From Lujinxingiaceae bacterium (GTDB lineage: Bacteria; Myxococcota_A; Bradymonadia; Bradymonadales; Bradymonadaceae): 39,781 nucleotides of DNA. Below, in pieces: positions 1 to 39,781 of this stretch. A program made the translations under genes and the position numbers. Every line of letters begins with the position of its first letter. Positions within the stretch are counted from its first letter, which is position 1. The stretch covers positions 1 through 39,781 of the forward strand of contig JACCWM010000172.1 in the NCBI GenBank assembly GCA_013697635.1. The letters are read 5' to 3'. Under the pieces are notes generated by a model. The model saw nothing but the letters and a program-made list of their open reading frames with translations. It was not told where the DNA came from and made no database searches.

Positions 1-40
1 GGTCATAAAGCGGGCAGCCACGAGCGCACCGGCGCGGGTG

Positions 41-2380
<2,340 letters not shown>

Positions 2381-2418
2381 CTACGATCGCCTTGGGCGTT
2401 GGTCCAACACGGATTTCG

Positions 2419-4110
2419 TCATTGCGCGACGGTCGAGTCCGGGGCCTGGGCGCGCTCGATGTGAGCGCGCAGCGTGGCGAGTTCGACGGGCTTGACGAAG
2501 TGAGCCTCGAAGCCCGCATCGAGCGAGTTCTGGTGATCGGCGGCCTGGCCGTAGCCTGTAACCGCGATCAGGCGCGTGCCGCTGCCCAGATCGAGATCGC
2601 GAAGCCGTTGGGCCAGCTCGTAGCCATCCATGACCGGCAGACCGATATCGAGAACAGCCACGTCGGGTTGAAAATGCGCGGCAACGCGCAACGCCGTGGG
2701 GCCATCGTGGCAGGTGCGCGTCGTATGTCCGGCGGCTCTCAAGAACTCCGAGAGCAGGCTTGCCGCATCGACGTTGTCGTCGACGACCAGGATGCGAAGC
2801 GAGGCCGTGGCCTCAACAGCCTTGGCGCTCGCGGGGGCGTCTCGCACGGGCGCGATCTGCTCGCTGGCAGCGGGAAGAGTCACGACGAATTCGCTGCCGT
2901 GGCCAAGCCCGAGGCTGTGGGCGGTGACGGTGCCGGCGTGCATGTGAACCAGGCTGTTGACGATCGCCAGGCCCAGGCCCAGGCCGCCCTCGGAGCGGTT
3001 GGCGGCCTGTTTGTTCTGGACGAAGCGCTCGAAGATGTGCGTGAGCTGCTCGGGCGCAAGGCCGATACCCTTGTCGCTGACCCGGATACAGACCGTGGCG
3101 CCATCGCGCTCGGCACAAATCGCGATCGGCTGGCCCGCCGGCGAATACTTTGCGGCGTTGATCAGCAGATTCGAGAGCACCTGGGCCAAGCGTGCGGGAT
3201 CGGCGTCGATCATCAAGCCGCTCGGGGGTATCGAGACGCTCAGCGGCTGGCGCTTCTTCTCGATGATCGGGCTGGCCAGCTCAACGGCGCGCTCGATGAT
3301 CTCGCCAAGCTCGGCGCGCACCTTGCGAAGCTCGATTTTACCCTGCGTGATGCGCGAAACGTCGAGCAGGTCGTCGATCAGGCGGCGAATGTGGGCGACC
3401 TGGCGCGCGATGATGTCGATCTCGGGCGCCTCGATCTCTTTGAGATCCAAGAGCTCGAGCGCGATGACGATCGGTGTCAGCGGATTACGCAGCTCATGGC
3501 CGAGCATGGCCAAGAAATCGTCTTTGGCCTGGCCGGCGGACTCGGCTGCGGCCCGTGCGCGCTCGAGATGGCTCGCCTGCTCTTCGAGCTCGGTGAGGGT
3601 GCGCTCGTAGGCCAGCCGGGTTCCCTCGAGCGCGCGGGCAAGCGCTGCGGATTGCTTGGCCGCCTGGCGCACGACGTCAAGCTCGCCTTTGGTGACGAAG
3701 CGGGCGTACTCGGCGCGCAGGATGGCGCAAAGCAGCGGCGCGGTGGTGACCACGGCCTCGAGGCGCTCCGCCTCAATCGCCGCGCCCACAAAGACCAGCG
3801 TGAGGTCGCCTTGCGTGAAGGCGGTCGCATGCTCGAGTGTCGTGGCGCTCTTTGAAAGCACGAGCGCGCCTTCGTGAAACCCCGGCGCGCGGGCGCGGGT
3901 GAGAAACTCGCGCCAGCACTTGCCACCGGGCAGGGTTGCGGCAAAGCCGGGCGCGGGCACCAGCGCGCCGTCGAGCTGTGCATCGGCCATGAAGGCAAAG
4001 AGCTTCTTCGCACCAAAGTAGCGAGCCAGCTCCGTTGCTGCCCGTTCACGGGAATCGGGTTCGGCGAGCCCTGCAACCAGCTCTAAGATGGGGCGTTCGA
4101 GAGGTGTCAT
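2419..4110 (-). CDS. Soluble hybrid sensor histidine kinase with C-terminal receiver
   Basis: A 563-residue two-component hybrid kinase with no membrane segment, so it should act in the cytoplasm. Residues 1-150 form a GAF-like input region (inferred from position and pattern only), followed by a coiled coil near 145-195. The HisKA box is GHELRNP with phospho-acceptor H205. The HATPase domain has N318 in NLLINAAKY, then DKGIG and the GLGLGLAIV lid. A receiver follows from about residue 438 with the acidic pocket VVDDN, acceptor D488 in LDIGLPVMDGYE and the conserved K540. There is no output domain, so phosphate would pass to a separate partner. The ATG at 4110 is chosen because it overlaps the TGA of the upstream FIST gene (ATGA, 4107-4110), the pattern of translational coupling; an in-frame start ten codons upstream would lie inside that gene. 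Confidence 0.95.
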   Translation of the reverse strand: MTPLERPILELVAGLAEPDSRERAATELARYFGAKKLFAFMADAQLDGALVPAPGFAATLPGGKCWREFLTRARAPGFHEGALVLSKSATTLEHATAFTQGDLTLVFVGAAIEAERLEAVVTTAPLLCAILRAEYARFVTKGELDVVRQAAKQSAALARALEGTRLAYERTLTELEEQASHLERARAAAESAGQAKDDFLAMLGHELRNPLTPIVIALELLDLKEIEAPEIDIIARQVAHIRRLIDDLLDVSRITQGKIELRKVRAELGEIIERAVELASPIIEKKRQPLSVSIPPSGLMIDADPARLAQVLSNLLINAAKYSPAGQPIAICAERDGATVCIRVSDKGIGLAPEQLTHIFERFVQNKQAANRSEGGLGLGLAIVNSLVHMHAGTVTAHSLGLGHGSEFVVTLPAASEQIAPVRDAPASAKAVEATASLRILVVDDNVDAASLLSEFLRAAGHTTRTCHDGPTALRVAAHFQPDVAVLDIGLPVMDGYELAQRLRDLDLGSGTRLIAVTGYGQAADHQNSLDAGFEAHFVKPVELATLRAHIERAQAPDSTVAQ

Positions 4111-5273
4111 GATGGTAGGACGAGCACCACGGCCGTGCAATTGTGAAAGCCGTTGAACTGGCCGGCGCCGCGCGCGATCTGACCGTAGGTGTTGCAGCCG
4201 ACGATGTTGGTCGTCTCGAGGACCTGGGCCACGGTGTCGAGCTCAAATCCAAAGACGTCGCCCAGACGAAGGCGCGTGGCCACGCAGTCAAAGAAAAACG
4301 CCGCACCGGGCGTCTCGGTGCCGATCGCCTCGAGCGCAGAGCGGGTGGCCAGCGCAGCCGCATTGACCGCAGATTGGTTGGTCGTCTTCATGATGTAGAC
4401 GCGTGCGCCGGGCGGAACCTCGGCGGCGAAGTTGATCGAGCCGTCGGCCTCGATCGATAGCGGCACGCGCAGCCGGTCGCCGTCGGCCGTCGCGATGCCC
4501 AAGATGTTGTGCAAAAAGAAGGGCAGGGGGGCTCGGGGATCGAAGTGTTGCCCGCTCTCTTCGGCGTGGGCCTCGAAGGCCTCGATGGCGGGCAAGCCGT
4601 TGAGGCTGATCAGCCGCGTGCCCCGGGCCTCGGTCACCCGGTAGGGCATGGTGGCGGGCTGCCAGCCGTGGCTGACGCCGACGTCGATAGGCTTGCGACT
4701 CAAGATCTCCAGCGCGACGACCGAATCCGTATAGGCCCGGGTGCCACAAAAGACGTGAGTTTGAGAGAAGCACGCGTCGTCTCCGGCGCCGCCGCCTGCG
4801 AACTGATAGTGGGCGCTGGTCTGCAGGGTCAACTCCTCGACGAGCTCGTCGATGTGGCCGGCCAGCGCGTCGGCCATGACCAGCGCCGCGCGGAAGGGGA
4901 ACTCGTGTTGGGTGAGGCCCTGAAAGCCGCCGACAAGTTGCGAGGCGGCCTGAGCACGGTCTTGACCGACGCCCTGACCCAGGGCGGCGGCGAACTTCAG
5001 ATCCGTGGAGCTGATGGCCATCGCGCAGGCTGTGCCCTCGCCGCGATCGGTGCCGGCAAACTCACCGGCTGACGAGGAGCCGATGATCACCCCGGGCCGA
5101 CAGCTCGCCTCGAGCGCTTCGAGCAAGACGGCGTAGTCAAAGCAGGCCGAGGCAAACACCACCACGGCGTCGGCCCGAGCCTCACCGAGCTGGGCATTGA
5201 TCTGTTCGCCCAGATCGCGGCCTGCGGCCAGGCTCTGTGATTCCCTCGTGTAGACAATTGCGGTCTTCGTCAT
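4107..5273 (-). CDS. FIST N/C domain sensor protein
   Basis: A 388-residue soluble protein with FIST_N (about residues 25-220) and FIST_C (about 225-370) domains. FIST proteins are thought to bind small ligands such as amino acids and feed signal-transduction partners; the ligand here is unknown. Recognisable blocks are VVVFASACFDY, GVIIGSSSAGEFAG, YQFAGGGAGDD (N half) and GSINFAAEVPPGARVYIMKT, FFFDCVATRLRLG, VGCNTYGQIARG (C half). The ATG at 5273 has GAGGG seven bases upstream. Its stop overlaps the start of the hybrid kinase, so the two are made as a pair: a detached sensor and its kinase. No signal peptide or membrane helix is present. Confidence 0.95.
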   Translation of the reverse strand: MTKTAIVYTRESQSLAAGRDLGEQINAQLGEARADAVVVFASACFDYAVLLEALEASCRPGVIIGSSSAGEFAGTDRGEGTACAMAISSTDLKFAAALGQGVGQDRAQAASQLVGGFQGLTQHEFPFRAALVMADALAGHIDELVEELTLQTSAHYQFAGGGAGDDACFSQTHVFCGTRAYTDSVVALEILSRKPIDVGVSHGWQPATMPYRVTEARGTRLISLNGLPAIEAFEAHAEESGQHFDPRAPLPFFLHNILGIATADGDRLRVPLSIEADGSINFAAEVPPGARVYIMKTTNQSAVNAAALATRSALEAIGTETPGAAFFFDCVATRLRLGDVFGFELDTVAQVLETTNIVGCNTYGQIARGAGQFNGFHNCTAVVLVLPS

Positions 5274-5557
5274 TTTGAAACCCTCACTGGAACCATGGAT
5301 TGGATCGTGCGAATCGTCATGGAATTAAGACGCGACTTGTCGGGCCGAGGGCCAGTCGACGCGGTGTCGGTCGTCGTGCCAGACAACACATGGTCTGTAC
5401 GGACTATGCCCCATGCCGTGGCTTCTACCCCGCCGCCCAAGTTAATCAGCCGCCCCGCGCAGGGACAGCGCCACGTTGTAAACTTTCGTAATGCGCTCAA
5501 CGAGGCTGACCTGGACCCCATGCCCGGGCGCTAAACACACGCCGCCGGCGCTCTGGC

Positions 5558-5810
5558 ACCCGTTTGCCGCCCTCAGATCGCTAACCGAGTCAAAAAAAAG
5601 GCCATGCAACGCCCTCATATCGCCAACGTCGGCGTCCATGGGGCCATGCAACGGGTCACAGAATTCGTGGCCTCCGACTAACCAAAGTTGGTGAGATCGG
5701 GGCAATTTATCGGTCGCCTTTCACCAACTTTGGCGAAACGTGGGCGCCGAATTGCCGGCCGAGTGTGTTTTTCGGCGGCGAACGGGCGAAAAGGTGTTGG
5801 CCGAGTGTGT
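5558..5810. repeat. Degenerate 42-bp-period repeat array
   Basis: GGCCATGCAACG occurs at 5600-5611 and again exactly 42 bp later at 5642-5653. CGCCCTCANATCGCNAAC is shared by 5569-5586 and 5611-5628, again 42 bp apart. GGCCGAGTGTGT occurs at 5757-5768 and 5799-5810, also 42 bp apart, and the unit before it (from 5715) matches in its GGCG and GGGCG blocks. The two halves are out of phase, which implies an indel between them. The period equals that of the array at 29171-29325. Confidence 0.6.
5682..5733. repeat. Perfect 13-bp inverted repeat
   Basis: CCAAAGTTGGTGA at 5682-5694 is matched by its exact reverse complement at 5721-5733, with a 26-base spacer. It lies inside the 42-bp-period region. 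The spacer is long for a terminator and there is no T-run beside it. It could be a transcript hairpin, a protein-binding dyad or an inverted repeat unit. Confidence 0.7.
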
Positions 5811-5873
5811 CGCGCCCTCGTGAAGATGGCACCTGACGGTATCGAAAGGCTGCTTTGGGCGACGAAGCGGCCG

Positions 5874-6467
5874 TCAGCGTTTGTGCCACCAGATCGAGCG
5901 GTTGTTGGCCGGCATGGCCACGTCGCCGCCAAGCGCGAAGCCGTGCGACGTGGCGACGGCGTCGATCGCCTCGAAGTCGCGAACGCCGCTCGCTGGGTCG
6001 CGCGCGCTGAGCCACGCGTCAAAGCTCTCGTTGCTGGGCTCGAGCGGGCGATCGGCGTAGCGAAACGGGCCGTAGAGATAGACGACGCCGCCGACGTCGA
6101 GGATGGTCGCGGCGTGAAAGAACAGACGTTCTGCGGCCTCGAGCGCAGCGATGTGGATGACGTTGATGCTGACGATCGCCTGGGCGCGTGCAATCGGCGC
6201 GCAGGGATCGAAGAGATCGAAGGCACGCGGCTCGCACAGGTTGGGCTGGCGTGCCTCTTCGACCCAGGCGCGCGCGCTCTCAAGCGTGTTGGGGCGGTCG
6301 ACGGGCTGCCAGTCAAGGTGTGGCAGCTTGGCTGAAAAGTAGACGGCGTGCTGGCCCGTTCCGCAGCCGATCTCCAAGACCAGGCCCTCAGCGGGTAGCA
6401 CCTCGCGCAGAATCTCGAGGATCGGATCCTGGTTTCGCTCGCAGGCTGGAGCGTACTGTTTGGTCAT
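5874..6467 (-). CDS. DUF938 (UPF0585) SAM-dependent methyltransferase-like protein
   Basis: A 197-residue cytoplasmic protein with a class I SAM-binding motif LVLEIGCGTGQHAVYF near residues 29-44 and the family blocks LDWQPVDR, NVIHIAALEAAERLF, VVYLYGPFRY and the C-terminal NRSIWWHKR. These identify DUF938, whose substrate is not established. Length matches the family. The ATG at 6467 is the natural start because the family begins MTKQYAPACERNQDPIL. It lies 83 bp downstream of the helicase gene on the same strand and could be co-transcribed with it. Confidence 0.92.
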   Translation of the reverse strand: MTKQYAPACERNQDPILEILREVLPAEGLVLEIGCGTGQHAVYFSAKLPHLDWQPVDRPNTLESARAWVEEARQPNLCEPRAFDLFDPCAPIARAQAIVSINVIHIAALEAAERLFFHAATILDVGGVVYLYGPFRYADRPLEPSNESFDAWLSARDPASGVRDFEAIDAVATSHGFALGGDVAMPANNRSIWWHKR

Positions 6468-6550
6468 GGCGTTGCCCCTTTGGGGCAGGCTCTTGGCCCG
6501 CCGTCCTCGTATTGGGAGGGCGGCGAGCCAAGAAGAGCGGTGTCGCGACT

Positions 6551-7909
<1,359 letters not shown>

Positions 7910-7931
7910 AGCAAATCCAAGGGTAAAAGGG

Positions 7932-7950
7932 GGCGCTCCGAATGAGCGCC
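7932..7950 (-). promoter_or_regulatory. Hairpin in the leader of the RhlE-like helicase
   Basis: GGCGCTC, a five-base loop and GAGCGCC form a perfect 7-bp stem that ends 22 bases before the TTG start of the helicase. On the mRNA strand it is followed by a C-rich and T-rich stretch but not a clean U-run, so I read it as leader structure rather than a terminator. A regulatory role is inference. Confidence 0.4.
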
Positions 7951-8093
7951 TCGTAAGGCCGCGACTTTGTAACAGAAGCCGTGCAGTGTGTCCAATGGGG
8001 GTTGTTCACCTCGAGCGTCCGAGGTACGACAGCCACGAGCTAAACCAAGAAGCCGCCTTTGTTACTCCGCGAGCCCTCCACACGGGATAAAGC

Positions 8094-8540
8094 ATGACCA
8101 TCTGGGTTGACGCCGACGCGCTTCCACGCGCGGTCAAAGAGATCCTCGTCAAGGCATCAATTCGCCGTCAGATCGACGTCGTGCTCGTAGCCAACCGCTG
8201 GTTGGAGAAGCCCAAGGCCCGCCAGGTCACCACCGTCTTGGTCACCGCCGGCGCCGACGTCGCCGACGACCACATCGCCGAGCACTGCCAGCCCGGCGAT
8301 CTCGTCATCACCGCCGACATCCCGCTCGCCGCCCGCGCCGTCGAGGCCGGCGCCGAGGTGGTGACGCCCTACGGCCGCGTGCTCGACGAACAAAACGTGC
8401 GCGAGGCCCTGAGCATCCGCGACTTCCAAGACGATCTGCGCAGCACCGGCGTCATGACCGGCGGCCCCGCACCCTTTGGCAACGCCGAGCGCCAGGCCTT
8501 CGCCAACGCCTTAGACCGCTGGCTGGCCCAGCAGCCCTAG
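8094..8540 (+). CDS. YaiI/YqxD family (DUF188, UPF0178) protein
   Basis: A 148-residue cytoplasmic protein of a widespread family with a PIN-like fold and no settled function. It starts MTIWVDADALPRAVKEIL, with the family's conserved acidic pair, and carries GADVADDHIAEH, DLVITADIPLAA, GRVLDEQNVREAL and the C-terminal NAERQAFANALD block. Length is normal for the family. The ATG at 8094 has only a weak GGAT upstream but fits the family start. It stands between the divergent helicase gene and the downstream kinase gene, with 145 bp after it, so it is probably monocistronic. Confidence 0.93.
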   Translation: MTIWVDADALPRAVKEILVKASIRRQIDVVLVANRWLEKPKARQVTTVLVTAGADVADDHIAEHCQPGDLVITADIPLAARAVEAGAEVVTPYGRVLDEQNVREALSIRDFQDDLRSTGVMTGGPAPFGNAERQAFANALDRWLAQQP

Positions 8541-8685
8541 CGTATCTTAGCGTATTTAAAGGGAGGAAAATGTAGGAGCCATCCCAAACGCGGGCCGCGC
8601 CATTTGCTCTCAAGGCCCGGCGCTGATAGCCTCGCGCCTCTGGCTGGCATGACGTTTTGCCAGGTCCACGCCGGGAGTTGAAATC

Positions 8686-10575
8686 TTGCCTTCGAATTTG
8701 CCCCACTATCACCTGCAAACCGGGGCCTTGTTTGAAGACAAGTACCGCGTCTTGCGCGAGCTCAGTCGCAGCGAGCGGGGCATAATCTACCTGAGCCTGC
8801 AGGAGAGCATGGGCCGCCGCGTCGCGCTCAAGGTGCTCGATCCGGGAACGAGCGGCCAGGCGCCGGCTGCGCGCGAGCGCTTCCTGCGGGAAGTCAAGAT
8901 CATCAGCAAGCTGCGCCATCCCAACACACGCACGATCTACGATTTCGGGGAGTCCGCCGCCGGCGTGGCCTACATGGTTCTGGAGTTCGTCGAGGGCGAG
9001 ACGCTCGCTGAGTTGTTGCGTCGCGAGGGGGCACAAAAGCCCAGGCGCGCCCTGATGTTCATTGGTCAGGCGGCCCGAGCGCTGACCGAGGCCCACGGCT
9101 TTGGCATATTGCATCAAGACCTGTGCCCGACCAATTTCAAGGTCATGAGCACCGAAACCGAGCGCGATTTCATCAAGATTTTGGACTTTGGCATGGCTCG
9201 CATCGCCTGCGCCGACGAAGCCCAATTCAGCAGCGTCGCGGACGAAAACGCGCCGCCGCCGCTGCCAGTACACAGCGGCACCCTGTGCTACATGAGCCCC
9301 GAGCAGCTGCGCGGCGATGAGAGCACCTTTGCCAGCGACCTCTACAGCCTGGGATTGATCCTCTACGAGGTGCTCACCGGCGAGCCGGCGATCACCGATG
9401 AACAACCGATCGCGCAGATGCGCCAACACCTAAGCGCCGAGCCCCTCGCGCTCGCCAAGCTTGCCACCCTGCCGCCCGAGCTGCAGCAGCTTGTGCGCCA
9501 GGCGACGAGCAAGTCGATCGCCTTGCGCCACAGCTCGGCCGAGCAGTTCACCGAAGCCCTTGACCTGGTCTTAAAGGCGCTCGCTGCCCGCGAATCCGTC
9601 GAGACCGTGCGCGTCTCGCTCAACAGCGACTCCGAGCCCATGCTCGAGGAGCCGTCCACCCCCATGACGACGCTCATCGAGAACTCATCGCCACAGGCCT
9701 TCCCGGAGCCGGGCGACTTCTTCGCTGAGGCCTACGAAATCAAGACGATCCTTGGCACCGGTGGATTTGGCCACGTCTACTTTGCGCGGCGCCGATCGGA
9801 CCAGCATCGGGTCGCCGTCAAGGTGCTCACGCGCAACAGCGAAGGCGGCGACGCCACCGCCGCCAAGCACAGCCGCCGCTTCATGCGTGAGGCCCGCATC
9901 GTCGCCTTGCTCAAGTGCCCGTACACGATCTCGCTGCTCGATTTCGGTGAGACCGACGACGGCCTCTTGTTCCACGTCTACGAGTACCTCGACGGCAAGG
10001 TGCTCTCCGAGTGGCTGCAAGGCGAAGGCGCGCTGTCTGAGCAGCGCGCCCTGATTTTGCTTCGCCAGATCCTCGCCAGCCTCGCCGAAGCCCACGAACA
10101 GGGCATTTTGCACCGCGACATCAAGCCCTCCAATTTGATGATCCTCGAGGCCGATGGCATGACCAATGTGCGGGTGATCGATTTTGGCATCGCCAAGGTC
10201 GTAAGCGGCGTGCTCGCGGGCACCCGCACCGACCTGACCACCGAGGGCACGGCCGTAGGCACACCGCGCTACATGTCACCAGAGCAGCTGCGCGGCGATT
10301 CGCTGGGACCACCGAGCGATCTCTACAGCCTGGGGTTGGTGCTCTTCGAGATGCTCACCGGCAGGCCAGCCATCGAGGCGTCGAACACCTACCACATCAT
10401 CGCCCAGCAAATCACCGAGGCCGACATCACCTTGCCCAAGACCCTCGTCCTCGATCCCACCCTGCGCATGGTCATCGATCGCCTCTTGAGCTGGGACCCG
10501 AAAAGGCGCTTTCAGAGCGCCGCCGAGGTGCTCGACGCCCTCCCTGTGCCGATCGCCAGCGCGCCCCAGGTTTAG
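8686..10575 (+). CDS. Tandem Ser/Thr protein kinase, first domain degenerate
   Basis: A 629-residue protein with two Hanks-type kinase domains and no membrane segment. Domain 2 (about 348-625) is complete: glycine loop GTGGFG (357-362), K379 in VAVK, HRDIKPSN (476-483), DFG (499-501) and GTPRYMSPEQ. Domain 1 (about 18-300) keeps K49 (VALK), DFG (167-169) and YMSPEQ, but its glycine loop reads LSRSERGI and its catalytic loop HQDLCPTN (143-150), so the HRD arginine and the loop lysine are replaced. It is probably a weak kinase or a pseudokinase that regulates domain 2 (inference). The start is TTG at 8686 with GGGAG eight bases upstream. No substrate gene is evident nearby. Confidence 0.95.
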   Translation: MPSNLPHYHLQTGALFEDKYRVLRELSRSERGIIYLSLQESMGRRVALKVLDPGTSGQAPAARERFLREVKIISKLRHPNTRTIYDFGESAAGVAYMVLEFVEGETLAELLRREGAQKPRRALMFIGQAARALTEAHGFGILHQDLCPTNFKVMSTETERDFIKILDFGMARIACADEAQFSSVADENAPPPLPVHSGTLCYMSPEQLRGDESTFASDLYSLGLILYEVLTGEPAITDEQPIAQMRQHLSAEPLALAKLATLPPELQQLVRQATSKSIALRHSSAEQFTEALDLVLKALAARESVETVRVSLNSDSEPMLEEPSTPMTTLIENSSPQAFPEPGDFFAEAYEIKTILGTGGFGHVYFARRRSDQHRVAVKVLTRNSEGGDATAAKHSRRFMREARIVALLKCPYTISLLDFGETDDGLLFHVYEYLDGKVLSEWLQGEGALSEQRALILLRQILASLAEAHEQGILHRDIKPSNLMILEADGMTNVRVIDFGIAKVVSGVLAGTRTDLTTEGTAVGTPRYMSPEQLRGDSLGPPSDLYSLGLVLFEMLTGRPAIEASNTYHIIAQQITEADITLPKTLVLDPTLRMVIDRLLSWDPKRRFQSAAEVLDALPVPIASAPQV

Positions 10576-10686
10576 CCCACCGACTCTCGCGTCCACCACG
10601 CCCGGATTTTCACAAAAGCACGAAATCGTTTAGGTGTTATCATGCTACCTACGGTGTAGCTTTCACTTAATGTTTGGAGCGCCTGC

Positions 10687-13107
10687 GTGGTCATTTCCTT
10701 CTGGATCTTTATTGTTCGTCTGGCTTCGCGACAGCACGCGGCGCGCCGATGTTGGTTGTCATTGATGTTGGTGTTTGCGTTGGCGCTCGGTTGCCAGGGC
10801 GCGCTCGACTCCGGTGGCGGGGACACGGCATGGCGAGGTGATCTGGGATCGGACGCCGGGCAAGGCGATGCGTCGGATCGCGATGACGTCGTTGAAGGGC
10901 CGACGGATGTGGGCGAGCTTGACGTGGCACCTGCTGACACTGTGGGCGGTGACATTGGCGGTGCGGACATCGAGGATTCGGACGACGTGGAGGTGTCGAT
11001 CGATGTCGTGGAGCCACCGCCGCCGCTTGCAGTTGCGCCGAGCGTTCAGGACTCCGAGATTCAGCTCTCGGGGTTTACGCCAACCAGCATGACGCTGAGC
11101 TGGGCTCGAGGCAATGGCGCCTCTCGGGTGGTGTATGTGAGCACCTCGGAGAACTTTGTTGCGCCGGCCGACCGCAGCGTCCCGGTGGCAAACTCTACGT
11201 GGAATGGGGCCGGGCAGCAGGCCGTCTATGTGGGCCCGGGGGGCGGGGTGACGGTGAGCGGCCTGACCGCTGGCGTCACCTACCATGTGCGCGCTTATGG
11301 CTTCAATGGGCGCAGCTCGGGGGCAGCTTTTGTGAGCGCGAACGCGACGAACAATCCGACCAGCGGCCAGCTCGCGCTGGATGCTCTGGGCTCGGCCCAA
11401 AACCCGCTGCATGACAGCGCGAACACCTCGAACAACCCGTCAACGCGAGTGGCGCTGTTGCTGCGTGCCGACGTCGCCACAAACCCAAACCAGATCACCT
11501 TGCGCTGGACCTCGTTCGTGACGCCGACGGGGCTGACGATCTATCGCAAGGAGAAGTCGGCGACCACCTGGGGGGAGGCGCTGGCAAGCCCGGCCGCCAC
11601 AGCCACGGAGTGGGTCGATACGACGGCTGTTGCGAACACCTATTATGAGTACCGCGTCAGCCGGGCTTCGGGCTCGGGCACAGCCCACGGTTATGTCGCC
11701 GCGGCGATCGATCTGGCGCCAATCGACGACCGGGGCAAGATGGTGCTGCTCGTCGACGAGACCTTCGCGGTGGCGTTGAGCACGGAGATCGCGCAACTGG
11801 TCGACGATTTGACCGCCGATGGGTGGGGCGTGGTGCGCGTCAACCTGGCGCGCAGCGCGTCGGTGGCGAGCGTGCGTGGTGCAATCAAGGCGGCCTACGA
11901 CGCTGACCCCGAGCGTGTGCGCTCCGTCTACATTCTGGGGCATCTGGCGGTGGCGTATTCGGGCAACATCGCGCCCGACGGACACGACGATCATCGGGGG
12001 GCCTGGCCCTGCGACGGCTATTATGGGGAGATGGATGGCGTATGGACGGACACGAGCGTGAACTCCTCAGGGGCTTCGCGCACGCAAAACCGCAATACGC
12101 CAGGCGATGGCAAGTTCGATCAGAGCAGCTTGCCCTCGGACGTGGAGCTGCAGGTGGGCCGCGTCGATCTGTACGACCTGCCGGCGTTCGCGCAGACCGA
12201 GGTCGAGCTCATGCGCAACTACTTGAATAAAGCCCATGAGTTCAAGCACCGGATTCACGTCGCGCCGGGGCGCGCCGTGGTGCAGGACAATCTGCAGTGG
12301 GTGGGAAATGCGCTGGCCGAGACCTCGTGGCGCAGCTTCGGGCCGCTCACCGGCGCGAACAACATTGTGCAACTCGGCTACAGCCACAGCTCGCCGGGCT
12401 ATGCGGCGACGGTGAACAAGGGCGCGCTCTGGAGCTACGGCTCGGGCGGCGGCTACTACAACTCGATCGATGGGGTGGGCAATACGACGTCGTTCGTGCA
12501 GACCGCGCACAACGCGATCTTCAACATGACGCTGGGCAGCTATTTTGGTGATTGGGACAGCACAAACAATGTGATGCGCGCCATGCTCGCCAGTGGTCGG
12601 GCGCTGACGAACACCTGGGCAGGCATTCCGTCGTGGTTTTTCCATCACATGGCGCTGGGCGATACGATCGGCTACAGCACACGCATGACCCAGAACAACC
12701 GCCAGGCCGCGCCGCTGTATTTGCCTCAAAACGGCGGCTGGCACGGTCAGGGCTATACCACGATCCATCTTGGGTTGATGGGCGACCCATCGCTGCGCAT
12801 GCACTATGTGGAAGGGCCGTCGGCGTTGGTCCTGACGCCCGGGGCGACGAGCCTGAGGTTTGCCTGGGCGCCGGCGGCCGACGACGCGATCCTCGGCTAC
12901 CATGTCTACCGAGTCGGCGACCAGGGCGGACCGATGACGCGCTTGACGACCACGCCCGTGCTCGGGACCTCGACGAGCGTAGCGCTTGGTGGGGCGGTCG
13001 TCACCACCTCGGGTGCCCGCTACATGGTGCGCACGGTCAAGCGCACGCCCAGCCTCAGCGGCACCTACCAAAACCTCTCGCTGGGCGCGCTCGCCACGAT
13101 CCCCTGA
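10687..13107 (+). CDS. Lipoprotein with FN3-like domains and a gingipain (C25)-like domain, catalytic pair apparently absent
   Basis: An 806-residue exported protein. A basic N-terminus and hydrophobic stretch end in LALGC (C36), a lipoprotein signal, followed by an acidic Asp/Gly linker. Two FN3-like segments (about 120-215 and 265-340) precede a domain at 345-700 resembling peptidase C25: a strand GKMVLLVDETF, YILGHLAVAYSG near 415, and MGDPSLRMH near 696. The segments where C25 enzymes carry catalytic His and Cys read WSYGSGGGYY (about 581) and MTLGSYFGDWD (about 613), with neither residue. A last FN3-like segment covers about 705-800. The start is GTG at 10687 with GGAG seven bases upstream. 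Placement in C25 is by motif and may be only fold-level. Confidence 0.8.
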   Translation: MVISFWIFIVRLASRQHAARRCWLSLMLVFALALGCQGALDSGGGDTAWRGDLGSDAGQGDASDRDDVVEGPTDVGELDVAPADTVGGDIGGADIEDSDDVEVSIDVVEPPPPLAVAPSVQDSEIQLSGFTPTSMTLSWARGNGASRVVYVSTSENFVAPADRSVPVANSTWNGAGQQAVYVGPGGGVTVSGLTAGVTYHVRAYGFNGRSSGAAFVSANATNNPTSGQLALDALGSAQNPLHDSANTSNNPSTRVALLLRADVATNPNQITLRWTSFVTPTGLTIYRKEKSATTWGEALASPAATATEWVDTTAVANTYYEYRVSRASGSGTAHGYVAAAIDLAPIDDRGKMVLLVDETFAVALSTEIAQLVDDLTADGWGVVRVNLARSASVASVRGAIKAAYDADPERVRSVYILGHLAVAYSGNIAPDGHDDHRGAWPCDGYYGEMDGVWTDTSVNSSGASRTQNRNTPGDGKFDQSSLPSDVELQVGRVDLYDLPAFAQTEVELMRNYLNKAHEFKHRIHVAPGRAVVQDNLQWVGNALAETSWRSFGPLTGANNIVQLGYSHSSPGYAATVNKGALWSYGSGGGYYNSIDGVGNTTSFVQTAHNAIFNMTLGSYFGDWDSTNNVMRAMLASGRALTNTWAGIPSWFFHHMALGDTIGYSTRMTQNNRQAAPLYLPQNGGWHGQGYTTIHLGLMGDPSLRMHYVEGPSALVLTPGATSLRFAWAPAADDAILGYHVYRVGDQGGPMTRLTTTPVLGTSTSVALGGAVVTTSGARYMVRTVKRTPSLSGTYQNLSLGALATIP

Positions 13108-13124
13108 AAGCGCGCACAAAAAGC

Positions 13125-13628
13125 TCAGGCTTCGGGGGTGTCGCTCAGGCACTCGCGCAAAAAAGTGTGGAGCATCTGGGTTTGCGGATCGGCCAGACGC
13201 TCGCCCAATTTTCCGCTGCCATAGAGCAGGATGGTGAGCAGCAGGGCGGCGGCGAACAGGCCCAGGCCCCAGGGCGTTTGCTGGAGGGTGTGCTGGGAGT
13301 AGCCAAAGATCAGGCCGGCCGTTGCGAAGACGCCAAAGGCGCCGTACAGCGTAATGAAGAGACTCCAAACAGGCAGGCCGGGGCCGACGTGACCGGTGAC
13401 GTGCGTGCCGTCTGGGCGCGACTCGAAGATCACGCTCATGTGCGGCGACCAGATATGGCGGTCCTCTTTGCGAATGGTGATCTCGCACTGAGCCAGAAAG
13501 TGCGTAGCGGCGATCGGCTGCGCGGTGGACTGCAGGCCGGCCTCAATGCGTCGCTGCGCCATCTCGGGCGAGAGGGCGATGGGGAAATCAAGGCGGGGGC
13601 GGTGTCCTAGGCTCATGTTGTCATTCAT
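13125..13628 (-). CDS. Hypothetical membrane protein, two transmembrane helices
   Basis: A 167-residue protein I do not recognise. Residues 1-85 are polar and contain a segment (FLAQCEITIRKEDRHIW, then HMSVIFESRPDGTHVTGHVG) that looks like a small beta-rich soluble domain. Two hydrophobic helices follow, VWSLFITLYGAFGVFATAGL and WGLGLFAAALLLTILLYG, and the C-terminus is cytoplasmic-looking and polar. It is convergent with the preceding lipoprotein gene (17 bp between stops) and divergent from the Kelch lipoprotein gene. Confidence 0.75.
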   Translation of the reverse strand: MNDNMSLGHRPRLDFPIALSPEMAQRRIEAGLQSTAQPIAATHFLAQCEITIRKEDRHIWSPHMSVIFESRPDGTHVTGHVGPGLPVWSLFITLYGAFGVFATAGLIFGYSQHTLQQTPWGLGLFAAALLLTILLYGSGKLGERLADPQTQMLHTFLRECLSDTPEA

Positions 13629-13735
13629 AGCATCGCCGGATGGCTTTGGCTACGGGCGGGCTACTTGATCTCAAGGAAGGTGTGTGGCTAGGGTGATTGT
13701 AAGAGTTCAATTGCTGGTTATTGCTTGGAGAAAAA

Positions 13736-16700
13736 ATGCTCCGCATGCGTGGGTTTGAGGGACGTTGCGCTTTTTTTGCAGGTTTAGCCGGCATTGTTTT
13801 TTTGTTGGCGTCGGGTTGCGGGGAAGCGCCGCCGGACCGGCGCGGGCAGGGAGCTCCTGAGCCGGAGGTTCCTGAGCCGGAGGTTCCTGAGCCTGGCGTT
13901 GTGCGCATCCTCGAGGGCCCGGCGGCGCTGAGCAAGGAGACAACAGCGCGCTTCGTCATGGAGTGCAGCGTTGAGGGGTGTTTGATCGAGTGCCGGCTCG
14001 ACGTGGCGGACTTTGCGCCGTGTGAATCGCCTACCGCGCTCAGCGGACTGGGCGAGGGGTCCCATGTCTTTGAAGCGCGTGTGGCAGGGGCCTCGGCGGC
14101 GCCGGCCGCTTATGCCTGGGTCGTCGATACGACGGTGCCGACGGTGAGCTTTCTTGTGGCGCCGCCGGTGTTGAGCAATGCCCTCGAAGCTCGCTTCGAG
14201 TTTGAATGCGACGAGGCCGATTGTGAGTTCGCGTGCAGCTTCGACGGGGCGGCTGCGACGCCCTGTGTGGCGCCGGTCGAGCTGAGTGGGCTGAGCGAAG
14301 GGGCGCGCTCCTTTGCGGTCGAGGCGACGGACCGGGCTGGAAACACCGGGCCTGCGGCGGTGCATGCCTGGACGATCGATGCCTCGTCGCCATCGGTAAG
14401 TCTCACCGAGGCGCCCGAGGCCCTGTCGCGCTCGCTGATCGCCCGCTTTGCTTTTGTGTGCAGCCACGCCGATTGTGTGTTTTCGTGCAGCCTCGATGAG
14501 GGTACGCCTGCGCCCTGCGCGTCGCCGGTCGTCTACGAGGGGCTTTCGGAAGGGGCTCACGGATTTGAGGTTCAGGCGGTGAACGCCGGGGTGCTCGGGT
14601 TGGCCAGCGCGCATCGTTGGACGGTGGACTCGCGGGCGCCGCAGGTGACGATCACGGCCGGCCCCGCGGCCTTTGTCAGCGAGACCGGCGCGAGCTTTGA
14701 GTTTGGGTGTGACGAGGCGGCGTGTGTGTTTGCCTGTCGCCTCGACGAGGATGCGGCGGCGCCCTGTGAATCGCCGGTCAGCTACCAGGGCTTGAGCGAG
14801 GGGGCGCGCCGCTTCGCGGTGACGGCGCGCGACCCTGCTGGCAATGAAGGGCCGAGCGCGACACGCGACTGGGTAATCTCGTTGTCGCCGGCGAAGGTCA
14901 CGCTGACGAGCGCCCCGGCGGCGATCAGCGCACAAACTTCGGCAAACTTTAGCTTCGCGTGTGACCAGGGCGTTTGCAGCTTCGTCTGCCGCCTCGATGA
15001 CGGCGTTGCGAGCGCGTGCACGTCGCCCTTGAACTATGCGGATCTGGGCGATGGCGAGCACAGCTTTGAGGTGATCGCGACCGGGCCCAACGGCGTGGCG
15101 GGCGTGGCGAGCACGCATGGATGGCGCATCGATAGCCGGGCCCCGAACGTGAGCTTTACGCAGTCGCCAGCGACGCTGACGGCCGACAGCTCGGCGAGCT
15201 TTGGCTTCGCGTGTGACGAGGCGATTTGCACGTTTCAGTGCAGCCTGGATGGCGCCGCAGCGAGCGTGTGTGCGTCGCCGGCCAGCTTCGCTGGGCTCGC
15301 GGACGGGGACCATAGTTTCGTAGTTTCGGCGACCGACGCGGCATTGAACACGAGCCTGCCGGTGACGCAGGCATGGACAATCGACCGGAGCGCGCCGAGC
15401 ACCTCGTTCACGAACGGGCCAAACAACTCGCCGGCGAGCTCGGTGAGCTTTGCTTTTGCGGCCAATGAGCCCGCGACCTTTCGCTGTCGCGTCGATGCAC
15501 TGGCCTGGGCGAGCTGTGAGTCGCCCTTGACTCTCGAGGGTCTGGCCGAGGGCGTGCATCGCTTCGAGGTCGAGGCGACGGATCTGGTGGGCAACGTCGA
15601 ACTCGCGCCGGCGAGCTGGCGTTGGGTGGTCGGCAGCACCTTCATCAATTCCGTGACGCCGCTGCGGGGCGCGGTTGGCGCGCCGATGATCATCGATGGC
15701 GCTGGTTTTGGCAGCGTGCAGGGCGGCTCGCGGGTCGAGATCGGCGGGGTCATTGCCACGGTCAGGAGTTGGACGCAGAGCTCGATCGTGGTGATTGTGC
15801 CTGAAGAATTGGCGGCCGGGCCGGTCGTGGTGGCGGTGAAGCCTGTGACGACGGCCTTCGCCGACTTCCATGTGATGCCCTGGATCAGCGAAGTAGACGT
15901 CGCCTGGCCTGCGCCGGGTGAGGCGATGGTGGTGTTCGGCACCTCCTTTGGTGCTACGCCGGGCACGGTGAGCGTCGCTGGGGTAGCGGCCGTGATCGAG
16001 GACTGGACGGACACGGCCATCGCGCTCTTGGTCCCGATGAGCGCGCCGCCTGGCCCCACCGATCTCGAGGTCCAGACAGCGAGCGCGCAGCTGAGCAATC
16101 GCTTCGCCGTGACGGTGCGTGGCGCGGACGTTTGGCTCAATCATCCGAGCCCGCCGGAGGGGCGCTATTATCCGAGCGCGGTCTGGACCGGAAGCGAAGC
16201 GATCTTCTGGGGCGGAATGTCGGACCAGAATTTCGGGACGCTGAAGAACACGGGCGGTCGCTACAATCCGCACGACGATCGTTGGGAGTCGATGAGCGCA
16301 CAGGGCGCGCCCGATGCACGCTATGGTCATTCGGCGGTTTGGACGGGCCACGAGTACATCGTCTGGGGTGGCTGGGACAGCGGCGGAGTCAAGGACAGCG
16401 GCGCCCGCTATGATCCGGCGCTCGATCGGTGGACGCCGATCTCACGCGTCGGCGCGCCGGCAGGGCGCACCGAGCACAGCGCCGTTTGGACGGGCCGCCA
16501 GATGATCGTGTGGAGTGGGCGAGACGGCTCGACGCCATACAAGAATGGGTTTGCCTATGATCCTGAGGCGGACAGCTGGGAGGCGTTGCCCTCGCTTGAC
16601 TCCCCGCAAGCATCCTCGAAACACACGGCGGTGTGGACGGGAAGCGAAATGCTCGTCTGGGGCACCGGTGGTGGAGGCCGCTACAACCCGCGTGAGCGTC

Positions 16701-18136
16701 TCTGGACGCCGATGTCGACCACAGGAGCGCCAACCACACGCAGTTGGCACACGGCGGTGTGGACGGGCAACGAGATGATTGTCTGGGGAGGCGGGGCCAG
16801 CCTCAACACGGGGGGACGCTACAATCCTTTTACAAACAGCTGGACGACGACGAACACCCTGGGCGCGCCGAGCGGTCGCTCGGGCCACAGCGCCGTGTGG
16901 ACGGGCAGCCGGATGATCGTGTGGGGCGGCAATTTCGGCAGTGCAATACAGAACACGGGATCGCAGTACGACCCGGTAACGAACAGCTGGGCCCTGACAC
17001 CGACGTTGGGCGCGTCGTTTGGGCGCGCCTACCACGGGGCGGTTTGGACGGGGCTCGAGATGATCGTCTGGGGTGGTTTGTGGATCCAGGCCGGCGTGCG
17101 CTTTGAACCGACCGCGCAGCTGTGGTCGGCGACCTCGGCTGCGCCGATGAACTATGGGGATGGTCCGAGCGCTTGGACAGGCAGCGAGTTGGTGCACTGG
17201 AATCTCCAGTCGCGCGACGGGCTTCGCTACAACCCCCAGACCCAGGACCTTGTCGCGATGAGCACGGCCGGCTCGCCATCGGCTCGGACCCAGACGACGT
17301 CGGCGTGGACGGGCAGCGAGATGATCGTGTGGGGCGGCTACAACAATCCCACGCCGACCAACAGCGGGGCGCGCTACAGTCCCTCAGAGGATGCCTGGAC
17401 ACCGACCTCGACGATCAATGCGCCCAGTGGCCGGGCCAACGCCTGCGCGGTGTGGACGGGCAGCGAGATGATCGCCTGGGGCGGCACGAGCTACACCGTC
17501 GTCGCGGGCTCGGCTGTGACGAGCTACCTCAGTGACGGCGGTCGCTACGATCCGAGCACAAACACCTGGAGCGCGATGAGCTTGGTGGGGGCGCCGGCCG
17601 GGCGCTCAGAGGCAAGCTGCGTCTGGACCGGCGAGGTGCTCATCGTCTGGGGCGGCTATGGCGAAGGGGGGTGGCTGGGGTCCGGCGCGCGTTACAATCC
17701 ATCCACGGACAGCTGGTCGGCCGTGAGCGCCACCGGGGCACCCTCGGCGCGCGGCCAAGTGCCTGCTCTTTGGACCGGCCAGCTCATGATCGTCTGGGGC
17801 GGGGCCAGCAGCAGCGGCGTGGTGTCGACGGGCGCGCGCTACAATCCGGCGACGAACGCCTGGTCGCCGATAAACACGGCAGGGGCGCCCGAGGGGCGCT
17901 CCCACTTTTCAGCGGTGTGGACGGGCACGCGCGCGATCATCTGGGGCGGTCGATCGGCGAGCCCTGATGTCCTGAACAGCGGCGCGCTCTACGATCCGCT
18001 CTTGAATAGCTGGGCGGCGACCACAACGCTCGGTGCCACTGTGCGCAGTGCGCACGCAGCGGCGTGGACCGGCAGCGAGATGCTCGTCTGGGGCGGCACG
18101 CAGACCACAAATATGCCCGCGCATTATCTGCCCTGA
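13736..18136 (+). CDS. Large lipoprotein: seven Ig-like repeats, two IPT/TIG domains, fourteen Kelch-like blades
   Basis: A 1466-residue surface or periplasmic protein. The signal ends in LLASGC (C28) and is followed by a PEPEV repeat linker (about 41-54). Residues 55-630 hold seven Ig-like repeats of about 83 residues; the first six each carry four Cys in the pattern C-x4-C-x3-C-x(10-11)-C-x-(S/A)P, the seventh only two. Two IPT/TIG domains follow (about 635-795). From about 800 to the end are fourteen blades with the core AVWTGSEMIVWGG and a later GARYNP...W motif, which suits two seven-bladed beta-propellers. The ATG at 13736 is chosen over the TTG at 13721 because GGAG lies inside that extension, five bases before the ATG. 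Ligand unknown; adhesion or carbohydrate binding is possible. Confidence 0.92.
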   Translation: MLRMRGFEGRCAFFAGLAGIVFLLASGCGEAPPDRRGQGAPEPEVPEPEVPEPGVVRILEGPAALSKETTARFVMECSVEGCLIECRLDVADFAPCESPTALSGLGEGSHVFEARVAGASAAPAAYAWVVDTTVPTVSFLVAPPVLSNALEARFEFECDEADCEFACSFDGAAATPCVAPVELSGLSEGARSFAVEATDRAGNTGPAAVHAWTIDASSPSVSLTEAPEALSRSLIARFAFVCSHADCVFSCSLDEGTPAPCASPVVYEGLSEGAHGFEVQAVNAGVLGLASAHRWTVDSRAPQVTITAGPAAFVSETGASFEFGCDEAACVFACRLDEDAAAPCESPVSYQGLSEGARRFAVTARDPAGNEGPSATRDWVISLSPAKVTLTSAPAAISAQTSANFSFACDQGVCSFVCRLDDGVASACTSPLNYADLGDGEHSFEVIATGPNGVAGVASTHGWRIDSRAPNVSFTQSPATLTADSSASFGFACDEAICTFQCSLDGAAASVCASPASFAGLADGDHSFVVSATDAALNTSLPVTQAWTIDRSAPSTSFTNGPNNSPASSVSFAFAANEPATFRCRVDALAWASCESPLTLEGLAEGVHRFEVEATDLVGNVELAPASWRWVVGSTFINSVTPLRGAVGAPMIIDGAGFGSVQGGSRVEIGGVIATVRSWTQSSIVVIVPEELAAGPVVVAVKPVTTAFADFHVMPWISEVDVAWPAPGEAMVVFGTSFGATPGTVSVAGVAAVIEDWTDTAIALLVPMSAPPGPTDLEVQTASAQLSNRFAVTVRGADVWLNHPSPPEGRYYPSAVWTGSEAIFWGGMSDQNFGTLKNTGGRYNPHDDRWESMSAQGAPDARYGHSAVWTGHEYIVWGGWDSGGVKDSGARYDPALDRWTPISRVGAPAGRTEHSAVWTGRQMIVWSGRDGSTPYKNGFAYDPEADSWEALPSLDSPQASSKHTAVWTGSEMLVWGTGGGGRYNPRERLWTPMSTTGAPTTRSWHTAVWTGNEMIVWGGGASLNTGGRYNPFTNSWTTTNTLGAPSGRSGHSAVWTGSRMIVWGGNFGSAIQNTGSQYDPVTNSWALTPTLGASFGRAYHGAVWTGLEMIVWGGLWIQAGVRFEPTAQLWSATSAAPMNYGDGPSAWTGSELVHWNLQSRDGLRYNPQTQDLVAMSTAGSPSARTQTTSAWTGSEMIVWGGYNNPTPTNSGARYSPSEDAWTPTSTINAPSGRANACAVWTGSEMIAWGGTSYTVVAGSAVTSYLSDGGRYDPSTNTWSAMSLVGAPAGRSEASCVWTGEVLIVWGGYGEGGWLGSGARYNPSTDSWSAVSATGAPSARGQVPALWTGQLMIVWGGASSSGVVSTGARYNPATNAWSPINTAGAPEGRSHFSAVWTGTRAIIWGGRSASPDVLNSGALYDPLLNSWAATTTLGATVRSAHAAAWTGSEMLVWGGTQTTNMPAHYLP

Positions 18137-18211
18137 GCGCTGGGCTCTGTGTTCATAGCGGCTTGTGCCAGGGGGCGGAGGGAGCCAGCCCCTGCGTTGC
18201 ACCACGTAATC

Positions 18212-18223
18212 GCGCTGCAGCGC
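18212..18223. other. 12-bp perfect palindrome after the Kelch lipoprotein gene
   Basis: GCGCTGCAGCGC is a complete palindrome in the convergent gap between the Kelch lipoprotein and the CsbD-like gene. No T-run follows on either strand, so a role as a terminator is not supported. Confidence 0.35.
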
Positions 18224-18241
18224 AGAGGCAAGGAATACGAC

Positions 18242-18541
18242 TTAGTCTTTCAGTTTCTTGGTGAGATCTTCAACAGCGCGCTTGGTCGCGGTCGAGGCGT
18301 CCTCGGCCTTGCGCGCGCCGGAGGTGAAGGCGTCGTCGATCGCATGACCGGCCTTCTTGACGCCTTTTTTGGCATCGTCAGCGAGGTCGCCGGCTTTTTC
18401 GCTCAAGACCTCGTAGGTATCTTTGCCTTTTTTGAGGGCCTTGTCGGCGACGTCGCTTACGCCCTCCGCGATGGTCTTGGCAGCGTCCTTGAGATTTTCT
18501 TCAGCCTTCTCGATAGCACCCTTTGCGCGGTTGTCGGTCAT
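18242..18541 (-). CDS. CsbD/LEA-like small stress protein
   Basis: A 99-residue, highly charged, Lys/Ala/Asp/Glu-rich helical protein (MTDNRAKGAIEKAEENLKD...) without Cys or Trp. Its AKGAIEKAEENLKDAAKTI opening and repeated short amphipathic segments (DLADDAKKGVKKAGHAID) resemble CsbD-like and LEA-type proteins linked to osmotic and general stress; the assignment is by composition and pattern, not by a unique motif. The ATG at 18541 has GGAAA four bases upstream; the longer open frame to 18643 encodes an unlikely leader. It lies just downstream of the arsR-acr3 operon on the same strand, with 134 bp between. Confidence 0.75.
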   Translation of the reverse strand: MTDNRAKGAIEKAEENLKDAAKTIAEGVSDVADKALKKGKDTYEVLSEKAGDLADDAKKGVKKAGHAIDDAFTSGARKAEDASTATKRAVEDLTKKLKD

Positions 18542-18675
18542 TGTGTTTCCTTTTGTCTTGGAACAGGTAGTGCTCGAATTCCATGGCGGAATGCCACAGG
18601 TGTGTGGGTACACGGTCTGCACGCAATTAGCTATAGCAGGCACTGAATGGGGTCATGCGGGGTGTGGGCGAAGCG

Positions 18676-19731
18676 CTATTGGGGGAAGTACTGGCGCGTG
18701 CCGTTGGCGATGCGGACCAGGGCCAGCATCAGGGGTACTTCAACAAGCACGCCGACGACGGTGACCAGGGCGGCACCCGAGTGCAGGCCGAAGAGCACGA
18801 TCGCTGCGGCGACGGCGAGCTCGAAGAAATTGCTCGAGCCGATCAGGGCGGCGGGGGCGGCGATGCAGTGGCGCACCTTCCAGAGCTTCGCCCAGCCGTA
18901 CGCGAGCACGAAGATAAAGACCGTTTGGATGACCAGCGGAATGGCGATCAATCCAATATGCAGCGGGTTGTCGAGGATCACCTCGCCTTGAAACGAGAAG
19001 AGCAAGACGAGGGTGGCGAGCAGGCCGATCATGGTGACCGGGCCAAAGAGCGGCAAGAAATCGTGGGTAAACCAGTGCAGCCCGCGGCGTTTGATCAGCG
19101 TGTTGCGCACCAAAAAGCCGGCGAGCAACGGGATGACGATGTAGAGCACCACCGAGAGCATTACGGTCTGCCAGGGCACGATGATGTCGCCAATGCCCAG
19201 CAGCAAAATCACGATCGGGGCAAAGGCAAAGAGCATGATCAGGTCGTTGATCGCCACCTGCACCAGCGTGTAGGCAGCGTCGCCCTTGGTCAGGTAGCTC
19301 CACACAAAGACCATGGCCGTGCACGGCGCGGCGCCAAGCAGCACTGCGCCGGCCAGATACTGGGTTTGCAGCTCCGGGGTGATGAAGGGCTCAAAGACCA
19401 CGCTAAAGAAGAACCACGCGATGGCGAACATCGAGAAGGGCTTGATGAGCCAGTTCACCACGAGCGTGATCGTCAGGCCCTTGGGCTCCTTGCGCACACC
19501 CAAAATGCTCTTGAAGTCGATCTGCAGCATCATGGGAAAAATCATCACCCAGATCAGCACAGCGATCGGCAGGTTGACCTCGGCATAGCTGATCTTGCCC
19601 AGAATATTGGGCACGGCCGGGATCAATTGGCCGATCGCCACGCCGGCGACGATGCACAGCGCCACCCAGACGGTCAGATAACGCGCAAAAAAGCTGATGT
19701 CGTTGTTGGCGCCGTCGTGCTCGGTCGTCAT
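18676..19731 (-). CDS. acr3: Arsenite efflux permease, Acr3 family
   Basis: A 351-residue inner-membrane transporter with about ten helices, of the Acr3 branch of the BART superfamily, that exports arsenite. It carries the Acr3 block LLGAAPCTAMVFVWSYLTKG with the conserved C137, and the late-helix glutamate E331 in VEVPLMLALV, both positions important in characterised Acr3 proteins. The motif IGSSNFFELAVAAAI is typical. It follows arsR by 18 bp on the same strand and is certainly in its operon. The start at 19731 gives a short cytoplasmic N-terminus before the first helix. Confidence 0.96.
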   Translation of the reverse strand: MTTEHDGANNDISFFARYLTVWVALCIVAGVAIGQLIPAVPNILGKISYAEVNLPIAVLIWVMIFPMMLQIDFKSILGVRKEPKGLTITLVVNWLIKPFSMFAIAWFFFSVVFEPFITPELQTQYLAGAVLLGAAPCTAMVFVWSYLTKGDAAYTLVQVAINDLIMLFAFAPIVILLLGIGDIIVPWQTVMLSVVLYIVIPLLAGFLVRNTLIKRRGLHWFTHDFLPLFGPVTMIGLLATLVLLFSFQGEVILDNPLHIGLIAIPLVIQTVFIFVLAYGWAKLWKVRHCIAAPAALIGSSNFFELAVAAAIVLFGLHSGAALVTVVGVLVEVPLMLALVRIANGTRQYFPQ

Positions 19732-19749
19732 CTCGATTTCCTGGCCAGA

Positions 19750-20088
19750 TCATTTCAACAATTGCGTCAGTGCTTTGAAGTGCGCGATCGCGGCCGGCTC
19801 AATGCAGTAACAGACCCTGGGGCCGTCAACCTCGCCGCGGATCAGGCCAGCGGCCTTGAGCTGCTTCAAGTGCTGCGAGACCGTCGACTGGGCGAGCGGC
19901 AACTCCTCGACAATCTCGCCGCACATGCAGCCGTCTTTCTTGAGCAAGATTTGCAGGATCGCCACGCGGGCCGGATGGCCCAGGGCTTTGGCATAGGTGG
20001 CAAATTGCTCGGCGTCGAGGACCTCGGGTTGATCGCGTCCGTCGAGCTCGCTCGGGGGGCCACAGCAGGTGTTTATTTCGGTGCTCAT
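19750..20088 (-). CDS. arsR: Arsenic-responsive repressor ArsR
   Basis: A 112-residue winged-helix repressor of the ArsR/SmtB family. The recognition region reads [20 protein letters not shown] with the metal-site pair C54-M-C56 just before it, the classic arsenite-sensing arrangement. Further Cys pairs sit at the N-terminus (C8, C9) and in VCYC (C93, C95). The ATG at 20088 has GGAG six bases upstream. A longer frame to 20121 is rejected because it would begin inside the operator and upstream of the predicted transcription start. It heads the arsR-acr3 operon and is divergent from arsA. Confidence 0.95.
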
Positions 20089-20119
20089 TCTATGCTCCAT
20101 CGTTTCCCTTGAATCGCTC

Positions 20120-20135
20120 ATCGCAGATAGGCGAT
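20120..20135 (-). promoter_or_regulatory. ArsR operator 1 (arsR-acr3 side)
   Basis: On the minus strand the site reads ATCGCCTATCTGCGAT, a perfect 5-bp dyad with a six-base centre. It covers the -10 box of the arsR promoter. Extended to 25 bp (20112-20136) it matches 19 of 25 positions of the second site in inverted orientation. Binding by ArsR is inference. Confidence 0.65.
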
Positions 20136-20152
20136 TTAGTAACGGCAGTCAA
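20124..20152 (-). promoter_or_regulatory. arsR promoter
   Basis: TTGACT (20147-20152) and TATCTG (20124-20129) on the minus strand are spaced by 17 bp, a sigma70-like pair with a near-consensus -35. The predicted start near 20117 leaves a leader of about 29 bases before the ATG at 20088. Confidence 0.55.
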
Positions 20153-20196
20153 CCACGAAATCTTCCAAATGTGCGGGAAGCGATTTCAATGAAGTC

Positions 20197-20225
20197 TTGT
20201 TTTTTAGCGGTCAATCGTCTAATTG
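20197..20225 (+). promoter_or_regulatory. arsA promoter
   Basis: TTGTTT (20197-20202) with TAATTG (20220-20225) 17 bp on repeats the geometry of the arsR promoter: thirteen bases separate TTG from the operator in both. An overlapping TCTAAT (20218-20223) is a better -10 but sits 15 bp from the -35. Either way the -10 lies in the operator. Confidence 0.45.
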
Positions 20226-20229
20226 CGAT
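20214..20229 (+). promoter_or_regulatory. ArsR operator 2 (arsA-arsC side)
   Basis: The plus strand reads ATCGTCTAATTGCGAT, the same dyad as operator 1 with changes mainly in the centre; shared core ATCGYCTAWYTGCGAT. The two sites point away from each other with centres about 94 bp apart, one per divergent promoter. Confidence 0.62.
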
Positions 20230-20302
20230 AGTCGATTTAGGCTCATCGGCGCGTAGGGCGGCCGATGAAAGCGTCAAACAAATACTTCAAGCCAGGAAGC
20301 TC

Positions 20303-22063
20303 ATGATCAACAGCCTGACTCGCCCGACACGGTTTCTTTTTTTTACAGGCAAAGGTGGCGTGGGCAAGACCTCGGCGGCTTGCGCCGAGGCGATCGCGCT
20401 GGCCGAGCAGGGCAAGCGGGTGTTGATCGTGAGCACCGATCCGGCGTCGAATCTCGATTCTGTGCTTGGAACCAAGCTTGCGGGTATGGCCACGCCGATC
20501 GTGGGCGTCGAGGGCTTGTTCGGGCTGAACATCGACCCGGAGGCGTCAGCCCAGGCTTATCGCGAGCGGGTGGCCGGGCCCTATCGCGACGTGCTGCCGG
20601 CCGACTCGGTCGCCGCGATCGAGGAGCAGCTCTCCGGGGCCTGCACGGTCGAGATCGCCGCCTTTGACGAGTTCACAGGTCTGATGAGCAAGCAGAGCAC
20701 GGCCGAGTCGTTCGACCACGTGATCTTTGATACTGCGCCCACGGGCCATACTCTGCGCTTGTTACAGCTGCCGGCGGCCTGGTCGAGCTTTATCGAGAGC
20801 AACGCGGGCGGCGCGTCGTGTTTGGGGCCACTGTCGGGGCTCAAGAACCAACAGGCGCGCTATGCGGAGGCCTTGGCGGTGCTCGGCGATGGCGAGCAGA
20901 CAACGCTGGTGTTGGTGACGCGCCCGGAGCTTGGTGCCTTAGCCGAGGCCGAGCGCACCCGCGCCGAGTTGACCAAGCAGGGCATTGCCAATCAGTTTTT
21001 GATCGTCAACGGAGTTTTTCGGGCCAGCGACCGCGACGACGAGGTGGCCATGCAGATGCAAACGCGCAGCAGGGCCTCTTTGGAAGCGATGAGCGAGGGT
21101 CTTCGAGCCTTGCCCTCGCTTGTGGTGCCGCTGAAATCCTACAATGTCGTGGGGCTCGAGGCCTTGCGTGACTTTTTCAGCGCCGAGGTGGGCTCGACCG
21201 CGGGCGTCGCCGAGCAGACGCGCGTGGTCGCCGAGCTCCCCCGGCTGGTCAAACTCGCGGACGAGGTCGAAGCGGCAGGCCATGGGCTGGTGATGTTCAT
21301 GGGGAAGGGCGGTGTGGGCAAGACCACGATGGCCGCGGCGTTTGCCGTCGAGCTCGCCAGCCGCGGACACCACGTGCATCTGACGACCACCGATCCGGCC
21401 GCGCACATCGAGGGCACGCTGCAACAGGAGGTGGAGAATTTGCGGGTCAGCCGCATCGATCCCCAGGCCGAGACCGAGGCCTATCGCCAGAAGGTGATCG
21501 AGCGCTCACGCGAGGGCCTCGACGCCGAGGGCCTCGCGCTGCTCGAAGAAGATCTGCGCTCGCCATGCACCGAGGAGGTGGCAGTGTTTCACGCCTTCTC
21601 GCGTGTCGTCTTCTCGGCCAAGCGCGAGATCGTGGTCGTCGACACGGCGCCCACCGGCCACACGCTCCTGCTCCTGGACGCGACGGGCTCCTACCACCGC
21701 GAGATGTTGCGCCAGCAGCCTGGGCCAGCCGTGCATATCACCACGCCCTTGATGCGCCTTCAGGATCCGGCGCACGCGCGCGTGGTGATCGTGACGCTGG
21801 CCGAGACGACGCCCGTGCAAGAGGCCGCTCATCTGCAGGAGGATTTGCGCCGCGCCGCGATTGAGCCCTACGCCTGGGTGATCAACCGAAGCCTGGCGGC
21901 GACGCCCACCCGCGACCCGCTGCTGCGTGCGCGCGCTCGTGAGGAGGCCGATCAGATCGAGACGATTCGCGCCTACGCCGAGACGATCTTTGTGGTGCCC
22001 TGGTCGGCCGAAGAGCCCCGCGGTGCCGAGAGTCTTCGACGCCTGATCGCTGCCGATAGCTGA
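20303..22063 (+). CDS. arsA: Arsenite-stimulated ATPase ArsA
   Basis: A 586-residue cytoplasmic ATPase with two homologous halves, the usual ArsA length. Each half has a Walker A loop (GKGGVGKT at 16-23 and again near 334) and the DTAPTGHT signature. The metalloid-site cysteines are all present: C114 (GACTVE), C173 (ASCLGP) and C422 (SPCTEE), equivalent to C113, C172 and C422 of the R773 plasmid protein. It would couple ATP hydrolysis to arsenite export, here presumably with Acr3, since no ArsB is in the window; no arsD chaperone gene is present. The ATG at 20303 has AGGAAG just upstream; the longer open frame to 20069 overlaps arsR and the promoters and is rejected. Confidence 0.96.
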   Translation: MINSLTRPTRFLFFTGKGGVGKTSAACAEAIALAEQGKRVLIVSTDPASNLDSVLGTKLAGMATPIVGVEGLFGLNIDPEASAQAYRERVAGPYRDVLPADSVAAIEEQLSGACTVEIAAFDEFTGLMSKQSTAESFDHVIFDTAPTGHTLRLLQLPAAWSSFIESNAGGASCLGPLSGLKNQQARYAEALAVLGDGEQTTLVLVTRPELGALAEAERTRAELTKQGIANQFLIVNGVFRASDRDDEVAMQMQTRSRASLEAMSEGLRALPSLVVPLKSYNVVGLEALRDFFSAEVGSTAGVAEQTRVVAELPRLVKLADEVEAAGHGLVMFMGKGGVGKTTMAAAFAVELASRGHHVHLTTTDPAAHIEGTLQQEVENLRVSRIDPQAETEAYRQKVIERSREGLDAEGLALLEEDLRSPCTEEVAVFHAFSRVVFSAKREIVVVDTAPTGHTLLLLDATGSYHREMLRQQPGPAVHITTPLMRLQDPAHARVVIVTLAETTPVQEAAHLQEDLRRAAIEPYAWVINRSLAATPTRDPLLRARAREEADQIETIRAYAETIFVVPWSAEEPRGAESLRRLIAADS

Positions 22064-22108
22064 GAACGCTGAGCAGGATTATTTGTTTTTCATCACGGAG
22101 TTAAGCGC

Positions 22109-22534
<426 letters not shown>

Positions 22535-22558
22535 CTCGCCCGCTGCTAGAATCAGAGG

Positions 22559-22585
22559 CTACTGCGCCGCTGGATTTGCTCAAAG
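22559..22585 (+). repeat. 27-bp dispersed intergenic repeat, copy 1
   Basis: This 27-bp stretch, containing GCCGCTGGATTTGCTCAAAG, matches 24911-24937 at 26 of 27 positions. Both copies are intergenic and in the same orientation; this one follows arsC. Confidence 0.7.
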
Positions 22586-22646
22586 CAGCGCTGGCTCGTA
22601 TCGTGCCACTGCTCGGTCATCTTTTCTTCCACCCCATTGAGCACCG

Positions 22647-23570
22647 TTGAGCCAGTTAGTACACATTCCTCGCCCAAGCGCCTGTCCTCGCCGCATACAA
22701 AGAGCGGCGCGCCGGGCCGTGCAGCGAGCGGGCGGACGCGATCTGACGGCCGCTGACCTCAGCGCCGACATGGGCGTGCCCCTCGAACTGGTCGACAACG
22801 CTCTTCAGGCGCTAGCCAGCCAACTGCCTGCTCGTATCCGTGTCACCGAGCAGGGCGTGATCATCTACACGTTCTCACACGCGCGGGCGCTGTCGCGATG
22901 GCGAAAAAATTGGTTGCTCGACAAGCTGCTTCGCTTGGGCGAACGCTACGCCCAGTCGCTGCTCGCCATGGCCACGTTGCTGCTCATCCCGCTGCTTTTG
23001 GGTGGGCTGCTCGGCAATCTACTCTCGCCATGGCAAGCACTCGAGCTCTTCCCGCAGTCCATGGCTCGTAATTTCCTCGCGATTTTCGGCTTTTGGGCGA
23101 CGTTTCTTGCCCTGGGCGTTTTGGCCTTGGTGGCGATTGGAACCATGCAGCTCTTGATGCCGCTGCTGGCCGTGGCCTTCATTGTGGCGGGTACGGCGCT
23201 TCCCCTGTATTGGATCATCAAGATCTTCTCGAGCGGTCCGCTTCATGTGGCGATTTTGGTGCTGCCATTTGTATCGATCTTGTTTGGCCTCGTGCCCATC
23301 GGCGTCTGGTTGGGCAAGTCGTGGTGGGCGTTCTTTGGTTCGCTCATTCGATCTGGCCAGGCGGGCTGGGCGAGAATGGTGCTGAACGGGCTTGTCGAGC
23401 TCGCCGTCGGCCCCTCGCTGCTCAATGGGCGGCCCAGGGTTTCGGCTGCCGAGTGGGGCGATCTGATCGTGCTGCGCTCAGGTATCTTGACGATCGGCGA
23501 CGTCGTCGCCTTTCTCGGTTGCTCGCGCCAACAGGCAGGAGAGGCCTTGACGGCTTTGCTTTTCACCTAA
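22647..23570 (+). CDS. Winged-helix/multi-pass membrane protein, N-terminal part ended by an in-frame TAA
   Basis: A 307-residue product, not recognised by name. Residues about 30-78 form a winged helix (DLSADMGVPLELVDNALQAL, then a wing RIRVTEQGVIIYTF). Four hydrophobic helices follow between about 105 and 235 (SLLAMATLLLIPLLLGGLL, FLAIFGFWATFLALGVLALV, LLMPLLAVAFIVAGTALPLY, AILVLPFVSILFGLVPIGVW). The C-terminus starts a second winged helix (ILTIGDVVAFLGCSRQQAGEAL) that is cut by TAA at 23568-23570; the frame then stays open and supplies the missing wing. It is therefore likely the front half of one 516-residue protein. The TTG at 22647 has no clear ribosome site and an in-frame stop lies just upstream at 22638, so the start is uncertain; a GTG or the ATG near residue 42 are alternatives. 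Confidence 0.75.
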   Translation: MSQLVHIPRPSACPRRIQRAARRAVQRAGGRDLTAADLSADMGVPLELVDNALQALASQLPARIRVTEQGVIIYTFSHARALSRWRKNWLLDKLLRLGERYAQSLLAMATLLLIPLLLGGLLGNLLSPWQALELFPQSMARNFLAIFGFWATFLALGVLALVAIGTMQLLMPLLAVAFIVAGTALPLYWIIKIFSSGPLHVAILVLPFVSILFGLVPIGVWLGKSWWAFFGSLIRSGQAGWARMVLNGLVELAVGPSLLNGRPRVSAAEWGDLIVLRSGILTIGDVVAFLGCSRQQAGEALTALLFT

Positions 23571-23672
23571 GGCGGCGATGTAGTCGTTAGCGATGAGGGC
23601 GTCTTGCTCTTCGATTTCCCCGATCAGATCGAGCAAGTCGGTGAGCACGGCCGGCGCCCGCGCGAGGTAACC

Positions 23673-24197
23673 ATGGCCTATCAAAGCGTCGCGCCGGCGC
23701 GCTATTGGAACGAGCAACGGCGCAAAGACGTCGCGCTTTTCGCGGTGCTCGCGAGCGCCATTTTATGCATCGCGATTCATCCGGCCCTGGTCTTCTTCCC
23801 CGACTTGGCCCATTACAGCGAGCGTGGCGGCGTGGGCGCCGTCTTCCGCCAGGGCCTGGGGCTCTATCTGGTCGTCGCGCTGGCCGCCGTCCATCCCCTT
23901 CGTATCGTGAGCTGGTATCGCGACAGGAGACGCGCACCCTTTCTCCGGCTCATCGAGCAGGCCTATGTCTCGACGGGCGCCGTTCAGGTCGATCAAGCTA
24001 CCAACAACTTCGATCTGGCCGCGCTCGGCGCCGACGTCGTCCTGGCCGACGCTGGTAAACAGGAATCGATGATGGTGGTCTTCCCCGACTTCATCGCGGA
24101 GCGCGCCGCCGCCTACGAACTGCGCGAACCTCGTCGTCGCCAACGTCAATACTCGACCCTTGGCGAGATCGTCTTCGACACCGAATCGGCGCCCTGA
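23673..24197 (+). CDS. Membrane protein, probable C-terminal part of the split winged-helix/membrane gene
   Basis: From the ATG at 23673 this gives 174 residues with two hydrophobic helices (VALFAVLASAILCIAIHPAL and GLGLYLVVALAAVHPLRIVSW) and a soluble tail with MMVVFPDFIAERAA. The frame is open all the way back to the TAA at 23568 and encodes DVVVSDEGVLLFDFPDQI, which completes the second winged helix of the preceding gene. The tail motif VFPDF repeats the wing ending FDFPD, so the full protein has at least two and perhaps three such modules. AGG five bases before the ATG is a weak ribosome site, so separate translation is possible; a TTG at 23604 is an alternative start. Confidence 0.65.
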   Translation: MAYQSVAPARYWNEQRRKDVALFAVLASAILCIAIHPALVFFPDLAHYSERGGVGAVFRQGLGLYLVVALAAVHPLRIVSWYRDRRRAPFLRLIEQAYVSTGAVQVDQATNNFDLAALGADVVLADAGKQESMMVVFPDFIAERAAAYELREPRRRQRQYSTLGEIVFDTESAP

Positions 24198-24233
24198 ACG
24201 CATGGCTACAATTGTGGGGGCCGACCGTCGCTG

Positions 24234-24866
24234 CTAGAAAGAGAGGGTGAGACTCACGCGTGCGCCGTCCCAGCGCCCGGCAGAGTCGGTGATCGCGCCC
24301 ACCTGCAGGGCGCTTTCGCGCTGATTCGCCGAGATGTTCGCCGCCACGTTGTAGCCCACGACTCCGCCACCGATGCTGCCAAGGGCGATGAGCGGGACGG
24401 CTGCCGGTCCGCCAACGATGACAAGAGGTACGAAGAGCATCGCGCCGAGCAAAGACCCAAGCAGCGTGGGCAAGTAGCGCATATCACCACCCATAATGAG
24501 CCCGCCCAGGCCGATCCCAATGGGGACGGCAAACGTGAGTGCGACGGCCCCAAAGAGCGCGGTTTCGAGGGCGCCCGTCAGGCTAGCGCTCGATTTGATC
24601 CCGACGACAGTGATGAGTATGACAATCATCCCCACTCCAAGGCCAAAGAGGCCCTGCAACATCATCGTCCCAGCGTCGAAAGGCTCAAAGGCTCTCTCCT
24701 TGGTCGGAGTCGCGCCGTCGGGAGAACTCACCGGTGGTGGCGTCGCTCGCGCCCGCTCCCCGGTTGGGCGCTTGCTCTCTTGGGCCTGTGTGGCGGCCGG
24801 GAAAAATGCCATGGCAACACAAAAGGCGAGGATTAACAGGCACGACAGCAGATTACTTCTTGGCAC
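24234..24866 (-). CDS. Hypothetical glycine-rich membrane protein with signal sequence
   Basis: A 210-residue protein I do not recognise. Residues 1-28 are a signal peptide ending ATQAQ, then a Pro/Arg-rich linker to about 65. Three or more Gly-rich hydrophobic segments follow (MMLQGLFGLGVGMIVILITV, GAVALTFAVPIGIGLGGLIM, LGAMLFVPLVIVGGPAAVPL). The C-terminus RWDGARVSLTLSF ends in alternating residues and Phe, a pattern seen in outer-membrane strands; this may be coincidence. The start is GTG at 24866 with AGGAG seven bases upstream. Confidence 0.75.
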   Translation of the reverse strand: MPRSNLLSCLLILAFCVAMAFFPAATQAQESKRPTGERARATPPPVSSPDGATPTKERAFEPFDAGTMMLQGLFGLGVGMIVILITVVGIKSSASLTGALETALFGAVALTFAVPIGIGLGGLIMGGDMRYLPTLLGSLLGAMLFVPLVIVGGPAAVPLIALGSIGGGVVGYNVAANISANQRESALQVGAITDSAGRWDGARVSLTLSF

Positions 24867-24910
24867 GACAGGACTCCTCAGCTCGGGGATGGTTGCAAGC
24901 TTCGTTTAGC

Positions 24911-24937
24911 CTACTACGCCGCTGGATTTGCTCAAAG
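24911..24937 (+). repeat. 27-bp dispersed intergenic repeat, copy 2
   Basis: Matches 22559-22585 at 26 of 27 positions, same orientation. It lies upstream of the GTG-started membrane protein gene and 43 bp before the 56-bp repeat. Confidence 0.7.
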
Positions 24938-24980
24938 AAGAGTGACCAGGGCCGGTGCCATGGGAAACTTGCCCCTTACT

Positions 24981-25036
24981 GTCGTCTCCTCAAGCAATGA
25001 CGCCAGAGGCCGGGGCCTCAAGGGACCCGACCTTGG
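24981..25036 (+). repeat. 56-bp dispersed intergenic repeat, copy A
   Basis: Identical at 49 of 56 positions to 29033-29088. It contains the short dyad GAGGCCGGGGCCTC. It ends eight bases beyond the stop of the neighbouring zinc-ribbon gene, inverted relative to that gene. Confidence 0.75.
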
Positions 25037-25044
25037 CTCGTCAA

Positions 25045-25473
25045 TCACTCTGTTTCGGGCGTTTCCGGGTCCTGGGCAGCCTCGCTGCCAGCCGTCTCGG
25101 TGGCCGTCTCGGTGGCCGGTGGCTTGAAGCAGGACTGGGGGCAAGCGCCGAGGTTGTCGCGGTGGGATAGGCGGTAGCCTTGATCTTGAAGGCGTTTGAT
25201 CTTCGAGCGATCCTTGCTGTCCACACAGATCGTCGTGCTGGGCGTGACCTCGATTTTGCCCGTGAAGAGCAGGTAGCCCACGGTAGCGAAGCCGAGGATG
25301 ATGACCGTGGCGGCGAGTGTGGCCAGGGGCCCGCGGACCTCAACGCTGCCGTCGCCCATGGTCCGCGTCGAGTACAACGGCGCCTTGGCCGGGGCTGTAG
25401 AGAGCAGGGCATTGCAGTGCAGGCAGGCTGCGGCCGTGGAGGGATTGCGCTCGTTGCAATTCGGGCAGTTCAT
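25045..25473 (-). CDS. Zinc-ribbon single-pass membrane protein
   Basis: A 142-residue protein. The N-terminus MNCPNCNERNPS...CLHC gives a four-Cys zinc ribbon (C3, C6, C17, C20). One hydrophobic helix follows near 50-72 (LATLAATVIILGFATVGYLL). The outer part contains three more Cys (ICVD, ACPQSCF) and a Thr/Glu-rich end with a short repeat ATETATETA encoded by tandem DNA. Zinc ribbon plus a single helix is common in membrane proteins of unknown role; function not assignable. A repeat element begins right after its stop. Confidence 0.82.
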   Translation of the reverse strand: MNCPNCNERNPSTAAACLHCNALLSTAPAKAPLYSTRTMGDGSVEVRGPLATLAATVIILGFATVGYLLFTGKIEVTPSTTICVDSKDRSKIKRLQDQGYRLSHRDNLGACPQSCFKPPATETATETAGSEAAQDPETPETE

Positions 25474-25823
25474 TGTGATGCCTTCTCGGCTTGGACTCGA
25501 TGGTCATCAGAGGCGATGAGCAATCATGCGTGGTTGTGCCTGGACTTGCAACCGTGTGCCATGGTGCGACGACGTCTCGATGACACAGCATTGGCAACGT
25601 GATTTGCGGGGGGCTCGAGCAGCCGAACCAGAGGGTGAAAGTGCAGGTGTTTCAACGCCTTGAAAATTCTCTTGCAGAGCGCGTTGCGCCATGTCATGGA
25701 TGAAATTCTGTCCACTTGTTTTCGAGCACTTCCCCGGTTGAATTCCTTGACGAGTCTCTATGCCTGAAGGCTATCGAAGGTTCTGTTTTTTTGTCGGATT
25801 GAGCACGCTGGGCCAACAGCCTG
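25474..25823. other. 350-bp intergenic region before the propeller pseudogene
   Basis: No gene with a credible start or recognisable product. The first part must carry the promoter of the divergent zinc-ribbon gene. The last part lies where the N-terminus of the propeller protein should be encoded, but in that frame stops occur at 25701 and 25800 and no signal peptide can be read, so the original 5' end is lost or decayed. Confidence 0.5.
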
Positions 25824-28014
25824 TTGGTCGCGCTCGGAACGCCTGACTGGAGGCAAATGCTCGATCGCACGCGGGTGCGCATCATCGATACCTCGGCCGG
25901 CGACGGCTCGATGGTCGCCGGTCGTGAGATCGAGTTGCGGGGCCATGTTTTTTCACCCAAGAACATCAACCTGCACAACGGCGTGCTGCGCGTCGCCTCG
26001 GGTTACAGATACGATGCCGGTTACATCGAGAGCTTCGATGTACGTGGCAAGGCCAACATCAAAGCCATCAACAGGGTGAACTTTGGATATGGCGAGGCCT
26101 TCAGCTTCAGATTGTTTCAAGCCAACAGGGCGTTTTTCAAGTCGGCTGACACGACGCTTCCCCTGTTCGCTTTCGACATCACCGATGAGGGCGAGATCAC
26201 CGAGATGACCGGGACCGCGGCAATCGGCGATGATCGCGTACACAGCGTGTTTGACGCCGAGCGCTTGATCGGCCTCGCCGCCAGCGGCGCCTTCACCCCA
26301 AACGCAGCACTGACCGTGAGTCTCTACGACATAAGTGGTCTGGGCTCGCCTGAGCCTCTCATCGTCAAACTCGATAGCGCGCGGCGTCCACTGTGGCAAG
26401 TGGATCAGTGGCACGTCAGTCAGTGGTTCGAGAAGGATGCTGTCGTGCTAGAGGCAGCCGTTGTGGCGCGCGACGGCTTTGAGGTCGAAGAGACGGGCCT
26501 TCTCTTGGTGCCCTTTTTCGGCAACAACAAGGTGACCGGCGTGGAGGAGAGCGCGGCACAGATCTTCACTTTTTCAAAGGACACGCTCACCGCGCGCGGG
26601 GTGATCGTCCACAGGACGGGAGGACTGTCGCACCGATTACTTGTCGCAGGCGATGTGGCGACGAGTCTGTCGCCGACCAATCTCTCGATTCACACGCTGG
26701 CCGATCTCGACGCACCGCGAGCAGAGAGCAGCCTGGAGCTTGTTCCCATCTACACGGATCTGATCAACTTCGGCTCTCACCGTGTGCGTGTCATGCCGCC
26801 CAATTACAGGTACCCCTACTCGGGGCTTGGGCCGAAGATACTCGAGATCATCGAGGCCACGGACCACCCGGATCACGCCCCACCTGTCGCCACGCTCGAG
26901 GTTGACGCACTATCAAATTGCACCGTTGGTCTTGGATCACGGCCTGGTCTTCGTCGAGCAGGTGCGTCGCGCGGGCTATCAAGGCACGTTGGAGACGTGC
27001 ACCACGAGCGCTGTGCCGAACACTGGCTGCGACCCCGTCGAAGACTCCGAGGCCGGCCCCTCATGCTGGACGACCATCGGCGAAGTGCGTTGCCAACGCC
27101 TCGACGAGGGGCCCGAGGCATGTCACGGCGCCATTGAACATTGCCGTTGGAACAACCTTGGCGGCCAATGCGAAGCGGTCGCGGTGGGCGAGCTCGAAAC
27201 GACTCACGCCTGTCACAAGGCCCAGTTGGCACGTGAGTGGTCTCAGTACCGCTTTCGCGTGCTCGATCTGAGCTCACCGACCTCGCCAGTGTTGCGCGAG
27301 GCGCTCGATATGCCCTCCCAGGATGAAGGCGTCGATGTGCTGGCCCGTGGTAGCTCGCTATACTACGCGTACAAGCGGCCTGCCGAGGTGGAGGGCGACG
27401 GGCGCGCCTTCGTGCGCTACTTCATCAAGCAGATCGACTTGAGCGAGGCGTCGCCTTTATTTGGGCCCGAGATCAACGTGGCCGGCCGCCTGCTCGCGCT
27501 CGAGGGCGACGTCGTCTACACACGGGGCGAGGTCTACGGCGAGAAGTTTGTCGAGACCTTCGTTGCCCGGGCTCGCATCGATGGGGAGCGAGCCGTCCTC
27601 GAGGGCAGTCGACACTTTCGCGGCCGCCAGGTGCGATTGGTCGGCAGCGACCCTTCTGGCTTGATGCTTGTGACCCATGGCCCGCACCCTTCCTTCTTTG
27701 ATGGGTGGCAAGCGCCCGTCGATTCTCCCGTTCAACTCTCCGTGCTCGACGTCTCGGACGCAGCCTTTGGAGAACATGCCCGTATCGGCATCCCGTACCT
27801 GGACAAGTTGCACCAGGCGAGCGCCGGGCGAGCCGTGTTTGGAGAGGCCGACGAAAACGGCGACGGCTTGGTCGTCTTCGACACGAGCGACCCGAAGAAT
27901 CCCTATCCCAAACACTATTTTCCGACCCATGGCTGGCACGGCCACGCCATCTTTGATGGCGACGACATCTTCGAGGTCGCCGGCGCGTACGGGATCTCCC
28001 GATTCTCCTTGTAA
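25824..28014 (+). pseudogene. Beta-propeller domain protein, N-terminus missing and frameshifted
   Basis: Two overlapping reading frames encode one protein of the secreted beta-propeller family. The first runs from about 25824 and makes sense to PPVATLEVDA near 26909; the second continues from YQIAPLVLDHGLVFVEQV at 26911 to the stop at 28014. A one-base gain (or two-base loss) near 26905-26911 separates them. Blades are visible as repeated strand patterns (GVLRVASGYRY, YIESFDVRGKANIKAI, FRVLDLSSPTSPV, LSVLDVSDA, LVVFDTSDPKNPYPKHYF). The start is also defective: a stop lies at 25800 and there is no signal peptide. An insert at about 26990-27210 carries eight Cys. Sequencing error at the junction could explain the shift but not the missing N-terminus. 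Confidence 0.8.
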
Positions 28015-28110
28015 CGACGTCTCGCCAACAATGCGTTGAAACGCGCTTGGTGTTCTGGTCTAGTCGGGCTCTTAGAGCGCGCAGGTCAATGTTTGGCTCA
28101 GGGAGATGCG

Positions 28111-28992
28111 ATGGCGACGACGTATTTGAAGGTCATGACAGCGCTTGTGGCGTTGTCCGTCGGGTGTGGTTCGCCGGCCGCGGATCAGAACGAGGCTGAT
28201 GGGGACTTGGGCAACAAGGCGGATCCGGACGTAAGTGACCACTACGACGACCTGCACCACAACCGCGACAACAATGAATCGTCCAACAATTCCTACGACG
28301 AGGACGAAGTCGGCGCGCGGGAGACATCGTTGATCGTGAGCGTGAGGGGTTTGGTCGAATTTGGGAGCGTCGAGGGTGGCACGGACGCGTTGCACGTGGT
28401 TGAGCTGAAGGCGTTCGGCGACGAGGCGCTGATCATCGAGGCGGTGGATGTCGCAGGCGAAGGTTTTTCGTTTGAGTTCGTCGATGCCGAGGTGGTCTTG
28501 CCGCTGCAACTCGAGGACGCCGAATCGGTGGCGTTGAACGTAATCTTTGCTCCAACGCACTCACGCGAGGCCAACGGCACGCTCGAGCTCAAGACCACGG
28601 CGGTGAGAAATCCCGTGGCGAGCATCAGGCTCGTGGGCAACGAGATTTGCGGTAGGCTCGATCAGCCGGCCCAGACGGCCTTCGACGGCGTGGCCGTGGG
28701 TAGCGAGAGAACCGAGAGCTTTGTGTTCACCAACTGCCACGACCTCGTCGAGATCGAGGTCTTGGATGTCAGTTTCCGACCGGGCCCGGCGCACTTTCAC
28801 TCGGACTTTGTCGCCGCCTTCGACGTCGAAGTGCCGTTTTTCGTGGGCCCCAGTGAGAGCCTGTCGTTCCCGATCGTTTTTGCGCCAACCCAGGTGGGCC
28901 AACACTATGGTCAGTTTGATATCGTAACGACCAGTCAGGTGCGGCCCAACGACGGGCGGTTTGCGGGGCGAGTTACGGGAATGGCCGAGTAG
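28111..28992 (+). CDS. Lipoprotein with two ASH-type (choice-of-anchor D) Ig-like domains
   Basis: A 293-residue exported protein. The signal ends LVALSVGC (C19), a fair lipobox, followed by a very acidic Asp/Asn/His-rich linker to about residue 70. Two ASH-like domains follow (about 78-175 and 178-290), seen from LVEFGSVEGG, VALNVIFAPTH and the second copy FDGVAVGSERTESFVF, LSFPIVFAPTQVGQHYG. Such domains are structural and common in large delta-type genomes. The ATG at 28111 has GGGAG five bases upstream; the longer open frame to 28036 adds an unlikely leader. It follows the propeller pseudogene by 96 bp. Confidence 0.85.
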   Translation: MATTYLKVMTALVALSVGCGSPAADQNEADGDLGNKADPDVSDHYDDLHHNRDNNESSNNSYDEDEVGARETSLIVSVRGLVEFGSVEGGTDALHVVELKAFGDEALIIEAVDVAGEGFSFEFVDAEVVLPLQLEDAESVALNVIFAPTHSREANGTLELKTTAVRNPVASIRLVGNEICGRLDQPAQTAFDGVAVGSERTESFVFTNCHDLVEIEVLDVSFRPGPAHFHSDFVAAFDVEVPFFVGPSESLSFPIVFAPTQVGQHYGQFDIVTTSQVRPNDGRFAGRVTGMAE

Positions 28993-29032
28993 CCCTTGCT
29001 CGTGCCGTAACAGGGGCATTTTGCTCCTGGTC

Positions 29033-29088
29033 GTCGTCTCATCAAGCAACGACGCCAGAGGTCGTGGCCTCACAGGACCCGACCTTTG
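29033..29088 (+). repeat. 56-bp dispersed intergenic repeat, copy B
   Basis: Seven differences from 24981-25036. Its inner dyad reads GAGGTCGTGGCCTC, so in a plus-strand RNA the changed base still pairs as a G-U wobble. It starts 41 bases after the ASH lipoprotein stop. Confidence 0.75.
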
Positions 29089-29170
29089 CACCAGTGGCAC
29101 CTATCGAACCGTTGTCGCGCGTCCAGCCCTGGCCCGCCCCGGGGGATGCCCGGGTTACGGGGGACTCGGG

Positions 29171-29325
29171 TTGACGAAAAAACAGGTTGGAGCACCTGGT
29201 TTTCTAATTGGGCCGGCGATCGGGTGGGTTGGGACGCTTCGTTTCTTAATCGGGTCGAAGAACAAGTGGGTTGGGACACCTTGTTTTTTGATTGGATCGA
29301 AAGACAAGTGGGTTGGAGCACCTTC
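29171..29325. repeat. 42-bp tandem minisatellite
   Basis: Units start at 29185, 29227, 29269 and 29311, exactly 42 bp apart, each opening GGTTGG; a partial unit precedes the first and the last is cut short. Units 2 and 3 are closest. Read on the plus strand the unit encodes a 14-residue repeat like WVGTPCFLIGSKDK, and on the minus strand one like GVPTHLFFDPIKKQ. There are no unique spacers, so this is not a CRISPR array. Confidence 0.9.
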
Positions 29326-29377
29326 GTGAGTGTTCAATGTTAAATGGATGATCAGGCCCCGACGGGTCCCTTGAGAC

Positions 29378-30268
29378 CTACTGACAGATATCGTTGGTGT
29401 CGATAAACCAGCGCGTGCCGTTGACCATGACTTTGCCATCGACACGCGCAATCGTTAGCTGTCCCTGGGTGCCGTCTTCGTTTTGAAGGACGATGGCGCT
29501 GCCGGCTTCGCCACCGGTTGCTGCCCAGCGGCCGACGTTGCCGTCGCGGCTGGCCATGCTCAAAGTGCCGTTGACGCTGTTGGAGTAGGCGCCGCCGTGG
29601 AAGGTTCGCTTGAATCTGCCGTCGCTGCAAAAGTAAAACTGCTCTTTGTCGGAGGAGCCGTTCTTGTTGTTGAAGCGCACGAGCTGTTTGCCCTTGAGCT
29701 GGTCGTGCCAGAAGCCCGAGCTCTTGAGCGGCTGTAGTTTCGTGATCTTGAGCGACTGCTCGACTTGTGCCGTCACCTGGCCGACGTGTGCGGCGCCGGC
29801 CTCGGTATGAAGCGCCATGATGATCACGCTGACGCCGTGCTCACCGACGATCGCAAACGCCTTGGCCGAGAGTTCCTGCGGCGAACCGGTGACTTGGAAG
29901 GTGCCCGAGACTTTGTTGCCCTTGACCAAGGGAGCAGCCGTTGGCTCCATGAACACACCTTCGGAAACCTGGGAGGGCTGGCTCAAGTGGCCCTGAACCT
30001 CGGCCATGGTCATCTTGTCGACGGCGATGAAGAGCTGCACCTCGATGCCCTCTTTGGCCATCATGAAGACCGATTGTTGGGGCGGCAAGACGCCTTCCCA
30101 GCCGTCGGGGATCACGAAGGAGACGCCGAGCGTGGGCACCTCGATTGCGGTCTTACCGGGATAGATCTTGCCCGCCTCGGGTTCGACGGCGAATGCCATG
30201 CTCGCTGCATTCAACATGACAACACAGACGATTAGAGCTCGAAGCAGTTGGTGTTTCCATCTAGTCAT
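29378..30268 (-). CDS. Exported protein of unknown function
   Basis: A 296-residue protein from the chosen start, with a signal peptide (WKHQLLRALIVCVVMLNAAS, cleavage after MAFA). A first domain (about 30-180) contains ISVPTLGVSF-like strands (VPTLGVSFVIPDGWEGVLPP) and resembles a small stress-tolerance or PsbP-like beta sandwich in pattern only. The second (about 190-296) has FYFCSDGRFKRTFHGG, GTLSMASRDGNVGRW and a C-terminal CQ, with a likely disulfide between its two Cys; it is lipocalin-like in pattern. No name can be given. ATG at 30268 has GGTGA nearby; ATG at 30280 and TTG at 30295 are in-frame alternatives. Confidence 0.8.
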   Translation of the reverse strand: MTRWKHQLLRALIVCVVMLNAASMAFAVEPEAGKIYPGKTAIEVPTLGVSFVIPDGWEGVLPPQQSVFMMAKEGIEVQLFIAVDKMTMAEVQGHLSQPSQVSEGVFMEPTAAPLVKGNKVSGTFQVTGSPQELSAKAFAIVGEHGVSVIIMALHTEAGAAHVGQVTAQVEQSLKITKLQPLKSSGFWHDQLKGKQLVRFNNKNGSSDKEQFYFCSDGRFKRTFHGGAYSNSVNGTLSMASRDGNVGRWAATGGEAGSAIVLQNEDGTQGQLTIARVDGKVMVNGTRWFIDTNDICQ

Positions 30269-30403
30269 TTCAATCACCATGATTGTCGTTTCCAATCCAT
30301 TTGTGGGGAGATGTCCAGGAGTTTGACCAAGTGGTGATGAGGCTAGCGCAATTAAAAGCGAGCATCAAGAGAGGGGTGATATTCAGGATCACAAGCATCG
30401 GTG

Positions 30404-30430
30404 CGCCACGTTCGCCACGTTCGCCACGTT
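30404..30430. repeat. Three tandem copies of a 9-bp unit
   Basis: CGCCACGTT is repeated three times without gaps just downstream of the GMC oxidoreductase gene. It may be replication slippage. Confidence 0.7.
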
Positions 30431-30459
30431 CGTCGTAGGTGAAGCGGTTCGAGGCGGCG

Positions 30460-31806
30460 CTAGCCGACGAGCTCGCGGAGCCTACGGAGATCTTCGGGTT
30501 TGGTGGTGGCTGTGGTCAGGTGCAGGGCGAGGCGTTTGGCCAGGGCGATGATGGTGATGACGGTGGGGCGAGCGAGGGCTTCGGGGAAGACGCTGGCGTC
30601 GCAGACGTAGAGGTCGGCGACGGAGGTCTCGAGGTCGGTGGTGACCATCTCGCTGATGCGTACGGTGGCCGAGGGGTGGGTGCCGCGAAGGGGGGTGGTG
30701 AGAAAGCTGGTGGGGTCGCAGCCGGCGCGTTGGAGGATGTCGCGGGCGATCTGCTCGGCGCTGGAGAGGCGTGCGCGGTCGCGGGTGGTCAGGCCCTTGC
30801 TGATGCCGCTTTTGTCGATCGAGCCGCTGATGTCGTCTTTGAGCTTGATCATGATGCCATAGGTGCGGCCCCAGTTGCGCCAGCTCAGCGGATAGGTGGG
30901 GCCCTTGGTGGCCATGATCAGTGGGTACATCAACCAGGGGTCGATGAGGGTGGAGTAGAGCACGCCCAGATCGTCGTCGGCATAGCTCCAGGTCATGGGG
31001 GGATCGGCGCCGATGCCCTTGGTGGGGGCGACGCCGTAGACCATGGCGGTGGTGTCCATGGCCATGCCCTGGCCGGCGGCGTCGAGGCCGCTGGCCTGCA
31101 GGATGTGGGTGGTGCCGATGCCGCCGGCGGCGAGGATCACGGTGTTGGCGGTGATCTCGAAGGGCTTGTTGCCGATGTGGCCGCTGACGCCGGTGGCGCG
31201 GTTTTGGACGATGTCGACGCGGTCGACGCGGGCGCGGGTCCAGAGCTCGCAGCCGTCGACGACGGCGGCGTCGACGTACTGGGCGGCGTTCCACTTGGCG
31301 CCGCAGCGACAGCCCAGCATGCAGGTTGCGCTGCAATCAAAGCTCTTGGCGAGGGCGGGCTGCATGAACTTGTCCTGGGCCTGCCAGTCCATGCCCAGCT
31401 CGGCGCCGGCGTGGGCGATGCGTGTGGAGGCCTCGCCGCGAAGGTGGGCGGGCAAAGGGGCGATCTTGAGTTCGTCGTAGGTTGCGCGGGCGTGGGCATC
31501 GAGATCGATGCCGTGTTTTTGCTTCCAAAATGGCAAGGGCATCGCCGCGCAGCCGCAGTACATGCCGGTGGCGCCGCCGAGCATGAGCGGGCGCACGATG
31601 TTGAGCCCTTCGCGCGAGAAGAGCAGGGCGTAGCGGTCGGCATAGAGCAGCGCGCCCGGATAGGTGGCGTAGAGCGGATGGCCGCGCCAGTCGCGGCCGC
31701 GCTCGAGCAGCAGGACCTGCTTGCCGGCTCGCGCGAGTTCGCGCACCAGGGTTGCGCCGCCAGGACCGGAGCCTACGACCACGTAATCGACCGTCTTTCG
31801 TATCAT
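30460..31806 (-). CDS. GMC-family FAD oxidoreductase
   Basis: A 448-residue flavoenzyme of the glucose-methanol-choline group that would oxidise an alcohol or sterol-like substrate; the substrate is not evident. The FAD dinucleotide fold VVVGSGPGG (9-17) opens the protein, with LLLERG at the end of the second strand. LGGATGMYCG and the Cys cluster C158-x3-C162-x3-C166-x-C168 followed by GAKWNAA are typical of the cholesterol-oxidase-like branch. The C-terminus has GTHPSATVRI, LYVCDASVFPEALARPTVITI, the usual GMC ending. No signal peptide. ATG at 31806 fits the family; ATG at 31821 or a longer frame to 31866 remain possible, as no start has a strong ribosome site. Confidence 0.93.
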   Translation of the reverse strand: MIRKTVDYVVVGSGPGGATLVRELARAGKQVLLLERGRDWRGHPLYATYPGALLYADRYALLFSREGLNIVRPLMLGGATGMYCGCAAMPLPFWKQKHGIDLDAHARATYDELKIAPLPAHLRGEASTRIAHAGAELGMDWQAQDKFMQPALAKSFDCSATCMLGCRCGAKWNAAQYVDAAVVDGCELWTRARVDRVDIVQNRATGVSGHIGNKPFEITANTVILAAGGIGTTHILQASGLDAAGQGMAMDTTAMVYGVAPTKGIGADPPMTWSYADDDLGVLYSTLIDPWLMYPLIMATKGPTYPLSWRNWGRTYGIMIKLKDDISGSIDKSGISKGLTTRDRARLSSAEQIARDILQRAGCDPTSFLTTPLRGTHPSATVRISEMVTTDLETSVADLYVCDASVFPEALARPTVITIIALAKRLALHLTTATTKPEDLRRLRELVG

Positions 31807-31907
31807 GGAGCCACTCGTCATAAGGGGATGTTCAGCAAAACACGCGGGCCGCCCAGATTTGCCCACAGATAATCACGGGTGCAAGCCCAGTCCAGCGCTT
31901 TGTCGGG

Positions 31908-32861
31908 CTATTCGACGGCGCGGCGCAGCGGCGCGAAGAAGCTCCACACAAGCTCGCGGCTGTCGAGATCGTTGCTGGCCGGGCCAATTCGGCGTTGGAG
32001 TCTGTACTGCGGGCCACCGGGCCAAGTGTGGCCGCCGCCCTCGACGGTGACCAGCACGACGGGGGCCTGTGCACAGGCCTGGTCGTAGGTATCGACATGG
32101 GTGAGGAGCGCGTCATCGGGATCGCGGTCGTGGGTTGCGCGCGTGGTCTGGTTGAGGCAGCCGTTGTGCTCGCGCCAAAAGGCGGTTGATGCGCGCGTGG
32201 AGGTGACGCGGCCGCGCTTTTTGAGCACGGTGCCGCCGTCAAAGGGCATGATTGGATCGGCCGTGCCATTGATGAACATCATCGGTGCCGGTGCGCTGGG
32301 CTTGCAGCGCGCGGCCAGCGGCTCGGGCATCTGAGCGATGAGCGTGGCGAAGCCGGCAAAGGTCGCGGTCTGCTCGCAGGCCAGGCGCTGGGTCATCATG
32401 CCGCCGTTGGAGAAACCCAAGACGTAGACGCGCGAGCGATCGATGGCCAGCTTGCTGGCGGCGTCTTCGACCACCGCGAGCAGGTAGCCGACATCGTCGA
32501 TCGTGATGTCCTGAAACTCGGCGTCGTCTCGCCCGTCGTTCCAAAGATGGTTGATCGCCTCGGGATAGGCCACGACAAAACCCTCGCGGGCAGCGAGGGC
32601 GTTGAGACCGAAGGCGCGTTGGGTCTTGGCGGCGTTGCCGTTGCCGCCGTGCAGCACGAGCACCAGCGGCGCGCGACCCGCGATGCCTTCGGGGGCGGCA
32701 AGCAGGTAGCTGCGCTCGATCGCGTCGTGGGTGAGCGTGACCGTCATGGTCTGGGCGCCGGTCTTGGTCGTCGCGCAGCTGGCGCTGCTCAGCAAAACGG
32801 TGAGCAAGGCAGCAGTGAGCCGATGATTGTCAGAAAAATCTGGCATGAAATCGGCTCTCAT
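31908..32861 (-). CDS. LpqC-type esterase/polyhydroxybutyrate depolymerase-like lipoprotein
   Basis: A 317-residue alpha/beta hydrolase with a lipoprotein signal ([12 protein letters not shown]29), so it should sit on the periplasmic side of a membrane. It has an HGG oxyanion segment (71-73), nucleophile S151 in GFSNGG, acid D202 in [10 protein letters not shown] and H278 in GGGHTWPGG, the arrangement of PHB depolymerases and feruloyl-esterase-like LpqC proteins. Actual substrate unknown. Its ATG at 32861 overlaps the TGA of the dUTPase gene (ATGA), which suggests coupling; an alternative ATG at 32846 also keeps the signal. Confidence 0.92.
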
Positions 32862-33313
32862 CGTCCGGTGTGGCCAAAGCCGTTTTCACCGCGATCGGTC
32901 TCGTCGAGCGACTCGCGCTCCTCCCAGATCACGTGGGCATGGCGGGCAATCACGAGCTGTGCGATGCGGTCGCCACGCTGCAAGGTAAACGGCGCCTCCC
33001 CGAGGTGGACGAGCAAGACCTTGATCTCGCCGCGGTAGTCGGCGTCGATCGTGCCGGGAGAATTGAGCACGGTGATGCCGTGGGCAAAGGCCAGTCCGCT
33101 GCGCGGGCGCACCTGGGCGTCGTAGCCCGGCGGCAGCGCGATTTGCAGGCCTGTGGGCACGAGGATGCGCGTGCCGGGCGCCAGCACGATCGGCACATCC
33201 TGAGGGATCGCCGCGCGCAGATCCATGCCCGCACTTTGCGCGGTGGCGTGCGATGGCAGCTCGAGCCCTTGGGCGTGGGGCAAGCACTTCAGAGCGATCT
33301 TGAGAGTTTCCAT
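32858..33313 (-). CDS. dut: Deoxyuridine 5'-triphosphate nucleotidohydrolase (dUTPase)
   Basis: A 151-residue trimeric-type dUTPase that converts dUTP to dUMP, keeping uracil out of DNA and feeding thymidylate synthesis. All five motifs are present: AGMDLRA (28-34), RPRSGLA (69-75), [11 protein letters not shown] (87-97), [10 protein letters not shown] (113-122) and [10 protein letters not shown] (141-150). The start is ATG at 33313; a GTG one codon upstream is equally possible. It overlaps the esterase gene downstream by four bases. Confidence 0.98.
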
Positions 33314-33519
33314 CACGATTACACCTTGTGGTCGGCGGGTTTGTCCGGTCCTGATACGGTGCGGGCATCCTTTCAGGCTCGCGCCGTGATTTCAAGTGCC
33401 TGAGTCACTTGCCGACGCTATTGGTCCAAAACCTGGCCTTCGGCTTGCGCTTGCGCGCCTCAGGGGCCATGAATTACACTGCGGCCACTTTCACCTTCTC
33501 TTGATGATGAGATGCCCCA

Positions 33520-35628
33520 ATGACCACTGAACTTGCGATTCCCGCGATTCGTTACCCGGCCGTCTTTTGCACCAGCCATATCGTCGGCGTCGTCGTGCAC
33601 GCGCGCGGGGCCGTGGTGACCCGGCGCGTCGAGGTCGTGGCCGGGGTCGCCACGGGCGATGTCGAGTGCATCGTGCCCCAGATTACGCCGGGCGCCGATC
33701 CGGGCAGCGCACGGGTGATCTTGCCGTCGGGCGCGCGGCGTCTGGTGAGTCTGCGCTCGTCGTTGCACGTACCGGAGCAGACGGGGGCGCGTGGCGCGAG
33801 TGTCGAGCGTGTGCGCCTGCTGGCGGCCGCGCTCAAGCGTTGCGAGGACGAGCACGGGGAGGCGCGCGCACGCGAGGAGGCGCTGGCGAGCTGGCAGGCC
33901 GAACCCAAAGGCAAAAAGGCCCTCGAGCTGCTCGGGCCGGCAGCGCGCGCGCGTGCGGCGCTCGACATCACCGCCGTGGTGCAGGCACGGTTGAACCAGC
34001 TCGTGGCGCGGCGCTTCGAGCTCGAAGAGCGGATGCGCGAGCTGCGCCAGCAAATCGAGGCGGCTCAGCTCGACGACCAGCAAAGCTCCGATGAGCAGCG
34101 CATGGGCGAGGGCCATCCCAGCTTGCAGTTCATCGTGCGCTTTGGTGGTGAGGGCGAGCTCGAGCACTTCGAGCTGAGCTACGTGGTCGAGGCGGCGCAG
34201 TGGTGGCCGCTGTACAGCCTGCACTTGAGCGAGGGTGGCGCGCGTGCCGAGGTGGCGATCGAGGCGCTCGTCGCCCAGTGCAGCGGCGAGGATTGGAGCG
34301 AGGTGGCGATCGCCTTGTCGACGGCCACCCTGGCCTATGACGCACGGCTGCCAAAGCTAGCGTCGATGCGCCTTGGTCGCGCCCAAGGCGTGCGCAGCAA
34401 GGGATACCGTGAAGCGCCGGCAGGGCTGGACAAACTCTTTGTCAATTACGACAGTGCGCTCGAGGCGCTCGATCCCTACCACCGCAGCCGCACGCTGGGC
34501 GCAGACTATTCGTCGCAAGGCCCCCCTCCAACGTCGGCGCAAATGAAGCGGTCCGCGCCGAGGCCGTCGGCGGCGCCGATGCCCGAGCTGGCGAGCTTTG
34601 AACTCGAGGACGGCGCATTTGATGAGATGGAGAGCGCAGGGAGTGCGATGGAGCACGTCTCGCGCTCAGCGATGGCGCCGTCAGCGAGCTTCGGGGCTCC
34701 GCCTTCACCGGCCAAACGACGCAGCATGGCCGCCGCCGCTCCAGGCAGCGGCGGCGGCGCTTGGCAGTCGCGCTCTGAGCCAGAAGTGCCAGGCGCGATC
34801 GAGCCGGCCGACGCCTGGCTCGACTTCGACTCGCTCGTCTTGGGCGGCGTGCAAAGCGCCAACCGCGGCCGGCTGCGCGTGCGAGCAGGCGCAGCCGCTG
34901 CGGTGGCGGGTGATATCTGGTTGAGCGAAGCGCAGGCGCAGGCCTCGCGCCAGAGGCTCGACGAGGCCCTGGCGTCGAGCGGCTCGTTTGACTATCGCTA
35001 TGAGACCGATGCGCGCGTCGATGTGCCCTCCGATGCGCGCGCGCATCGCATTCAAGTCACGCGCGCCGAGGCCAAAAGCGCGCTGTTCTGGCGCGCGGTT
35101 CCCCGTCAAGATGCCGCCGTCTACCGCGAGGCGCGGCTGACCAATCCGTTCTCCTCGCCGCTCTTGACCAGCCAGATGAGCGTCTATGTCGATGGGCGTT
35201 TTCTGGCCGAGACGCGCCTGGAGAAGGTCGACGCGGGCGCCCAGATTCGGGTTGGACTGGGCGTGGATGAGCGCATCCGGGTGGTGCGAAACGCGCGCAT
35301 GAAAGAGGAGTCCTCCGGGCTTTTGGGTGGCAAGCGCGCGCTGGTGCACGAGGTCGACATGGAGTTTCGATCGAGCCTGGGCTTTTTGGCCGAGGTCGAG
35401 GTGATTGACCGCATTCCGGTGACCGACGACGCCAACGTTCAAGTGGAGATGATCGAGGGTCAGCCGGCGTCTGCGCCCTACGATCAAAAAGAATACGACG
35501 CGCCCGTGCGGGGCGGCAGGCGCTGGAAGCTCGTGCTCAAGCCGGGCGCGACATCGACGATTCGCTATGGTTACCGCATCGTCTTGCGTGCCAAGGACGA
35601 GCTTTGGGGAGGAAATCGCCGTGAGTGA
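33520..35628 (+). CDS. DUF4139 (mucoidy inhibitor MuiA-like) protein, first copy
   Basis: A 702-residue protein without signal peptide. Residues 1-90 are a DUF4140-like beta domain (VVVHARGAVVTRRVEV), then a coiled coil of about 100 residues (ELEERMRELRQQIEAAQL). From about 205 begins DUF4139, marked by LSYVVEAAQWWPLYSLHL and SGEDWSEVAIALSTATL. A low-complexity Ala/Pro/Ser insert of roughly 120 residues splits it (about 310-430). It resumes with FWRAVPRQDAAVYREARLTN, VDGRFLAETRLEKVDAGAQI and ends with VLKPGATSTIRYGYRI. Function of the family is poorly known. It overlaps the next gene by eight bases. Confidence 0.9.
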   Translation: MTTELAIPAIRYPAVFCTSHIVGVVVHARGAVVTRRVEVVAGVATGDVECIVPQITPGADPGSARVILPSGARRLVSLRSSLHVPEQTGARGASVERVRLLAAALKRCEDEHGEARAREEALASWQAEPKGKKALELLGPAARARAALDITAVVQARLNQLVARRFELEERMRELRQQIEAAQLDDQQSSDEQRMGEGHPSLQFIVRFGGEGELEHFELSYVVEAAQWWPLYSLHLSEGGARAEVAIEALVAQCSGEDWSEVAIALSTATLAYDARLPKLASMRLGRAQGVRSKGYREAPAGLDKLFVNYDSALEALDPYHRSRTLGADYSSQGPPPTSAQMKRSAPRPSAAPMPELASFELEDGAFDEMESAGSAMEHVSRSAMAPSASFGAPPSPAKRRSMAAAAPGSGGGAWQSRSEPEVPGAIEPADAWLDFDSLVLGGVQSANRGRLRVRAGAAAAVAGDIWLSEAQAQASRQRLDEALASSGSFDYRYETDARVDVPSDARAHRIQVTRAEAKSALFWRAVPRQDAAVYREARLTNPFSSPLLTSQMSVYVDGRFLAETRLEKVDAGAQIRVGLGVDERIRVVRNARMKEESSGLLGGKRALVHEVDMEFRSSLGFLAEVEVIDRIPVTDDANVQVEMIEGQPASAPYDQKEYDAPVRGGRRWKLVLKPGATSTIRYGYRIVLRAKDELWGGNRRE

Positions 35629-37192
35629 GAAGACGGGAGTCGAAGTTTCGAGCCGTGCGCAGGCGGTGACCTTCTATGAGGACCGCGCTCAGGTCGTGCG
35701 CAGCGCGCGCGTTGAACTCGGGCTGGGCAGCCACAACGTCGTGATCGAGGGCGTCACCGTGCTCGTCGACGATCCCAGCCTGGGCGTTCGCGCGCGTTTG
35801 GTTGGAGCGCCCGGAGCCGAGGCGGTGGCGGTTTCGGCGGCGCGCGTTCGGCGCATGGTGCGTATGGTCAACGAGATGAGTTCTGGCGAGGTCGATGCGA
35901 TCGAGCTGCGCGAGCGCGAGTGCGAGGGGCAGGTGCGCCGGGCAAAGATGGCGCTCAAGATGGTCAAGCTCGAGCGCGCGCGGCTTCGACAGCTCGAGAA
36001 GCGACTGCTCAAGGAGGCGCGCTACGTTCCGAGCGCCGAGGCGTCCAAGCCGGCCGACTGGGACGATGCCTTCGCCCAGCTCGAGGCCGCGATCGCTAAA
36101 ACCTACGAGAGCGCGGACGCAGCCAGAGAGGCCATCGGCGAGGCCACGCGCGCCCATGAGCGCGCCCAGCTCCTGCTCGATCAGGCGCGCGCCCGACATC
36201 CCGAATACCTGGCCTTGATCGAAGTGCAGCTCGAGGTGACGACGGGCGGCACCGTCGAGCTCGAGCTGGACTATTTTACGCCGTGCGCGCTGTGGCGGCC
36301 GTCGCATCTGGCTCGCCTGGTGCGCGAGCCCATGGCGAGGCTCGAGATTGGGACGCTGGCCACCGTCTGGCAGGCCACGGGCGAGCAGTGGGAGGGTGTG
36401 ACGTGCCGCTTCTCGACGGCGCGTGTGGGCAAGGCGGCCGAGCCGCCGCGCCTTGACGACGACGTGATCTCGGCTCGCGCCAAGAGCGACGAGGAGCGGC
36501 GCGTGGTCAACGTCGAGGCGCGCGATTTGACGATTGGCTCGACGTACGTGGGTGGTGCGCGCGCGGTCGATGAGATGCCTGGCGTCGACGATGGTGGCGA
36601 GCCGCTTTGCTTCGAGGCCTCGGGGCCGGTGACGATTCCAAGCAACGGAGAGCCGTTTCGCGTGGAAATCTCGGTCACCGAGCTTGCCTGCGAGGTCGAG
36701 CGCGTGGCCTTTGCCGAGCTCAGCGGCGTGCCCCACCTGCGCGCTCGGGCGACCTGGAAGGGTGAGCATGCGCTGCTGGCGGGCCCGGTCGCGCTGATGC
36801 GTGAGGGCGAGTTCGCCGGGCGATCGAGCATCGAGTTCGTCGGTGTCGGCGAGGCCTTTGAGATAGGCTTTGGCGTCGAGAGCGCGCTTCGGGTATCGCG
36901 CCGGGTTGACGACAAACACGAGACGACCAAGATTACGGGCAAGAATCTACTCACGCGTACGGTCAATTTGTTCGTGAGCAACTTGAGCGGCGAGCCCAAG
37001 CAGCTCGAACTCCTTGAGCGCATCCCGGTCAGCGAGATCGACGATGTCGTGATCAACGTGCTCGATGATGGCTACCGCCCCGACACCGACGGTTTTGTGC
37101 ACATCAAGCTCAAGCTCGCCGCCCGCGAGACTCTGACGCGCACGTTTCGCTACCGCGTGGAGTATGCGAGCAACGTCAACTTGCGCCTGTGA
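35621..37192 (+). CDS. DUF4139 (MuiA-like) protein, second copy
   Basis: A 523-residue paralogue of the preceding protein without the low-complexity insert. A beta domain (AVTFYEDRAQVVRSARVEL) is followed by a coiled coil (about 75-195) and DUF4139 with LDYFTPCALWRPSHLARL and GEQWEGVTCRFSTARVG, ending LAARETLTRTFRYRVEY. The start is GTG at 35621 with a strong GGAGGA seven bases upstream, inside the end of the previous gene; the longer frame to 35567 is rejected. Its own stop overlaps the next start by four bases, so the three genes are translationally linked. Possibly the two copies form a heteromer (inference). Confidence 0.9.
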   Translation: MSEKTGVEVSSRAQAVTFYEDRAQVVRSARVELGLGSHNVVIEGVTVLVDDPSLGVRARLVGAPGAEAVAVSAARVRRMVRMVNEMSSGEVDAIELRERECEGQVRRAKMALKMVKLERARLRQLEKRLLKEARYVPSAEASKPADWDDAFAQLEAAIAKTYESADAAREAIGEATRAHERAQLLLDQARARHPEYLALIEVQLEVTTGGTVELELDYFTPCALWRPSHLARLVREPMARLEIGTLATVWQATGEQWEGVTCRFSTARVGKAAEPPRLDDDVISARAKSDEERRVVNVEARDLTIGSTYVGGARAVDEMPGVDDGGEPLCFEASGPVTIPSNGEPFRVEISVTELACEVERVAFAELSGVPHLRARATWKGEHALLAGPVALMREGEFAGRSSIEFVGVGEAFEIGFGVESALRVSRRVDDKHETTKITGKNLLTRTVNLFVSNLSGEPKQLELLERIPVSEIDDVVINVLDDGYRPDTDGFVHIKLKLAARETLTRTFRYRVEYASNVNLRL

Positions 37193-37824
37193 GCGAGGCC
37201 GTGCTCGAGTTTTCTACGCGCATCTTGTACGAGCATGACGGCGTGATCGCCTGGGACAAGCCGGCTGGCCTTGCGGCGACGGGGCGCACGCTCGAGGACC
37301 CCGACTGCGCGCAGTATCTGGCGATGCAACACTATCGGCGTATGATCTGGGCCGTGCACCAGCTCGACGCCGAGACCTCCGGCGTGCTGGTCTTCGTGCG
37401 CAAAAAGAGCCTGGTGCCGATCTGGCAACAGCGCCTGGGCGCCTCCAAGACCGCCAAGCGCTACCTGGCGATCGTGCACGGCCGCCTCGATCACAGACAA
37501 CGCGTGATCAAAGAGCCTGTCGGTGGAAAGGCCGCGCGAAGTGACTTTCGCGTGCTCTCGGAGAGCGCGCAGGCCTCGCTCCTGGAGGTGCGCATTCATA
37601 CCGGGCGCACCCATCAGATTCGCATTCATCTCGAGCATCTGGGGCTGACGCTCTTTGGCGAGAAGCGCTACGGCGCGGCTCCCTGCGAGGAGCATCCGCG
37701 CCACGCGCTGCACGCGGCCTCGATCGAGTTTGGCGACGGCGAAGAGCCGCAAAAACTCGAGGCGCCGCTGGCCGAGGACATGGTCGAGCTGGCCGCGCGG
37801 CTGGGTTTGTCGCTGCAGCCCTGA
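37189..37824 (+). CDS. RluA-family pseudouridine synthase
   Basis: A 211-residue enzyme that would convert a uridine of rRNA or tRNA to pseudouridine; the target is not predictable. The catalytic block reads HQLDAETSGVLVF with D60; the usual arginine before LD is replaced by glutamine. GRTHQIRIHLEHLGLTLFGEKRYG is the other family signature. It is short and lacks an S4 domain. GTG start at 37189 overlaps the upstream TGA (GTGA), so it is part of the DUF4139 operon. Confidence 0.93.
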   Translation: MSEAVLEFSTRILYEHDGVIAWDKPAGLAATGRTLEDPDCAQYLAMQHYRRMIWAVHQLDAETSGVLVFVRKKSLVPIWQQRLGASKTAKRYLAIVHGRLDHRQRVIKEPVGGKAARSDFRVLSESAQASLLEVRIHTGRTHQIRIHLEHLGLTLFGEKRYGAAPCEEHPRHALHAASIEFGDGEEPQKLEAPLAEDMVELAARLGLSLQP

Positions 37825-37827
37825 TGC

Positions 37828-38325
37828 TCAGTCGCGCACGACGTAGCTTGCCAGGGCCTGCTCGATGACGCTCTGGGACTCCTCGAAGTGCTCGCGGCGG
37901 CCGCCGGCATCGATCACGTGGATGTTGTCCTCGGTGACAAAGAGGGTGACCCAGTACCAGTAGGTCGTGCCGCGCTGGTCACGGCCAAACTTGAGGCGCG
38001 TGCCGCTGTGGCCGTTGGCCGATTGCACCGGCTCCTCGGAGAGCAGGGCGTAGCCGCCCAGTGTGCGCATGCGCTGGCGCGTGGCGTCGACCCAGAACAC
38101 CTCGTTGGCCCGGGGCACATCGTCGTACTTGCCCTGCGAGATCACGCGTACGCCGAGCACGACGCCGCGAACCGTGAGCGCGCGGTAGTCGTAGGCCTTG
38201 TCCTGGGGGCCGACCTCGGCCATCTCGTCAGGCGTTGTGATCTTGAAGCTCGCGCAACCCGAGAAGAGCAGCGTGCAAAAGAGCAGGGCCATGGCCCAAA
38301 GCGAGGTGTGTTTGAAGGTTTTCAT
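37828..38325 (-). CDS. Small lipoprotein of unknown function
   Basis: A 165-residue protein with a clear lipoprotein signal (ALLFCTLLFSGC, C24), followed by YRALTVRGVVLGVRV, VFWVDATRQRMRTLGGYALL and a beta-rich body containing YWYWVTLFVTEDNIHVIDAG. This resembles no family I can name. Its ATG overlaps the TGA of the DUF4349 lipoprotein gene (38322-38325), so the pair is likely made together and may interact. It is convergent with the pseudouridine synthase gene (3 bp between stops). Confidence 0.88.
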   Translation of the reverse strand: MKTFKHTSLWAMALLFCTLLFSGCASFKITTPDEMAEVGPQDKAYDYRALTVRGVVLGVRVISQGKYDDVPRANEVFWVDATRQRMRTLGGYALLSEEPVQSANGHSGTRLKFGRDQRGTTYWYWVTLFVTEDNIHVIDAGGRREHFEESQSVIEQALASYVVRD

Positions 38326-39281
38326 CGGCGACCTCCCGGGATGCGAAGCAGGTTGTCGACGCCCAGGCCGTTGAGCCAGGAGTAGGGTAGCAGGTACTCG
38401 TCGTCGGGGATCTCGTCGACGCGCTTGGCCCGAAAGTGCATGTCGATGGTCGAGAAGGCGACGCGGTCTTGAAAGGAGCGAAGCTGGCCGATGATGCGCT
38501 CGATATCGAGCGTGACCCGCTCGAGTTGGGCCTCGATCGCCAGGGCGTCCTCGACCTTCTCGGCGCGCGCGAGCAGCACTTGCAGGCGATTTCGAATCTC
38601 CATGGAGTTTTGCAGCCGGATTTGCAAATCGCGCACCTCCTCGCTGACGTCCTGGGCGCGCCAGTTGACGTCGATCACGTCGCCCAGATTGGCGAGGCGA
38701 TCGAGGATCTCACGAAATTGGGCGGCCGGCACACGCATCACCAGGCGGTCGCTGGCGCGCGAGGCGATAAAGCCGTCGGCCTCCTCGACGATCGCGATGG
38801 CCTTGAGCTGGGTCTCGGCCACCTCGTAGATCGCAACGATCAGCGAGCCGTTGTAGATGAGCAGCGGGCGGCCCTTGGAGCTCGGTGCCTGAGGCTCGGG
38901 CTTTGCGGCGTCGCCAGGCTCGGCGCCCGACTGGGCGCGATTCTCTGTGCCACCGCTTTTTGCGACGGGCGCCTGTTCGCGCGGCGCGGAGCCGTCTGGC
39001 GAGACTTTGCTGCCTTCGACGTCGTCACCGCCAAAAGAGAACCAAGACCAAGACGAGGAGGACGACCCCGTTGATTCGGCTGCGGGCTGACTTTGTGGCG
39101 ACGGTGAGTATTCGTCGGAATCGGCGTAGGCTGCGCTGCGCCCCTGGGGGGCGCGCTCTTCGGCATACGAGGAGGAGCTCGAGGGCGCATAATCCGAGCG
39201 TGATGCGCCGCAGGCGGGCATGGCGAGCAAGAGGGCGAGCAGGGCTGTGGCCAGCCGCCGCCCGGTCAAAAATCGTGGCAT
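38322..39281 (-). CDS. DUF4349 lipoprotein
   Basis: A 319-residue exported protein. The signal ends LLALLLAMPAC (C24), a weak lipobox, then a Ser/Pro/Ala-rich low-complexity linker to about 135. DUF4349 follows, with ETQLKAIAIVEEADGFIASR, RLVMRVPAAQFREILDRLA, DVSEEVRDLQIRLQNSMEI, a coiled coil (LARAEKVEDALAIEAQLERV) and FSTIDMHF. Most DUF4349 proteins end in a membrane helix; here the C-terminus is polar (YSWLNGLGVDNLLRIPGG), so anchoring would be by the lipid alone. The ATG at 39281 has GAGG five bases upstream. The family role is unknown. Confidence 0.9.
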   Translation of the reverse strand: MPRFLTGRRLATALLALLLAMPACGASRSDYAPSSSSSYAEERAPQGRSAAYADSDEYSPSPQSQPAAESTGSSSSSWSWFSFGGDDVEGSKVSPDGSAPREQAPVAKSGGTENRAQSGAEPGDAAKPEPQAPSSKGRPLLIYNGSLIVAIYEVAETQLKAIAIVEEADGFIASRASDRLVMRVPAAQFREILDRLANLGDVIDVNWRAQDVSEEVRDLQIRLQNSMEIRNRLQVLLARAEKVEDALAIEAQLERVTLDIERIIGQLRSFQDRVAFSTIDMHFRAKRVDEIPDDEYLLPYSWLNGLGVDNLLRIPGGRR

Positions 39282-39383
39282 AGCAACCTCAACCGCGATG
39301 GGTTTGTAGCGTGGTCTCAAAAGCCAAACGTCAGGAACAAACCATGGTTACATGATCGTCTCGATGAGGGCAATGCGGGCGGG

Positions 39384-39734
39384 CTAGAGCGTGTCGCGCT
39401 CGGCTTTGGTGAGCGAGGCGACGATCAAGTCATAGGAGTGGTCGACGAGCTCATAGATGAGCGCTTCGGTGAGGGTGCCGTCGAGGATGACGGTGTTCCA
39501 ATGCTTTTTGTTCATGTGGTAGCCGGGCAAGATCGCGCTCGGGTGCTCCTCGCGAAGCTCGACGGCACGCGCCGGGTCGCACTTGAGGTTGATGCGCGCT
39601 GGAAAGGCTTCGATGTTGGTCAACAAGAAGATCTTGCGCTTGACGCGAAAGGCCAGCGTGTCCTGATCGAAGGGGAAGTCCTCGCTGACCGCGGGCTTCT
39701 CGAGGCAATATTGACGGATGTCTTCGAGATCCAT
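39384..39734 (-). CDS. MmcQ/YjbR family protein
   Basis: A 116-residue cytoplasmic protein of the YjbR-like (DUF419) family, some of which bind DNA. It has the family opening MDLEDIRQYCLEKPAVSEDF, the KIFLLTNIEA and INLKCDPARAVELREEH segments, the signature GYHMNKKHWNTV and the C-terminal DHSYDLIVASLTKAER. The ATG at 39734 has GAGGG nine bases upstream and fits the family; a longer frame to 39761 is unnecessary. Function is unknown. Confidence 0.93.
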   Translation of the reverse strand: MDLEDIRQYCLEKPAVSEDFPFDQDTLAFRVKRKIFLLTNIEAFPARINLKCDPARAVELREEHPSAILPGYHMNKKHWNTVILDGTLTEALIYELVDHSYDLIVASLTKAERDTL

Positions 39735-39781
39735 GGCTTGGGTCCCTCGCCGGCACATCACAGATGAAAGTTGGGGTGTGC

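Follow-up and report, generated by a model that had tools for sequence, protein, structure and literature searches.

A single in-frame TAA, probably a recent nonsense mutation, interrupts a winged-helix/membrane protein gene in a Lujinxingiaceae bacterium

We analyzed a 39,781-nucleotide window, a whole contig of a Lujinxingiaceae genome, and found a gene for a winged-helix/membrane protein interrupted by one in-frame stop codon. The interruption is probably a recent nonsense mutation, or a polymorphism still segregating, in a divergent paralogue of the gene. A preliminary description of the sequence had left three origins open: a recent nonsense change, programmed readthrough and a sequencing error. 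The first was best supported, by the sense codon in relatives, their organization as single genes and the otherwise intact frame. The finding is real but ordinary, the nonsense mutation being of a known and routine kind.

The interrupted frame runs on the forward strand from a TTG at 22647 to a TGA ending at 24197 and contains only one internal stop, a TAA at 23568–23570, with 307 residues upstream and 208 codons downstream in the same phase (516 positions including the stop). The initial reading of one frame split by a single TAA was thereby borne out. The TTG at 22647 is a credible start, as the N-terminus aligns with relatives. In the upstream open frame (22647–23570, forward strand), which ends at the TAA, a winged helix at the N-terminus is followed by about four membrane helices and by the helical part of a second winged helix; the downstream open frame (23571–24197, forward strand) supplies the wing belonging to that second module, then about two membrane helices and a degenerate third wing-type module. 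The equal spacing noted earlier between the two winged helices also holds: ALQAL, ten residues and TEQGVIIYTF in the first correspond to ALTAL, ten positions including the stop and SDEGVLLFDF in the second. Independently of this spacing, relatives align without gaps across the TAA, confirming that the stop replaces one residue and that no bases were lost. A frameshift or indel at 23568–23570 was ruled out, the length being unchanged in comparison with relatives.

For the relatives, we searched with the 516-position sequence carrying an X at the stop. Two uninterrupted genes matched across both halves, L003 (query positions 4–500, E 5e-28) and L004 (5–466, E 3e-17), and many further proteins, mostly of ~480–690 aa and none with an internal stop, matched in part. 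All 29 relatives examined were single uninterrupted genes; orthologues existing as two separate genes, which the preliminary description had named as the observation that would speak against a split gene, were looked for and none was found. In the alignment of the 29 relatives, the stop column contained Phe 19 times, Tyr eight times, and Thr and His once each, with no stop. The orthologue comparison proposed earlier thus returned a sense codon in every relative and Tyr or Phe in 27. The five nearest members of the subfamily (L003, L004, L005, L006 and L029) read YGGD at the site, and the Tyr is encoded by TAC or TAT in these five as well as in L031, a paralogue in the same genome. Because all relatives are uninterrupted and the column is Tyr/Phe, the ancestral state is a single gene with an aromatic codon, most likely Tyr, at the stop position.

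The nearest relatives are only ~20–30% identical to the interrupted gene. We found no closer orthologue in the genus, the family, the class (57 genomes) or the phylum sample (379 genomes), and no gene order in common with the relatives beyond the gene itself. The paralogue L031 (G000:C39), an intact canonical member, persists elsewhere in the same genome; it directly precedes a frame putatively resembling a CDP-alcohol phosphatidyltransferase, from a reading of the translation by eye.

The coding signal was similar on the two sides of the stop. Codon preference trained on the neighboring genes favored the same frame before and after the TAA, and the third-position GC of the two halves was 0.74 and 0.76. 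The frame kept past the stop, together with two distant relatives matching both halves, is more than a chance arrangement. Conserved columns were retained at 20 of 41 positions before and 16 of 27 after the stop, similar to the values obtained for the relatives by leaving one out at a time, and the tail therefore seems free of visible drift, although the test is weak with relatives this distant. A sense codon in the relatives and a frame otherwise intact, with coding signal on both sides, is the pattern of a young pseudogene. Taken together, the 29 single-gene relatives, the aromatic stop column, and the codon signature and conserved residues continuing past the stop argue that the TAA, as judged from sequence comparison, is a single substitution in one ancestral gene, not an indel and not a trace of two ancestral genes. 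The mutation matters mainly for annotation, where both open frames belong under a single, interrupted gene.

Under the favored explanation, one recent base substitution would have turned a sense codon, most likely for Tyr, into TAA within the second winged helix. With translation expected to end after 307 residues, the truncated product would miss the second module's wing, the final membrane helices and all of the third module, and in this strain the gene has probably lost its function. The TAA is probably genuine and not a consensus error; it is probably also recent, and function is probably abolished. A lone changed codon in an intact gene is equally what an error, a tolerated readthrough or a very young mutation would leave.

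A consensus or sequencing error, with a sense codon in the true genome and an intact gene, is unlikely, and less likely than a nonsense mutation, but it ranks second of the three options, ahead of readthrough. It would agree with the rest of the gene being entirely intact and with the draft state of the genome (6.2 Mb in 213 contigs, the window being contig C197). Against it, internal stops were absent from the 118 protein-kinase domains matched in the same genome, and scanning 354 kb of this genome for codon signature revealed no second convincing in-frame break; these clean results make a high error rate, as well as a changed genetic code, unlikely. The other TAA candidate of the scan, L060, had a strong signal on its own strand and proved to be the ordinary junction of two distinct genes. 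Finally, a base error would not account for the deletions in a broken gene near the interrupted one.

This neighbor, at 25788–28011 on the forward strand and ~2.2 kb downstream, is what remains of a beta-propeller gene. It lacks ~295 N-terminal residues and, near 26910–26930, shows a frame change together with the loss of ~75 residues, at which the coding signal also switches frame. Most of its relatives in this class are single frames of ~1050–1150 aa, and the same genome contains further copies, one an open frame of 1109 aa (G000:C24) and one at a contig end (G000:C126). The remnant is a true deletion/frameshift pseudogene that decayed by deletion rather than through base error. Local gene decay is therefore plausible, which does not prove the same origin for the TAA.

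Elsewhere in the window, an arsenic-resistance-type cluster with divergent genes (18676–22534) lies directly upstream of the interrupted gene, consisting of an SBF-type (SBF/ACR3-like) transporter (18676–19731) and an ArsR-like protein (19750–20121) on the reverse strand, and a double-domain ArsA ATPase (20069–22063) and a low-molecular-weight phosphatase/arsenate-reductase-type (ArsC) protein (22109–22534) on the forward strand. At 33520–37192, two DUF4139/DUF4140 proteins are arranged in tandem with a 62-base overlap.

Programmed or tolerated readthrough, producing the truncated protein and a minor full-length product, is improbable. The tail after the TAA does retain conserved residues and the codon signature, and for some bacterial in-frame stops it has been argued that purifying selection still acts on the gene (PMC7918605). 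The relatives, however, all have an ordinary sense codon at the site: none carries a stop there, as conservation of the stop among orthologues would require, in this set of distant relatives. Nor is the RNA around and downstream of the TAA more stable than shuffled sequences (z 0.07), and no Rfam element was matched around it, so that neither a stimulating structure nor other positive evidence was found for programmed readthrough, the second of the origins first proposed, as the source of the TAA. To our knowledge, the GGC after the TAA makes a context unlike any described for readthrough. It is more improbable still that the stop is tolerated or used to switch a membrane-bound winged-helix protein, the cell making chiefly the 307-residue N-terminal membrane protein and, by readthrough of the TAA, a little of the full-length one. 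Reassignment of the stop codon was ruled out, given the absence of internal stops from the kinase matches.

Two separate functional genes, the second starting by reinitiation at TTG 23604 or later, form the least probable reading: a GAGGG stands 4 nt before this TTG (23604–23606, forward strand), the first possible restart codon after the stop and a weak one on direct reading, but the boundary would split a folded winged helix, parting the wing from the last helix, the relatives are known as one gene only, and the codon signature and homology run without a gap from the first codon past the stop. A restart there would yield a fragment without most of the winged helix, and an origin from two genes was ruled out by the relatives being single genes.

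We modeled the architecture of the protein with the stop read as Tyr. The full-frame model, built on 12 sequences, was of modest confidence (mean pLDDT 62, pTM 0.37) and placed winged helices at ~14–76 and ~267–323 and a third wing-type module at ~430–478, with helical membrane stretches between them; the stop, at position 308, falls in the second winged helix, after its last helix and before its wing. Outside the wing modules, hydropathy picked out about six hydrophobic regions, a number that would suit six membrane helices. Foldseek matches of the protein were mostly to winged-helix proteins and weak (best E 0.04, none below E 0.001). We found no Pfam or NCBIfam match above the curated cut-off and no significant sequence match among solved structures, and a literature search for a suspected plant homologue gave no result. 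The earlier account of a 516-position protein with two or three wing modules around six membrane helices therefore stands, with three modules in the model, while its description as unusual is only partly right: no named model covers the protein, yet it belongs to a recurrent family.

In-frame stops are widespread in bacterial genes, but they generally last no longer than polymorphisms within a population do (Belinky et al. 2021, PMC7918605). The case described here is likewise one nonsense change, with the rest of the gene intact, and would be expected not to last long; the TAA may be polymorphic or fixed. L003 and L004, from two other genomes of the class, resemble the interrupted gene over nearly its full length at 30% identity and read YGGD at the stop site, but they are uninterrupted and have no neighbors in common with it.

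More broadly, the winged-helix/membrane proteins are an unnamed family recurring across Bradymonadia and, more distantly, Cyanobacteria. Judging from these relatives, the genome itself falls within the Bradymonadia lineage (Myxococcota). Canonical members appear in named records of Lujinxingia vulgaris (order Bradymonadales) and several 'Myxococcales' metagenome assemblies. The model of a canonical Lujinxingia member (mean pLDDT 69) has the same layout with fewer membrane helices, so that both models contain three wing-type modules separated by membrane helices. The interrupted copy shares with the canonical L. vulgaris protein (L042) and the paralogue L031 the order of winged helix, membrane helices, winged helix, membrane helices and degenerate third wing, as well as the aromatic column at the second wing. 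It differs in being only ~20% identical to them and in its interruption; the subfamily to which it belongs is divergent and has additional membrane helices in the first half. From the fold, one might guess that the family serves in membrane-anchored sensing or binding through its winged helices. Two cyanobacterial proteins (L049 and L050) similarly combine a winged helix, a membrane part and a second wing-type region but are shorter (430–442 aa) and ~22% identical to the canonical members. A useful by-product of the analysis is this recurrent family of Bradymonadia, which no Pfam or NCBIfam model matched.
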